Below, piece after piece: positions 1 through 64,000 of a stretch of DNA of 64,000 nucleotides; positions within the stretch are counted from its first letter, which is position 1, and each line of letters opens with the position of its first letter. This stretch comes from Blastococcus sp. DSM 46786 (GTDB lineage Bacteria; Actinomycetota; Actinomycetes; Mycobacteriales; Geodermatophilaceae): contig NZ_FOAO01000008.1 in assembly GCF_900109665.1 (NCBI RefSeq), positions 62,001 through 126,000 on the forward strand, read 5' to 3'. Made by a program: the position numbers and the translations under genes. The notes under the pieces are model-generated. The model did no database searches, was not told the origin of the DNA, and saw only the letters and a list, made by a program, of their open reading frames with translations.

Positions 1-518
1 AGAACCTGCCGGTCTTCGACCGGGAGCAGCTCGGCTCGGCCGAGGGCGTGGCCCGCGGCGCCTACGTCCTGGCCGAGGCCTCCGGCGGGAGCCCCGAGGT
101 GATCCTGATGGGCACCGGCTCGGAGGTGCAGATCGCCGTCGCCGCGCGCGAGCGGCTGGAGGCCGACGGCGTCCCGACCCGCGTGGTCTCGGTCCCCTGC
201 GTCGAGTGGTTCGCCGACCAGGACCAGAGCTACAAGGACGAGGTGCTCCCGCCCTCGGTCCGCGCCCGCGTGAGCGTGGAGGCCGGCGTGCCCATGGGCT
301 GGCGCGAGTTCGTCGGCGACGCCGGGCGGATCGTCGGGCTCACCCACTACGGCGCCAGCGCCGCCTACACCGTGCTCTACGAGGAGTTCGGGCTGACCGA
401 CGAGGCGGTCGTCGCCGCGGCACGGGAGAGCCTCGAGGCCGCCCGCTCGGGGCACGCCGTCCCCGCCGGTCCGGTCGCCGCCACCGGCGGGCTCCCCCAG
501 GCCACCGGCGATCGCTGA
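1..518 (+). CDS. tkt: Transketolase, C-terminal part (5' end outside window)
   Basis: The reading frame is open from the left edge (first full codon at base 3) and ends at TGA 516-518, giving about 171 residues. Transketolase moves two-carbon ketol units between sugar phosphates in the pentose phosphate pathway, using thiamine diphosphate in the cytoplasm. The visible part matches the C-terminal domain: the MGTGSEV stretch that opens the domain, then GWREFVGD and GLTHYGASA near the end. The N-terminal ThDP-binding and central domains lie upstream of the window. The downstream neighbours tal, pgi, zwf, opcA and pgl belong to the same pathway. A palindromic repeat begins 4 bases after the stop. 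Confidence 0.95.
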
Positions 519-521
519 GAA

Positions 522-584
522 AGGACCTCGCTGCCCCCACCACTCGCAGGCTCGCGGCGGGTCCCTGCAGCGAGGCCGTTCCAG
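522..584 (-). repeat. Dispersed palindromic element, copy A
   Basis: A structured element of about 63 bases begins 4 bases after the tkt stop. Its outer arms GGACCTCGCTGC (from 523) and GCAGCGAGGCC (567-577) pair. The reverse complement aligns base for base with copies at 12890-12955 and 50397-50458, sharing CTGCAGGG and CCGCGAGC-N-TGCGAG in the interior. It lies between tkt and tal, so it may be an intercistronic stabiliser or a partial terminator. Confidence 0.75.
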
Positions 585-607
585 TCCCTTCCCGAAAGGC
601 ACCTGAC

Positions 608-1708
608 ATGGCACAGAACGAGAACCTGGCCGAGCTGTCGTCCGCAGGGGTCGCCGTCTGGCTCGACGACCTCTCGCGGGACCGGATCCGCAGCGGCAAC
701 CTGCAGTCGCTGGTCGACGAGCACTCCGTCGTCGGTGTCACCACGAACCCGACGATCTTCGCCGCGGCGATCAGCGGCTCGGACTCCTACGACGACCAGC
801 TGCACGCCCTCGCCGTCCGCAAGGTGAGCGTCGAGGAGGCGCTGCGCACCGTCACGGCGGCCGACGTGCGCGACGCCTGCGACCTGCTGGCGCCGGTGGC
901 CCAGCGGCAGCCCGGCGACGGCCGCGTGTCGCTGGAGGTCGCCCCCGGCCTGGCCCACGACACCGACGCGACCGCGGCCGAGGCGGCCCACCTGTGGTGG
1001 CTGGTCGACCGCCCCAACCTGTTCATCAAGATCCCGGCCACCGAGGCCGGGCTGCCGGCGATCACCGAGACCATCGCCAACGGCATCAGCGTCAACGTCA
1101 CCCTGATCTTCAGCCTCGAGCGGTACAAGGCGGTCATGGACGCCTACCTCGCCGGTCTGGAGAAGCGGGCCGCCGAGGGCGGGTCGCTCGAGGGCATCGC
1201 CTCGGTGGCGTCGTTCTTCGTATCGCGGGTCGACAGCGAGATCGACAAGCGCCTCGATGCGGCCGGCGCGGACGCGTCGCTGAAGGGCAAGGCCGGCATC
1301 GCCAACGCCCAGCTGGCCTACCAGGCCTACGAGGAGGTCTTCTCCAGCGACCGCTGGAAGGCCCTCCAGGCGCAGGGCGCGGTCGCGCAGCGTCCGCTGT
1401 GGGCCTCGACCGGCGTCAAGAACCCCGAGTACTCGGACACGATGTACATCAGCGAGCTGATCGCCCCCGGCACGGTGAACACCATGCCGGAGAAGACGCT
1501 CATGGCCTACGCCGACCACGGCACGCCCGGCACCCCGGTGCAGAAGTCCTACGACGACGCCGCGGGGGTCATGCAGGCCGTGCGCGACGCCGGGGTGGAC
1601 CTCGACGACGTCTTCCGCGTGCTGGAGGAGGAGGGCGTGCAGAAGTTCGTCGACTCCTGGGACGAGCTCACCGACTCGGTCCGCACCGAGCTGGAGGACA
1701 AGGCGTGA
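608..1708 (+). CDS. tal: Transaldolase
   Basis: This 366-residue protein transfers a dihydroxyacetone unit between sugar phosphates in the non-oxidative pentose phosphate pathway. The family signature GVTTNPTIF is at residues 43-51. The Schiff-base lysine is Lys141 in [12 protein letters not shown]. The length and the segment [10 protein letters not shown] fit the actinobacterial transaldolase class, which is longer than the enterobacterial one. The ATG at 608 has GAAAGG about 9 bases upstream. The TGA stop overlaps the GTG of pgi, so the two are translationally coupled. tkt lies 89 bases upstream, separated by the palindromic repeat. Confidence 0.97.
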
Positions 1709-3309
1709 AGCTCGCGGTCACCCGCACCGGCCTTGACGTCCCCGAGCCGTTGCGGGCCCGGCTCGAGCAGGACGACGTCGCCGCCCGCCTGGCCCGCAAG
1801 GACGCGACACTGTGGGGCCCCGACGCCGAGAGCGAGGCCGCCGTGCGGCTGGGGTGGCTGGACCTGCCGGCCACCTCGCGGTCGCTGCTCGCCTCGCTCG
1901 CCGAGCTCCGCGCCGAGCTCGTCGCCGAGGGGCTGGACCGCATCGTGCTGTGCGGCATGGGCGGCTCGTCGCTGGCCCCGGAGGTCATCTGCCGCACCGC
2001 CGGCGTACCGCTGGTCGTGCTCGACACCACCGACCCGGGCCAGCTGCTGTCGGCCATGACCGAGCTGGAGCGCACCGTCGTGGTGGTCAGCTCCAAGTCC
2101 GGCGGCACGGTCGAGACCGAGAGCCAGCGGCGGGCGTTCGTCGCCGCGTTCGCCCGCGCCGGCCTCGACGAGCGCCAGATCGGCGCGCGCTTCGTCGTCG
2201 TCACCGACCCCGGCTCCCCGCTGGCCGAGACGGCCTCGGACATGGGCGCCCGGGCGGTGTTCCTCGCCGACCCCACCGTCGGCGGGCGGTACAGCGCTCT
2301 GTCGGCCTTCGGGCTGGTCCCTTCCGCGCTCGCCGGTGCCGACGTCGCCGCGCTGGTCGACGACGCCGAGCAGCTGGCCGAGCGGCTCGCCGAACCGGGC
2401 AACGCGGCGATGGAGCTGGGCGCGGCGCTGGGCGCGGCGTTCCACGCCGGCCGCGACAAGCTCGCCCTCGCCGACGCCGGGGAGACCCCCGTCGAGGGCT
2501 TCGGCGACTGGGCCGAGCAGCTCATCGCCGAGTCGACGGGCAAGGAGGGGCGCGGCATCCTGCCCGTCGTGCTCGAGTCCCCCGAGGCACCCGGCAGCTC
2601 GGGGCCCGACGTGCTGCTGGGCCTGGTCGGCGCCGGCCCCACCGGTGCCGGCCCGGCGGTCGGCGTCACCGGGCCGCTCGGCGCGCAGTTCCTCGGCTGG
2701 GAGTACGCCACCGCGGTCGCCGGGCGGGTGCTGGGCATCAACCCCTTCGACCAGCCCAACGTGACCGAGAGCAAGGAGAACACCCAGGCGATCCTCGCCG
2801 CCGGGCTGCCCGACGAGCAGCCGGAGGCCACGATCGGTGCGGTGGAGATCCGCGGCACCGCTGCGGTGCTCCGGGGGGTCGACCTCTCCTCCCACGACGG
2901 GCTGTCGCTGACGCTGGACGCCCTCCTGGCGGCCGTCCCGCCCCGCGGCTACCTGGCGGTCATGGCCTACCTGGACCGCCTCCGGGACGCCCGCGCCGCC
3001 GAGGTACGCACCGCGCTGGCGCAGCGCACCGAGCAGGCGGTCACCTTCGGGTGGGGCCCCCGCTTCCTGCACTCCACCGGGCAGTACCACAAGGGCGGCC
3101 CGCAGGTCGGTGTCTTCCTGCAGATCACCGGTGCGCTGGACGAGGACGTGCCGGTGCCCGACCAGCACTACACCTTCGGCACGCTGCAGGCGGCGCAGGC
3201 CGCGGGCGACCGCAAGGCGCTGGCCGACCGCGACCGTCCGCTGCTGCACCTGCACCTCACCGACCGGGCGGCGGGCATCGACCAGCTGCTCACCGCGCTG
3301 CACTGCTGA
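1705..3309 (+). CDS. pgi: Glucose-6-phosphate isomerase
   Basis: This 534-residue SIS-domain enzyme interconverts glucose 6-phosphate and fructose 6-phosphate, linking glycolysis to the pentose phosphate branch. Visible sugar-phosphate isomerase motifs are [12 protein letters not shown] (about residues 78-89), [13 protein letters not shown], and the late [15 protein letters not shown]. Its overall form resembles the isomerase domain found in actinobacterial tal-pgi fusions, but here it is a separate gene. It starts at GTG 1705, whose last two bases are part of the tal stop (GTGA overlap). A perfect hairpin lies 53 bases after the stop. Confidence 0.93.
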
Positions 3310-3362
3310 ACACCGGCGAGCCGGCCGGGGAGCCGCCGCTCGACCCGCGCCCGACCCACCCT

Positions 3363-3389
3363 GCCGTCCGGTCCGCCGGACCGGACGGC
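3363..3389 (+). terminator. Perfect hairpin between pgi and the zwf leader
   Basis: A 13-base arm GCCGTCCGGTCCG pairs perfectly with CGGACCGGACGGC across a one-base spacer. No T-run follows, which is usual at this GC. It lies 53 bases past the pgi stop and 27 bases before the zwf leader peptide. That leaves no room for a promoter between hairpin and leader, so it either terminates or attenuates the pgi transcript or sits inside the zwf 5' untranslated region. Confidence 0.6.
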
Positions 3390-3416
3390 GGGTTCCCCCG
3401 ACCACGAGGACGGACG

Positions 3417-3509
3417 ATGACTCTCTCCCCGCTGCGCGGCCCGCTCGTGCCCCTCTCCCCCCTGCGCCGCCCGCTCGTGCCCCTCGCCCCGCTGCGCGGC
3501 CCGCGATGA
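3417..3509 (+). CDS. Repeat-built 30-residue leader peptide coupled to zwf
   Basis: A short frame starts at ATG 3417 with a good ribosome-binding sequence (GAGGA, 3406-3410) 6 bases upstream. It encodes 30 residues built from three near-identical 10-residue units of the form PLxPLRxPLV. Its TGA (3507-3509) overlaps the zwf ATG (3506-3508) as ATGA. The zwf ATG has no Shine-Dalgarno sequence of its own, only GC-rich repeat, so zwf translation probably depends on ribosomes finishing this peptide. The repeat is also visible in the DNA as a 30-base period. I know of no family for the peptide. It could instead be a fortuitous frame in an expanded tandem repeat, but start signal, length and stop overlap all fit a translated leader. 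Confidence 0.5.
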   Translation: MTLSPLRGPLVPLSPLRRPLVPLAPLRGPR

Positions 3510-5023
3510 TCCCCAATCCGCTGCGCGACCCCCGGGACCGGCGGCTGCCCCGGGTGCCCGAGCCGTGCGCCCTGGTCGTCTTCGGCATCACCGGTGACCT
3601 GGCGCGCAAGAAGCTCCTGCCCGCCGTCTACGACCTCGCCAACCGGGGCCTGCTGCCCACGAACTTCGCCCTGCTCGGCTTCGCCCGCCGCGACTGGGGG
3701 GACACCGAGTTCGCCGAGCTCGCCCGCGACGCGATCCGGCAGCACGCCCGGACCCCGTGGCGCGAGGAGGTGTGGGAGCGGCTGGCCGGCAGCGTCCACT
3801 TCGTGCAGGGCTCGTTCGACGACGACACCGCGTTCGACGAACTGGCCGAGGCCCTCGGTGAGCTGGAAGGCTCCCACGGCATCGGCGGCAACGCGGCGTT
3901 CTACCTGTCGATCCCGCCGTCGATGTTCCCGGTGGTGCTCAAGCAGATGCAGCGCACCGGCATGGCCGAGAACACCGCCGGCCGGTGGCGCCGCGTCGTC
4001 GTCGAGAAGCCGTTCGGCACCGACCTGGCCTCCAGCCGGGAGCTCAACGCCCTCGTCGACTCCGTCTTCAGCGCCGACGACGTCTTCCGCATCGACCACT
4101 ACCTGGGCAAGGAGACGGTCCAGAACCTGCTGGCGCTGCGGTTCGCCAACAGCCTGTTCGAGCCGATCTGGAACGGCCACCACGTGGACTCGGTGCAGAT
4201 CACCATGGCCGAGGACGTCGGGATCGGTGGCCGGGCGAGCTTCTACGAGAAGACCGGCGCCGCCCGCGACGTGCTGCAGAACCACCTGCTGCAGCTGCTG
4301 GCGCTGACCGCGATGGAGGAACCGGTCGAGTTCTCGGCGGAGGAGATCCGCACCGAGAAGCTCAAGGTGCTGCGGGCCGTCTCGCTGCCCGAGGACCTCG
4401 CCACCTCCGCGATCCGCGGGCAGTACGAGCAGGGCTGGCTCGCCGGCCAGCGGGCGAAGGGCTACCGCCAGGAGGACGGCGTCGCCGACGACTCCACCAC
4501 CGAGACCTACGCCGCCGTCCGGCTCGGCGTGGAGACCCGCCGCTGGGCCGGCGTGCCGTTCTACCTGCGCGCCGGGAAGCGGCTGCCCCGCCGGGTCACC
4601 GAGATCGCCCTGGTCTTCAAGCGCGCGCCGCACCTGCCCTTCGCCGACACCGACACCGAGGAGCTGGGCAACAACCAGCTCGTCGTCCGCGTCCAGCCCG
4701 ACGAAGGGGTCACCCTCAAGTTCGGGTCGAAGGTCCCGGGCAGCGTGATGGAGGTCCGGGACGTGTCCATGGACTTCCTCTACGGCGAGCAGTTCACCGA
4801 GACCAGCCCCGAGGCCTACGAGCGGCTGCTGCTCGACGTGCTGCTCGGGGACGCCACGCTGTTCCCGCGCAACGCCGAGGTCGAGGCCTCCTGGGCGGTG
4901 ATCGACCCGCTCGAGGAGTTCTGGGCGGGGTCCGACCCCGAGCCCTACCGGGCCGGTGAGTGGGGGCCGCGCGCGGCCGACGCGATGCTGGCCGCCGAGG
5001 GCCGCCGTTGGCGGCGACCGTGA
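3506..5023 (+). CDS. zwf: Glucose-6-phosphate dehydrogenase
   Basis: This 505-residue enzyme oxidises glucose 6-phosphate to 6-phosphogluconolactone with NADP+, the first step of the oxidative pentose phosphate pathway. The coenzyme fingerprint GITGDLARKKLLPA lies near residues 27-40. The catalytic motif RIDHYLGKE is present in the middle, with EKPFGTD before it. The ATG at 3506 overlaps the stop of a small leader frame and lacks its own ribosome-binding site. No in-frame GTG or ATG lies in the repeat just upstream. The partner assembly gene opcA follows after 49 bases, then pgl, giving the standard actinobacterial zwf-opcA-pgl order. Confidence 0.97.
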   Translation: MIPNPLRDPRDRRLPRVPEPCALVVFGITGDLARKKLLPAVYDLANRGLLPTNFALLGFARRDWGDTEFAELARDAIRQHARTPWREEVWERLAGSVHFVQGSFDDDTAFDELAEALGELEGSHGIGGNAAFYLSIPPSMFPVVLKQMQRTGMAENTAGRWRRVVVEKPFGTDLASSRELNALVDSVFSADDVFRIDHYLGKETVQNLLALRFANSLFEPIWNGHHVDSVQITMAEDVGIGGRASFYEKTGAARDVLQNHLLQLLALTAMEEPVEFSAEEIRTEKLKVLRAVSLPEDLATSAIRGQYEQGWLAGQRAKGYRQEDGVADDSTTETYAAVRLGVETRRWAGVPFYLRAGKRLPRRVTEIALVFKRAPHLPFADTDTEELGNNQLVVRVQPDEGVTLKFGSKVPGSVMEVRDVSMDFLYGEQFTETSPEAYERLLLDVLLGDATLFPRNAEVEASWAVIDPLEEFWAGSDPEPYRAGEWGPRAADAMLAAEGRRWRRP

Positions 5024-5072
5024 CCGCCCCGCGCACCACCAGGCCGCAGCCGCGAGCGGAGGAGGAGACCCC

Positions 5073-6197
5073 GTGACCACCCTCTGGGACACCACCGGAT
5101 CCGCGGTGGTCAAGGAACTGGCCGCCCAGCGCCGCACGGGCGGCGCCGTCCTCTCCGGCGTGGCCCTGACCCTGGTGGTCGTGGCCGACGAGAGCCGGGT
5201 GGCCGAGGCCGAGGAGGCCGCCACCCATGCGGCGGAGATGCACCCCTGCCGGCTGCTCGTCGTCGTCCGCCGCCAGATCGACGCACCGGTCCCCCGCCTC
5301 GACGCCGAGGTGCAGATCGGGGGGCGGCTGGGCCCGGGCGAGGCGGTGGTCATGCGGATGTACGGCCGCCTGGCCCTGCACGCCGAATCCGTCGTCCTCC
5401 CGCTGCTGGCCGCCGACGCGCCGGTCGTCGCCTGGTGGCACGCGCCCGCGCCCGAGCGGCTGGCCACCGACGCGCTGTCCGTCGTCGCCGACCGCCGGGT
5501 CACCGACAGCTCCCTCGCGGACGACCCGCTGGAGGCCCTGCGCACCCGCGGGCAGGACTACGTGCCCGGCGACACCGACCTGGCGTGGACCCGCGGCACG
5601 GCCTGGCGGGCCACCCTGACCTCCACCCTCGACGCCGTGGCCGGGCGCCGCGGAGAACCGGTCCGGGTGCTCGACGGCCGGCTCACCGGCGCTCCCCGGA
5701 ACCCGACCGCGCAGCTGCTGGCCGGGTGGCTGTCCTCCCGCGCCGGGTGCCCGGTCGACATCGAGGCCGGGCAGCGGTCCGCCGGCCCCTCGGGCGTGGA
5801 GGAGGTGACGCTGCGGCTGGACCAGGACGAGGAGGTCCGGGTCGCCGCCGACCACCGCGGCGGGGCGGTCATCACGCAGCCCTACCGGCCGGACTCGACC
5901 GTCGCCCTCCCGGAACGCGTGCTGGGCGACCTGCTCAGCGAGGAGCTGCGCCGGCTCGATCCCGACGAGCCCTACGCCGACGCGCTCTCCTCCGCCACCG
6001 GCCTCGCCGGCCTGGCGGAACGCGCGCGCTCGCGCCAGCACATCTGGTTCGACCCCGCCGAGTCCGACGAGGAGGACGAGCGGCTGGCACCCACCGTGCC
6101 CGGCGACTCCGACGACTCCGACGAGGCCGCGCTCGGCGGGGAGCGGGACGCCGAGGAGCCCGCACCCGCCGACGTCCGACCAGGGAGGACCTCGTGA
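5073..6197 (+). CDS. opcA: Glucose-6-phosphate dehydrogenase assembly protein OpcA
   Basis: OpcA is needed for the assembly and activity of glucose-6-phosphate dehydrogenase in actinobacteria and cyanobacteria. The 374 residues begin VTTLWDTTGS, typical of the family, and carry the conserved segments MHPCRLLVVV and VAWWHAPAP. The C-terminal tail is strongly acidic (many Asp, Glu and Ser after about residue 330), as in relatives. The GTG start has a strong GGAGGAGG sequence 6-13 bases upstream. It lies between zwf and pgl, and its TGA overlaps the pgl GTG by 4 bases. Confidence 0.93.
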   Translation: MTTLWDTTGSAVVKELAAQRRTGGAVLSGVALTLVVVADESRVAEAEEAATHAAEMHPCRLLVVVRRQIDAPVPRLDAEVQIGGRLGPGEAVVMRMYGRLALHAESVVLPLLAADAPVVAWWHAPAPERLATDALSVVADRRVTDSSLADDPLEALRTRGQDYVPGDTDLAWTRGTAWRATLTSTLDAVAGRRGEPVRVLDGRLTGAPRNPTAQLLAGWLSSRAGCPVDIEAGQRSAGPSGVEEVTLRLDQDEEVRVAADHRGGAVITQPYRPDSTVALPERVLGDLLSEELRRLDPDEPYADALSSATGLAGLAERARSRQHIWFDPAESDEEDERLAPTVPGDSDDSDEAALGGERDAEEPAPADVRPGRTS

Positions 6198-7006
6198 CCC
6201 ACTCCCCCGGCGACCGCGTCGCCGCCGAGCTCGCCGCCGTCGGGCCGCCCCCCGACGTCGTGATCGAACCCGACGCCGACCGGCTGGCGCGCGCCGTCGC
6301 CGAGGCGCTCGTCGCCCGGCTCGCGGCCGCCCAGGCGGTGCACGGCACCGCATCGGTCGTGCTGACCGGCGGCGGCATCGGCATCGCCGTGCTGGAACGG
6401 GTGGCCGGCCTGGCCGTGGAGCCGGTGCGGGAGACCGTCGACTGGACCGCGGTCGACGTCTGGTGGGGCGACGAGCGATTCGTCCCGGCCGGGGACGCGG
6501 AGCGCAACGACGGGCAGGCCCGCACCGCCCTGCTGGACCGCGTCGGCCTCCCCGCGGAGCGGGTGCACGCCATGCCGGCCGCGGACTCCGGCCCCGCTTC
6601 ACCCGAGGAAGCGGCCGAGGCCTACCTGGCCGAACTGCGCGCGCACGCGCCCGACGGCGCCGACCTGCCGCGCTTCGACGTGCTGCTCCTCGGCATGGGA
6701 CCCGAGGGCCACACGGCGTCGATCTTCCCCGGCTCCCCCGCGGTCCACGACGAGCGACCGGTGCTCGCGGTGCGCGGCTGCCCCAAGCCACCGCCCACCC
6801 GCGTCAGCCTCGGCTACCCGGCGATCAACAGCGCCGAGGAGATCTGGATGGTCGTCTCCGGCGAGGGCAAGGCCGAGGCCGTGGCCGCGGCCCTGGGTGG
6901 CGCCGACCCCGTCGACCTCCCGGCCGCCGGGGTGCGCGGCACGCGCGCCACCCGGTGGCTGCTGGACGCCGGTGCCGCGTCGCGGCTACCGCGGTCGGGA
7001 GGCTGA
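6194..7006 (+). CDS. pgl: 6-phosphogluconolactonase
   Basis: This 270-residue enzyme hydrolyses 6-phosphogluconolactone to 6-phosphogluconate, the step after glucose-6-phosphate dehydrogenase. It has the two classical motifs of the DevB/Pgl family: WWGDERFVP with the nearby ERN, and GMGPEGHTASIFPGS with its catalytic histidine. It starts at GTG 6194 inside the opcA stop (GTGA overlap), so it is probably coupled to opcA. The stop lies one base from the stop of the convergent rbpA gene, leaving no room for an independent terminator. Confidence 0.95.
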   Translation: MTHSPGDRVAAELAAVGPPPDVVIEPDADRLARAVAEALVARLAAAQAVHGTASVVLTGGGIGIAVLERVAGLAVEPVRETVDWTAVDVWWGDERFVPAGDAERNDGQARTALLDRVGLPAERVHAMPAADSGPASPEEAAEAYLAELRAHAPDGADLPRFDVLLLGMGPEGHTASIFPGSPAVHDERPVLAVRGCPKPPPTRVSLGYPAINSAEEIWMVVSGEGKAEAVAAALGGADPVDLPAAGVRGTRATRWLLDAGAASRLPRSGG

Positions 7007-7007
7007 C

Positions 7008-7349
7008 TCAGCCGCCGCGACGCACGCGCAGCCGGTCGAGGGCCTCCTCGAGCAGGGCGTCGCCGTCGGCGTCGCTGCGCCGCTCGCGCACGTAGGCCAG
7101 GTGGGTCTTGTAGGGCTCGATCCGCGGCGCCGGCGGCGGGGCGGTCCGGTCCTGCCCGGCGGGCAGCCCGCAGCGCGGGCAGTCCCACAGCTCGGGCACC
7201 TCGGCCTCGCTCGCGAGCACCACGCGGGTCTCGTGCCCGTTGGCGCAGAAGAAGGGGATCCGCCGGCGGGGCGCGGACTCGCCGCGCTCCACCTCGCCGA
7301 CCGGACCCGCTCCGACCCGGGTGCCCCGGATCGCATTCCCACCAGCCAC
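7008..7349 (-). CDS. rbpA: RNA polymerase-binding protein RbpA
   Basis: RbpA is an actinobacterial protein that binds the principal sigma factor and stabilises the open promoter complex. The 113 residues match the family: the start VAGGNAIRGTRVGAGPVGE, a zinc-binding-type core with FFCANGHE and WDCPRCGLPAG, and the sigma-interaction C-terminus with HLAYVRERRSDADG. The start is GTG at 7349. A TAGACT -10-like hexamer lies about 54 bases upstream (7403-7408 on the minus strand). It is convergent with pgl. Confidence 0.95.
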   Translation of the reverse strand: MAGGNAIRGTRVGAGPVGEVERGESAPRRRIPFFCANGHETRVVLASEAEVPELWDCPRCGLPAGQDRTAPPPAPRIEPYKTHLAYVRERRSDADGDALLEEALDRLRVRRGG

Positions 7350-7476
7350 GTGTGCCCCCTGATCGTCCGTCCGGGCGCGGCGACGCCGACCGCCGCGGGA
7401 GGAGTCTAGGGCCTGGTGGGGCGCATCCCGGTCACGTTTGCGTGCCGGTTGTGAACTGTCCCACGCCGGCGTGAGG

Positions 7477-7713
7477 TCAGGGGGTGACCTTGATCAGGAT
7501 GCCGAGGCCGACGATGCACACCGTCCAGATCAGCGCCGTCAGCACGGTCAGCCGGTTGAGGTTCTTCTCGACCACCGATGACCCCGAGAGCGAGGAGGAG
7601 ACCGAGCCGCCGAACATCGAGGACAACCCGCCCCCCTTGCCGCGGTGCAGCAGGATGAGCACCACGAGCAGCAGGCTGCTGAGGACCAGCAGCACGTTGA
7701 GGACCAGCTCCAT
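7477..7713 (-). CDS. secG: Preprotein translocase subunit SecG
   Basis: SecG is the small membrane subunit of the SecYEG protein-export channel. The 78 residues contain two hydrophobic segments (about residues 4-22 and 54-74) separated by the conserved glycine- and serine-rich loop HRGKGGGLSSMFGG. In many actinobacteria secG directly follows tpiA in the gap-pgk-tpiA cluster. Here a solute-binding lipoprotein gene separates them. The ATG at 7713 is preceded on the minus strand by GGAGAGG. Confidence 0.95.
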   Translation of the reverse strand: MELVLNVLLVLSSLLLVVLILLHRGKGGGLSSMFGGSVSSSLSGSSVVEKNLNRLTVLTALIWTVCIVGLGILIKVTP

Positions 7714-7796
7714 TGACCTCTCCGGAAGGTTGTCGGCGACCGGCGACGGCCGCCAGCTCTGTGTTCGAGCGTAGCCGACGGGCAGGGGTGCCCCGG

Positions 7797-9548
7797 TCAG
7801 CGGACGCCGGCGGTGGCGACGTCGTAGCCGTCGTACGGCCGCATGACCAGCCCGTTGCGCAGCCGCTGCCCCGCCAGCAGCTGGATCCGGGTCTCGGCCA
7901 GGGGCACGTAGGCCGCCCGGGCCTGTGCCGCCGCGGCGACCTCGGCCCACGGCGCGTCGCCGGCCCGCGCGCGGTCGACCAGCGCGTCGATCTCCGGGTC
8001 GGCCAGCCGTGCGTAGTTCGGGTTGCCCACCCGGGCGATGCTGCGCGTGTCGACCAGCGGCACCAGGAACGACCCGGGCGTCGGGAAGTCGGCGGTGCGG
8101 GTGGCGAGGACGAGCCCGTAGCCGCTGGCGACGACGTTGTCGGGGTTGCCGACGTCGGTGGCGTAGAAGGTCGCCGGGTCCAGCGGGCGGACCTCGACGT
8201 CGATCTGCACCTCGGCGAGCTGGGCGGCGATCTCGTCGGCGACCGCGACGCTGCTGCTCACGTCGGGGACCGCCAGGACGGTGGCGAAGCCGTCGGGCCG
8301 TCCGCACTCCTCGAGGGCGGCGCGGGCGGCGTCGAGGTCCGGCTCCTGCTCTCCGCCGTCGGGCCCGCCGGGCAGCGCCCGGGGCCACAGCGAGCTGCTG
8401 CGCACCGCGTCGACCGCACCGCCGAGCGCGGCCTGGACGCCGCGCCGGTCGATGGCGGCGGCGACCGCGGTCCGGCAGCCGGCGTCGTCCATCGGCGCGA
8501 CGTCGGTGGGGAGCGCGAGCAGGCGGACGGCGCCGGTGGTGACGTCGTCCACCCGGTCCATCAGCTCCTCGCCACCGTCGCCGGCCAGGCGGGCCGTCGT
8601 GGCCGGCATGACCCCGGTGCCCGAGATGTCGAGGTCGGCGGAGCCGGCCAGCAGCGCCTGGTCGCGGGCCAGGCCGGAGAGCCCCGTGCGCACCACGACG
8701 CTGTCGGGCAGCGCCGTGCGCACCTCGTCGGTGGCCGGGTCCCACTCGGGGTTGCGCTCCAGCAGGATGCCGGTCTCCGGGTCCACCGAGGAGATCGCGT
8801 AGGGGCCCGAGGACACCGGGTCGGCGCCGTACTCACCTCGGGTGTCGGCCTCCGCCGGCACGGGGCTGGCCGACGGCAGGGCCAGCACGTAGGGCAGGTC
8901 CGGCTGCGGGGCGCGCAGCCGGAAGACGATCGTGCGGTCGTCGGGCGTCTCGATCGAGCTCAGGACGGGGTCGTCCTCCTCGGTGGAGTACGGCCCCGGG
9001 TAGGGGTTGGCCGGGTCGTCGAGCAGGCCCACCAGGTAGGTGGGGCCACCGACGATCACGTCGGAGGCGAACGACCGCTGGATGCCGTACTTCACGTCGC
9101 CGCTGGTGATCGGCCGGCCGTTCTCGAAGCGGACCCCCTCCTTGAGGGTGAAGGTCCAGCTCAGCCCGTCCTCGGAGACGGTCCCGAGGTCGGTGGCCAG
9201 GTCGGGCACCAGCTCGGTCGTCCCGCCGGGGGCGCTGGAGAAGGTCACCAGGGTGCGGGCGTAGAGCCGCATCAGGTTCCACACGCCCGGCAGGTAGGAG
9301 CGCTGCGGGTCCAGGCTGTCCAGTGTGGGGGCGACCACCCGCAGCGTGCCGCCGCGCTCGTCCGACGGCGACCGGACGCCCTCGACACCCGCGTCGGGGC
9401 CGTCGGCGAGCACCGGCACGTCGGCCCGCCCGCCCGTGCCACCGAGGCAGCTGACGGCGAGGACGACGACCAGCGCGATGACCGCGGCCGAGCCCAGCAG
9501 GCGCCGCGACGACCAGCCCCGGGCCCACGGCGGGAGCCGGTCGGTCAT
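7797..9548 (-). CDS. ABC transporter family 5 solute-binding lipoprotein
   Basis: This 583-residue protein resembles the extracytoplasmic peptide/oligopeptide-binding component (SBP_bac_5) of ABC importers. A signal peptide with a hydrophobic core precedes the lipobox LAVSC, so the mature protein should be anchored by its first cysteine. Body segments such as LDPQRSYLPGVWNL, LVPDLATD and YGIQRSF match the family. I chose ATG 9548 rather than an in-frame GTG at 9572, because the GTG lies inside the arm of the terminator hairpin after tpiA. No permease or ATPase gene is adjacent, so it is an orphan binding protein and the substrate is unknown. Confidence 0.85.
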   Translation of the reverse strand: MTDRLPPWARGWSSRRLLGSAAVIALVVVLAVSCLGGTGGRADVPVLADGPDAGVEGVRSPSDERGGTLRVVAPTLDSLDPQRSYLPGVWNLMRLYARTLVTFSSAPGGTTELVPDLATDLGTVSEDGLSWTFTLKEGVRFENGRPITSGDVKYGIQRSFASDVIVGGPTYLVGLLDDPANPYPGPYSTEEDDPVLSSIETPDDRTIVFRLRAPQPDLPYVLALPSASPVPAEADTRGEYGADPVSSGPYAISSVDPETGILLERNPEWDPATDEVRTALPDSVVVRTGLSGLARDQALLAGSADLDISGTGVMPATTARLAGDGGEELMDRVDDVTTGAVRLLALPTDVAPMDDAGCRTAVAAAIDRRGVQAALGGAVDAVRSSSLWPRALPGGPDGGEQEPDLDAARAALEECGRPDGFATVLAVPDVSSSVAVADEIAAQLAEVQIDVEVRPLDPATFYATDVGNPDNVVASGYGLVLATRTADFPTPGSFLVPLVDTRSIARVGNPNYARLADPEIDALVDRARAGDAPWAEVAAAAQARAAYVPLAETRIQLLAGQRLRNGLVMRPYDGYDVATAGVR

Positions 9549-9571
9549 GCGCTCTCGCGTCGAAGGCTCCA

Positions 9572-9617
9572 CCTGCTGCCCACCCCCATCCGTGTCCGGC
9601 CGGGAGCGGGCAGCAGG
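9572..9617 (-). terminator. Terminator hairpin after tpiA
   Basis: Ten-base perfect arms CCTGCTGCCC (9572-9581) and GGGCAGCAGG (9608-9617) enclose a 26-base loop. They sit directly after the tpiA stop and before the lipoprotein gene, so they probably end the gap-pgk-tpiA transcript. Confidence 0.6.
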
Positions 9618-9619
9618 GT

Positions 9620-10441
<822 letters not shown>

Positions 10442-10454
10442 GTCCGCTCCTCGC

Positions 10455-11647
10455 TCAGTCGGCCAGCACGGCGAGGCCCGGGAGGTCCCGGCCCTCGAGG
10501 TACTCCAGGGACGCGCCGCCACCGGTGCTGATGTGCCCGTACGCGCTCTCGTCGAGGCCCAGCGCCCGCACCGCGGCCGCCGAGTCCCCGCCGCCCACGA
10601 CCGACAGCCCGTCGACGGCGGAGACCGCCTGCGCCACGCCGCGGGTGCCCGCCTGGAAGGGCGCCAGCTCGAAGACGCCCATCGGGCCGTTCCAGAACAC
10701 GGTGCGGGCGTCGCCCAGCGTGGTGCCGAACAGCTCGACGGTCCGCGGGCCGACGTCCAGGCCCATCTGGTCGTCGGGGATGGCGTCGACCGGCACGGTG
10801 GTGGTCGGGGCGTCCGCGCTGAACTCCGGCGTGCAGACGACGTCCACCGGCAGGACGATGCGGTCGCCGGCCTCGGCCAGCAGCCGGCGGCAGGTCTCCA
10901 CCTGGTCGACCTCCAGCAGCGACTTCCCGACCCCGTGGCCCTGCGCGGCGAGGAAGGTGAAGCACATCCCGCCGCCGACGAGCAGGCGGTCGACCTTGGG
11001 CAGCAGCGCCTCGATCACCGCGAGCTTGTCGCTGACCTTGGACCCGCCCAGCACCACCACGTAGGGCCGCTCGGGTTCCGTGGTCAGCCGGGTGAGCACC
11101 TCGAGCTCGCGGGCGACCAGCCGTCCGGCGGAGTGCGGGATCCGCTCGGCGACGTCGAAGACCGAGGCGTGGGCCCGGTGCACCGCACCGAACGCGTCGT
11201 CCACGTAGACGTCGGCCAGCGCCGCGAGCCGGTCGGCGAGCGCACCCCGCTCGGCGTCGTCCTTGCTCGTCTCGGCGGCCTCGAAGCGGACGTTCTCCAG
11301 CAGCAGCACGTCGCCGTCACCGAGGGCGGCCGCCTTCTCGCGGGCGTCCTCCCCGGCCACGTCGGCGGCCAGCGGCACGGTCGTGCCGAGCAGCTCGCCG
11401 AGGCGGGCGGCCACCGGCGCGAGCGAGAACTGCGGGTCGGGCGTGCCCTTGGGGCGGCCCAGGTGCGCCGCCACGACCACACGGGCCCCGGCCTCCCGCA
11501 ACGCCTGCAGGGTCGGCAGGCTGGCGCGGATCCGGCCGTCGTCGGTGATCGCGCCGGTCTTCTTGTCCAGCGGGACGTTCAGGTCGGCGCGCAGGAGCAC
11601 GCGCCGACCCGAGACACCCTCGGCGATGAGGTCGTCGACGGAGCGCA

Positions 11648-11648
<1 letters not shown>
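10455..11648 (-). CDS. pgk: Phosphoglycerate kinase
   Basis: This 397-residue two-domain enzyme makes ATP from 1,3-bisphosphoglycerate. The family signature [13 protein letters not shown] is near the N-terminus, with AHLGRPKG following. The C-terminal nucleotide-binding features [18 protein letters not shown] and [10 protein letters not shown] are present. The length is standard. The ATG overlaps the stop codon of gap by one base (TGATG), so the two should be translationally coupled. Confidence 0.97.
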
Positions 11649-12721
<1,073 letters not shown>

Positions 12722-12759
12722 CTATCGGTCGCGGTGGGAGGCGGCTCCCGCTCCCTGTT

Positions 12760-12776
12760 GATCAGGTCACCTGATC
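12760..12776. promoter_or_regulatory. Candidate operator upstream of gap
   Basis: GATCAGGT-C-ACCTGATC is an 8-base perfect inverted repeat around one base, 108 bases before the gap start. It looks like a binding site for a dimeric regulator of the gap-pgk-tpiA operon. No regulator gene is adjacent, and the regulator is unknown. Confidence 0.4.
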
Positions 12777-12780
12777 GAGA

Positions 12781-12818
12781 AGGGTCCTGGCTCGGCGTCG
12801 ACGGTGAGCCAGGACCCT
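12781..12818 (-). terminator. Hairpin after whiA with repeated arm
   Basis: AGGGTCCTGGCTC (12781-12793) pairs perfectly with GAGCCAGGACCCT (12806-12818). Because the second arm is duplicated just beyond it, two alternative full-length hairpins and a third shorter one can form. It is placed to terminate the whiA transcript before gap. Confidence 0.5.
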
Positions 12819-12855
12819 CCCCGGTGAGCCAGGACCCTCCCCGGTGAGCCAGGAC
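12803..12855. repeat. Tandem repeat of a 20-base hairpin arm
   Basis: The unit GGTGAGCCAGGACCCTCCCC occurs at 12803-12822 and again without change at 12823-12842. A partial third unit is at 12843-12855. Exact identity suggests a recent slippage expansion. Confidence 0.9.
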
Positions 12856-12889
12856 GCCCGGCCGCCGGCGCCGGCACCGGGGTGACGTG

Positions 12890-12955
12890 CTGGAACAGCC
12901 CCGCTGCAGGGCCCCACCGCGAGCGTGCGAGGCGGTTCGGGGCAGCGGGGTCCTC
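12890..12955 (+). repeat. Dispersed palindromic element, copy B
   Basis: This copy abuts the whiA stop. Its outer arms are CCCCGCTGC and GCAGCGGGG. It shares CTGGAAC and CTGCAGGG with the reverse complement of copy A, and CCGCGAGC-N-TGCGAG with both other copies. Relative to the upstream gene it has the same orientation as copy A. Confidence 0.75.
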
Positions 12956-13936
12956 TTACTGCGCCAGCATGTCGTCGGTGACGACGGACTCCGTGTCCGG
13001 GATGCCGAGGTCCTTGGCGCGCTTGTCCGCCATGGCCAGCAGCCGCCGGATGCGGCCGGCGACCGCGTCCTTGGTCATCGGGGGGTCGGCCCGCTGGCCG
13101 AGCTCCTCCAGCGAGGCCTGCCCGAACTCGAGGCGGAGCCGGCCGGCGACCAGAAGGTGCTCGGGGGCGTCCTCGCCGAGGATCTCCAGCGCCCGCTCCA
13201 CCCGCGCGCTCGCGGCGACGGCGGCCCGCGCGGACCGGCGCAGGTTGGCGTCGTCGAAGTTCGCCAGGCGGTTGGCGGTGGCCCGCACCTCGCGACGCAT
13301 CCGCCGCTCCTCCCAGGCCAGCACCGCGTCGTGCGCGCCCATCCGCGTGAGCAGCGCGCTGATCGCGTCGCCGTCCCGCACGACCACCCGATCGGCGCCG
13401 CGCACCTCGCGGGCCTTGGCGGCGATGCCCAGCCGGCGGGCCGCGCCGACGAGCGCCATGGCGGCCTCCGGGCCGGGGCAGGTGACCTCCAGCGAGGACG
13501 ACCGGCCGGGCTCGGTCAGCGAGCCGTGGGCGAGGAAGGCACCCCGCCAGGCCGCCTCGGCGTCGTTGATGCTGCCGGAGACGACGGCCGGCGGGAGGCC
13601 GCGCACCGGGCGGCCGCGCTGGTCGACCAGGCCGGTCTGGCGGGCCAGCCCCTCCCCGTGCTTGGCGATGCGGACGAGGTAGCGCACGCCCCGGCGGATG
13701 TTCCCGCCCGCGAGCACGCTCACGCCGCTGGTGTAGCCGTAGACCTCGCTGATGTCCCGGCGCAGCCGTCGGGCGACCGAGCCGGTGTCCAGCTCGGCCT
13801 CGATGACCACGCGGCCACCCACGATGTGCAGGCCGCCGGAGAAGCGCAGCAGCGCGGTCACCTCGGCCTTGCGCTCGGAGGTCTTCGTGCACTCCACCCG
13901 GGAGAGCTCGTCCTTCACCATGGCGGTCATCGCCAT
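12956..13936 (-). CDS. whiA: DNA-binding protein WhiA
   Basis: WhiA is a transcription regulator required for sporulation septation in Streptomyces and is conserved widely in Gram-positive bacteria. The 326 residues start [14 protein letters not shown], the family N-terminus. They continue with a LAGLIDADG-type fold ([16 protein letters not shown]) and end in a helix-turn-helix region ([25 protein letters not shown]). I chose ATG 13936 because that N-terminus matches the family. It is last in the conserved minus-strand order uvrC-rapZ-yvcK-whiA. Copy B of the palindromic element lies directly after its stop. Confidence 0.95.
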
Positions 13937-14022
13937 GCCGTCCACCCCCACGTTCCCCCGGAGGTTCCCGCCCCCGCAGTCCGGGTCAGCGCCATGTACG
14001 CCGTCCCCTCTCCCCCTCGTGC

Positions 14023-14036
14023 CGGCCGATCGGCCG
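14023..14036. promoter_or_regulatory. 14-base palindrome between yvcK and whiA
   Basis: CGGCCGATCGGCCG is a perfect palindrome in the 134-base gap before whiA. At this GC content it may be fortuitous. No regulator can be named. Confidence 0.25.
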
Positions 14037-14070
14037 TCCACCTGGTACCCGCTCGCATCCCGCTACCCGT

Positions 14071-15039
14071 TCACCGCACTCCGACCACGGAGGCCAGCGC
14101 CGCGGCCAGGCGCCCCGGGTCGTGCCGCGGCGCTCCGTCCGGCTCGGCGACCGGCGCCAGCAGCAGCTCGGCACCGCACCCGCGGACCGCGTCAAGCAGA
14201 CCACGGCGGTCAACCACCGACTCCACGTCCGCGATCACGGTGTGCAACGCCACTCCGTCCAGATGGGCCTGCAGCACGGCCAGGTGCTCCTCCGGGGAGA
14301 AGCCGTCCGTCTCGCCGGGCTGCGGTTCCAGGTTGAGCACCACCACCACTCGCGCACCGGTCGCCGCCAGCGCCGCGCGGAGCCGGGGCACGAGCAGGTG
14401 CGGCAGCACCGAGGTGTACCAGGAACCGGGGCCCAGGGAGACCACGTCGGCCGCGGCGATGGCGTCGAGCACCGCCGGGTGCACCACCGGATCGGCGGGC
14501 GCGAGCTGGATCTCCCGGACCCGCCCCGGGGTCGCGGCGATCGCCACCTGGCCGCGGATGGTGCGCACCCGGGCGGGGTCGTCGCGGTCGGCGGTCTCCA
14601 CCCGGGCGACCAGGTCGAGCGGTTCGTCGGCCATGGGCAGCACCCGGCCGGAGGCCCCGACCAGCGAGCACAGCTCGTCGAGGGCCCGGACGGTGTCGCC
14701 GCCGTACATCTCGGTCAGCCCGGTGAGCAGCAGGTTGCCGACCGGGTGGCCCGCGAGCACGCCGCTGCCGCCGAAGCGGTGCTGGAACAGCGCGGCGAGG
14801 GTCTGCTCGCGCTCGGCCTCCCCGGCGAGCGCGGCCAGGGCCATCCGCAGGTCACCCGGGGGCAGCACGGGCATCTCGCGCCGGATCCGCCCCGACGACC
14901 CGCCGTCGTCGGCCACCGTCACCACGGCGGTCAGCTCCGGGGTGATCCGCCGCCAGGCCGCCAGCGCCGCGGCGAGCCCGTGGCCGCCGCCGAAGGCGAC
15001 CACCCGGGGCGGCCGCCCCGCGATCGTCGTCCGCGCCAC
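14071..15039 (-). CDS. yvcK: YvcK/CofD-like gluconeogenesis factor
   Basis: YvcK proteins bind UDP-N-acetylglucosamine and are needed for growth on gluconeogenic carbon and for cell-wall homeostasis in Bacillus and Mycobacterium (there called CuvA). The 322 residues open with the Rossmann-like loop VVAFGGGHGLAAAL, then VADDGGSSGRIRRE and LPPGDLRMALAAL, all family hallmarks. GPGSWYTSVLPHLL comes later. It starts at GTG 15039, overlapping the rapZ stop by one base (TAGTG). Its place between rapZ and whiA is conserved in actinobacteria. Confidence 0.93.
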   Translation of the reverse strand: MARTTIAGRPPRVVAFGGGHGLAAALAAWRRITPELTAVVTVADDGGSSGRIRREMPVLPPGDLRMALAALAGEAEREQTLAALFQHRFGGSGVLAGHPVGNLLLTGLTEMYGGDTVRALDELCSLVGASGRVLPMADEPLDLVARVETADRDDPARVRTIRGQVAIAATPGRVREIQLAPADPVVHPAVLDAIAAADVVSLGPGSWYTSVLPHLLVPRLRAALAATGARVVVVLNLEPQPGETDGFSPEEHLAVLQAHLDGVALHTVIADVESVVDRRGLLDAVRGCGAELLLAPVAEPDGAPRHDPGRLAAALASVVGVR

Positions 15040-16007
15040 TACTCGCGCCCCAGGTCGCGGTGCCGGGCCACGGCCGCGATGCCCTCGGCGTGCAGCCGGC
15101 GCGCGAACTCCTCGGCGATCGCCACGCTGCGGTGCTTGCCGCCGGTGCAGCCGACGGCGAGCGTGAGGTAGCGCTTGCCCTCGCGCCGGTAGCCGGGCAG
15201 CAGCAGCCTCAGCACCTCGGTGTAGCGGTCCAGGAAGTCGCCGGCGTCCTCCTGCCCGAGGACGTAGTCGCGGACGTCGGCGTGGCGCCCGGTGTGCTCC
15301 CGCAGCTCGGGCACCCAGTGCGGGTTGGGCAGGAAGCGGGCGTCGACCACGAGGTCGGCGTCCAGCGGCAGGCCGTACTTGAAACCGAAGCTCATCACGG
15401 TCGCGGTGAGCGGCGGGGTGCGGCCGTCGCGCGCGAAGGCGTTCTCCAGCGTGGCACGCAGCTGGTGCACGTTGAGGTCGCTGGTGTCGACCCAGAGGTC
15501 CGCCTCGCCGGCGATGCCGGTGAGCAGGGCGCGCTCCTCGGTGATGCCGTCGGTGAGGGTGCCGTTGCCCTGGAGCGGGTGCTCCCGGCGGTTGGACTCG
15601 TAGCGGCGGACCAGCACCTCGTCACGGGCGTGGACGTACACCACCCGCGGCCGGTGCCCCGCTGCCGACAGGAGCCGGATGGCCTCCTCCAGGTCGCTGG
15701 AGAACGCCCGGCTGCGGACGTCGACGACGGCGGCGAACCGGCGCAGGTCACCACGGGCGCCGAGCTCGACCATGGGCAGCAGGAGCGCCGGCGGCAGGTT
15801 GTCCACGACGAACCAGCCGAGGTCCTCGAGCACCCGGCCGGCGCTGTTCTTCCCGGCGCCGGAGAGCCCGGTGACGACGATGACCTCGAGCGGCGGTGTC
15901 TCGGTGCTCGCGGGGTCCAGCGCCGGTGACACGTCGTCCTGCGGCCCCACCGGGGCCGCGCCGGCCCGCGCGACGCCCGGCGTCCCGGCCTCGGTCCCGG
16001 CGGTCAC
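15039..16007 (-). CDS. rapZ: RapZ-family nucleotide-binding protein
   Basis: RapZ/YvcJ proteins bind nucleotides. In Escherichia coli RapZ is the RNase adapter controlling glmZ and cell-wall sugar synthesis; the actinobacterial role is not settled. The 322 residues have a variable N-terminal tail of about 40 residues, then a P-loop [22 protein letters not shown], and the C-terminal domain with [10 protein letters not shown] and [11 protein letters not shown]. The P-loop has Asn after GK, where Walker A normally has Ser or Thr; Ser follows one position later. It starts at GTG inside the uvrC stop (4-base overlap). Confidence 0.93.
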
Positions 16008-18037
16008 GAGGCCACCCGGCCGACCTCGGCGGTCCCGCCGGAGCCGGGCCGGGGGGCGCCCTGCTCGGCCGGGCCCTGCGGGGCGAGGGTGGTCTCCGCC
16101 GCCGGCTGCGCCTCGTCGGGCGCGGGGGCCGGGTCGGCGACCGCCATCTGCACCGCCTCCGCCGTCCGCCGGCCGATGCCGGGTACCGCCATGAGCTCCT
16201 CCACTGTCGCGGCCCGCAGGCGCTTGAGCGACCCGAACTCCTTCATCAACGCCTTCCGTCGCGTCTCCCCGAGACCGGGGACGTCGTCGAGCAGGGACAC
16301 CAGCATGCTGGTCGACCGCTTCTGCCGGTGGTAGGTGATGGCGAAGCGGTGGGCCTCGTCACGCACCCGTTGCAGCAGGTACAGCGCCTCGGAGGTGCGC
16401 GGCAGGATCACCGGGTCGCTCTCCCCCGGCAGCCACACCTCCTCCATCCGTTTGGCCAGCCCGCAGACCGCGACGTCGACGACGCCGAGCTCCTCGAGCG
16501 AGCGCGCGGCCGCGGCCACCTGCGGGGCGCCGCCGTCGACCACGAGCAGGTTGGGCGGGTAGGCGAACCGGCGCGGCCGGCCCTCCTCCGCGGCCACACC
16601 CTGCTCGTCGCGACGGTCGGCCTCCTCCTTGAGGTGGCGGGCGAACCGGCGGCGGACGACCTCGGCCATCGCCGCGGTGTCGTCGGTGCCCTCGGTGACG
16701 GAGAAGCGCCGGTAGTCGGACTTCTTCGCCAGGCCGTCCTCGAACACCACCATGGAGGCCACCACGTTGGTGCCCTGCACGTGGCTGATGTCGATGCACT
16801 CGATGCGCAGGGGCGCATCGGGCAGCTCGAGGGCCTCCTGCAGCTCCGACAGCGCCAGGGACCGGGCGGTGAGGTCGCTGGACCGCTTGACCCGGTGCCG
16901 GGCGAACGCCTCCTTGGCGTTGCGCTCGACGGTCTCCATGAGGCTGCGCTTGTCGCCCCGCTGCGGGACGCGCAGCGAGACCCGGCCGCCGCGCAGCTCC
17001 TCCAGCAGCTCGACGTAGACGTCGGCGTCGTCGGGCAGCTCGGGCACCAGCACCTCGCGCGGCACCGCCTCGCCGGCCTCCCCGACGCCGGTCTGCTCAT
17101 CGACCCCGCCGTAGACCTGCAGGAGGAACTGCTCCACGAGCTCCCCGGTGGTGACCTCCTCGACCTTGTCGATGATCCAGCCGCGCTGGCCCCGCACGCG
17201 GCCACCGCGGACGTGGAAGACCTGGACGGCCGCCTCCAGCTCGTCCTGCGCGAAGGCGACGACGTCGGCATCGGTGCCGTCGCCGAGGACGACGGCCTGC
17301 TTCTCCATCGCCCGCTTCAGCGCCCCGATGTCGTCGCGCAGCCGGGCGGCCCGCTCGTACTCCATCGCCGCCGCGGCCTCGCCCATCTCGCGCTCGAGCC
17401 GCTTGATCATCGACTCGGTGCGCCCGGCCATGAAGTCGCAGAAGTCGTCGACGATCCGCCGGTGCTCCTCGGCGCTCACCCGGCCCACGCAGGGGGCGGC
17501 GCACTTGCCGATGTAGCCCAGCAGGCAGGGGCGGCCGATCTGGCCGGCGCGCTTGAAGACGCCGGTGGAGCAGGTGCGGGCGGGGAAGACGCGGGTCAGC
17601 GTGTCGAGCGTCTCGCGGATGGCCCACGCATGGGCGTAGGGGCCGAAGTAGCGCACGCCCTTCTTCTTGGGCCCGCGCATCACCTGCAGCCGCGGGTACT
17701 CCTCGTTCAGCGTGACCGCGAGGCTCGGGTAGCTCTTGTCGTCGCGGTAGCGGACGTTGAACCGCGGGTCGAACTCCTTGATCCAGTTGTACTCGAGCTG
17801 GAGGGCCTCGACCTCGGTGCCGACGACGGTCCACTCCACGCTCGACGCCGTCGTCACCATCTGGCGGGTGCGCGGGTGCAGCCCGGCGACATCGGCGAAG
17901 TAGCTGTTCAGCCGCTGCCTCAGGCTCTTGGCCTTGCCGACGTAGACGACCCGGCCGTTCGGGTCGCGGAACTTGTAGACGCCCGGGGACTCCGGGATGG
18001 AGCCGACCGCCGGGCGGTACGTGGACGGGTCGGCCAT
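16004..18037 (-). CDS. uvrC: Excinuclease ABC subunit C
   Basis: UvrC makes both incisions in nucleotide excision repair after UvrA/UvrB damage recognition. The 677 residues carry the GIY-YIG-type N-terminal nuclease (GVYKFRD with [14 protein letters not shown]), a UVR motif that binds UvrB near the middle ([11 protein letters not shown]), the RNase H-like endonuclease core ([19 protein letters not shown]), and a C-terminal double helix-hairpin-helix ([12 protein letters not shown] and [12 protein letters not shown]). It starts at ATG 18037, with both GGAGG and a TAGTGT box 6 bases upstream. It heads the uvrC-rapZ-yvcK-whiA unit. uvrA and uvrB lie elsewhere in the window. Confidence 0.97.
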
Positions 18038-18043
18038 GCCTCC

Positions 18044-18049
18044 ACACTA
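18044..18049 (-). promoter_or_regulatory. -10 box of uvrC
   Basis: TAGTGT on the minus strand ends 6 bases before the uvrC ATG. That spacing places transcription start at or next to the start codon. Confidence 0.4.
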
Positions 18050-18121
18050 GGTCGCGGCACCGACACGCCGTCAGCGAGCGCACCCGTCCGCCACACCCGC
18101 CCCAGCCGCCCCGGGCAGCGC

Positions 18122-18159
18122 CGAGCCCGGCCCGGTGACACCGCACCGGACCGGGCTCG
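18122..18159 (-). terminator. Terminator hairpin after the 91-residue gene
   Basis: CGAGCCCGG and CCGGGCTCG arms extend to a 16-base stem with one mismatch, separated by 6 bases. It lies 13 bases after the stop of the small membrane protein gene. Confidence 0.6.
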
Positions 18160-18171
18160 CGCGGGTCGGGC

Positions 18172-18447
18172 TCAGACGACCGGGCGGGACCGCCAGGACG
18201 TGTGCGCGACGATCCCGGCGGTCGCGCGCTGCGCAAGGCGCACCGCCCGGCGGCCGAGCACCAGCGCCGAGACGACGGCGGCACCGCCGGCCGTGAACGC
18301 CATGACGCCGGACGCACCACCGCCGACGGCGGTCGCGGACGCCGCGAGCACGGCGAGCAGGACGACGGTGGAGCGCACCCCGCCGCCGGACACGGGCGAG
18401 CCGCAGTTGGACAGGTCGGGGTCGCAGTCGGGCGTCAGCGCACTCAT
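18172..18447 (-). CDS. Small membrane protein, unknown function
   Basis: I do not recognise a family for this 91-residue protein. A short polar N-terminus with two cysteines (DCDPDLSNC) precedes two hydrophobic segments at about residues 25-42 and 47-65, followed by a basic C-terminus. It could be a two-span inner-membrane protein. The ATG at 18447 has a strong GGAGGAGG sequence at good spacing, which supports it as a real gene. A clear hairpin terminator follows the stop. It is divergent from the P450-like gene. Confidence 0.6.
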   Translation of the reverse strand: MSALTPDCDPDLSNCGSPVSGGGVRSTVVLLAVLAASATAVGGGASGVMAFTAGGAAVVSALVLGRRAVRLAQRATAGIVAHTSWRSRPVV

Positions 18448-18746
18448 CGCTGTCCTCCTCCGAGGGACTACGTCACCCCGGCGGATCGACCGAGGTGACG
18501 TCGGTCACACCGAGGGTACGGCGAGGAGGGCCCGGGCTCAACCCCACCGGCGGCACGGATTCCGGTGCGCCGCGGGCGCGCGATAGGTCGCCACGACGGG
18601 CCCGCAGCCGCGCACCGGCCCGCCCGGCTCCGCCGTCGGCGCCCCGACCGGCGCGACGGGGGGTCCCGGTGGTCCGGCTCCCCGGGCACCGGGCAGCCCG
18701 ACAGGGTCCGCCCGAGCCGGTCCCTCCTCCGAGAGAAAGGCGCGCG

Positions 18747-19574
18747 ATGATCCCCACCCTCACGGCCCCCGACAGCTCCCTGGCCCTGCTGCGCGAGGGA
18801 TACGCCTTCATCTCCCGGCGCTGTGACCGGCTGGGCACGGATGCGTTCCGTACCCGGCTGATGCTGCGACCGGCGGTCTGCGTCCGCGGCGCCGAGGCCG
18901 CGCGGGTGCGCTCCGTAGAGCTCACGTCGCCGGAGGACAGTGCCGTCGCAGCCATCGCCGGCCACCGCGGGGACGACGGGGAGCTGCTGGACCTGCCCGT
19001 GGCGGGAGTGGAACTGCTCAACCTCATCCGTCCGGTCGCCGCCGTCAGCCGGTTCGGCGTCCTCGCCGCTCTGACGCTGCTCCGGCACCCCCGCTGGCGG
19101 GACGCCTTCGCCGCCGGCGAGGACGAGGACCTGCGCGCCTTCGTCCTGGAGGTGCGCCGGTTCTTCCCCTTCTTCCCGCTCGTCGCCGGCCGGGTGCGGG
19201 AGCCGTTCACCTGGCAGGAGCAGCGCTTCGGGACCGGCGACCGGGTGTACCTCGACCTGTACGGGACCGACCACGACGCCCGGTCGTGGACCGATCCGGA
19301 GGTGTTCGACCCCGAGCGCTTCCGCGGCTGGCAGAGGGACCCGTGGACGTTGATCGCCCAGGGCGCCGGCGGCTACGCCGAGAACCACCGCTGCCCGGAC
19401 GAGCCCATGACCGAGTGGCTGCTCGAGGACGTCGTGCGGCTGCTGACCCGGTCCGTCCGCTACGCGGTGGGGGTGCAGGATTTCGGCATCAGCCTGAACC
19501 GGCTGCCGACGCTGCCGGCCGACGGGTTCGTGGTCTCGCACGTGCGGCCTGTGCCGGGCACCGCCGCCGCATGA
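18747..19574 (+). CDS. CYP152-like P450 peroxygenase with internal deletion
   Basis: The 275 residues match both ends of CYP152 fatty-acid peroxygenases (about 420 residues) but lack the middle. Residues 1-54 (SLALLREGYAFI through VCVRGAEAARV) correspond to the N-terminus. Residue 55 onward resumes near the I helix, with LLNLIRP keeping the catalytic Arg95-Pro96 pair, then LDLYGTDHDARSW and the haem-ligand loop HRCPDE with Cys216. About 140 residues covering helices B to G are missing, in frame. The haem loop reads CPDE where relatives have CPGE. The junction is near base 18906. It may be an inactive remnant or a minimal haem protein. It has only a weak ribosome-binding site, in a 299-base divergent gap with no clear promoter. 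Confidence 0.7.
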   Translation: MIPTLTAPDSSLALLREGYAFISRRCDRLGTDAFRTRLMLRPAVCVRGAEAARVRSVELTSPEDSAVAAIAGHRGDDGELLDLPVAGVELLNLIRPVAAVSRFGVLAALTLLRHPRWRDAFAAGEDEDLRAFVLEVRRFFPFFPLVAGRVREPFTWQEQRFGTGDRVYLDLYGTDHDARSWTDPEVFDPERFRGWQRDPWTLIAQGAGGYAENHRCPDEPMTEWLLEDVVRLLTRSVRYAVGVQDFGISLNRLPTLPADGFVVSHVRPVPGTAAA

Positions 19575-19617
19575 CGACGACGGCCCGCACCCCCGGGGGG
19601 AGCGCGGGCCGTCGTCG
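19575..19617. terminator. Bidirectional terminator between the P450-like gene and uvrA
   Basis: A perfect 14-base stem, CGACGACGGCCCGC with GCGGGCCGTCGTCG, encloses a 15-base loop between two convergent stop codons. Confidence 0.75.
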
Positions 19618-19629
19618 GGCACCGGTCGG

Positions 19630-22527
<2,898 letters not shown>

Positions 22528-22655
22528 GTGATCCCTGTCGGTCGCTGGTGTGTGGAGCGGTGGTGCGCTGGACGGCGGCCGTCGTGGTCCGGTCGCGGTT
22601 CAGCCGGTGCAACGCCGGCGCTGCCCGCGGTCGTCCTCCGCACGGTGTGAGCTGC

Positions 22656-22670
22656 GCCCGGTCACCGGGC
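22656..22670. terminator. Short hairpin after the amidase gene
   Basis: GCCCGGT-C-ACCGGGC is a perfect 7-base inverted repeat 22 bases past the amidase stop. It is short, so its role as terminator is uncertain. Confidence 0.35.
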
Positions 22671-22692
22671 CGGCCGCTACCGGGCCGGGCCC

Positions 22693-24141
22693 TCAGGCCG
22701 GCGTCGCGGTGGGGTCGAAGACGGGCGCGTACCGGCGCCAGGGCCGGCGGGACTCCAGCTCGCCGACGATCCAGAGTAGCCGTTCCTCGGCACCCGGCGG
22801 GCCGACGAACTGGACCGGCACCGGGGGGCCGTCGGGCCGGGCGCCGGCCGGCAGCACCGCCGCCGGGATGCCCGCGAGGTTCCAGGCCGCCGTCCACGGC
22901 GCCCAGCGGGCGTTGGCCGCGATGTTCGCCAGGAACCCGCGCTCGTGCCACGGCCGGGCGGGCAGCGGCGGACCGGTGGTGACGGGAGTGAGCAGCAGGT
23001 CGACGTCGTCGAAGAAGCGCCCCATCCGCTGCCGGAACCGCTCCTGCGTGCGCGGCCGGATGAGCCCCAGCCGGCGCACCAGCCGGCCGATGCGGGCGTG
23101 GGTGCGGCTGCGGGGCTGAAGCCGCACGCGGTCGATGCCGAGGAACTCCGCGTCGTCCTCGGCGCCGGCCATCCACCGCGCCAGGGCGCCGGCGGCGGCG
23201 GCCGGGGTGACCGGCGGGTTGCGGCGCACCACGGTGTGCCCGGCCGCGCGCAGCTGGTTCACCACGGCGTCGACCGCCGCCCGCGTGGCCTCGTCGGCGC
23301 CGACGCCGGGCAGCGGCGAGCGGGTGCTGACGGCGATCCGCAGCGGACGCCCCGGCGCCGCCGGTGCCGTGGGCTGCTCCCCCGCCAGCACCGCGTGCGC
23401 CACGGCCAGGTCGGCCGCCGTGGTGGCCAGCGCCCCGTTCACCGCCATGCCCGACCAGTCGTCGGCGCCGATGCCGCCGGGCAGGACGCCGACCCCGGGC
23501 TTGAGCGTGACCAGCCCGCAGGCGGCGGCCGGCAGCCGGAGGGAGCCCATGCCGTCGTTGCCGTGCGCGATCGGGACCGAGCCGGAGGCCACCGCCGCCG
23601 CGCTGCCACCGGAGCTGCCCGCCGGCGAGAGCGCGGTGTCCCAGGGGTTGCGTGTGACCGTGCCCGGGCCGTCGGTGGCGGCGTACAGGCAGAGCTCGGG
23701 CACCCGGGTGATGCCGATGACCACCGCGCCCGCCTTGCGCAGCCGGGTGACGACCTCGTGGTCCCGGCGCTCGGGGCCGGCGTCGCGGGCCGGCGAGCCG
23801 TCGGTGCACACCTCCCCGGCCACCGCGACGTTGTCCTTCACCGCGACGGGGACCCCGGCCAGCGGGAGGGCGAAGCGGGTGAGGCTCGCGTCGACCGCGG
23901 CGGCCTCGGCCAGCGCCGCCTCGCGCCGCACCACGCGGAAGGCGCCGATCCGTGCGTCGACCGCCTCGACGTGGTCGAGGTGCGCGCGGACCACCTCCAC
24001 CGCGGTGAGCTCGCCGGCGCGCACCTGCGCCGCGATCTCCGTGGCCGTCAGCCCGACGACCCGCTGCCCGGCCTGCTGCCCGCCGGCCCTGTCCCCCGAG
24101 GCATCGCCCTGAGCTGTGCCGACACCTCCGCTAGCGTCCAT
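22693..24141 (-). CDS. Amidase signature family enzyme
   Basis: The 482 residues belong to the amidase signature family, whose members hydrolyse amides with a Lys-cisSer-Ser triad. The lysine is in VAVKDNVAV, the cis-serine in AGSSGGSAAAVA, and the nucleophile serine in GNDGMGSLRLPA. The last motif deviates slightly from the usual GTDGGGS(I/L)R. The C-terminus has PVQFVGPPG. The substrate cannot be predicted, and no GatB/GatC partner is present, so it is not glutamyl-tRNA amidotransferase. A TACGGT box lies 6 bases before the ATG. It is divergent from the MBL-fold gene across 47 bases. Confidence 0.88.
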   Translation of the reverse strand: MDASGGVGTAQGDASGDRAGGQQAGQRVVGLTATEIAAQVRAGELTAVEVVRAHLDHVEAVDARIGAFRVVRREAALAEAAAVDASLTRFALPLAGVPVAVKDNVAVAGEVCTDGSPARDAGPERRDHEVVTRLRKAGAVVIGITRVPELCLYAATDGPGTVTRNPWDTALSPAGSSGGSAAAVASGSVPIAHGNDGMGSLRLPAAACGLVTLKPGVGVLPGGIGADDWSGMAVNGALATTAADLAVAHAVLAGEQPTAPAAPGRPLRIAVSTRSPLPGVGADEATRAAVDAVVNQLRAAGHTVVRRNPPVTPAAAAGALARWMAGAEDDAEFLGIDRVRLQPRSRTHARIGRLVRRLGLIRPRTQERFRQRMGRFFDDVDLLLTPVTTGPPLPARPWHERGFLANIAANARWAPWTAAWNLAGIPAAVLPAGARPDGPPVPVQFVGPPGAEERLLWIVGELESRRPWRRYAPVFDPTATPA

Positions 24142-24147
24142 GGCTGG

Positions 24148-24153
24148 ACCGTA
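24148..24153 (-). promoter_or_regulatory. -10 box of the amidase gene
   Basis: TACGGT on the minus strand ends 6 bases before ATG 24141, with no Shine-Dalgarno sequence between. A leaderless mRNA is likely. Confidence 0.45.
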
Positions 24154-24188
24154 ACGGCGCCCGCCGACACTTTCCGAACGGAGTCCGG

Positions 24189-24854
24189 ATGAGCACCCCC
24201 ACCTACACCGGCGACGTCGCCGTCGCCGGCCCCGCCGACGTGCGCGAGCTGCCCGGCCTGACCGTCAGCAAGGTCGCGGTCAGCGAGATGGCCAACAACG
24301 CCTACCTGCTGCGCTGCACCGCCACCGGCGAGGGCCTGCTCGTCGACGCCGCCGACGAGCCGGCGGTCCTCCTGGCGCTCGTCGGGGACGCCGACCTGCG
24401 CACCGTCGTCACCACCCACGGCCACTGGGACCACCACCGGGCGCTGCCCGACGTCGTCACCGCGACCGGTGCGGCGACCGTCGCCCACCCGGCGGACGCC
24501 CCGGCCCTGCCCGTACCGGTGACCCGACCGGTCGAGCACGGCGACACCGTGGCCGTCGGCGAGCAGGTGCTCGAGGTGGTGCACCTGCGCGGGCACACGC
24601 CGGGCAGCATCGCGCTGGTCTGGCGCGGGCCCGGCGACGCCGGCGTGCACCTCTTCACCGGCGACAGCCTCTTCCCCGGCGGCGTGGGGAAGACCTGGTC
24701 CGCGGAGGACTTCGCCAGCCTGGTCGACGACGTCGAGCAGCGGCTGTTCGCCGTCCTGCCGGACGGCACGTGGGTCTACCCGGGGCACGGCGCGGACACC
24801 ACCCTCGGCGCCGAGCGCCCGCACCTCCGGGAGTGGCGCGAGCGCGGCTGGTGA
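24189..24854 (+). CDS. MBL-fold metallohydrolase
   Basis: This 221-residue protein has the metallo-beta-lactamase fold of glyoxalase II-like hydrolases. The metal-binding motif HGHWDHH, the later HTPGSIAL, the TGDSLFPGG loop and the terminal YPGHGADTTLG provide the expected histidine and aspartate ligands. Likely substrates are thioesters or other small esters, but none can be assigned. The ATG at 24189 has CGGAG 6-7 bases upstream. It converges on a 95-residue gene with 12 bases between stops. Confidence 0.88.
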   Translation: MSTPTYTGDVAVAGPADVRELPGLTVSKVAVSEMANNAYLLRCTATGEGLLVDAADEPAVLLALVGDADLRTVVTTHGHWDHHRALPDVVTATGAATVAHPADAPALPVPVTRPVEHGDTVAVGEQVLEVVHLRGHTPGSIALVWRGPGDAGVHLFTGDSLFPGGVGKTWSAEDFASLVDDVEQRLFAVLPDGTWVYPGHGADTTLGAERPHLREWRERGW

Positions 24855-24866
24855 CCGCCGGCCCGG

Positions 24867-25154
24867 CTACTCGTCGTCGTCGTCGAAGAGGGCGACCAGC
24901 TCGTCGGCGGTGCCGGGCACGTGCAGCGGGAGCACCGAGACGGTCCACTCCGGCCGCTGCCCCTCCACGCCCAGTGCGAGGTCCCACGCCGCCCGCGGGG
25001 TGAGCGGGCCGAAGCAGGCGTCGTCACCGTCCTCCCCCAGATCGACCTCGACCAGCCACTGGTCCGACAGGTCGGCGGCGAGCTCGGCGAATTCGGGGGC
25101 CGCGTCCTCGTCGGGCTCCGGGGAGTCGATCCGGACGGGGTAGATGAGCGCCAT
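24867..25154 (-). CDS. Acidic 95-residue protein, unknown function
   Basis: No family is recognised. The protein is very acidic, with an Asp/Glu-rich N-terminal third (PEPDEDAAPEFAEL) and a run of acidic residues at the C-terminus, and has no membrane segment. It begins MALIYPVRID. I chose ATG 25154 over an upstream in-frame start because a TACCGT box lies 7 bases before it. Codon use is like that of its neighbours. It may be a small cytoplasmic protein. Confidence 0.6.
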   Translation of the reverse strand: MALIYPVRIDSPEPDEDAAPEFAELAADLSDQWLVEVDLGEDGDDACFGPLTPRAAWDLALGVEGQRPEWTVSVLPLHVPGTADELVALFDDDDE

Positions 25155-25161
25155 CCTGCGC

Positions 25162-25167
25162 ACGGTA
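25162..25167 (-). promoter_or_regulatory. -10 box of the acidic 95-residue gene
   Basis: TACCGT on the minus strand ends 7 bases before ATG 25154. No Shine-Dalgarno sequence is present. Confidence 0.45.
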
Positions 25168-25203
25168 GGCCCCCGCGCGCCGGCCGGCACCCCCGCACGG
25201 CAC

Positions 25204-25245
25204 GAGCCGCCGCCGACGTCCCTGGGAGGACGCCGACGACGGCTC
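25204..25245 (-). terminator. Terminator hairpin after the M28 peptidase gene
   Basis: An 18-base stem with about three mismatches (GAGCCG...CGTCC with GGACG...CGGCTC) encloses a 6-base loop, 17 bases past the peptidase stop. Confidence 0.6.
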
Positions 25246-25262
25246 GCGTTCCCGGAGGTGGA

Positions 25263-26915
25263 TCAGCTCACGACGTCGTGACCGTGCACGTGGTCGTGCT
25301 CGAGACCACCACCGCCGGCGGGCACGACGAACGTGCCCTCCGCGCCGGCGGGGGCGGGCAGCTCGAACGCCGGCCCGGGGACCGGCCGGCCCTTGACGCC
25401 GTTCACCGACTCGGTGGAGAAGGCGAACGTCAGCATCGCGAAGGCGATGAGATCGCTGTTGACGTCCAGCGCGTCCAGGGCGAGGTTGCCGAAGTCGTCG
25501 CAGGCCAGGTGGTAGCACGGGTCGAACTGGTCACCCGCGACACCGCCCCAGATCGCCGCCTGCTCCTCGGTCTTGCGCACCTCGGCGCCGGTGAAGAGAC
25601 CACCGGAGGGGATGCCGGCGTTGATGAACGCCTGGTAGTCGCTGCGGCCGGAGTACTCCGCGTCGTCGTAGGGCACGCCGACCTTGGTGTAGAAGGACTC
25701 GTAGAGGTCCTCGATCGCCGTCGAACCCGCCGGGATCGGGGCGGACGCGTCCCAGGTCGACTCGTCCGAGTCGTAGACCATCTGCACGTAGTTCGGCGAG
25801 GCCACCATGTCGTAGTTCATGTACAGGGCGATCCGGTCGAGCTCCTTCTGCGACAGCTTCTCCACGTAGCTCGTCGACCCGACCAGACCCTGCTCCTCGG
25901 CGGCCCACCACGCGAACCGCAGCGTGTTGTGCGGCTTGAGGCTGGCCATCGACAGCGCCGTCTCCAGCAGCGCCGCGGAGCCCGAGCCGTTGTCGTTGAT
26001 GCCCGCGCCGACCGTGACGCTGTCGAGGTGGGCGCCGGCCATGACGACGTCGTCCCGGTCCCGGCCCCGCACCTCGGCGATGATGTTGTAGTCGGTGCGG
26101 GTCTCCGCCGGCAGCACCTCGACGAACGCGGTGGCACCGGGCTGGGCGAGGGCCTCACCCTGCGCGAAGCTGGCGCCGACGACCGGGATCCCGTGCTCGA
26201 CCGTGCTGCCGTCGCCGAGGGTCGCGGCGTTGGCGACGATCAGCTCCATGCGGTCGGGGCCGTTGCCCTGGTTGAAGATGATCACCGCCTCGGCACCGGC
26301 AGTCTGCGCGTTCACGACCTTGTCGCCGAAGTTGCAGGTGCCCCGCTGGACGAGTGCGATGTCCGCCGGGCCGCTGAGGTCCACCCCGGTGAAGTCCTCG
26401 GCCTCGCAGCCGCTGGAGGAGGCCCGGTCGCCGACCAGGTTGATGTCGACGGGGACCACGGTGCCCTCGACGGTGCCCGAGCCGCTGCCCGTGAAGACGC
26501 CGGTCTCGTACTCCTCCGCGACCGGGGTCAGCTGCCGCAGCACGGCCGGGAAGTTGAAGGTGATCTCCACCGGGTCGAGGGTGACGTCCATGCGGGCGTC
26601 CTCCAGCAGACCCGCGACGTACTCGACGCTGTCGGCGTAGCCGTCGGTGCCCGCCGCGCGGCTGTCCGGGTAGACCGGGTCGTCGCTGTTGTCGGCGATC
26701 TTCTGGAACGCGCGCTGGTGCTCGAGGACGTCCTCGAGGTCCACGCACTCCAGCAGCTTCGCGTAGGTGTTGTTGTGCCTGCGGTCGCACGAGTCCCGGG
26801 GCGCGGCGGTGGCCGTGGTGATCGGGAGCGCCAGGGCGATCATGACGCCACTGGTGCCCAGTGCGATGGTGCGAGCCGCCGTCCGTCGTGCGGACGCGGT
26901 CCGTCGTTCGTTCAC
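25263..26915 (-). CDS. Secreted M28-family aminopeptidase with PA domain
   Basis: The 550 residues start with a basic stretch and a hydrophobic signal peptide ending near TATAAP, so the enzyme should be exported. A protease-associated domain (GTCNFGDKVVNAQTAGAEAVIIFN) is inserted before the zinc peptidase domain. Metal and catalytic residues of family M28 are visible in GAHLDSVTVGAGINDNGSG, AAEEQGLVGS, MNYDMV and CYHLACD. These enzymes release N-terminal amino acids from peptides outside the cell. I chose GTG 26915 because it has AAGGGA upstream and starts just before the signal sequence. The His-rich tail (HDHVHGH) is unusual. Confidence 0.88.
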   Translation of the reverse strand: MNERRTASARRTAARTIALGTSGVMIALALPITTATAAPRDSCDRRHNNTYAKLLECVDLEDVLEHQRAFQKIADNSDDPVYPDSRAAGTDGYADSVEYVAGLLEDARMDVTLDPVEITFNFPAVLRQLTPVAEEYETGVFTGSGSGTVEGTVVPVDINLVGDRASSSGCEAEDFTGVDLSGPADIALVQRGTCNFGDKVVNAQTAGAEAVIIFNQGNGPDRMELIVANAATLGDGSTVEHGIPVVGASFAQGEALAQPGATAFVEVLPAETRTDYNIIAEVRGRDRDDVVMAGAHLDSVTVGAGINDNGSGSAALLETALSMASLKPHNTLRFAWWAAEEQGLVGSTSYVEKLSQKELDRIALYMNYDMVASPNYVQMVYDSDESTWDASAPIPAGSTAIEDLYESFYTKVGVPYDDAEYSGRSDYQAFINAGIPSGGLFTGAEVRKTEEQAAIWGGVAGDQFDPCYHLACDDFGNLALDALDVNSDLIAFAMLTFAFSTESVNGVKGRPVPGPAFELPAPAGAEGTFVVPAGGGGLEHDHVHGHDVVS

Positions 26916-27113
26916 GCTCGATCCCTTCGATCGGTGATCGGCGGCGCAGTCGCCGCGAGCCGGCACCGTTGCCGGCACCGGCACTCCACCGGAGTGACGA
27001 GGCGCTTGCATAGAGGAAGCTCGCGATCCGAAATATGGCGGAGCCCGCCCGTGGGCACCGGGACGTGCGCCGATCCCCCGGCCGACCTGGGGTTTCACCT
27101 GTGATCCACGTCA

Positions 27114-27167
27114 CGACACGCCGACCGCAGGACTCCACGCTGAGTCACCGGCCGTGACGGCGTGTCG
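27114..27167 (-). terminator. Inverted repeat after the S9 peptidase gene
   Basis: Ten-base perfect arms CGACACGCCG and CGGCGTGTCG are separated by 34 bases, 6 bases past the S9 stop. The long loop makes it a weaker terminator candidate. Confidence 0.4.
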
Positions 27168-27172
27168 GTTCC

Positions 27173-29140
27173 TCAGCCCCCGGCTGCGGCCGTCCCGCCC
27201 GCCGGCAGCCACCGCCCCCACCAGCGGAGCAGGTGCTCCAGGCGCGCCACGCGATGCCGTGGCCGCCCGTTCCGTGGCAGGTCGTGCCCCTCGCCGGGGA
27301 AGAGGAGCAGCTCCGCCGGGACCCCCCGCCGCACCAGCTCGGCGAACAGGCGCTCGCCCTGCTCCGGCGGCGTGCGCCGGTCGTCCTCGGCGGAGACGAC
27401 CAGTGTCGGGGTGCGGGTGCCGGCGGCCTGCGCCAGCGGGCTCTGCGCCCGCAGCCGCTCGGGATCGGTCCCGAGGTGCGAGTCGACGACGTGCCAACCG
27501 ACGTCGGAGGTGCCGGCGAAGCTCTGCGGATCGATCAGCGCCCGCTCCACGACGGCCGCCGCGAAGCGGTCCGTGCGGCCGACGAGGAGCGCGGCGAGCG
27601 AGCCGCCGTAGCCACCGCCCATGACGCCCACCCGACCCGCGTCCAGCGCGGGGTCGGCGAGCACCGCGTCGAGGAACGCCAGGACGTCGTCGGCGTCCCG
27701 GCCGCCCCACGCGCCGCGGATCGCCCGTCCGTGCGCCGCGCCGTAGCCGGAGGACCCGCGCGGGTTGCAGCGCACGACGGCGTAGCCGGCCGAGACCAGC
27801 ACCTGGGTGTCGGCGTCCAGCTCCCAGCCGTGCTGGCGGAACGGCCCGCCGTGGAGCACGAGCAGCACCGGGTGGGGCCCCTCCCCCGGAGGCGGGGTCA
27901 CCCAACCGTGCACCGGGTACCCGTCGGGCGCCTCGGCGCCGCGCTCGTGCATCCGGTGCAGCCGCCCGGTGACCCCCAGCTCACGGCCGAAGGCGGTGAG
28001 CAGCCGGCGGCTCCCGTCGCGCAGGGCGAGCAGCTCCCCGGCGGAGCGGTCGTGGGCGATGGTGGCGACGACGACCCCGCCGGCGGCGCCGATGCCCCGG
28101 ACGGTGAACGAGCCGCCGACCAGCGTCTCGGGCGGTCCGCCGTCGAGGGGCACCCGCAGGAGCTCCACCGAGCCCCGCCGCTGATCGCCGACCAGCACCG
28201 CCCCGTCGGCCAGCACGGTCGCCGAGGTGGCGTCGCCCCGGGCGTGCTGCCCGGGGTCGAGGAGCGCGGTCAGCGGGCCGCCCTGGGCGGGCACCCGGCA
28301 GGGCACGGATGCCCGGGCCACCACGTCCACCCCGTCCGGCCCCAGGTCGGGGACCGCGGTGAGCACGATCGAGCCGCCGTCCGGGGTGTACACCGGGAGC
28401 GAGCAGTCCGCGCGGGCGTCTGTGACCCGCCGCATCCCGGTGCCGTCGGGGCGGACGGCGTGCACGTCGCGGACCAGGTCCCGGCCGGCGCGGTCGTGGC
28501 GCGCCGACACGAACGCCAGCTCCTCGCCGTCCTGGCTCCAGGTCACGTCGGCGCAGTCGGCCTCCCCCGTGGTCACCTGCACGGGCACCGGCGGGGGCGC
28601 GGCGTCGTCGGCGAAGTCGGCCGGCAGGGCGATCACGAAGACCTGCGCCGGCTGGTCGCGGAGGTAACCGATCCCGTCCCGCCGGTACGCCAGGGAGGTG
28701 ATCAGCCGGGGTGGCTCCGCGGCCGGCCCGACCCCGGGCACCGTGCCGTACCGGCCGTGCTCGGGCACCCGTGCGACGTAGGCCAGCCGGCGCGAATCGG
28801 GCGCCCACACCGGCGGCCCCGCTCCCAGCGGGTGGTCGGTCAGCCGGCGCGGCGCTCCGCCGGCCGCCGGCAGCACCCGGAGCTGGGCGCAGCCGCCGGG
28901 CTCCGTGCCGAGGTAGGCCAGCCACCGCCCGTCCGGGGAGAAGCACGGATCGGTGTCGTGCCGGCCGGTCGTGAGCGGGCGCGCCGGCGCGGAGCCGTCG
29001 GTGGGCACCGCCCAGAGCTGGCTGCGGTACCCGTCGGCCCCCGGATCCGGCCAGCGCACGGCGACGACCGCGATCCGCCCGTCGGGCGAGACCGTCGGCG
29101 TCCCCGGCGTCCGCAGGAGGGCGAGGTCCGACGGGCGCAT
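27173..29140 (-). CDS. S9-family prolyl oligopeptidase-like protein without nucleophile serine
   Basis: The 655 residues have an N-terminal beta-propeller region (repeated SPDGR-type blades, WAPDSRRLAY) and a C-terminal alpha/beta-hydrolase domain (VLHGGPFRQHGWE, NPRGSSGYG) as in family S9 acylaminoacyl peptidases. The nucleophile motif GGSYGG reads GGGYGG: residue 510, where Ser is expected, is Gly (codon GGC at 27611-27613, one change from AGC). The aspartate in SAEDDRRTP and the histidine in GEGHDLP remain. It is therefore probably catalytically dead, or works in another way. A TAGCGT box lies 7 bases before the ATG, suggesting a leaderless mRNA. Confidence 0.85.
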   Translation of the reverse strand: MRPSDLALLRTPGTPTVSPDGRIAVVAVRWPDPGADGYRSQLWAVPTDGSAPARPLTTGRHDTDPCFSPDGRWLAYLGTEPGGCAQLRVLPAAGGAPRRLTDHPLGAGPPVWAPDSRRLAYVARVPEHGRYGTVPGVGPAAEPPRLITSLAYRRDGIGYLRDQPAQVFVIALPADFADDAAPPPVPVQVTTGEADCADVTWSQDGEELAFVSARHDRAGRDLVRDVHAVRPDGTGMRRVTDARADCSLPVYTPDGGSIVLTAVPDLGPDGVDVVARASVPCRVPAQGGPLTALLDPGQHARGDATSATVLADGAVLVGDQRRGSVELLRVPLDGGPPETLVGGSFTVRGIGAAGGVVVATIAHDRSAGELLALRDGSRRLLTAFGRELGVTGRLHRMHERGAEAPDGYPVHGWVTPPPGEGPHPVLLVLHGGPFRQHGWELDADTQVLVSAGYAVVRCNPRGSSGYGAAHGRAIRGAWGGRDADDVLAFLDAVLADPALDAGRVGVMGGGYGGSLAALLVGRTDRFAAAVVERALIDPQSFAGTSDVGWHVVDSHLGTDPERLRAQSPLAQAAGTRTPTLVVSAEDDRRTPPEQGERLFAELVRRGVPAELLLFPGEGHDLPRNGRPRHRVARLEHLLRWWGRWLPAGGTAAAGG

Positions 29141-29147
29141 GCCGGCG

Positions 29148-29153
29148 ACGCTA
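29148..29153 (-). promoter_or_regulatory. -10 box of the S9 gene
   Basis: TAGCGT on the minus strand ends 7 bases before ATG 29140, with no Shine-Dalgarno sequence. Confidence 0.45.
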
Positions 29154-29197
29154 GCCGAGCTGCCCGCCCCGGCCGCTGGGCGGCCGGGGCGGGGACG

Positions 29198-30307
29198 TCA
29201 GCGCCGGGCGCCGCCGTCGCCGCCGTCGCCGCGGTCGGCGCGGTCGGCGAGGCGCGACTCGGCCGCCGCGGCGGCCTCCGGGCCGCCGGTGGCGATCTTC
29301 TCGGCCTCCTCCGGCTCGAGGACCGGCTCGTCGACGGTGATCTGCTGGCCGCGGGTCTTGAGCAGGCTGGCCACCGTGGCGATGATCAGCACGCCCAGGA
29401 TGATGCTCAGCGAGAGCCAGATCGGGATGTGCGGCACCGCCTCGATGGGCTCGCGCTCGCCGGCGAAGGGCAGCTGGTTCTCGTGCACCGCCTCGAGGAT
29501 CAGCTTGACGCCGATGAAGGCCAGGATGACGGCGAGCCCGAGGGAGAGGTACACGAGCCGCTTGAGCAGCCCGCCGAGCAGGAAGTACAGCTGCCGCAGG
29601 CCCATGAGCGCGAAGACGTTCGCGGTGAAGACGATGAACGGCTCGCGGGTCAGCCCGAAGATCGCCGGGATGCTGTCGAGCGCGAAGATCAGGTCCGTGG
29701 TGCCGAGCGCCAGGATGACCACGATCATCGGCGTCCACATCTTCTTGCCGTTCTCCGTCACGCGGATCTTGGCGCCGTGGTAGTCCTTCGTGATCGGCAG
29801 GACCTTGCGCATCCGCCGGATGAAGGCGTTCTCCTCGTACTCCTCGTCGTCGTCGCGGTGCCGCACGAGGTTGATCGCCGTGTAGATCAGGAAGACGCCG
29901 AAGATGTAGAAGACCCACACGAAGCGCTCGATGACCACCGCACCGAGCAGGATGAAGATCCCGCGCAGGACGAGCGCGATGATGATGCCGATCATCAGCG
30001 CTTCCTGCTGGTACTTCCGGGGCACCTGGAAGCGGGCCATGATGATCACGAAGACGAAGAGGTTGTCGACCGAGAGGGAGTACTCGGTCAGCCAACCGGC
30101 GTAGAACTCCGTGGCGTAGACGCCGTCGGTGAACGCCAGCATGAGCAGGCCGAAGATCAGCGCCAGGCTGACGTAGAAGCTCACCCAGAGGCCGGCCTCC
30201 TTGAGGGAGGGCTCGTGCGGGCGGCGGGCGACGATGGCCAGATCGGCGAGCAGCAGGGTCGTGAGCCCCACGAACGTCGCGATCTCGAACCAGGCGGGAA
30301 GTTCCAT
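29198..30307 (-). CDS. TerC-family membrane protein (first copy)
   Basis: This 369-residue protein has about nine hydrophobic segments and the TerC signatures SVDNLFVFVIIM and LIFALDSIPAIFG, whose acidic residues are thought to bind metal. TerC proteins include manganese exporters and tellurite-resistance proteins. A yybP-ykoY riboswitch in its 5' region supports a role in manganese homeostasis. The C-terminal tail is charged and Ala/Gly-rich. It starts at ATG 30307 with GAGGT about 6 bases upstream. A paralogue with the same layout lies directly upstream at 30528-31712; the two are separated by the riboswitch. Confidence 0.9.
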   Translation of the reverse strand: MELPAWFEIATFVGLTTLLLADLAIVARRPHEPSLKEAGLWVSFYVSLALIFGLLMLAFTDGVYATEFYAGWLTEYSLSVDNLFVFVIIMARFQVPRKYQQEALMIGIIIALVLRGIFILLGAVVIERFVWVFYIFGVFLIYTAINLVRHRDDDEEYEENAFIRRMRKVLPITKDYHGAKIRVTENGKKMWTPMIVVILALGTTDLIFALDSIPAIFGLTREPFIVFTANVFALMGLRQLYFLLGGLLKRLVYLSLGLAVILAFIGVKLILEAVHENQLPFAGEREPIEAVPHIPIWLSLSIILGVLIIATVASLLKTRGQQITVDEPVLEPEEAEKIATGGPEAAAAAESRLADRADRGDGGDGGARR

Positions 30308-30340
30308 GCGGGTGAGGTCCTCCGGGGACGTGTGTCGGCA

Positions 30341-30442
30341 CCGGAGGTCTCTCCCACCGCCGGCCCGGGGCCGACGACCGGCAGCACCGGAGACCGTGGG
30401 ATCTCGTGATGACGACGCTGCCGCGGGGGGATACTCCCCTCC
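30341..30442 (-). promoter_or_regulatory. yybP-ykoY manganese riboswitch, first copy
   Basis: On the minus strand the RNA reads GGAGGGGAGUA, then GUCGUCAUCACG, and ends GGGAGAGACCUCCGG, the three conserved blocks of the yybP-ykoY family in the right order over 102 bases. The ends pair as the closing stem. This family binds Mn2+ and turns on Mn-exporter genes. It lies 34 bases before the TerC start. The core has CAUCAC where the other copy has CAUUAC. Confidence 0.85.
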
Positions 30443-30527
30443 ATCGTGCGACCCCGTCGCCGCGCAGGCCTCATCGACTGCCAGCACCGGGGTACGTGGC
30501 GCACACCGTACCCCGGCGCACCGCCGT

Positions 30528-31712
30528 CTACCGCCGGAGCGATCCGTCCGCCCGGCGCGCCGTCCCCTCGTCCGTGTCGGCGGCCCCGGACCGGTCGTCG
30601 CCCACGCCCCGGCCGAGCACGTCGCCGGTGGTCCGACCCGTCCCGACCGCCGGGTCGGCACCCGCCGGGCGCTCCTCGGCGGCGAGGCCGGCCGGGGCCT
30701 GCGGCACCGCGGCCTCGGCTGCGAGGGCGGCGTGCTCCTCGCGGTCCCGGCGGCTCCTGGCCAGGCTGGCCACGGTCGTCGCGACCAGGGTGACGAGGAT
30801 GACCGTCAGCGAGAGCCAGGTGGGCACCTCGGGGATCAGGGTGATGTGCTCACCGCCGTTGAGGAACGGCAGCTCGTTGGTGTGCAGCGCGTGGATGACC
30901 AGCTTGATCCCGATGAAGCCGAGGATGACCGCGAGCCCGTAGGCCAGGTACACCAGCCGGTCCAGCAGCCCGTCGATGAGGAAGAACAGCTGGCGCAGAC
31001 CCAGCAGCGAGAAGGCGTTCGCGGCGAAGACGAGGAACGTCTCCTGGGTGAGGCCGAAGATCGCCGGGATGGAGTCGACGGCGAAGATGACGTCGGCGGT
31101 GCCGATCGCGATCAGCGCGATCGCGAGCGGCGTCAGGTAGCGCTTGCCCTGCTGCCTCACGGTCATCCGGTCGGAGTGGTACTCCTCCGTGGTGCGCAGC
31201 CGCTTGCGCGCGAACCGGAGGACGGCGTTCTCCTCGTAGTCCTCCTCCTCGCTGTGCCCGCCGCTGCGCGCCTGCGCCCAGGCGGTCCAGATGAGGATGC
31301 CGCCGAAGAGGTAGAACACCCAGCTGAAGTTGGCGATGGCGGCAGCGCCCACGGCGATGAAGACCGTGCGCAGCGCCAGCGCGAAGGCGATGCCGAACAG
31401 CAGCACCTTCTGCTGCAGCTCCCGGGGCACCCCGAAGCTCGCCATGATGATGACGAACACGAAGAGGTTGTCGACCGACAGGCTCTTCTCGGTGATGTAG
31501 CCGGCGAAGTACTCACCGCCGAACGTGGCGCCGTAGAAGATCCAGATCAGGATCCCGAAGACGATGGCGAGCGCGACGTAGACAGCCGACCAGATCGCCG
31601 ATTCACGCAGGGTGGGCGCGTGCGGCGTGCGCACGTGGCCGAAGAAGTCGAAAGCGAGCATGGCGACGATCGCGGTGACTGTGATCGCCCACACCCAGAA
31701 CGGGACGTCCAA
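30528..31712 (-). CDS. TerC-family membrane protein (second copy)
   Basis: This 394-residue paralogue of the protein at 29198-30307 shares the same polytopic layout and the motifs SVDNLFVFVIIM and VIFAVDSIPAIFG. It probably exports manganese or a related metal from the cytoplasm. The C-terminal 75 residues are a polar, likely disordered tail. The start is TTG at 31712, with GGAGG 6 bases upstream. No better start exists nearby. Its 5' region carries a second yybP-ykoY riboswitch. The sequences have diverged considerably, so the duplication is old. Confidence 0.9.
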   Translation of the reverse strand: MDVPFWVWAITVTAIVAMLAFDFFGHVRTPHAPTLRESAIWSAVYVALAIVFGILIWIFYGATFGGEYFAGYITEKSLSVDNLFVFVIIMASFGVPRELQQKVLLFGIAFALALRTVFIAVGAAAIANFSWVFYLFGGILIWTAWAQARSGGHSEEEDYEENAVLRFARKRLRTTEEYHSDRMTVRQQGKRYLTPLAIALIAIGTADVIFAVDSIPAIFGLTQETFLVFAANAFSLLGLRQLFFLIDGLLDRLVYLAYGLAVILGFIGIKLVIHALHTNELPFLNGGEHITLIPEVPTWLSLTVILVTLVATTVASLARSRRDREEHAALAAEAAVPQAPAGLAAEERPAGADPAVGTGRTTGDVLGRGVGDDRSGAADTDEGTARRADGSLRR

Positions 31713-31745
31713 GAAGAGCCTCCGGAGAACTGGCGGTTGTCAGTC

Positions 31746-31846
31746 AGCCGGAGGTCTCTCCCACCGCCCGGACGGGCGGCCGACGGGCCGGGGACCGCAG
31801 GGGATCCCGTAATGACGACCCGTTCGCGTCGGGATACTCCCCTCCA
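31746..31846 (-). promoter_or_regulatory. yybP-ykoY manganese riboswitch, second copy
   Basis: The minus-strand RNA has GGAGGGGAGUAUCCC, the core GUCGUCAUUACGGG, and the 3' block GGGAGAGACCUCCGG, an excellent match to the Mn2+-sensing yybP-ykoY family. A GC-rich variable stem (CGCCCG/CGGGCG) lies between. It ends 33 bases before the TTG start of the TerC gene. Confidence 0.9.
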
Positions 31847-31987
31847 CGAACCGGGAACCGTGCAGACGTCACCGCCCGCACGTTCCGTGTGGTTCATGGT
31901 CAGCAACGCGCTGGCCTCCGGGACAGTTCCCGCCGTCCCGGAGAAGTTCTGCGGAGCCGTCGGACGGCCCTGGTGGAGCGGGTGGAG

Positions 31988-34105
<2,118 letters not shown>

Positions 34106-34111
34106 GCGACG

Positions 34112-34117
34112 ACGGTA
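34112..34117 (-). promoter_or_regulatory. -10 box of uvrB
   Basis: TACCGT on the minus strand ends 6 bases before GTG 34105. There is no Shine-Dalgarno sequence, so a leaderless mRNA is likely. No SOS box is visible. Confidence 0.45.
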
Positions 34118-34235
34118 CGTCGGCGGTGTGACAGGACGCGTCGCGAGCGCTCCGCGCGAGGGCTGGGGCGCCCGGGACACCGAGCGGCAGGGCGGGTACT
34201 TGTCTGCTCCCGCCCGCACCCCTAGCGTGCCCAGT

Positions 34236-34395
34236 CGCAGGAGCGGTCCGCGCCGAGGACCAGCGCCACCCGGGAGCCCCCCGGGCGAGGTCGGACCCCG
34301 GTGCGCCCCCCGGTCCCGGCCCGGCGGGCACGCGGCCCCCGGCCGGGCCTGCGCACGACGCCCTCTGCGGTCCGCCGCGGGGGGCGTCGTCGTCT
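34236..34395 (+). ncRNA. Candidate small RNA between uvrB and glgX
   Basis: A promoter-like TTGTCT-N17-TAGCGT ends at 34228. A hairpin with 9-base perfect arms ACGACGCCC and GGGCGTCGT (34355-34390) ends the span, with GTCGTCT following. There is no supported reading frame between. An RNA of about 155 bases is inferred from these signals alone. Confidence 0.25.
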
Positions 34396-34566
34396 CCCGG
34401 CGGTCCCCGTACGCCGGGTCGCCAGTCTCACTGCCCGCGCAGGTGTGGCGGGCCCCGCGGGCGGGCAACCGGGTCCCGACGTCCGTCCCCGACCCGGGCG
34501 CGCGAGCATGTACCCGGGTCACCCGCCCCTAGCCCCGGGGCGCCCTGCGCAGGAGGAATTCCCCAG

Positions 34567-36678
34567 ATGACCCAGGTGTGGCCCGGAAGTGCCTACCCCC
34601 TCGGCGCCACCTACGACGGCACCGGGACCAACTTCGCGATCTTCAGCGAGGTGGCCGAGAAGGTCGAGCTGTGCCTCTTCGACGACGAGGGCAACGAGGA
34701 GCGCATCCGCCTGCCGGAGATGGACGGCTACGTCTGGCACGCCTTCCTCCCCGGTGTCCACGCCGGGCAGAAGTACGGCTTCCGCGTGCACGGTCCGTAC
34801 GACCCCGCGCAGGGGCTGCGCTGCAACCCGAACAAGCTCCTGCTGGACCCGTACGCCAAGGCGATCGACGGCCAGGTCGCCTGGGACCCGTCGGTCTTCG
34901 GCTACGACTTCGAGACCCAGGAGCGCAACGACGAGGACTCGGCGCCGCACATGCCGAAGTCCGTCGTCGTCAACCCGTACTTCGACTGGGGCGTCGACCG
35001 CCCGCCGAAGACCCCCTACAACAAGACGGTCATCTACGAGGCCCACGTCAAGGGGCTGACGATGACCAACCCACGGATCCCCGAGGAACTGCGCGGCACG
35101 TACGCCGGCATCGCCCACCCCGCGACGATCGAGCACCTCACCGAGCTGGGCATCACCGCCCTCGAGCTGCTGCCGGTGCACCGGTTCGTGCAGGACGACA
35201 CGCTGCAGCAGAAGGGCCTGCGCAACTACTGGGGCTACAACACGATCGGCTTCTTCGCGCCGCACGACGAGTACGCCAGCGACACGACGGCCGGCCAGCA
35301 GGTCCAGGAGTTCAAGGGCATGGTGCGCGCACTGCACGAGGCGGGCATCGAGGTCATCCTCGACGTCGTCTACAACCACACGGCCGAGGGGAACCACCTG
35401 GGCCCCACGCTGTCGTTCAAGGGCATCGACAACCGGGCGTACTACAAGCTCGTCGAGGGCGACGAGCAGTTCTACATGGACTACACCGGCACCGGGAACA
35501 CGCTCAACGTCCGGACGCCGCAGTCGCTCCAGCTGATCATGGACTCGCTGCGCTACTGGGTCACCGAGATGCACGTCGACGGGTTCCGCTTCGACCTCGC
35601 CTCCGCCCTGGCCCGCGAGCTGCACGCGGTCGACCGGCTGGCCACCTTCTTCGACCTCGTCCACCAGGACCCGGTGGTCAGCCAGGTGAAGCTGATCGCC
35701 GAGCCGTGGGACGTCGGCGAGGGCGGCTACCAGGTCGGCAACTTCCCGGCCCTGTGGACCGAGTGGAACGGCAAGTACCGCGACACCGTCCGCGACTTCT
35801 GGCGCGGTGAGGGCGGGACCATCGGAGAGTTCGCCGACCGCATCTCCGGCTCCTCGGACCTCTACCAGCACTCGGGCCGGCGTCCGATGGCCAGCATCAA
35901 CTTCGTCACCGCGCACGACGGCTTCACGCTCAACGACCTCGTCTCCTACAACGAGAAGCACAACGAGGCCAACGGGGAGGGCAACAACGACGGCGAGAGC
36001 CACAACCGCAGCTGGAACTGCGGTGTGGAGGGCGAGACCGACGACCCGGAGATCCTCCTGCTGCGCGCGAAGCAGCGGCGCAACTTCATCACCACGATCA
36101 TGCTCAGCCAGGGCGTGCCGATGCTGCTGCACGGTGACGAGCTCGGACGCTCGCAGGGCGGCAACAACAACGGCTACTGCCAGGACTCCGAGCTCACCTG
36201 GATCGACTGGGAGAACGTGGACGAGGGGCTGCTCGAGTTCACCAAGAAGGTGACCAGGCTGCGGAGCGACCACCCGACGTTCCGCCGTCGCCGGTTCTTC
36301 CACGGCCGGCCCGTGCGCCGCGGGCTGGGCGACCCGGTGCCGGACATCGCCTGGCTCGCCCCCTCGGGCGAGGAGATGGCCGACGAGGACTGGGATGCCG
36401 CCTACGCCAAGTCGCTGGCGGTCTACCTCAACGGGGTCGGGATCCGGGAGACCGACGAGCGCGGCGAGTACGTCTCCGACGACCACTTCTACCTGGCCTT
36501 CAACGCCTCGCACGAGCTGATCGAGTTCACCCTGCCCAGCGCCGACTACTCGCGGAGCTGGACGCCGGTGCTCGACACCGCCGAGATGCACGAGGTGGAG
36601 CCGGTCGACGTGAAGCCCGGCGAGACGATCACCGTGCAGGGCCGCTCGATCGTCGTCCTGACGGGGCCCGCCCAGTGA
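34567..36678 (+). CDS. glgX: Glycogen debranching enzyme GlgX/TreX
   Basis: This 703-residue GH13 enzyme hydrolyses alpha-1,6 branches of glycogen or limit dextrins, giving linear maltodextrins for TreY. An N-terminal carbohydrate-binding module (about residues 8-100) precedes the (beta/alpha)8 barrel. Catalytic residues lie in VDGFRFDLA (nucleophile Asp), LIAEPWDVG (acid Glu) and VTAHDGFTL (transition-state Asp). The ATG at 34567 has AGGAGGAA 9 bases upstream. The TGA overlaps the treY GTG by 4 bases, so the two are coupled. treZ, which usually completes the cluster, lies 7 kb downstream. Confidence 0.95.
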   Translation: MTQVWPGSAYPLGATYDGTGTNFAIFSEVAEKVELCLFDDEGNEERIRLPEMDGYVWHAFLPGVHAGQKYGFRVHGPYDPAQGLRCNPNKLLLDPYAKAIDGQVAWDPSVFGYDFETQERNDEDSAPHMPKSVVVNPYFDWGVDRPPKTPYNKTVIYEAHVKGLTMTNPRIPEELRGTYAGIAHPATIEHLTELGITALELLPVHRFVQDDTLQQKGLRNYWGYNTIGFFAPHDEYASDTTAGQQVQEFKGMVRALHEAGIEVILDVVYNHTAEGNHLGPTLSFKGIDNRAYYKLVEGDEQFYMDYTGTGNTLNVRTPQSLQLIMDSLRYWVTEMHVDGFRFDLASALARELHAVDRLATFFDLVHQDPVVSQVKLIAEPWDVGEGGYQVGNFPALWTEWNGKYRDTVRDFWRGEGGTIGEFADRISGSSDLYQHSGRRPMASINFVTAHDGFTLNDLVSYNEKHNEANGEGNNDGESHNRSWNCGVEGETDDPEILLLRAKQRRNFITTIMLSQGVPMLLHGDELGRSQGGNNNGYCQDSELTWIDWENVDEGLLEFTKKVTRLRSDHPTFRRRRFFHGRPVRRGLGDPVPDIAWLAPSGEEMADEDWDAAYAKSLAVYLNGVGIRETDERGEYVSDDHFYLAFNASHELIEFTLPSADYSRSWTPVLDTAEMHEVEPVDVKPGETITVQGRSIVVLTGPAQ

Positions 36679-39008
36679 CCCAGCCCATCCAGGTGCCGGG
36701 GAGCGAGCGTCGCCGCGGGACCCCCGCGGCGACGTACCGGCTGCAGGTGCACGCCGGCTTCCCCCTCCAGGACGCCGCCGAGGTCGCCGGGTACCTCGCC
36801 GACCTCGGCGTCACCCACGCCTACTCCTCCCCGCTGCTCCGCTCGGCCGAGGGCAGCAACCACGGGTACGACACCGTGGACCACGCCCACATCGACGAGG
36901 CCCGGGGCGGGCAGGGCGGCTTCGACCGGTTCGTCGCCGCGCTGCACGAGCACGGCCTGGGCCTCGTGCTCGACCTCGTGCCGAACCACATGGGCGTCGA
37001 CGACCCGGCGGCCGCCCCGTGGTGGTGGGACGTGCTCCAGCACGGGCCGGACAGCGCGCACGCCGCGGCGTTCGACATCGACTGGGAGTTCGGCGGCGGC
37101 AAGGTGCGCATCCCGGTCCTCGGCTCCGCGGACGACGTCGAGAAGCTGGAGGTGGTGGACGGGGAGCTGCGGTACTACGACAACCGCTTCCCGATTGCCC
37201 CCGGCACCGGTGAGGGGGCCCCGCAGGAGGTGCACGCCCGCCAGCACTACGAGCTGGTCGACTGGCGCCGCGCCGACTCCGACCTGAACTACCGGCGGTT
37301 CTTCGCCATCGACACCCTCGCGGGGCTGCGGGTGGAGGACCCGGCGGTCTTCGACGCCACCCACGAGCTGGTGCTCCGGCTCGTGCACGACGGCGCCGTC
37401 GACGGTCTGCGCATCGACCACCCCGACGGGCTGGCCGACCCGAAGGGCTATCTCGACCGGCTGGCCGAGGCGTCGGACCACCGCTGGACGGTCGTCGAGA
37501 AGATCCTGGAGCCCGGCGAGGACCTCCCCGAGAGCTGGGCGACCGCGGGGACGACGGGGTACGACGCCCTCGCCGAGGTCGCCGAGGTGCTCGTCGACCC
37601 GGCCGGCGAGGCGGCGTTCACCGAGCTGGACACGGAGCTGGCCGGTGGGCCGGTCGACTACGCGCAGCTGGTCCACGACTGCAAGCGCGAGGTCACCGAC
37701 GGGATGCTCGGCTCGGAGGTGGCCCGGCTGGTCCGGGTCATCGGCGAGCTGCCGGGCATCAGCCGCGACGAGCAGACCGAGGCGCTGGCCGAGCTGCTGG
37801 CGACCTTCGCCGTCTACCGCAGCTACCTGCCCGACGGCCGGCAGCACCTCGACGACGCGGTCACCGCCGTGCGCACGCGCCGGCCCGACCTCGTCCCCGC
37901 GGTCGAGGCCCTGCACCCGGTGCTCTCCCAGGTCGGCGCCGAGGCGGCCACCCGCTTCGAGCAGACCAGCGGCCCGGTCATGGCCAAGGGCGTCGAGGAC
38001 AGCGCCTACTACCGGTGGGCCCGGTTCGTCGCGCTCAACGAGGTGGGCGGCGACCCCGCGCACTTCGGCGGCACGGTCGCGGAGTTCCACGCCGCCCAGG
38101 TGCACCGGCTGGCGGTCGCGCCGCAGTCGATGACCACGCTCTCCACGCACGACACCAAACGCAGCGAGGACGTGCGTGCCCGGCTGGCCGTGCTCGCCGA
38201 GATCCCGGACGGGTGGGCGCAGCTCGTGCGCGGCTGGCTCGCGCGGCACCCGCTGGCCGACCGGTCGCTGGCGCACCTGGTGTGGCAGAACCTGGTGGGC
38301 GCGTGGCCGCTCTCGCGCGAGCGCGCGCATGCCTACGCGGAGAAGGCCGCCCGCGAGGCGGGCACCGCCACCACCTGGACCGATCCCGACGAGGCGTTCG
38401 AGGCGCAGCTGCACGCGCTGGTCGACGCGGCCTTCGACGACTCCACCACGCGCTCGGGGATCGACGCGTTCGTCACCCGCATCGCGCCGCTGGGCTGGTC
38501 GAACTCGCTCACCCAGAAGCTGCTGCAGCTGACCATGCCGGGCATCCCGGACGTGTACCAGGGCACCGAGCTGTGGGACTTCAGCCTGGTCGACCCCGAC
38601 AACCGCCGTCCCGTGGACTACGCCCTGCGCCGACGGCTGCTGGCCGGGCTCGACGGCGGGGAGGTGCCGGCGGTGGACGAGAGCGGCGCGGCCAAGCTGC
38701 TGGTCGTGTCACGGACCCTGCGCGCCCGCCGCGACCACCCCGAGTGGTTCGCCGGGTACGACCCGGTGGCGGTCACCGGCTCGGCGGCGGACCACCTGGT
38801 CGCCTACGACCGCGGCGGCGTCGTCGTCGTGGGGACCCGGCTGCCGGCGGCGCTCGCCCGGACGGGCTGGGGCGACACGGCCCTGCAGCTTCCCAACGGA
38901 GCCTGGGAGGACCTGCTGACCGGCGCCCGGGTGATCTCCGACGTGGCGGGCGTCGCCGCCGACGTGGTGCTCACCCGTCTGCCGGTGGCGCTCCTCGTGC
39001 GGGCGTAG
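36675..39008 (+). CDS. treY: Malto-oligosyltrehalose synthase
   Basis: TreY rearranges the reducing-end linkage of maltodextrins from alpha-1,4 to alpha-1,1, giving maltooligosyl trehalose. The 777 residues show the family start ATYRLQVHAGFPLQDAAEVAGYLADLG, then LDLVPNHMGVDD, DGLRIDHPDGL (nucleophile Asp), VVEKIL (acid Glu) and STHDTKRSED. The length is normal. It begins at GTG 36675 inside the glgX stop. With treZ at 46039 it supplies trehalose, a stress protectant in these bacteria. A hairpin follows 10 bases after the stop. Confidence 0.95.
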   Translation: MTQPIQVPGSERRRGTPAATYRLQVHAGFPLQDAAEVAGYLADLGVTHAYSSPLLRSAEGSNHGYDTVDHAHIDEARGGQGGFDRFVAALHEHGLGLVLDLVPNHMGVDDPAAAPWWWDVLQHGPDSAHAAAFDIDWEFGGGKVRIPVLGSADDVEKLEVVDGELRYYDNRFPIAPGTGEGAPQEVHARQHYELVDWRRADSDLNYRRFFAIDTLAGLRVEDPAVFDATHELVLRLVHDGAVDGLRIDHPDGLADPKGYLDRLAEASDHRWTVVEKILEPGEDLPESWATAGTTGYDALAEVAEVLVDPAGEAAFTELDTELAGGPVDYAQLVHDCKREVTDGMLGSEVARLVRVIGELPGISRDEQTEALAELLATFAVYRSYLPDGRQHLDDAVTAVRTRRPDLVPAVEALHPVLSQVGAEAATRFEQTSGPVMAKGVEDSAYYRWARFVALNEVGGDPAHFGGTVAEFHAAQVHRLAVAPQSMTTLSTHDTKRSEDVRARLAVLAEIPDGWAQLVRGWLARHPLADRSLAHLVWQNLVGAWPLSRERAHAYAEKAAREAGTATTWTDPDEAFEAQLHALVDAAFDDSTTRSGIDAFVTRIAPLGWSNSLTQKLLQLTMPGIPDVYQGTELWDFSLVDPDNRRPVDYALRRRLLAGLDGGEVPAVDESGAAKLLVVSRTLRARRDHPEWFAGYDPVAVTGSAADHLVAYDRGGVVVVGTRLPAALARTGWGDTALQLPNGAWEDLLTGARVISDVAGVAADVVLTRLPVALLVRA

Positions 39009-39017
39009 GCACGCGTG

Positions 39018-39048
39018 GGTGGTGCGGGACCACGGTCGGCGCACCACC
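39018..39048. terminator. Bidirectional terminator after treY
   Basis: GGTGGTGCG and CGCACCACC form a perfect 9-base stem between convergent genes. A second short hairpin (GCCGGC/GCCGGC, about 39055-39073) follows. Confidence 0.6.
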
Positions 39049-39078
39049 GGCGCTGCCGGCACCGCACGCCGGCGGCGG

Positions 39079-39846
39079 TCAGGACGGCGAGGCACCCGGC
39101 CGCTGGTCGACGAGCTCGACCGGTCGTGCGGCGGGCCGGACGAGCTGCCGCGAGGCCACGAGCATCGCCGCCAGGAAGACGATGGCGCCGGACATCTCGA
39201 GTGCCTCCTCGACCGAGGAGGCGATGACGAACGCCAGGCTGCCCTTCTGGCCGTCGTTGAGGTCGTACGCCAGGCCACCGAGGGCCTCCACGCCGATCGC
39301 GCCCCCGACGTAGAGGACGGCGGCGATCACGACGAGCTTCCGGACGCCGGCCGGCAGCGCCCGGAGGAAGCCGAGGTAGGCCAGCGCGAAGGCGAGCACG
39401 AGGGGTGCGGCCAGCAGGATCCAGCCGAACGAGAGGATGCCGCGAGCCTCGATCAGCGAGTCGACGATCGCGTCGGCCGACTCGTGCAGCCGGCCCGCCT
39501 CGTCGGCGGAGAGGTAGGCGAAGGCGAGGGCGAGGAGGCCCCAGTGCCGCGACCACCGGTCGCCCGCGGCCCGCCGGTTCACCGCGATGCCCCAGATCAC
39601 CAGGGCGGAGAGCAGCAGCAGCGCCGCGTTGAACCAGGACGCCAGGTTGGCCTCCTCGTCGACGCTGAAGATTCGCAGGAGGCCCTGGAATCCGAAGAAC
39701 ACCGGCTGCCGCGCGCCGCTCTCGAGCTCGGCGGCGATCGCCGGGTCGGTGGCGATCAGCCGGAGCGCCAGGCTGACGAGGTTGATGACGACGGCCAGCG
39801 CGCCGAGCGCGACCAGCAGGCGTCGGGTGTTGCCGACCAGCACCAT
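39079..39846 (-). CDS. Polytopic membrane protein, unknown function
   Basis: I do not recognise a named family. The 255 residues contain about six or seven hydrophobic segments. Between them are conserved-looking acidic stretches: SADEAGRLHESAD after the third segment and SSVEEALEMSGA before the last. Such buried or membrane-edge Asp, Glu and His residues recall metal-dependent membrane hydrolases, but the match is too weak to assign. The ATG at 39846 has AGGAG about 7 bases upstream. A TAAAGT -10-like box is at 39898-39903 on the minus strand. It converges on treY and is divergent from the PP-loop gene. Confidence 0.7.
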   Translation of the reverse strand: MVLVGNTRRLLVALGALAVVINLVSLALRLIATDPAIAAELESGARQPVFFGFQGLLRIFSVDEEANLASWFNAALLLLSALVIWGIAVNRRAAGDRWSRHWGLLALAFAYLSADEAGRLHESADAIVDSLIEARGILSFGWILLAAPLVLAFALAYLGFLRALPAGVRKLVVIAAVLYVGGAIGVEALGGLAYDLNDGQKGSLAFVIASSVEEALEMSGAIVFLAAMLVASRQLVRPAARPVELVDQRPGASPS

Positions 39847-39967
39847 CGTGGATCTCCTGCCGTTCCGAGACCCCCGCGGGCCGTCGTCAATCCGCCGACT
39901 TTAGCCGTGGACCCCGGGACTGGCTCCGCGCCCTGTCGCCCGGCACGCGGGCCCACCCCGGCCTGCG

Positions 39968-39973
39968 TAGCAT
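39968..39973 (+). promoter_or_regulatory. -10 box of the PP-loop gene
   Basis: TAGCAT ends 8 bases before ATG 39982, with no Shine-Dalgarno sequence between. A leaderless mRNA is likely. Confidence 0.4.
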
Positions 39974-39981
39974 CCGACCGC

Positions 39982-40719
39982 ATGACCGGACGTGACGGGG
40001 AACGGGTGCAGCTCCTGTGGACGGGCGGCTGGGACTCCTCGTTCCGGCTGATGCAGCTGCTGCTCGTCGAGGGGCGCGCGGTGCAGCCGATCCACGTGCT
40101 CGACACCGGCCGGCCCAGCACGCTCTTCGAACTGCGCGCCATGGAGGCCATGCGGGCGGGCCTGCTCGCCCGGCTGCCGGACCCCGCCCTCCTGGCCCCG
40201 ACCCGGTTCGTGCTGGCCAGCGACCACCCGCCCGGGCCGCGGGACGCCGAGATCGGGGAACGCCTGCTCCGGGAGACCTCCATGGGCACCCAGTACCTCT
40301 GGCTCAGCGGGCCGGCGGCGGCGCTCGACTGGTCGGGTGTCGAGCTGTGCATCGAGCGCTACGAGTCCGGTCTCAGCGACTGGCAGCGCCGGGTGTTCGA
40401 CGAGCCCGGCCGGCTCGACGGCTCCCCGGAGTCCGAGCTCTTCCGGTTCTGGTCGTTCCCCGTCATGCACCTGACCAAGGAGGAGATGCGGGAGATCGCG
40501 CGGTCGCACGGTTTCCTCGACCTGCTCGTGCTGCGCTGGTCCTGCTTCCGCCCGCTGGACGGCCGGCCCTGCGGCCGGTGCCGGCCCTGCCGGCTGACGC
40601 ACGATGAGGAGGTCCGGTTCGCCAACCCCGTTCTCGTCGCGGCGCGCGACCTCGCGCGCAAGACGCGGAAGGGGCTGCGCGAGCCCGCCGCGGCGCTGGC
40701 GCTGCTGCGCCGCCGCTGA
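39982..40719 (+). CDS. QueC-like PP-loop ATPase
   Basis: This 245-residue protein has the PP-loop TGGWDSS at residues 14-20, a variant of the SGGxDS loop that adenylates carboxyl or amide substrates. A cysteine cluster, Cys188, Cys197, Cys200 and Cys203 (PCGRCRPC), matches the zinc site of QueC, which makes 7-cyano-7-deazaguanine. It is distant from true QueC, and no queC, queD, queE or folE companions are near, so tRNA queuosine synthesis is unlikely. QueC-like proteins also occur in polysaccharide clusters and in some phage-defence systems. It converges on a TupA-like gene with 12 bases between stops. Confidence 0.7.
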   Translation: MTGRDGERVQLLWTGGWDSSFRLMQLLLVEGRAVQPIHVLDTGRPSTLFELRAMEAMRAGLLARLPDPALLAPTRFVLASDHPPGPRDAEIGERLLRETSMGTQYLWLSGPAAALDWSGVELCIERYESGLSDWQRRVFDEPGRLDGSPESELFRFWSFPVMHLTKEEMREIARSHGFLDLLVLRWSCFRPLDGRPCGRCRPCRLTHDEEVRFANPVLVAARDLARKTRKGLREPAAALALLRRR

Positions 40720-40731
40720 CGCCGCGGGGGC

Positions 40732-41625
40732 TCAGCGCGACAGCGTCGGCAGGGACCAGCGCGATCCGAGCCATGCGTCGAACGCCGCGGGCTCGAACCG
40801 GGTGACGCCTCCGCCCGGGTACGGCGTGAGCTCGCCGAACCAGATCGTGCCCCCCGAGCTGTAGAGGTCGACTCGCATGAAGTCGACGTCCCGGGCGAGC
40901 ACCTGTGCCGCGTGCAGCATCGCGGGAAGGTTCGCCGGTGCCGCGGTCGGGGATCCGCTCGGCACGGTCTTCTGGACGGGGAGGGGCTCCCAGTCGGCGG
41001 TGTAGTAGTTCCGCACGTGGTCGCTCGTGGACCTGCCCCGGTCGACCTGGACCGCGGCGACCTGCCCGTGGAAGACGAAGAATTTGTAGTCGTCCAGGGG
41101 CTCGCCCCCGCCGATGGCCTCCTCGACGAGGAGCAGCTTCCGGGCGCTGCTGTACGCCCACTCCCCCAGCAGCACGCCCTGGTCGTCCCGCAACCAGTCC
41201 CGCGTCGCCGCGACCGTCGATGCGTCGACCGCCTGCCCGGCCGCCCCGAACTGCACCAGACCGCTGCGGTGGTTGGGCTTGAGCACCCAGGCCCGGTCGA
41301 AGGCACGGCCGGCCACCGCACCCAGGTCCGCCCCCGACCACAGCGTCTCGGGCACGGCCACGCCGGCCGCCTCCCGGAGGCGGTGGGCGTGGTCCTTCAT
41401 CGCCAGCTTGTCGCACGTCCACGCCAGCTCGGGCCGGCGGTCGCGCAGGATGCGCCAGTTGACCTTCTCGGAGAAGGTCCGCGGGTGGCGCAGGCGGGGC
41501 AGCTGCCGGTGCCCGGCCAGGTACAGGTAGCGCCGCCGGGCAGTCGGGGGCAGCAGCCCGGCGATCCGGCGGTGCGCCGGCTGGAGGCAGGAGCGGAGGA
41601 CCGCGTTCAGGTGGCTCCGGGGCAT
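40732..41625 (-). CDS. TupA-like ATP-grasp protein, copy 1
   Basis: The 297 residues match the TupA-like ATP-grasp family, first known from teichuronopeptide synthesis in alkaliphilic Bacillus. The family features are PRTFSEKVNWRIL, DKLAMKD, WVLKPNHRSG (ATP-binding Lys), LVEEAIGGGEPLDDYKFFVF, DFMRVDLYSSGG and FGELTPYPGGG. ATP-grasp enzymes ligate a carboxylate to an amine. The substrate here is unknown, though a cell-surface polymer is plausible. It shares most residues with the next gene, including the start MPRSHLNAVLR. I chose ATG 41625 because it is the start common to both copies. Confidence 0.8.
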   Translation of the reverse strand: MPRSHLNAVLRSCLQPAHRRIAGLLPPTARRRYLYLAGHRQLPRLRHPRTFSEKVNWRILRDRRPELAWTCDKLAMKDHAHRLREAAGVAVPETLWSGADLGAVAGRAFDRAWVLKPNHRSGLVQFGAAGQAVDASTVAATRDWLRDDQGVLLGEWAYSSARKLLLVEEAIGGGEPLDDYKFFVFHGQVAAVQVDRGRSTSDHVRNYYTADWEPLPVQKTVPSGSPTAAPANLPAMLHAAQVLARDVDFMRVDLYSSGGTIWFGELTPYPGGGVTRFEPAAFDAWLGSRWSLPTLSR

Positions 41626-41707
41626 CGAGGTCCTTCTGCGCGGGACGCCGGCGGGCCCGGCGACATCCTGGCCGTGCGGGCACAGGAGCCCCACGGTCCC
41701 GCAGACA

Positions 41708-42709
41708 CTAGCCGGGGTAGCTGCTACCGGCACCCGTCCGTCCGGGGACGACCACGCCGCCCGCGCTCCCGGCCGGCGTGGTCGGGACCTCCGGCCGGGC
41801 GTCCGCCGGGGCACCGCGGTGCGAGGACGTCGGCAGGGACCACAGCGATCCGAGCCACGCGTCGTAGGAAGCCGGCTCGAACCGGGTGACGCCGCCGCCC
41901 GGGTACGGCGTGAGCTCGCCGAACCAGACCGTGTCCCCCGAGCTGTAGAGGTCGACCCGCATGAAGTCGAAGGGGCGCCCTAGCACCTCGGCCGCGTGCA
42001 GCATCGCGGCCAGGTTCCCCGGCGCTGCGGTCGGCCACCCGCTCCGAACCGTCTTCTGCACGGGGAGGGGCTCCCAGTCAGGGGTGTGGAAGGTCCGCAC
42101 GTGCTCGTTCGTGAACCTGCCCCGGTCCACCTGGATGGCGGCGACCTTCCCGCCGAAGACGAAGAACTTGTAGTCGTCCAGGGGCTCACCGCCGCCGATG
42201 GCCTCCTCGACGAGGAACAGCTTCCGGGCCCGGCTGTAGGCCCACTCCCCCAGCAGCACGCTCTGGTCGTCCCGCAGCCAGTCCCGCGTCGCCTCCACCG
42301 TCTCGATGTCCACCGCGTCCGGGGCTGCCCCGAACCGGACGAGGCCGCTCCGGTGGTTGGGCTTCAGCACCCAGGCGCGGTCGAACGTCTCACCCACGAC
42401 CGCTGCCAGGTCGTCGCCCGACCACAGCGTCTCGGGCACGGCCAGGCCGGTGTCCCGCTGCGAGAGGTAGGCGTACTCCTTCATCGCCAGCTTGTCGCAC
42501 GTCCACGCCAGCTCCGGCCGGCGGTCGCACAGGATGCGCCAGTTGACCTTCTCGGAGAACGTCCGCGGATCCCGCAGGTGGGGCAGCTGCCGGTGCCCGG
42601 CCAGGTACAGGTAGCGCCGCCGGGTGGTCGGGGGCAGCAGACCGGCGATCCCGCGGTGCAGGGGCTGCAGGTAGGCGCGGAGGACCGCGTTCAGGTGGCT
42701 CCGGGGCAT
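41708..42709 (-). CDS. TupA-like ATP-grasp protein, copy 2
   Basis: This 333-residue tandem paralogue of the preceding gene has the same family blocks (DPRTFSEKVNWRIL, WVLKPNHRSG, LVEEAIGGGEPLDDYKFFVF, FGELTPYPGGG). It differs at scattered positions, for example SQRDTGLAVPE against REAAGVAVPE, and carries an added Pro/Gly/Ala-rich C-terminal tail of about 35 residues. Both copies keep the ATP-grasp core residues, so both may be active. It starts at ATG 42709, equivalent to copy 1. The upstream DNA is also duplicated. The macB-like permease gene ends 141 bases upstream. Confidence 0.8.
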   Translation of the reverse strand: MPRSHLNAVLRAYLQPLHRGIAGLLPPTTRRRYLYLAGHRQLPHLRDPRTFSEKVNWRILCDRRPELAWTCDKLAMKEYAYLSQRDTGLAVPETLWSGDDLAAVVGETFDRAWVLKPNHRSGLVRFGAAPDAVDIETVEATRDWLRDDQSVLLGEWAYSRARKLFLVEEAIGGGEPLDDYKFFVFGGKVAAIQVDRGRFTNEHVRTFHTPDWEPLPVQKTVRSGWPTAAPGNLAAMLHAAEVLGRPFDFMRVDLYSSGDTVWFGELTPYPGGGVTRFEPASYDAWLGSLWSLPTSSHRGAPADARPEVPTTPAGSAGGVVVPGRTGAGSSYPG

Positions 42710-42850
42710 CACGAAATCCTTCTGCGCGGGACGCCGGCATGCCCGGCGTGCTTCTGGCCGTGGCGGGCAGTGGCCGCCGCGGCACAGAGCGTAAGAGCGG
42801 GGACCCGTTCCTGCGTCCCTCGGTGGGGGGAGGCAGGGCAGGGGGGCCAC

Positions 42851-44070
42851 TCAGAAACGGATCGCGTCGATGACCTTGGCGCGGACGGCGATGATCGCCG
42901 GCAGCAGCCCGGCGAGCGCGCCCACTGCCGTCGCCGCGACCAGCCCCTCGACAGCCGCGGCGACCGGGAAGCCGGGAGCATCGGCCAGCGGGATGCCGTC
43001 GTTCAGCCACTGCTCGAGCGGCAGGTTGCGCACCAGCACGATCGACGCACCCACGGCGGCGACTCCGGCGAGCGCGGTCGCGCAGACGCTCTCCAGCATC
43101 ACCGCGGAGAAGATCCGGCCGGAGGTCGCACCGAAGCTGCGCCGGACGCCGATCTCGCGGATCCGCTGCCGCACCGTCACCAGGCCGATGTTGAGCACGC
43201 CCAACCCGCCGAGCACCAGCACGACGATGCCGGCCCCGCGGATGGCCAGCCGCAGCATCGCCAGGGTCTCCTCCATCCCGGAGGCGTCCTGGCGGAAGGC
43301 GTCCACCTGGACCCCGCCGAGCGCGGCGCCGAGGTCGCGGGACACGACCTCCATCACCTGGTCGGCCTGGTCCGGGGGCACCCACAGCTCCAGCGTGCTC
43401 GGCCCGCCGTACATCGCCTGGGCGGGATCGACCGCGCCGGCGTCGCCCCACGGCCCCCCGGAGCGGTCGACCCGGTAGACGATCGGCTCGCTGCCCCACC
43501 CCTCGCGGACGACGCCCACGATGGTGGCGCGGACCGGCGCCGGCCCGCCCAGGACGACGGTGGGGCGGCTCGAGAGGTCGGGAATGCCGAGGGCTTCGAG
43601 GAACGCCTCGTTGACCACGAGCGCGGGGCTCAGCGCGGTGCGGTCGCCTTCCCGGAACCAGCGCCCCTGCACCGGTTCCTTGCGGTGCAGGTCCCCGTAG
43701 GCCGGTGAGACGCGCATCGTCTGCATCCGCTGGGTGCCACCGGGCATGCGGTAGAGGCCCTCGCCGTAGGAGATGCTGGCCGCCGTGGCGATGCCGTAGC
43801 GGTCCACCAGCTCGGTCACGGCGGCGTCCCACTCCGCCGGGTCCGGCGGCATGCCGGTCGTGGGGTCGTAGGCGTTGACGGCGATGGTCGCCGGCCGGCC
43901 CGCACCGCGCTCCGCCGACTCCTGCTGCACCTGGGCCACGATGAGCCCGAGCGCGGTCACCGTCGTCATCGCGAAGACGGCGAGGAAGACGCCGACCAGG
44001 GACAGCACCACGCGGCTCTTGTGCACGCGGACCTCGTCCCAGGCCTCCGAGAGCGCGCCGAGGACGCCGG

Positions 44071-44074
<4 letters not shown>
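42851..44074 (-). CDS. MacB-type ABC transporter permease
   Basis: This 407-residue permease has an N-terminal membrane segment (about residues 22-45), a large extracytoplasmic MacB-type domain (about 46-280), and three C-terminal membrane segments with the FtsX-like stretch LGVLNIGLVTVRQRIREIGVRRSFGAT. With the adjacent ATPase and adaptor it forms a three-gene export system. In Gram-positive bacteria such systems expel peptides, antibiotics or surface-active compounds; the substrate is unknown. Its start overlaps the ATPase stop by 4 bases, so the subunits are coupled. Confidence 0.9.
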
Positions 44075-44795
<721 letters not shown>

Positions 44796-44799
<4 letters not shown>

Positions 44800-45821
44800 C
44801 CGAACGGCCCGCCGCTCATCGGGTCCTCGACAGAGTCGTCGGGCACGGGCACGAACTGGAGGACCTGCTCGCCCTCCGCCAGCCCCTCGCGCACCTCGAT
44901 CTGGTCACCGTCGCTGAGCCCGAGGACGACCGACCGCTCCTCCTGTGCGCCGTCGTCGCGGACGACCCAGACGTTGCCCTGCTGCACCGACCCCTGCACG
45001 GCGGTGATCGGCACCACCAGGACGTCCTCGGCGGTGCCGGCGGCCACCGCCACCGTCGCCGTCATGCCCGCGAACACGGTGACGCCGGCCGGCACCGCGC
45101 AGCGGGCGGTGGTCCCACCGGAGGGCATCGGGGCCGGGAAGCCGCCGCCGCCGTCCTCTCCCGGTGAGGCCGGGGATCCGGCGCCGAGCGCGAGTCCGGT
45201 GCAGGTGAACGGGGCGGGACCGCCCTGGACCGTGACCTCCGCCGTCGAGGGCGGGGCCAGCAGCCGGAACTGCTCGGCCTGGGTGAGCGACGCAGTCACC
45301 GAGAGGGTCCCCGGGGAGATCTCGCCGAGCTCGTCGCCCACCGACACCACCTGGTCGACGAGCGCGTCCATCGCCGTCACGGTGCCGCCGCTGGGCGCGG
45401 GCACGGTGACCGTGCGCACCTTCGGCGGCCGCGGCGTCATCGTGGGGTTGCCCTCGGCGTCGGTGCCGGCGACCGGCTCCTGCTCCTCCTCGACGCGGAT
45501 CTCCAGCACCCCCTGCCCGGCCGCGAGCGTCCCGCCGCGCGGGACGAGCACCCGCCGCACGGTGCCGGCGGCGGTGGCCCGCACCGGCACCGCGTCGTCG
45601 GCGACGACGGTGCCGGTCACCGTGACCGTGTTCGCCACGGTGCCGCGGGCGACCGGGATCACCGGCGCGGTGAGGTCGAGCGTCGGCGCTCCCGGCCCGG
45701 TCGGGGTGCCGCCGTCGCTGCCGCCCCGGAAGGCCAGGACCACGAGCGCCACGGCGATGACCGCCCACACCAGCAAGCGCAAGGCGGGGAAGACCAGGGT
45801 GCGGACCGTGCCCACGGGCAT
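44796..45821 (-). CDS. Membrane-fusion (HlyD/MacA-like) adaptor of the efflux operon
   Basis: This 341-residue protein has one N-terminal membrane segment (about residues 13-31). Barrel-sandwich and beta-barrel segments typical of periplasmic adaptors follow (TVTGTVVADDAVPVRATAAGTV, VLVPRGGTLAAGQGVLEI, VVPITAVQ). In monoderms such adaptors sit outside the membrane and assist MacB-type export. GGAGGT abuts the ATG at 45821, so translation may really begin at the GTG two codons later (45815), which has normal spacing. A 16-base palindrome and a TATCCT box lie just upstream. Confidence 0.88.
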
Positions 45822-45835
45822 ACCTCCGGCGATGG

Positions 45836-45851
45836 GGTACCGATCGGTACC
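45836..45851. promoter_or_regulatory. Palindromic operator candidate of the efflux operon
   Basis: GGTACCGATCGGTACC is a perfect 16-base palindrome 14 bases before the adaptor start. On the minus strand a TATCCT -10-like box lies about 10 bases upstream of it (near 45862-45867), so the palindrome covers the expected transcription start. This fits a TetR- or MarR-type repressor site. No regulator gene is adjacent. Confidence 0.5.
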
Positions 45852-46038
45852 GGTCGCGCGGGAGGATAGCGCGTGAGCGGGCGGTCACGGCCCGTTCCGG
45901 TCGCGGTACGCGCTGCGCCGTCCCGGCGGCGGTCCGGGTGTCGCCGTGCACGCCACCGCCCGGCCGGCGGACGGTTCGACGGCCGCCGTCCGGGCAGAAC
46001 ACCGTCAGTTCCCGCCCGACCCGTCCTGGAGGCCCTGC

Positions 46039-47796
46039 ATGCCCGCACCCGTCGAGTTCACCGTCTGGGCACCGCTGCCCGAGCGCGTGCGGGTCCAGGT
46101 CGACGGCACCGTCCACGACATGCGGCGGGACGACGGCGGCTGGTGGCGCACCGAGGTCGAGGCGCGGCCCGACGCCGACTACGGCTTCCTGCTCGGCGAC
46201 GACGACGGGAAGGTCTACCCGGACCCCCGCTCCCGCCGCCAGCCCGACGGGGTGCACGGCCTCTCCCGCCGCTTCGACCCCTCGGCGCACGCGTGGGGGG
46301 ACCGCGCCTGGACCGGCCGCCCGCTCGCCGGCGGCGTGGTCTACGAACTGCACGTGGGCACGTTCACCCCCGAGGGCACGCTGGACTCGGCGATCGCGAA
46401 GCTCGACCACCTCGTCGACCTCGGCGTCGACTTCGTCGAACTGCTCCCGGTCAACGGCTTCGACGGCACCCGCAACTGGGGCTACGACGGCGTCCTCTGG
46501 TACACGGTGCAGGAGACCTACGGCGGCCCCGCCGCCTACCAGCGGTTCGTCGACGCCTGCCACCAGCGGGGACTCGGCGTGATCCAGGACGTCGTCTACA
46601 ACCACCTCGGCCCGTCCGGCAACTACCTGCCGGCGTTCATGCCGGTCTTCAGCGAGGGCGGCGCGAACACCTGGGGCGAGTCGGTCAACCTGTCCGGGCC
46701 GGACTCCGACGAGGTGCGCCGCTACATCCTCGACAACGCCCTCATGTGGCTGCGCGACATGCACGTCGACGGGCTGCGCCTCGACGCCGTGCACGCCCTG
46801 GTCGACGAGCGGGCCACCCACCTGCTGGAGGAGATGGCCGAGGAGGTCGACCGGCTCTCCGCCGCCGTCGGCCGGCCGCTGACCCTGATCGCCGAGAGCG
46901 ACCTCAACGACCCGCGGATGGTCACCCCGCGGATCGCGGGCGGCACCGGCATCCACGCCCAGTGGAGCGACGACTTCCACCACGCGCTGCACGCCACGCT
47001 GACCGGCGAGGGCCAGGGCTACTACCGCGACTTCGCCGAAGCCGGGCTGGGCGGGCTGGCCAAGACGCTCACCGGTGCCTTCTTCCACGACGGTGCCTGG
47101 TCGAGCTTCCGCCGCCGCCACCACGGCCGGCCGGTGGACACCGCGCACCTGCCCGGCTGGAAGTTCCTCGGCTACCTGCAGGACCACGACCAGATCGGCA
47201 ACCGGGCCGTCGGCGACCGCATCTCGGCGTCCCTCTCCCCCGGGCTGCTCGGCGTCGGCGCGACCCTCGTGCTGACCAGCCCCTTCACCCCGATGCTCTT
47301 CATGGGCGAGGAGTGGGGCGCGACCACGCCGTGGCAGTTCTTCACCAGCCACACGGACCCGGAGATCGGGCGGGCGACCGCGGAGGGCCGCAAGGGCGAG
47401 TTCGCCGAGCACGGGTGGGACGCCGACGAGGTGCCCGACCCGCAGGACCCGGAGACCTTCCACCGCTCCACGCTCGACTGGAGCGAGCCGGGGAAGGAGC
47501 CGCACGACCGGTTGCTGGCGCTGCACCGCTCGCTCCTGGCGCTCCGCCGCGCCCACCCCGAGCTGGTCGACCCGGACCTGGCGTCGGTCGAGGTGACCTG
47601 GGACGACGCCGACCGCTGGCTGGTCGTGCACCGCGGCACGCTGCGGGTCGCGGTGAACCTCGCCGACCAGCCGCGCGAGGTCGACCTGGACCGCCGGGTG
47701 GGCGAGGTCCTCTTCTGCACCGGTGAGCTGCCCGAGGTGGACGGCGAGACGGTGACGCTGCCGGCCGAGAGCGCCGCCGTGCTGGCCATCCGCTGA
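46039..47796 (+). CDS. treZ: Malto-oligosyltrehalose trehalohydrolase
   Basis: TreZ releases free trehalose from the maltooligosyl trehalose made by TreY. The 585 residues have an N-terminal beta-domain ([18 protein letters not shown]), then the GH13 barrel with [36 protein letters not shown] (nucleophile Asp), LIAESDLND (acid Glu) and [10 protein letters not shown] (transition-state Asp). ATG 46039 has GGAGG 7 bases upstream. It lies 7 kb from treY, with accessory genes between, and is coupled to the next gene by a TGATG overlap. Confidence 0.95.
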
Positions 47797-48524
47797 TGCG
47801 CCGGCTGCTGCCCGATCCGGCACCACTCGACGCCGACGGGCTGGTGGAGGCCTACCGCATGCCGCCCGGTCGCTCGCTGCGGGTGAACGTCATCGCCTCG
47901 CTCGACGGCGCGATCACCGTCGACGGGGCGAGCGAGGGGCTGGGCTCCCCTGGCGACCGGCGGGTGTTCCAGGTGCTGCGCGCGCTGGCCGACGTCGTCC
48001 TGGTCGGGCACGGCACCGCCTCGACCGAGGGCTACCGCCCGGTGCTACCGGGCTCCGCCGTCGGCCGGCTGCGGGAGTCGATCGGCCGGCCGCCGACGGC
48101 GCCGATCGCGGTCGTCTCCCGGCGGGCGTCGCTCGACCCGGCGAGCGGCCTGGTCACCGACGCCGTCTCCCCCGCGATCCTGATCACCTGCGGGGCCGCC
48201 GACCCCGATCGCCGCGCGGCGCTCGCCGCCGCCGGCGCCGACGTGCTGGTCTGCGGCGACGACGACGTCGACCTGCCCGCCGCGCTGGCCGCCCTCGCCG
48301 CCCGCGGCCTGGAGCAGGTCACCTGCGAGGGCGGGCCGCAGCTGCTGCGCAGCGCCCTGTCCGCCGGCGTCGTCGACGAGCTGGACCTGTCGATCGCCCC
48401 CGCTCTGGTCGGCGGCGAGACCCGGCTCCTGGACGCCGCCCTGGGCGCCCCCGCCCGGCTGGAGCTGCGCCAGTTGCTCGAGGAGGACGGGATGCTCTTC
48501 ACGCGTTACGCGCTCGGCGCGTAG
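47796..48524 (+). CDS. RibD C-terminal/dihydrofolate reductase-fold reductase
   Basis: This 242-residue protein resembles the reductase domain of RibD, which reduces a pyrimidine intermediate of riboflavin synthesis with NADPH. Visible features are VNVIASLDGAITVDG near residue 30, LADVVLVGHGTASTEGY, VTCEGGPQLLRSAL and IAPALVGGETRLL. It is a stand-alone reductase domain without the deaminase part. Many actinobacteria carry such paralogues of unknown substrate. It starts at ATG 47796, overlapping the treZ stop by one base. Confidence 0.85.
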   Translation: MRRLLPDPAPLDADGLVEAYRMPPGRSLRVNVIASLDGAITVDGASEGLGSPGDRRVFQVLRALADVVLVGHGTASTEGYRPVLPGSAVGRLRESIGRPPTAPIAVVSRRASLDPASGLVTDAVSPAILITCGAADPDRRAALAAAGADVLVCGDDDVDLPAALAALAARGLEQVTCEGGPQLLRSALSAGVVDELDLSIAPALVGGETRLLDAALGAPARLELRQLLEEDGMLFTRYALGA

Positions 48525-48525
48525 C

Positions 48526-48918
48526 TCACCCGACCAGCCGTACGGCGTCGCCGTACCCGACGAGCCGCCGGTCCGCGGTGAGGAGGACGGCGCCCTCGGC
48601 GACGGCCTGGGCGATCAGCAGGCGATCGAACGGGTCGCGGTGGACGTCGGGCAGGTGCTCGACGCCGGCAGCGTGCTCGGTGCTGACGGGCAGGTGGTCG
48701 AGCGCCAGTTCACGGGTCACGCGGCGGGTCCACGTCCGCACGTCGGAGCCGAGCGACAGCTTGCCCAGGCGCTGCTTGATCGCCAGCTCCCAGATGCTGA
48801 CTGCCGACACCAACCGGCGGTCGGCATCGGCCACCAGGTCCCGCGCCGCGCCGAGCCGCTCCGACCTATGCGTCAGCCACACGACCACGTGCGTGTCGAG
48901 CAGGACCCTCACGGCCAT
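48526..48918 (-). CDS. vapC: VapC-type PIN-domain toxin
   Basis: This 130-residue PIN-domain ribonuclease is the likely toxin of a type II toxin-antitoxin pair. The acidic residues that bind Mg2+ are present: Asp8 in LLDTHVVVWL, Glu in VSIWELAIK, Asp in DPFDRLLIAQA and Asp in TADRRL. VapC toxins cut tRNA or rRNA. It starts at ATG 48918 and overlaps the antitoxin gene by 10 bases, the usual arrangement. The stop is one base from that of the convergent reductase gene. Confidence 0.93.
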   Translation of the reverse strand: MAVRVLLDTHVVVWLTHRSERLGAARDLVADADRRLVSAVSIWELAIKQRLGKLSLGSDVRTWTRRVTRELALDHLPVSTEHAAGVEHLPDVHRDPFDRLLIAQAVAEGAVLLTADRRLVGYGDAVRLVG

Positions 48919-49145
48919 TCCTCGAACGCCCGCTGCAGGTCCTCGGGCAGCGGATCGTCGAAGTCGTCGGCGATCCAGACCCGGCCGCGGTCGAAATCGA
49001 AATTGGGCGTCCGCCGTCGCGGACCGACCAGCCGGGCGACCACCCGACCACGGTTGGTGATCTCCACCTCTTCCCCGGCGGCGACGGCTTCGAGCAGCCG
49101 GGACAGATGCGTCTTCGCCTCGTGCACCCCCACCGACTTGGTCAT
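48909..49145 (-). CDS. Phd/YefM-family antitoxin
   Basis: This 78-residue protein has the Phd/YefM DNA-binding N-terminus (SVGVHEAKTHLSRLLEAVAAGEEVEITNRGRVVARLV) and a C-terminal toxin-neutralising tail (VWIADDFDDPLPEDLQRAFE). It should bind VapC and repress its own promoter. I chose ATG 49145, which gives the canonical start and lies 7 bases after a TAGACT box. A CTAG-T-CTAG repeat overlaps that box and is a likely operator. Confidence 0.9.
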   Translation of the reverse strand: MTKSVGVHEAKTHLSRLLEAVAAGEEVEITNRGRVVARLVGPRRRTPNFDFDRGRVWIADDFDDPLPEDLQRAFEEWP

Positions 49146-49150
49146 GTGAG

Positions 49151-49159
49151 CTAGTCTAG
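49151..49159. promoter_or_regulatory. Promoter and candidate operator of the toxin-antitoxin operon
   Basis: CTAGTCTAG holds two CTAG half-sites around one base. On the minus strand it contains TAGACT, which ends 7 bases before the antitoxin ATG. Overlap of a repeat with the -10 box suits autoregulation, and the spacing suggests a leaderless mRNA. Confidence 0.45.
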
Positions 49160-49312
49160 TTCCACGGTGCGGCCCGACGGTGCGGACGCGGGCCCGGGGA
49201 CCCGACCTCGCGGCGCAGCAGCCACCCTCGCCGCACACCGCGAGGACGGCGACCGCGGGGGCGAGGGCCGCGATCTCGATCGGGGCCGCCGGTGGCTGCT
49301 TGACTGAGCGAC

Positions 49313-50383
49313 ATGGACCTCCCGCTGCAGCCGCCGGTGAAGCCGATGCTCGCGAAGGCCGCCACGAAGGTGCCGGTCGGCGACGAGTGGTTCTACGAGC
49401 CGAAGTGGGACGGGTTCCGCTGCATCGTCTTCCGCGACGGCGACGAGGTCGAGCTCGGCAGCCGCAACGAGCGCCCGCTGACCCGCTACTTCCCCGAGGT
49501 CGTCGCCGCGGTGAAGGAGAACCTGCCCGAGCGGTGCGTCGTCGACGGCGAGATCGTCGTGCCGCGGGACGACCGGCTGCACTTCGAGGCGCTGCTGCAG
49601 CGGATCCACCCGGCGGAGTCACGCGTCACGCTGCTCGCCGAGCAGACCCCGGCCTCGTTCGTCGCCTTCGACCTGCTCGCCCTGGGTGACGAGTCGCTGC
49701 TGGAGACGCCGTTCGCGCAGCGGCGGGCCCGGCTCGAAGCCGCCCTGTCCGGCGCCCGCCCCCCGGTGCACCTCACCAGCGTCACCCGGGACGCCGCCAC
49801 CGCCGAGCGCTGGTTCGAGACGTTCGAGGGCGCCGGCCTCGACGGCGTCGTCGCCAAGTCCGCCGACCTGCCCTACGGCCCCGACCAGCGGCTGATGACC
49901 AAGGTCAAGCACGTGCGGACGGCGGACTGCGTGGTCGCCGGCTTCCGCTGGCACAAGAGCGGGCCGATCGTCGGCTCGTTGCTGCTCGGCCTGTACGACG
50001 GCGAGGAGCTGCAGCACATCGGCGTCGCGGCGTCCTTCCCGATGGCGCGCCGGGCCGAGCTGGTCGAGGAGCTCGCGCCGTACCGCGCCGAGGCGCTCGA
50101 CGGCCACCCCTGGCAGGACTGGGCCAACGCCCAGGTGCAGGCCGAGGGCGAGCAGCGGATGCCCGGCGCGGTGAGCCGGTGGAACGCCAAGAAGGACCTC
50201 TCGTGGGTGCCGCTGCGCCCCGAGCTGGTCGTCGAGATCAAGTACGACCAGCTCGAGGGGCGTCGACTTCGTCACACCGGGCAGTTCCTCCGCTGGCGCC
50301 CCGACCGGGACCCCCGCAGCTGCACGTACGACCAGCTCGACGTGCCGGTCCGCTACGACCTGGCCGAGGTCCTGGAGGGCTGA
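49313..50383 (+). CDS. ligC: ATP-dependent DNA ligase, LigC-type
   Basis: This 356-residue ligase seals DNA nicks using ATP. The adenylated lysine is Lys31 in EPKWDGFR. The other nucleotidyltransferase motifs are SRNERPL, VVDGEIVV, FVAFDLLALG, DGVVAKS and KVKHVRT, followed by an OB-fold (GSLLLGLYDGEELQHIGVAAS). It lacks polymerase and nuclease domains, so it is LigC-type rather than LigD. In mycobacteria LigC acts with Prim-PolC in short-gap repair, and a Prim-PolC-like gene lies 1.7 kb downstream on the same strand. Copy C of the palindromic element follows its stop. Confidence 0.93.
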   Translation: MDLPLQPPVKPMLAKAATKVPVGDEWFYEPKWDGFRCIVFRDGDEVELGSRNERPLTRYFPEVVAAVKENLPERCVVDGEIVVPRDDRLHFEALLQRIHPAESRVTLLAEQTPASFVAFDLLALGDESLLETPFAQRRARLEAALSGARPPVHLTSVTRDAATAERWFETFEGAGLDGVVAKSADLPYGPDQRLMTKVKHVRTADCVVAGFRWHKSGPIVGSLLLGLYDGEELQHIGVAASFPMARRAELVEELAPYRAEALDGHPWQDWANAQVQAEGEQRMPGAVSRWNAKKDLSWVPLRPELVVEIKYDQLEGRRLRHTGQFLRWRPDRDPRSCTYDQLDVPVRYDLAEVLEG

Positions 50384-50396
50384 GACGGTGCGCCGC

Positions 50397-50458
50397 GGAC
50401 GGCCTTCCTGCAGGGTCCCGCCGCGAGCTTGCGAGCGGTGGGGGGCAGGAAGGTCCCT
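50397..50458 (+). repeat. Dispersed palindromic element, copy C
   Basis: The arms GGCCTTCCTGC (50401-50411) and GCAGGAAGGTCC (50445-50456) pair. The interior CTGCAGGG and CCGCGAGC-N-TGCGAG matches copies A and B. It starts 14 bases after the ligC stop. Relative to the upstream gene it is inverted compared with copies A and B. Its 3' edge touches the -10 box of the next gene. Confidence 0.75.
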
Positions 50459-50463
50459 ATCCT
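50458..50463 (+). promoter_or_regulatory. -10 box of the TAP-like gene
   Basis: TATCCT ends 7 bases before ATG 50471, with no Shine-Dalgarno sequence. It supports the ATG over an in-frame GTG at 50465 and a leaderless mRNA. Confidence 0.5.
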
Positions 50464-50470
50464 CGTGATC

Positions 50471-52033
50471 ATGCGTCTGCACCGTGGCCTCCCGGCCGCC
50501 GCGTCCGGCCTGCTGCTGGCCCTGCCCCTCGTGCTCTCCGGCTGCACCTCCTTCGGCGAGACCACGGAGGAGCCCGCCGCCAGCACCAGCACGGCACCGG
50601 CCGAGCCCGAGGTCGCGCCGATCGAGTGGACCGACTGCGACGCCCAGATCCAGCCGCTCGTCGAGGGGCAGCCGGGCAGCGAGCGCGACATCGCCTTCGA
50701 GTGCGGCCGCACCGACGTGCCGATCAGCTACGACGAGCCCGGCGGCGCCACGCTGCCGCTCTTCCTCGTCCGCGCCTCGCTGGCCGGGCAGACCGAACCC
50801 CTCGGGTCGCTCATGGTCAACCCCGGCGGCCCGGGTGGCTCCGGCGCCGACGCCGCCATCGGGCTGGCGCTGACCCTGCCCGAGGACGTGCTGCGCCGCT
50901 TCGACGTCGTCGGCTTCGACCCGCGCGGCGTGGGCCTGTCCACGCCGGTCGAGTGCATCCCCAAGGAGCTGAAGGACCGCGCGATCGCCGCGGAGCCGCG
51001 CCCGACCACCGAGGAGCAGCTCGACGACGTCTTCGCGATCTCCAGCGAGATCGCCGAGGGCTGCGCCGAGGAGTACGGCGAGGCGCTGGGCACCTTCAAC
51101 ACCGTGGACACCGCCCGCGACATGGAGCAGCTGCGGCAGGCCCTCGGCGAGGAGCAGCTGACCTACCTCGGCTACTCCTACGGCACCACGCTGGGCTCGA
51201 CCTACGCCGAGCTCTACCCCGACCGCGTGCGCGCCATGGTGCTGGACGCCGCCGTCGACCCCGACGTCGACGCGGTCGCCGACGCCGAGGCCCGCGCCGC
51301 CGCGTTCGAGGCCGGCTTCGACGCCTTCGCGGAGAACTGCCGCGGCCTCATCGCCGGCTGCCCGCTGGGCGACGACCCCCGACGATTCCTCGAGGAGCTG
51401 CTGGCCCAGGCGCAGACCACGCCCGTCCCGAGCAGCGAGGAGGGCGAGACCCGGCAGGCCACGCCCGGCGTCATCCTCACCGCGGTGGCGGCCGCGCTGT
51501 ACGACACCGCCTCCTGGCCGCAGCTGGCGCAGGGCCTCGCCGCCGCGCGGAACGGCGACGCCCGGCTGCTGTTCTCGCTGGCCGACGACTACAGCGGCCG
51601 GCTCGAGGACGGCACCTACTCCAACCTCCTCGACGCCAACGTGGCGATCAACTGCGCCGACACCGAGGAGACCGTGCCCGAGGAGCGGGTGCGCGAGCTG
51701 GTCGGCGAGTGGAGCGCCCGGTACCCGCTGTTCGGGGCCGGGGCGGCGGCCGGGCTGTTCACCTGCTCGGTGTGGGACGCCGAGCGCACGCCGGTGCCGG
51801 AGCGCGACGCCGAGGGCAGCGCACCGATCCTGGTGATCGGCAACGCGGGCGACCCGGTGACCCCGCTGCCCGGCGCCGTCGACCTCGCCGAGGACCTGGA
51901 CAGCGGCGTCCTGCTGACCTGGCAGGGCCAGGGGCACACCGCCTACCCCAAGACCGAGTGCGTGACCGCCGCGGTCAACGCCTACCTCATCGATCTGGTG
52001 GCGCCGGTGGACGGGCTCACCTGCCCTGCGTGA
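50471..52033 (+). CDS. TAP-like alpha/beta-hydrolase lipoprotein
   Basis: The 520 residues resemble Streptomyces tripeptidyl aminopeptidases. A signal peptide ends in the lipobox LSGC, so it should be a surface lipoprotein. The oxyanion-hole region VNPGGPGGSG, FDPRGVGLST, the nucleophile elbow LGYSYGTTLG (Ser), the aspartate in GDPVTPLPGA and the histidine in GQGHTAYP make a full alpha/beta-hydrolase triad. A C-terminal TAP-like domain with paired cysteines follows. The likely role is release of short peptides outside the cell. It sits between ligC and the Prim-PolC gene, 35 bases before the latter. Confidence 0.88.
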   Translation: MRLHRGLPAAASGLLLALPLVLSGCTSFGETTEEPAASTSTAPAEPEVAPIEWTDCDAQIQPLVEGQPGSERDIAFECGRTDVPISYDEPGGATLPLFLVRASLAGQTEPLGSLMVNPGGPGGSGADAAIGLALTLPEDVLRRFDVVGFDPRGVGLSTPVECIPKELKDRAIAAEPRPTTEEQLDDVFAISSEIAEGCAEEYGEALGTFNTVDTARDMEQLRQALGEEQLTYLGYSYGTTLGSTYAELYPDRVRAMVLDAAVDPDVDAVADAEARAAAFEAGFDAFAENCRGLIAGCPLGDDPRRFLEELLAQAQTTPVPSSEEGETRQATPGVILTAVAAALYDTASWPQLAQGLAAARNGDARLLFSLADDYSGRLEDGTYSNLLDANVAINCADTEETVPEERVRELVGEWSARYPLFGAGAAAGLFTCSVWDAERTPVPERDAEGSAPILVIGNAGDPVTPLPGAVDLAEDLDSGVLLTWQGQGHTAYPKTECVTAAVNAYLIDLVAPVDGLTCPA

Positions 52034-52067
52034 GACTCGGCAGCCCACGGACGAGCGGAGCGGCGGA

Positions 52068-53138
52068 ATGGCGAGCAGCAGCAAGGACGCCGTCGTCCTG
52101 CAGGTCGACGGGCACGAGGTGCGGGTCTCCAGCCCGGAGAAGCCGTACTTCCCCGAGCGCGGGATCCGGAAGATCGACGTCGTGGAGTACTTCATCGCCG
52201 TGGGCGAGGGGATCCTCTCCGCGCTGAGGGACCGGCCGACGACGCTGGAGCGCTGGCCTGGCGGGGTGTTCGAGGGCGCCCGCATCTCCACGCGGGTGGA
52301 CAACAGCGGCGACGCGTTCTACCAGAAGCGGGTGCCGAAGAACGCCCCCGACTGGGTGCCGACGGCGCACATCACCTTCCCCAGCGGGCGGACGGCGGAT
52401 GAGATCGCGCCGGACTCGGTCGCCGTCGTCGCGTGGTGCGCGAACCTCGGCACGCTGACGTTCCACCCCTGGCCGGTGGGCAAGGAGGACGTCGAGTCCC
52501 CGAACCAGATCCGCATCGACCTCGACCCGCAGCCGGGCACCGACTTCTCCGACGCGGTGCGGGTCGCGCCGCACGTGCGTGAGCTGCTGCACGAGTTCGG
52601 CATGGAGGGGTGGCCGAAGACCTCCGGCGGGCGCGGGGTGCACGTCTACGTGCCGATCCTGCCGCGGTGGACCTTCACCGACGTGCGCCGGGCCGTCATC
52701 GCGTTCGGCCGCGAGCTGGAACGCCGGCTGCCCGACCAGGTGACGATGTCGTGGTGGAAGGAGGAGCGCGGCGAGAAGATCTTCATCGACTACAACCAGA
52801 TGGCCAGGGACCGCACCATCGCGTCGGCCTACTCCATCCGGCCCCGGCCGCACGCGCCCGTGTCGGCACCGGTCGACTGGGACGAGCTCCCCGACGTCCA
52901 GCCGACCGACTTCGACGTGCTGACCATGCCGGCCCGGTTCGCCGCCGTGGGTGACAAGCACGCCGGCCTCGCCGACCACGCGTTCCGCATCGAGCCGCTG
53001 CTGGAGCTGTTCGAGAAGCAGGAGACCGACGAGGGCCTGGGCGACCTGCCCTATCCCCCGGACTACCCGAAGATGCCGGGCGAGCCGATGCGGGTGCAGC
53101 CCAGCCGCGCCCGCAGACCTGCCGGCGCGGACGACTGA
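52068..53138 (+). CDS. Prim-PolC-like primase-polymerase (LigD polymerase-domain family)
   Basis: This 356-residue archaeo-eukaryotic primase superfamily protein matches stand-alone LigD polymerase domains, called Prim-PolC in mycobacteria. Catalytic Asp151 and Asp153 lie in IRIDLDPQPG. The nucleotide-binding SGGRGVHVYVPI and the third acidic residue in IFIDYNQMARDRTIASAYS are present. Mycobacterial Prim-PolC fills short gaps, also inserting ribonucleotides, in partnership with LigC. The nearby ligC (49313-50383) supports the same role. The ATG has CGGAG upstream. A Ku gene, needed for classical end joining, is not in the window. Confidence 0.93.
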   Translation: MASSSKDAVVLQVDGHEVRVSSPEKPYFPERGIRKIDVVEYFIAVGEGILSALRDRPTTLERWPGGVFEGARISTRVDNSGDAFYQKRVPKNAPDWVPTAHITFPSGRTADEIAPDSVAVVAWCANLGTLTFHPWPVGKEDVESPNQIRIDLDPQPGTDFSDAVRVAPHVRELLHEFGMEGWPKTSGGRGVHVYVPILPRWTFTDVRRAVIAFGRELERRLPDQVTMSWWKEERGEKIFIDYNQMARDRTIASAYSIRPRPHAPVSAPVDWDELPDVQPTDFDVLTMPARFAAVGDKHAGLADHAFRIEPLLELFEKQETDEGLGDLPYPPDYPKMPGEPMRVQPSRARRPAGADD

Positions 53139-53753
53139 TCGAGGCGGCGCCGGACTTCGCGCAGCGCTCATTCGCCCGCTGATCTGTCACCGTGGCGATC
53201 CGGCTCGAGGACCGCCTGGCTCCCTTCCGGCGGCGCTGCGGGCGGACCGCCGAGGCGGCCCGCCTGCAGCCGACAGGGTGCGGTGGGCGCCGAGGTAGGC
53301 GGGTCCAACGCGCGCTGCGAGGTCACCGGCACCGAGCGGCTCGCCAGCGGCGGTACGAGCCACCTGGCCGGCGAAGAACCCGCTTCGGCGACGTCCGCGT
53401 GGCCTCGGCGCCCCGCCGGCCGCGTACCGCAGAGGAACCCGCTACGGCGACGGCCAGGTGGTTTCGCGGGTCGGCCGCGTGGTGTCTCGACGGGGATCGC
53501 CTTCGGCTCAACCTCGGTCGTGGTCAGCGCCCGCCTCTGCGCCCCACCGTCTGCGCGCCGCCGTCTGCCTCATCGACGGCGGGCACTGCCTGCACCGCGA
53601 CGACCCTCCACCTGGCTCCAGCCCGTCACCGCCGTCACCGCCGGTGGGCATACCCACCGCGGTGATCTGGCTGGCCGTCGGCGCATCGCCGGTGGCGACG
53701 TCGCTCCTGCGGGCCTCGAGACTGCCTGCTCCTGCCAGGCTGGGTGGGTGCCC
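53139..53753. other. Gene-poor stretch, possible decayed coding DNA
   Basis: I see no supported gene in these 615 bases. Open frames exist on the plus strand but have Arg/Pro-rich translations typical of shadow frames and no family match. A GAACCCGCT-N-CGGCGACG direct repeat occurs near 53386 and 53437. The stretch begins the accessory region and may be eroded coding DNA. Confidence 0.5.
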
Positions 53754-54149
53754 ATGACCGTCAGAGAACAAGAGCTCAAGGCGCAGTACCGGCGCTACAA
53801 CGCGGTCTGCAACGCCCACCGCTTCGACGAGTTCGGGCAGTTCGTCGCCCAGGACGTTGAGGTCAACGGCCAGGTCCAGGGGTTTGACGCCTACGTGGCG
53901 GGCCTGGAGGCCGTCGTGCGGACGTTCCCGGACTACCGGTGGCACCTGGAGCATCTGTTCGTGCGCGACAACTGGGTGTCTGCGCACTTCACCGACACCG
54001 GCACCCACAAGAGCGAGTTCCTCGGGGTGCCAGCGACCGGCCGCCGCATCCGGACTCAAGAGTTCGCCGTCTACCGCTTCGAGGCGGATCGAATCGTGCA
54101 GGTATGGGTGACGGCCGACAACCTGCACCTGCTCGACCAGCTGCGGTGA
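53754..54149 (+). CDS. SnoaL-like domain protein
   Basis: This 131-residue protein has the NTF2-like fold of the SnoaL/ester cyclase family: a helical start (LKAQYRRYNAVCNAHRFDEFGQFVAQDVEVNG), then VVRTFPDYRWHLEHLFV and ATGRRIRTQEFAVYRFE. Such proteins include polyketide cyclases, but most single copies have no known substrate. The start may be ATG 53754 or the GTG two codons before it. Neither has a clear ribosome-binding site. It converges on the endonuclease/exonuclease/phosphatase gene. Confidence 0.75.
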   Translation: MTVREQELKAQYRRYNAVCNAHRFDEFGQFVAQDVEVNGQVQGFDAYVAGLEAVVRTFPDYRWHLEHLFVRDNWVSAHFTDTGTHKSEFLGVPATGRRIRTQEFAVYRFEADRIVQVWVTADNLHLLDQLR

Positions 54150-54231
54150 GGTCGCAGGACATGGCAGCCGAGCGCCGCGTGAACCCCCACGGCCGGGCAT
54201 GAGCACGGGGCCACCGGCGACGGGGTCCGCG

Positions 54232-55080
54232 TCAGCCGTGCAAGACGCCCCAGGACCCCGGCGCGTGATCGGGCAGCGCCAGGTCGGCGACGACGCCGAA
54301 GTGGTCGCTGGCCCACACCCCCTCCACGGGCCGGTCCAGAAGCCGGTCGCAGGCAGCCACCTGCAGGGTGGGGCCGTGGATTCCGCTGCGGACCAGGACG
54401 TAGTCGATGCGCCGGCTGACGGCGGTGGCCACCTCCCCGGCACGCACCAGCGGGTTCTCGGCGCTGAAGGTGAATCCGGGCTCGGTGGGTCGCACGCTCT
54501 CCCACGCGTCCTGGTAGCAGACGCTGATGCCCGCCAGAGACCGGCGCCCACGCCAGAACTGGACGCTCGCGGCATCCGGAGTGGCGTCGAAGTCGCCGAG
54601 AACGATCGCGTGCGCCCCGCTGTCGGCGTACTTCTCAAGCATCCGGGCAGCAGCCAGGGCCTGTTGCTCGCGCTCGTGCTCGTAGCCGAACTGCCAGCTC
54701 GGCTTGTGATGGGCGACCAGCGTGCGACCAACCGCCGTGTCGACCTCGACCAATAGCGTGGCGCACCAGGCGAAGTCTCGAGACCGCGGAGTGCAGCGCT
54801 GGTCGATTTCCTCGAGCACTCGGTGCGGCTGCCGGGTCGCCAGCACAGCGCCGACGCCGTCCTCGGAGGCCCGTGCGAAGCCGCGCACGTGCCAACCGGG
54901 ACCCAGCAGCTCCTCGACCACCTCCGATCGGCTGGCAATGGGCACTTCCTGCAACGCGACGACGTCCGCCTTCAGCTGCTGAAGCCTCTCGGCGAGCACG
55001 CTCCGGCGCCGCTGCCAACCCGGGTTCGCCGGCCCCAGCACGTTCATGGTGACGACGCGGATGCGCCCATGATCAACCAT
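54232..55080 (-). CDS. Endonuclease/exonuclease/phosphatase-family protein
   Basis: This 282-residue protein has the metal-dependent EEP fold. Visible motifs are VVTMNVLG at the start, ADVVALQEVP (metal-binding Glu), VAHHKPSW, VLGDFDATPD, RRIDYVLV and the terminal ASDHFGVVADL with the catalytic Asp-His pair. Members hydrolyse phosphodiester or phosphomonoester bonds in nucleic acids or lipids; the substrate is not predictable. There is no signal peptide, so it is probably cytoplasmic. ATG 55080 is chosen; the upstream sequence is weak in start signals. Confidence 0.8.
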   Translation of the reverse strand: MVDHGRIRVVTMNVLGPANPGWQRRRSVLAERLQQLKADVVALQEVPIASRSEVVEELLGPGWHVRGFARASEDGVGAVLATRQPHRVLEEIDQRCTPRSRDFAWCATLLVEVDTAVGRTLVAHHKPSWQFGYEHEREQQALAAARMLEKYADSGAHAIVLGDFDATPDAASVQFWRGRRSLAGISVCYQDAWESVRPTEPGFTFSAENPLVRAGEVATAVSRRIDYVLVRSGIHGPTLQVAACDRLLDRPVEGVWASDHFGVVADLALPDHAPGSWGVLHG

Positions 55081-55211
55081 GGCGGGCAGCCAACCGCGCG
55101 GGCTCCTTGTCCCGCAAGCCGAACCCTCAGCGGTCAGCGCGACAGCGAAGCGCTCGACCGCTCCTCGTCGAGCCGCGCGCCCGCCAGCCGCACGGGTGCG
55201 AGGCTGGGGAT

Positions 55212-55586
55212 GTGCATCGGTACCCGCAAGGCGAACTGGTCATGGTCTTGGACTGCGCCGACCTGGAGCGTGCCGCGGCCTTCTGGACGGCGGTCCTGGG
55301 ATATCGCTGCGAGGCGTACCGCGGCGGGCCGTACTTGGCCTTGGTGCCTCACGGCGGCCAGGGCATGGAGCTGCTGCTGCAGCGGACCGACGACCGCAAG
55401 GCCGGTAAGAACCGGGTGCACCTCGACCTGCGGACCGAGGACCTGGACGCCGAGGTCTCACGCGTGCAGGCGGTCGGCGGTGTGGTGCTGACGCCCGAGC
55501 CGGTCGTCGAGGGCGGGTGGCGGTGGCATGTCCTGGCGGACCCGGACGGCAACGAACTCTGCGTGCTGCAGCCACCCCAGGAGTGA
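55212..55586 (+). CDS. VOC/glyoxalase-fold protein
   Basis: This 124-residue vicinal-oxygen-chelate protein has the typical layout: MVLDCADLERAAAFWTAVLGY at the start, then LVPHGGQGMELLLQR, VHLDLRTEDLDAEVSRVQAVGG, and a closing LADPDGNELCVLQ. Members include glyoxalases, dioxygenases and antibiotic-binding proteins; no substrate is indicated. GTG 55212 is taken because GAGG lies 10-13 bases upstream and the N-terminus fits. ATG 55242 is an alternative. A broken sigma-factor gene begins about 14 bases after the stop. Confidence 0.78.
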   Translation: MHRYPQGELVMVLDCADLERAAAFWTAVLGYRCEAYRGGPYLALVPHGGQGMELLLQRTDDRKAGKNRVHLDLRTEDLDAEVSRVQAVGGVVLTPEPVVEGGWRWHVLADPDGNELCVLQPPQE

Positions 55587-55599
55587 CGTCCTGCTCCGG

Positions 55600-56336
55600 T
55601 AGCCGATCCTTCACCAGGAACGTGGCCTTGGAGCGGCTGCGCTCCACTCGGCCCCAGCGAGAGACCTACGTCGGGCCGTGGCTGCCCGAGCCGATCCTGA
55701 CCGGCGGCGACGCGGCGGACGCGGTCACCGACGCGGAGTCGGTGTCGATGGCGACGCTCGTGGTGATGGAGACGCTGAGCCCGCTCGAACGGGCGGTGTT
55801 CGTGCTGAAGGAGGTCTCCGCCTTCAGCCACGCCGGGATCGCCGAAACGGTGGACAGGTCAGAGGCCGCCGTCCGTCAGGCAGTCCACCGCGCCCGCGAG
55901 CACGTGCAGGGACGGCGGCCCCGATTCGCGGCAGACCGTGCGCGGCAGCGCCCAGGTCACCGATCGGTTCTTCGCTGCCGCGACGGGCGGTGACGTCAAC
56001 GCACTGACGGAGCTGCTGTCACCTGACGTCACGCTCTGGACGGACGGCGGCGGGAAGGTCCGCCAGGCCCTGCGCCCGGTCGTGGGCGCATCCCAGGTGG
56101 CGCGCTGGTTCGCCGGCGTCGGGAGCCGCGCCTACGAGGGCGTGGAGCCGGCGGAGATGAGCGCCGAGCTGGTGGAGATCAACGGTGGACCGGGCGTGGT
56201 CCTCAGCGGCGAGCCGGGTGATCTCCACCGTCACGTTCGACTTCCACGCCGATGGCCGCATCACCGCCATCCACAACGTGGCCAACCCGGACAAGCTGCG
56301 GGCGATCAGCGCCGGCCACACGTTCGCGCTGCCGTG
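55600..56336 (+). pseudogene. ECF41-type (SigJ-like) sigma factor, truncated and frameshifted
   Basis: Similarity to ECF41 sigma factors begins at ALERLRSTRPQRETYVGPWLPEP and runs through an intact sigma region 4 (METLSPLERAVFVLKEV, FSHAGIAETVDRSEAAVRQ, RAREHVQGRRPRF). Region 2, needed for core binding and -10 recognition, is absent. Near 55940-55950 the frame shifts by one base and continues as the SnoaL-like C-terminal domain (TDRFFAAATGGDVNALTELLSPDVTLWTDGGGKVR). Near 56211 it shifts again into STVTFDFHADGRITAIHNVANPDKL, ending at TGA 56334-56336. Truncation plus two frameshifts means no functional protein. Sequencing error could explain the shifts but not the missing region 2. Confidence 0.85.
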
Positions 56337-56344
56337 ACCGTTAC

Positions 56345-56386
56345 ACCGGAGATGCCCAGAACCGTGCGGTTCTGGGCATCTCCGGT
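56345..56386. terminator. Bidirectional terminator, perfect 20-base stem
   Basis: ACCGGAGATGCCCAGAACCG (56345-56364) and its exact complement (56367-56386) form a 20-base perfect inverted repeat. It lies between the sigma-factor remnant and the convergent DUF4287 gene. Confidence 0.8.
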
Positions 56387-56404
56387 TCAGCGCTTCCGGG
56401 ACCG

Positions 56405-56620
56405 TCAGTGCGTCCGGCCGTCCTCGAGCAGCGTGTGGCGCACGAGGGCGTTGGCGTGGCCGTGGCCCAGACCGTGCTCGTCCTTGAGCCAGGTGACCAG
56501 CTCCAGGTGCTTCCGGAGCGAACTGGAGCGGATCAGTCTTTTCCACTCCTCGATCGGCCGCCCGTACTTCTTCTCGATCGACGGGAAGTAGGACGCGGGA
56601 CCGTTCTCGGTGCCAGGCAT
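56405..56620 (-). CDS. DUF4287 domain protein
   Basis: This 71-residue protein is a complete short DUF4287 member: GPASYFPSIEKKYGRPIEEWKRLI, then KHLELVTWLKDEHGLGHGHANALVRHTL. The function of the family is unknown; it is common in actinobacteria next to regulators and VOC proteins. ATG 56620 has GGAGG about 6 bases upstream. It lies 23 bases after the DUF998 gene on the same strand, so they probably form an operon. A second, broken DUF4287 gene is at 58409. Confidence 0.82.
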   Translation of the reverse strand: MPGTENGPASYFPSIEKKYGRPIEEWKRLIRSSSLRKHLELVTWLKDEHGLGHGHANALVRHTLLEDGRTH

Positions 56621-56643
56621 GACTGCCTCCTTCGTTTCCGTGG

Positions 56644-57321
56644 TCAGTGGACGTGCTTGGCGAGGTGCGCGAGGACCGCGGACGTCCAGGACCAGCCGAG
56701 GACGGCGGCGACGTACTGGACCACCACGCCCACGTCGGTGCCCATCGCGGCCATCGGGACGAACAGCAGGACCCCGTTGGCCGCGGAGTAGAGCGCCCAT
56801 CCACGGCGGCCGAGCGCGGCGAACCGGCGGGCGAACACGAAGCACGCCGCGATCAGGGCGAGGGCGCCGACACCGAATGCGACGCCGTGCAACGCGCCGT
56901 GCCAGCTGATCACCGGCGGAGCCCCGGAGGGTGCGCCGGCCGGGAACCCGAACGACGGGTCGGCCACGAACACCCCGCCACCGAGCATGGCGATGCCGAA
57001 GAGCCCGAACAGGCGCGGTCCCCAGGTGGCACCGCGTTCGCCCCGCAGGGCGGTCCGCAGACCGGCTGCCGCGGCCAGGAACGCCAGGCCGGTGGCCACG
57101 AAGGTCGCGATCTGGATCCAGCCGAGGCCGCCCAGGCTCAGCATGCTGAAGGGATGCCGCTGGAGGTCGAAGCCGTCCCGGATCAGCGCCTGGGTGAACC
57201 CGACGAGGAGGAACAGCGGCCAGGCGAGGGCACCGAGGCACAGTAATCGGCGGACCCGCACAGGGTCCGGGGTGCCGGTCGTCGACGTTGCCGGCCGGGG
57301 AAGGGTGGGTGCGGTGGCCAT
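56644..57321 (-). CDS. DUF998 membrane protein
   Basis: This 225-residue protein has about six membrane segments and the DUF998 layout: LLCLGALAWPLFLLVGFTQALIRDGFDLQRHPFSMLSLG near the start, then GWIQIATFVATGLAFL. The function is unknown. ATG 57321 has GGGAG about 7 bases upstream. It is divergent from a LysR-type regulator across 117 bases that hold inverted repeats, the classic arrangement of a LysR target gene. The DUF4287 gene follows and is probably co-transcribed. Confidence 0.85.
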   Translation of the reverse strand: MATAPTLPRPATSTTGTPDPVRVRRLLCLGALAWPLFLLVGFTQALIRDGFDLQRHPFSMLSLGGLGWIQIATFVATGLAFLAAAAGLRTALRGERGATWGPRLFGLFGIAMLGGGVFVADPSFGFPAGAPSGAPPVISWHGALHGVAFGVGALALIAACFVFARRFAALGRRGWALYSAANGVLLFVPMAAMGTDVGVVVQYVAAVLGWSWTSAVLAHLAKHVH

Positions 57322-57378
57322 AGCGAGAACTCCCTAGTGAAGCGCTGGTTGACGGCGTTCACTCTTCGCGGGTGCACG

Positions 57379-57411
57379 ATCGCCATCAAGCGATGATCTC
57401 GCTACGATCGT
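57379..57411. promoter_or_regulatory. Candidate LysR binding region
   Basis: ATCGC-N6-GCGAT (57379-57394) is an inverted repeat of the ATC...GAT type seen in LysR boxes. A second GATC-N7-GATC pair follows (57394-57409). Both lie between the divergent LysR and DUF998 genes. Confidence 0.4.
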
Positions 57412-57438
57412 TGCCTCAAACGCAACGGTGGAGGCAGT

Positions 57439-58329
57439 GTGTGGGAGCGGCACGAGCTGGAGACGTTCCTGACGCTCGCGGACGAGCTGCACTTCGGCCG
57501 CACCGCTGAACGCTCAGGGGTGTCCACCGGCCAGGTCAGCAGGACCATCCAGCGGCTGGAACGCCGCGTCGGTGCGCCGCTGTTCGAGCGCACCAGCCGT
57601 CAGGTCCGGCTGACCTCCATCGGACGGCGACTGGCCGAAGAGCTGGCGCCCGTCATGGTCGACCTGGCTGCGGCGATCGGCACGGCCGTCGATGCGGGCC
57701 GTGGAGTATCCGGGATCCTGCGAGTGGGCTACATGACGGCTGGCGCGGAGAACTTGCTGCTCAGGGCCGTCGAACTCTTCGCCGGGCGGCATGGCGACTG
57801 CGACGTCCAGATGCTCGAAGCGCAGATCGACGACGCCGAACCACGGCTGCGCAACGCCAGCATCGACGTCCTGGTCGCCGCGTACCCGTTCCCGGGCATG
57901 ACCTGCGGACCGGTGTTGATGCGGGAGCCGCGGGTGCTCGCGGTGCCGGCGGGCCACGACCTGGCGCGCCGGGACTCCGTCTCCATCGAGATCCTCGCCG
58001 AGCACCCGGTGATCCAGCTGCCCTCGGAGATGGCCGAGGAGTTCCGCCAGGACCGCACTCCGAGCCACACCCCGGCAGGATTCCCGGTGCCGGAAGGTCC
58101 CGTCGGCACGACGTTCGCCGGCATCCTCAGCCTGGTGGCGATGGGGAAGGGCGTCTATCCGGTCGGCGCGCACACCGAGCGGTACTACCCGCGGTCAGGG
58201 GTGGCGTACGTGCCGATGCACGACGCGCCTCCGGTTCTGTGGGGGCCGGTGTGGCTCCCGACGAACGACACGGCCATGGTGCGCGCCTTCGTCCAGGCGG
58301 CCCGCGACGCCAATCCGCCGGAAGGATGA
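57439..58329 (+). CDS. LysR-family transcriptional regulator
   Basis: This 296-residue regulator has an N-terminal winged helix-turn-helix (LETFLTLADELHFGRTAERSGVSTGQVSRTIQRLERRVGAPLFERTSR) and a C-terminal periplasmic-binding-like effector domain starting near GILRVGYM. The ligand is unknown. It starts at GTG 57439 with GGAGG about 5 bases upstream. It is divergent from the DUF998-DUF4287 pair and probably controls it. The frameshifted DUF4287 gene lies 79 bases downstream. Confidence 0.93.
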   Translation: MWERHELETFLTLADELHFGRTAERSGVSTGQVSRTIQRLERRVGAPLFERTSRQVRLTSIGRRLAEELAPVMVDLAAAIGTAVDAGRGVSGILRVGYMTAGAENLLLRAVELFAGRHGDCDVQMLEAQIDDAEPRLRNASIDVLVAAYPFPGMTCGPVLMREPRVLAVPAGHDLARRDSVSIEILAEHPVIQLPSEMAEEFRQDRTPSHTPAGFPVPEGPVGTTFAGILSLVAMGKGVYPVGAHTERYYPRSGVAYVPMHDAPPVLWGPVWLPTNDTAMVRAFVQAARDANPPEG

Positions 58330-58408
58330 TCCACCAAGGTTGCGATGATCTTCGCCGCCGGCGGCGGTCAGATCATCGACCGGCAAACCTCGGGAAAGGG
58401 AAGCACCC

Positions 58409-58694
58409 ATGTCCTTCCAGGCCTACCTCGACAACATCGAGGAGAAGACGGGGCTGACGCCTCGCCAGTTCATCACACTCGCCCAGGAGCGCGGGTTCGA
58501 CGATTCCGCTACGAAGGCGGGCACCATCCTCACGTGGTTGGCCGACGACTTCGGGCTCGGCCGCGGGCACGCCATGGCTCTCGCCATGTGATCAAGAAGG
58601 GCGAGAAGATTGACGCCAAGCACGTCGGGTCGACCGGCGTGCACCGCGACGAGCCGACACGCTCTGGCTGGACGGCAAGGCCACCCGCCCGTGA
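58409..58694 (+). pseudogene. DUF4287 gene with two frameshifts
   Basis: The frame begins MSFQAYLDNIEEKTGLTPRQF and matches DUF4287 to GLGRGHAMAL, then hits TGA at 58589 after 60 codons. Adding one base near 58586 restores HVIKKGEKIDAKHVGSTGVHRDE. A second one-base change near 58653 restores LWLDGKATRP, ending at TGA 58692-58694. An intact relative would have about 95 residues. The ribosome-binding site GGGAAAGGGA is intact, so a 60-residue truncated protein could still be made. Recent inactivation or sequencing error could both explain this. Confidence 0.75.
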
Positions 58695-59390
58695 GACCGC
58701 TCTCCGGGCAGCGGGTTCGACCGGTCGGGGCCGCAGCGCCGGCTGCTCGTAGTTCAACGGCAGCAACAGCGCGGGGTCGCTGATCGGGACCTCCCACACC
58801 GCCCCGCCGCCGTCGGGATCGATGACCTCGTTCCGCCCCAGGAAGGCGGCCACCTAGTCCTGTCCCTGCAACACCCATCCCAGCAGGACCACGGGCCCTC
58901 AACGTCTCCGGGCCAAGATCACGGTCACCGGCTCACGCCACGTCCTTCACCAGGAACCGAGAAGAGCCGTCATGACCTTCCCGGCTTGACAACTGTCCGT
59001 GAAGCCGCCTTCAGACACAGGCGCTGGCGAACCACCGCCGCACTCCACGAGGCAATTGCCGCCCAGTCGTCGGCCCCGTCGCGCATTTCAGCAGTTCCAT
59101 CCGCGGTGACAATGCCGTCTCCGTGGAGGAACTCCTAACGGGAATGGGGCAGGTCAGGTCGTCGGCCACGGAACAGCCGTCCCGTATGACCCGCCCGCGC
59201 GCATGTCCGGTGATGGGGCGATATCCGGCACGGCCTCCCGCCGCCGGAGCGCCCCGTAGGACTCCCCAATGCCAACGGCAGGGTCTCGCTCCGCGGCGAT
59301 GCCGAGGGGGCACCTCGGCCCTGGACCGTCAGGGCGGAGGGCTCAGGGACGTCGTGCGCGGCTTCCGCTGATCGGCCCTACGCTGCCTGG
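58695..59390. other. Gene-poor stretch with possible gene remnant
   Basis: No intact gene is supported in these 696 bases. On the minus strand 58741-58853 encodes about 38 residues (AAFLGRNEVIDPD through PLLLPLNYEQP-like text) with natural-looking composition, directly after an in-frame stop. It may be a fragment of a lost gene. From about 58980 to 59130 the GC content falls visibly below the neighbourhood, which hints at foreign or decayed DNA. Confidence 0.5.
59379..59384 (+). promoter_or_regulatory. -10 box of the GH13 gene
   Basis: TACGCT ends 6 bases before GTG 59391. No Shine-Dalgarno sequence is present, so a leaderless mRNA is likely. Confidence 0.45.
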
Positions 59391-60992
59391 GTGAGTTCGC
59401 CCCCGTGGTGGCAGCGCGGCGCCGTCTACCAGGTCTACCCCCGGTCGTTCGCCGACGGGGACGGCGACGGCGTGGGTGACCTCCGCGGCCTGCGCGCACA
59501 TCTCGACCACCTGGCCGACCTGGGCGTCACGGCGGTCTGGCTCTCCCCGGTCTTCACCTCCCCCATGGTCGACGCCGGCTACGACGTGGCCGACTTCTGC
59601 GACGTCGACCCGGTGTTCGGAACCCTCGAAGACCTCGACGGGCTGATCGCCGACTGCCACGCACGGGGCATCCGCGTGGTCCTGGACTGGGTGCCCAACC
59701 ACAGCTCCGACCAGCACCCCTGGTTCCTCGCCTCCCGGTCGAGCCGGGACGACCCCAGGCGCGACTGGTACGTCTGGCGCGACAGCGCACCCGACGGCGG
59801 CCCGCCCAACGACTGGCGCTCGGAGTTCGCCGCGGCCGGCCCGGCGTGGAGCTACGACGAGCACACCGGCCAGTGGTACCTGCACTCCTACACCCCGCAG
59901 CAGCCCGATCTGAACTGGGACAACCCGGAGGTCGAGGCGGCGATGCACGACGTCGTCCGGTTCTGGCTGGACCGGGGCGTCGACGGGCTGCGCATCGACG
60001 CGCTGCAGCGGCTGGGCAAAGACCCGCTGCTGCGCAGCAACGCCGGCTCCGACCGGCGCCACGACCAGGACTGGGAGCCGGTCGCGCACGAGCGGCTCCG
60101 CGGCATCCGGCGGGTGGTGGACGAGTACCAGGACCGGATGATCGTCGGCGAGGTCTACCTGCTCGACCAGCGGCGCGTCGTCGACTACCTGAGCGGCGGC
60201 GACCAGCTGCACATGGCGCACAACTTCGTCTTCCTGCACCTGCCCTGGGACGCCGCCGCCTTCCGGCACGTCATCGCGGAGTTCGAGGCGCTGGCCGAGC
60301 CGGACGCCTGGCCGGCCTGGTTCCTCGGCAACCACGACCACTCCCGGATCGCCACGCGCTACGACGACGGCGGCTCCGGGCAGGCCCGGGCGCGGGCCGT
60401 CGCGCTGATGCTGACCGCGCTGCGCGGGACGCCGTTCCTCTACCAGGGCGACGAGCTCGGTCTGCCCGACGCGGAGATCCCGCCCGGCCGGGTCGTCGAC
60501 GTCGACGGCCGAGACCCCGGACGGGCACCGCTGCCCTGGCGGCCACCGTCACTGGCCGGCCCGGGCGCCGGCTTCACGACCGGGGAGCCGTGGCTGCCAC
60601 TGGTCCGCGAGGCCGAGCAGCTCTGCGTCGAGAGCCAGGCTGCCGATCCCTGCTCGACCTTGTCCCTGGTCCGCCGGCTCGGCGAGCTGCGCGCGGAGTC
60701 CGCGGCCCTGCGGTCCGGCGACCAGCACCTGCTCGACGCCGGCCCGGACGTCCTGGCCTGGCTGCGCACCGGGCCCGGTGAACGGCTGCTCGCCGCCGTC
60801 AACTTCGCCACGGAACCCCGGCCGCTGATCGTCCCCGGCATCCCGGGCGCGCGCCACGCCGTCCTCGTGTCCACGGACCCGGAACGAACCGGAACCGCGG
60901 TCCAGGACGGCACCGGGCCCCGGGCCCGGTTCGTCCTGCAGCCGAGCGAGGCCGTCCTCCTGGAGCTCGTGCCGCACGCCCGGCCGACCTGA
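59391..60992 (+). CDS. GH13 alpha-glucosidase/oligo-1,6-glucosidase
   Basis: This 533-residue enzyme belongs to the alpha-amylase family, oligo-1,6-glucosidase type. It starts PPWWQRGAVYQVYPRSFADGDGDGVGDLRG and carries VLDWVPNHSSDQHPWF, VDGLRIDAL (nucleophile Asp), IVGEVYL (acid Glu) and FLGNHDHSRIATR (transition-state Asp). The QPDLNWDNPEV segment is typical of the exo-acting alpha-glucosidases. It probably splits glucose from short alpha-glucans in the cytoplasm, since no signal peptide is present. GTG 59391 follows a TACGCT box. A perfect 12-base stem overlaps its stop codon. Confidence 0.9.
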   Translation: MSSPPWWQRGAVYQVYPRSFADGDGDGVGDLRGLRAHLDHLADLGVTAVWLSPVFTSPMVDAGYDVADFCDVDPVFGTLEDLDGLIADCHARGIRVVLDWVPNHSSDQHPWFLASRSSRDDPRRDWYVWRDSAPDGGPPNDWRSEFAAAGPAWSYDEHTGQWYLHSYTPQQPDLNWDNPEVEAAMHDVVRFWLDRGVDGLRIDALQRLGKDPLLRSNAGSDRRHDQDWEPVAHERLRGIRRVVDEYQDRMIVGEVYLLDQRRVVDYLSGGDQLHMAHNFVFLHLPWDAAAFRHVIAEFEALAEPDAWPAWFLGNHDHSRIATRYDDGGSGQARARAVALMLTALRGTPFLYQGDELGLPDAEIPPGRVVDVDGRDPGRAPLPWRPPSLAGPGAGFTTGEPWLPLVREAEQLCVESQAADPCSTLSLVRRLGELRAESAALRSGDQHLLDAGPDVLAWLRTGPGERLLAAVNFATEPRPLIVPGIPGARHAVLVSTDPERTGTAVQDGTGPRARFVLQPSEAVLLELVPHARPT

Positions 60993-61014
60993 CAGGGGTC
61001 CATCAGGTCGGCCG
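60981..61014. terminator. Bidirectional terminator after the GH13 gene
   Basis: CGGCCGACCTGA and TCAGGTCGGCCG form a perfect 12-base stem with a 10-base loop. The left arm includes the GH13 stop codon. The convergent PilZ gene ends 17 bases beyond. Confidence 0.75.
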
Positions 61015-61030
61015 TGACCGAGTGCGACCC

Positions 61031-61666
61031 TCAGTCCAGGGCGGCCGCGCGCTCCTCGCGCAGCGCCTGGAAGACCCGCCGGCGCAGCCCGTCCGCGTCC
61101 TTCTCCTCGACGTCGTGGAACTGCATGGACAGCAGCCACCGCGCCCCCTGCACCTGCTGGCGGACGATCGCACCGCGGACGTCGACGGTGTCGTCGCCGA
61201 TCGTCAGGGTCATGTGGGCCCGCGTGCCCGGCTCCGGGGGCAGCCCCCACCCGTCCACCAGGGCGCGGAGCCCGGCCTCGCTGAGGTCGACCGTGGAGCC
61301 GACGAGCAGACCATCGAGCCACGGCATGACCACCGGGACCTCGACGCGGGCGCGCACCGTGCGCCGGCGCTGGCTGCGCTCCGCCGGCCCGGTGGGGACG
61401 AGGTGCCACAGCGGCTCCTCGCCGACCTCGACGCTGGTGATCTTCGCGGGCAGGGAGCGCTCCTCGTACCCGCTGACCCAGTAGAGGGCGACCGGGTCCC
61501 CGGGCTTGATCGCCCGCTTCCACTCCGTACCCTCGCCGAGGGGGCGGACGACGATGGTGTTCTCGTTGGAGACCTCCACCTGCGCCGTCGCCGTCAGGCC
61601 ACGCGCCACGAGCGTGACGTCGGCCTGGGTGCTCTCCTCGGGCCGGTCGTGCTGCGGCTCGGTCAT
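61031..61666 (-). CDS. PilZ-domain protein
   Basis: This 211-residue protein has an N-terminal YcgR-like beta domain (about residues 10-95) and a C-terminal PilZ domain with the c-di-GMP motifs RSQRRRTVRARVEVP (RxxxR) and STVDLSEAGLRALV (DxSxxG). It probably binds cyclic di-GMP and adjusts motility, secretion or polysaccharide production. I chose ATG 61666 because GGAGGA lies 5-6 bases upstream. An upstream in-frame start is possible but its sequence is Arg/Pro-rich and unlike coding DNA. Confidence 0.88.
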   Translation of the reverse strand: MTEPQHDRPEESTQADVTLVARGLTATAQVEVSNENTIVVRPLGEGTEWKRAIKPGDPVALYWVSGYEERSLPAKITSVEVGEEPLWHLVPTGPAERSQRRRTVRARVEVPVVMPWLDGLLVGSTVDLSEAGLRALVDGWGLPPEPGTRAHMTLTIGDDTVDVRGAIVRQQVQGARWLLSMQFHDVEEKDADGLRRRVFQALREERAAALD

Positions 61667-61840
61667 GGGTCCTCCACTGGGAACGGGACGTGCGGGCGTC
61701 GTTGCGCCCGGGCGGAAGCTAGCGCGGCGGCCAGCGGAAACCGCACATCGCCGTGGCGTGTCCCGCCGAACGGTGGGCCACCGATCGCCCGACGACGCAG
61801 GAAGGGCATCGGCAGCTCCGGCCCCCGGTAGGACCGGAAC

Positions 61841-61878
61841 GGCCCGCCTCCCCACCCGGAGGGGTGAGGGGCGGCCCG
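61841..61878 (-). terminator. Hairpin after the 81-residue gene
   Basis: GGCCCGCC-TCCCCACCC pairs, with small bulges, with GGGGTGAGGGGCGGCCC, 20 bases past the stop at 61898. Confidence 0.5.
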
Positions 61879-61897
61879 TCGGCGTGCGCCCGCCGGG

Positions 61898-62143
61898 TCA
61901 GCCGGCCAACCGGCGCGCGGCCGCGCCGAGGTGGTGCGCCCGCAGCGCACCCGGCTGCCCGATCCGCCGCGTCAGCTGGGCGGCGGCCACCGCGGCGCGG
62001 AGCGCGTCGGCGGACTCGGCGAGGCGGTCGGCGAGGAGCTGGTCCAGGTCGGCGTCGTGCAGGTCCTCCACGTCGCGCAGGAAGACGGCACCGGCCGGGA
62101 CGGCGGTGCGGGCGGGCACGGGCGAGGCGACGAGCTGCTGCAT
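61898..62143 (-). CDS. Small soluble protein, unknown function
   Basis: No family is recognised in these 81 residues. The protein starts MQQLVASPVPARTAV and is Ala/Leu-rich with a predicted helical second half (DLDQLLADRLAESADALRAAVAAAQLTRRIG). It has no membrane segment. The ATG at 62143 has AGGAGG at ideal spacing and a hairpin follows the stop, both supporting a real gene. It lies between the PilZ gene and a divergent small membrane protein. Confidence 0.55.
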   Translation of the reverse strand: MQQLVASPVPARTAVPAGAVFLRDVEDLHDADLDQLLADRLAESADALRAAVAAAQLTRRIGQPGALRAHHLGAAARRLAG

Positions 62144-62399
62144 GGTGGTCCTCCTGGATCGGTGTGCGCCGGATCCGTCCGGCAGGTCCCACCGTCGGGG
62201 AGCACCCGCAGGGCGGTCCCGAGGGAAGCGCAGGAAAACCGCAAGACCGCCCGGCCGTGCACCGCTGCCCACCGCCGTCCTCCGCCCGGACGGCGCCGCT
62301 CCCCCGGACGGGTGAGCACCGGCGTCCGGACGCCACCGGGTGCTCCAGCGGGCGGTAGCGGTGGTCGATGCACCTGTCGACCACGGCGGAGGAGCACGG

Positions 62400-62807
62400 G
62401 TGAGGATCTGGTTGCTGGCGTACGGCGTGCTGTACGTCGTCGTCGAGATGGTCGGGCACCGGCTGGAGAGCATCGGCTGGCCCCGGATCACCGCCCTCGA
62501 CGTCGCGACCGCGGTCACCGACGCCTTCCTCACCGTCTCGATCACCCTCGCCGTCCTGCTGGCCGGGCAGCTCCTGCTGCGCCGCTGGTCCCCGGCGGCG
62601 GTCGCCCGGCTGCGCCCGCCGGTGCCGCCGGCGCTCCTAGTGGACCGGCCGATCGGCGTCCGCTCGTGGCGCTCGGAGCCACTCGCCCTGCCGGCCGCCG
62701 CGCCCCCGCGCGACCCGTACTCGGTCGGCGCCTACGGGCCCGCGCGGATCCGCCGGGAACGGCGCGTGGCGCCCGACTTCCCCGAGGACCCGGGCCGCCT
62801 GCTCTGA
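62400..62807 (+). CDS. Small membrane protein, unknown function
   Basis: No family is recognised in these 135 residues. Two hydrophobic segments (about residues 2-16 and 35-62) are followed by an Arg/Pro-rich cytoplasmic-looking tail ending APDFPEDPGRLL. GTG 62400 is chosen because GGAGGAG lies 6-12 bases upstream and the protein then starts directly with a membrane segment. The gene is 146 bases before the cold-shock gene on the same strand. Confidence 0.5.
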   Translation: MRIWLLAYGVLYVVVEMVGHRLESIGWPRITALDVATAVTDAFLTVSITLAVLLAGQLLLRRWSPAAVARLRPPVPPALLVDRPIGVRSWRSEPLALPAAAPPRDPYSVGAYGPARIRRERRVAPDFPEDPGRLL

Positions 62808-62953
62808 CCGCCGGACCACCCGCAGAAGAGTCGCAGGTCACAGTTCTGCCGCACCGGTGTCCCGATCCGGTGATCGACGGCTAGGGTTGGCGCGTCGGGA
62901 AGGCCCTGCGCTATGGCAGGACCCCGATGCACCACCTCAGCTAGGAGCGAGCA

Positions 62954-63157
62954 ATGCCCGAAGGAACTGTCAAGTGGTTCAACGCGGAGAAGGGGTTCGG
63001 CTTCGCCACCCCCGACGGCGGCGGCCCGGACGTTTTCGTCCACTACTCGGCCATCCAGTCCAGCGGGTACCGCTCGCTCGATGAAGGCCAGCGGATCGCG
63101 TTCGACATCGAGCAGGGCCAGAAGGGCCCGCAGGCTGCGAACGTCACCCCGCTCTGA
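62954..63157 (+). CDS. csp: Cold-shock protein
   Basis: This 67-residue OB-fold protein binds single-stranded RNA and DNA and acts as an RNA chaperone. The RNP motifs are [15 protein letters not shown] (RNP1: KGFGFA) and VFVHYSAI (RNP2). The start [10 protein letters not shown] is typical of actinobacterial CspA-type proteins. The ATG has GGAG about 8 bases upstream. A strong hairpin terminator follows 16 bases after the stop. Confidence 0.97.
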
Positions 63158-63173
63158 TCACCTGATCAGCACC

Positions 63174-63205
63174 GCGCCCCCGTCCGGATCCCCGGGCGGG
63201 GGCGC
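63174..63205 (+). terminator. Terminator hairpin after csp
   Basis: GCGCCCCCGTCCGG and CCGGGCGGGGGCGC form a 14-base stem with one G-T pair and a 4-base loop, followed by TGTCGTT. Confidence 0.8.
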
Positions 63206-63400
63206 TGTCGTTCGCGGGTACGTGCCGCGCGCTGTCGTTCGTGGGACCGGACGTGCCGAGCGTGTACGCCCGGGCCAGCGGAGGCGCGGTCGTTCGCATA
63301 CCCGGCCGTACCCCGCCTGCGCTGCCGAGCGTGTGCGCCGGCGCGGGCTTTCCGAGCGTGGAACCGGGCGCTCGCGCACACGCAGGGCGCCAGGGCGGCC
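63204..63400. repeat. Degenerate intergenic repeats after csp
   Basis: GTCGTTCG occurs three times (near 63207, 63233 and 63290), and CCGAGCGTG three times (near 63256, 63333 and 63351), the first two within TGCCGAGCGTGT-N-CGCC. They outline roughly three degenerate units of 30-60 bases between csp and the next gene. Confidence 0.5.
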
Positions 63401-63405
63401 ACCGC

Positions 63406-63882
63406 TCAGCGGGCGCGCGGCACGTACCCGCCGATGAGCGCCGACATCAGCAGCGCCCCGTCGTGCTCACCCACGGCAGCGGCCGCCTCGGCGAAGGCCC
63501 GCCAGCGCTGCCGCTCGACGTCGGTGGGCGCGTTCGCCGCCCGGGCCGCCAGCTGCTCGAGGAGCCGCTCCCACTCTCCCTGCGGCGTCGGCCAGAGCCC
63601 GGCCAGCCGGCGGGCCTCCGCCGAGATCGCGGTGATGCGCACGATGTCGCCGGCGTGGTTGGTCAGCGGCTCGATGTACCCGGCCGAGGCCAGCGCCTTC
63701 GCCGCGGCGATCACGTCCGCCTTCGGCAGCCCGCTGCCCGGCACGACCGAGCCCAGCAGGTAGGGCGCGCCGCCGTGCTTCGGCTCGTCCACCAGCCGGG
63801 CGATCGCCCGGAGCACGGGCAGGTCGCGGGTGAACCAGACGTCGGGCAGGAGGCCGTCGGGCGGCTGGGGGGCGGCGGTCAC
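63406..63882 (-). CDS. Hypothetical protein with winged-helix-like region
   Basis: I do not recognise a named family for these 158 residues. Residues about 18-80 (VLRAIARLVDEPKHGGAPYLLGSVVPGSGLPKADVIAAAKALASAGYIEPL) look like a winged helix-turn-helix in helix order and spacing, and the rest is helical. No membrane segment or signal peptide is present. The start is GTG 63882. A hairpin lies upstream, between this gene and the next one on the same strand. Confidence 0.6.
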   Translation of the reverse strand: MTAAPQPPDGLLPDVWFTRDLPVLRAIARLVDEPKHGGAPYLLGSVVPGSGLPKADVIAAAKALASAGYIEPLTNHAGDIVRITAISAEARRLAGLWPTPQGEWERLLEQLAARAANAPTDVERQRWRAFAEAAAAVGEHDGALLMSALIGGYVPRAR

Positions 63883-63916
63883 CCCGCCAGTCTCCCCCGG
63901 GGCGCGGACGCGACGG

Positions 63917-63946
63917 CGCCCCGCCTCCCGGGAGGGAGACGGGGCG
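63917..63946 (-). terminator. Hairpin upstream of the last complete gene
   Basis: CGCCCCGCCTCCC pairs with GGGAGACGGGGCG with one mismatch. It is placed after a minus-strand gene that runs in from the right edge. Confidence 0.5.
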
Positions 63947-63958
63947 GCGGTCGGTCGT

Positions 63959-64000
63959 TCAGTCGCGGGCGCCGGTGAGGTGCGGGCGGGTGGGTGGCGA
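63959..64000 (-). CDS. Possible C-terminus of a gene beyond the right edge
   Basis: A minus-strand frame enters from the right edge, reads PPTRPHLTGARD and stops at TGA (63961-63959), 12 bases before a terminator-like hairpin. Only 13 codons are visible, so the product cannot be named. Confidence 0.3.
   Translation of the reverse strand, partial: SPPTRPHLTGARD

Follow-up and report, generated by a model that had tools for sequence, protein, structure and literature searches.

Three short palindromes of similar build lie behind the tkt, whiA and ligC genes in a stretch of 64,000 nt from the genome of Blastococcus sp. DSM 46786 (positions 62,001 to 126,000 of contig NZ_FOAO01000008.1; this whole stretch is called the window here), which raises the question of what such a hairpin is and how it came to lie at gene ends. 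A sequence-only reading of the window had offered a REP-like mobile palindrome, a terminator or an mRNA stabiliser.

Three copies in the window and the structure of the element

All three copies were found beside stop codons where that reading had placed them, as judged from the stop coordinates, from the Pfam matches of the flanking genes (transketolase C-terminus and transaldolase for copy 1, WhiA and GAPDH for copy 2, ATP-dependent DNA ligase and alpha/beta hydrolase for copy 3) and from a covariance model built from 27 copies, which matched these three places only in the window (E≤1; Table 1). Copy 1 begins directly after the tkt stop (516-518), copy 2 runs up to the complement of the whiA stop, and the copy 3 start given by the sequence-only reading is 13 nt beyond the ligC stop (50381-50383). 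The claimed orientations also held, with copies 1 and 2 opposite to the preceding gene and copy 3 the same way round. The extents needed correction, as an extra G after the copy 2 loop had been missed and so had a 5′ leader, which belongs to the element and is partial in copy 1 and full in copy 2. The loop 14-mer CGCGAGCNTGCGAG occurs as an exact match 32 times in the 4.59-Mb genome compared to once for a reversed control pattern; with 2 mismatches allowed, its 8 occurrences in the window, where 15 would be expected, show no enrichment. Single copies fold modestly better than their shuffles (z -0.4 to -2.7), and a search for copy 3 on plasmids or phages gave no match. At the place of the putative -10 box beside copy 3, relatives without the element carry TAGGCT-like boxes (23 ligC loci, by eye).

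Table 1. Positions of the three copies, their parts and an adjoining promoter box, numbered from the first nucleotide of the window
Feature	Position	Strand	Evidence and context
Copy 1 hairpin core	523..576	-	R1 model, 77.3 bits, E 3.4e-14; behind tkt, opposite to gene
Copy 1 pyrimidine tail	519..522	-	TTTC on element strand; separates hairpin from tkt stop
Copy 1 truncated 5′ leader CTGGAACG	577..584	-	Leader comparison
Copy 2 hairpin core	12898..12953	+	R1 model, 71.9 bits, E 5.4e-13; behind whiA, opposite to gene
Copy 2 5′ leader GTGACGTGCTGGAAC	12882..12896	+	Leader comparison
Copy 2 tail	12954..12955	+	Reaches whiA stop complement (12956-12958)
Copy 3 hairpin core	50402..50456	+	R1 model, 83.1 bits, E 1.8e-15; behind ligC, same strand
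Copy 3 conserved loop CGCGAGCTTGCGAG	50422..50435	+	Loop motif count, 27-copy alignment
Putative -10 box TATCCT of next gene	50458..50463	+	Adjoins 3′ end of copy 3

Alignment of the 27 copies gave a hairpin of 55-60 bp built in two tiers, in which an outer stem of variable yet paired sequence is followed by a purine-rich internal loop (AGGGG/GG-type), an inner stem and a GCGAGC-NT-GCGAG loop. Since the rows had been picked by the loop motif, the invariance of the loop is partly by construction, and loop variants such as GCGAGCGGAGCGAG were later recovered by the model. Pairing was kept in 95.9% of cells, in a structure derived from the very alignment on which it was scored, and was matched by 0 of 500 shuffles; both sides had changed in 10 of 18 pairs and sliding the stem partner destroyed the signal. 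The compensatory stem changes that the sequence-only reading had noted are real and, across the family, far beyond chance. Their use as an argument for selection on RNA structure is weakened, because orthologous sites in related species carry different whole hairpins: at C23:202659 (contig C23) the outer arms in four species are CCCCGCCC, CCCCGTCC, CCCCCTGC and CCCTTCGC, in every case together with the complementary arm. To judge from such comparisons, stem compensation can stem from whole-hairpin exchange, independent insertion or hairpin-templated correction, and so compensatory changes alone would not prove selection on an RNA, a warning that extends to dispersed hairpins at large.

The two ends of the element differ, as seen in a set of 57 copies (35 copies from an unbiased sample, described below, and 22 of the best-scoring). 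The 3′ end is constant, with GGTCC followed by a short T/C tail whose first position is T in 52 of the 57. The 5′ leader GGTGACGTGCTGGAACG was complete or nearly so in 11 and partial, scoring above the best shuffled one, in 14, and the other 32 did not exceed that score, with cut-offs for these classes that were chosen by the analyst. Within 504 kb of the genome, 25 sequences matched the leader with no more than 2 mismatches; 22 of them are part of the element or of its arrays, and the other 3, each with two mismatches, lie outside it. One such array (C23:373954-374270, locus L107) is formed by tandem 45-bp units of leader and 5′ half-hairpin, followed by a full hairpin.

Distribution and placement at stop codons

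The sequence-only reading had proposed a search of this genome and of related Geodermatophilaceae for further copies, and the covariance model found them, many just past stop codons. In the genome of the window (G000) 140 matches were obtained at E≤0.1 from 150 scored candidates, a number that includes array fragments and 5 matches above E 0.001. Sampling 504 kb regardless of copies (C23 1-400000 and C40 42001-146000) gave 35 copies at E<1e-3, after 8 of 43 matches with E≥0.01 had been dropped, and as some of these 35 are absent from the list of 140 the genome total is probably higher than 140. Within the genus the element was present in 22 of 23 genomes, in numbers of matches that included 0 (G022), 2 (G010), 4 (G021), 12, 23, 36, 47 and 48 and rose to at least 122. 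The genus is Blastococcus by its named neighbours, WhiA being 100% identical to that of Blastococcus sp. MG754426. Matches were found in 102 of 112 Geodermatophilaceae genomes, the ten without being G022 and nine genomes from three genera, in 0 of 16 genomes from other families of the order and in 4 of 394 from a sample of the class; weak copies may be missed in these other genomes as fewer candidates were scored for each (43 in the family search, 12 in the class search) and the filters were stricter. Two of those four are from the same genus and two are from one other actinomycete family, with a single match each, which shares the loop and has GTCCC/GGGAC as its stem. These look-alikes lie at about 1507-1560 of locus L274 and about 1470-1565 of L275, both with the GAGCCTGCGA loop, and L275 appears by eye to hold two hairpins in tandem.

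Other repeats were noticed in the same genomes. A tandem GGTGAGCCAGGACCCTCCCC repeat lies at 12798-12855 of the window, upstream of the gene gap, a similar tandem is found at the same site in G011, and GGTGAGCCAGGACC with up to 2 mismatches occurs 33 times in 504 kb of the genome, so that these may possibly form a second repeat family. In the copy-poor G022 (L135) and G010 (L138) the palindrome behind whiA is another one, GATCGCCGATCTCGCACG ... CGTGCGAGATCGGCGATCTCG; allowing up to 2 mismatches, GTGCGAGATCGGCGATCTCG was counted 3 times in 220 kb of G022 and twice in 60 kb of G010. In a search of 220 kb of G022 for a repeat family that might take the place of the element, the commonest 16-mers (6 and 5 copies) were found to fall mostly in one 10-kb cluster, and 14-mers present at five or more separate places per 220 kb numbered 2 in G022 and 22, many of them coding-like, in G000. 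Another stretch, at 17290-17416 of L099, has several matching sites in both G003 and G015.

Placement of the element was judged against gene positions from a codon-usage gene finder rather than an annotation. Among the 35 unbiased copies the flanking gene pairs were unidirectional or convergent in 31, and 2 cores overlapped a predicted gene. In 22 of the 35 the 3′ (TCC) edge lay -2 to 6 nt from a stop codon on the opposite strand, where 2.8% would be expected if insertion points were drawn at random from intergenic DNA (P 7e-26), while the 5′ edge was equally near a same-strand stop in 4 (P 0.02). This docking was replicated in 22 of 30 copies from G014, G015, G003, G017 and G011 (a set without five weak matches of E 0.0012 to 0.92, namely L132, the second of L147, the second of L149, L141 and the third of L258) and in a genome of another genus, G059, where 24 of the best 30 of 149 copies were docked and 6 of the same 30 had the 5′ edge near a same-strand stop. 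Docking persists where the next gene is hundreds of bases off. At -2 to 6 nt past the stop there were 22 elements (2,345 free positions at 0-6), compared to 2 elements at 7-60 nt despite 12,726 free positions, 5 times more.

TAG and TAA are over-represented among the stops of docked copies (9 of 24, compared to 66 of 477). By hand count, 14 of 15 docked TGA stops are preceded by C, as are 17 of 19 in G059; the overall figure, to which both were compared, is 256 of 411 (P 0.014 and 0.016, respectively). Several empty sites already carry TCAG or CTAG at the junction, and these sequences together hint at a CTGA/CTAG-like target. A target made up of the tetranucleotide alone was considered and is not supported by per-site rates: CTGA/CTAG stops and other stops carry elements at rates that do not differ significantly (15 of 277 and 7 of 200; P 0.38), and as CTGA/CTAG away from stops has 2 elements in 355 sites, such a tetranucleotide is insufficient by itself for docking. 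Eleven of the 35 copies are neither docked nor adjoin TCAG/CTAG.

Evidence for mobility, proposed mechanism and rival explanations

Comparison of orthologous sites showed differences in presence and orientation between species. Of 23 orthologous ligC loci, inspected by eye, those of G000, G014, G011 and G019 carry the element; G015 has it in degenerate form, in G017 it is reversed and the remaining genomes lack it. The copies of G011 and G017 were also scored by the model. The tkt-tal site is empty in G017, G011 and G022 and by eye holds an apparent remnant in G021. For copies of G000 in C23 155-370 kb, 12 of 16 could be anchored in G003, with 7 sites empty, 4 filled and 1 unresolved. Opposite orientations at one site were seen at ligC (G017 against G000) and at C23:199653 (G015 against G000). 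At the C23:209740 site of G014, one element has another nested in its loop. Contig C12 of G000 bears a pair of similar arrangement, and this junction pattern was found in 2 of 23 genus genomes, once each. Similarity between left and right flanks equalled that of permuted pairs (7.8 and 7.6; 57 copies) and so there is no target site duplication as a rule, the exceptions being a 22-bp imperfect repeat at C23:280375 and an array in which the leader is repeated. Because the spacers that flank the element for the most part cannot be aligned across species, few junctions are known exactly, and any one empty site may by this comparison be a deletion, but sites without the element together with opposite orientations at a single site suggest new insertion. 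Of what the sequence-only reading proposed, a dispersed REP-like palindrome is supported, by the many further copies past stops and by covariation far above shuffles.

That reading had also suggested looking for a linked RAYT-type transposase, and this was not borne out. The Y1 transposase profile PF01797 had matches in none of the 23 genus genomes and none of the 112 family genomes but in 5 of 14 controls, and profile searches with Y1_Tnp and RVT_1 found no mobilising enzyme. Retro-insertion by a reverse transcriptase was considered and rejected, RVT_1 being present in 4 of 23 genus genomes that include the copy-poor G021 and not the copy-rich G017. A GTAG tag within 8 nt of the right end on the reverse strand, the strand expected, was seen in just 8 of 57 and 3 of 30 copies, on the forward strand of that end in 1 of 57 and at the left end in none, and a CGTC tag, whichever edge and strand is taken, in no more than 2 of 57 and 6 of 30. 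Most close pairs are direct, as are both of those among the 35 unbiased copies (L089, L097); the list of 140 matches has one inverted pair (C4:211012 on the plus and C4:211093 on the minus strand), the latter weak (E 0.004). Mobilisation of a REP by RAYT, as in gamma-Proteobacteria, is thus largely refuted and we consider it very improbable, even though a high-copy palindrome that lies 3′ of genes and shows no general target duplication would fit it.

We consider it probable, from comparison of genomes, that the element is a non-autonomous mobile DNA hairpin, REP-like and belonging to the Geodermatophilaceae, with two single look-alikes in one other sampled family. Besides the dispersal, site differences and kept pairing described above, its fixed 3′ end (TCC and pyrimidine tail), variable 5′ leader and flush placement at stops, mostly opposite to the gene, were all observed by comparison. 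An enzyme acting in trans would recognise the folded strand that bears the GCGAGC-NT-GCGAG loop and would join the TCC end beside a CTGA/CTAG-like sequence, most often a stop codon, and copies would survive chiefly at gene 3′ ends, where harm is small. More tentatively, the copies may possibly make up a family of orphan elements that move as hairpins of single-strand DNA, with a non-Y1 mover new to REP-like elements and insertion aimed at the stop-codon boundary.

The hairpins could instead owe their spread mainly to recombination or template switching among those already present, with no transposase and with stem compensation from hairpin-templated repair, which would suit the tandem half-hairpin arrays and the different subtypes that C23:202659 holds in four species with pairing largely kept; the empty sites and reversed copies, which suggest new insertion, make this unlikely. 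A family of intrinsic, perhaps bidirectional terminators selected at gene ends is slightly less likely again. The hairpin is GC-rich, it is placed at gene 3′ ends with few divergent sites (4 of 35), and T is commoner in the 8 nt on its forward side (3.3, compared to 1.4 on the other side), so that forward copies, with hairpin and TCCTTYT, could end transcription. However, the common orientation points away from the preceding gene (20 of 35 copies have codirectional flanks and lie opposite to them), 5 of 24 docked copies sit 21-31 nt ahead of a codirectional next gene, a terminator would not need the conserved loop, and G022, G010 and G021 have almost none. At C23:204272 (L099 4272-4430) the element is open in frame between the overlapping cofD and cofE genes, likely forming an N-terminal extension of CofE (F420 ligase) if the predicted start codons are right, and this makes full termination there unlikely; G003 lacks the element at cofD-cofE and G000 is 60 nt longer. 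Opposite copies would then probably be read through in some operons at least.

Improbable too is a host-adaptive mRNA 3′-end stabiliser or protein-binding site selected flush with stops: docking far tighter than free space predicts would fit it, but some relatives have few or no copies, copies are gained or lost between species, and the common orientation puts the pyrimidine strand, not the GA-rich loop, in the transcript. The terminator or stabiliser role that the sequence-only reading had allowed is accordingly not established, and one operon or more probably requires read-through. Given the mostly opposite orientation, some read-through and copy-poor relatives, we read the element primarily as a passenger that is mobile and may have secondary effects.

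Comparison with known repeat systems

Being a high-copy intergenic palindrome that lies mainly behind genes, the element is a REP in the broad sense, while the target site duplication of a classical MITE is not the rule among the 57 copies compared. REP-like elements are usually explained by RAYT and here a large family exists in bacteria in which RAYT was not found; the sharp insertion geometry, together with copy-rich, copy-poor and empty genomes in one genus, makes both the mover and the cause of docking directly testable. The MIRUs of mycobacteria are likewise actinobacterial intergenic repeats, forming tandem arrays and lying at stop codons in operons, but we know of no covarying hairpin in them and by description they are set apart from the present element.

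No Rfam family matched the window at gathering threshold, nor the surroundings of copy 3 at E≤5. Titles and abstract openings in the open-access literature on repeats or REPs in Geodermatophilaceae, Blastococcus or Geodermatophilus do not describe the element, and the matching passages of PMC9686282 concern CRISPR and unrelated uses only. No word that starts with Actinobacter, Geodermatophilus or Frankia is present in the main text of a study of REPs (Di Nocera et al. 2013, PMC3733652), which does name M. tuberculosis among REP-like cases.

That study places REPs close to gene 3′ ends, with conv-REPs less than 20 bp from both 3′ ends, so that closeness to stops is a property shared with them; it adds that REP termini can provide TAG stops and that some REPs lie inside ORFs. 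As described there, the CGTC-tagged REPs are also high-copy palindromes without a dedicated transposase, but their stems are 8-9 bp with loops of 4-5 nt, and CGTC is absent here. The rickettsial palindromic elements, named in the same source, resemble the cofE copy as in-frame palindromes in a coding region, whereas nearly all copies here are intergenic, a likeness drawn by description and not by sequence. To the GTAG REP/RAYT system in the same account the element is alike as an intergenic high-copy palindrome behind genes and near stops, and unlike in having no GTAG tag and no Y1 transposase in 112 genomes, in being a two-tier hairpin of 55-60 bp where REPs have 20-40 bp, and in forming direct half-hairpin arrays where REPs form mainly inverted dimers. 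The element is a new REP-like variant.
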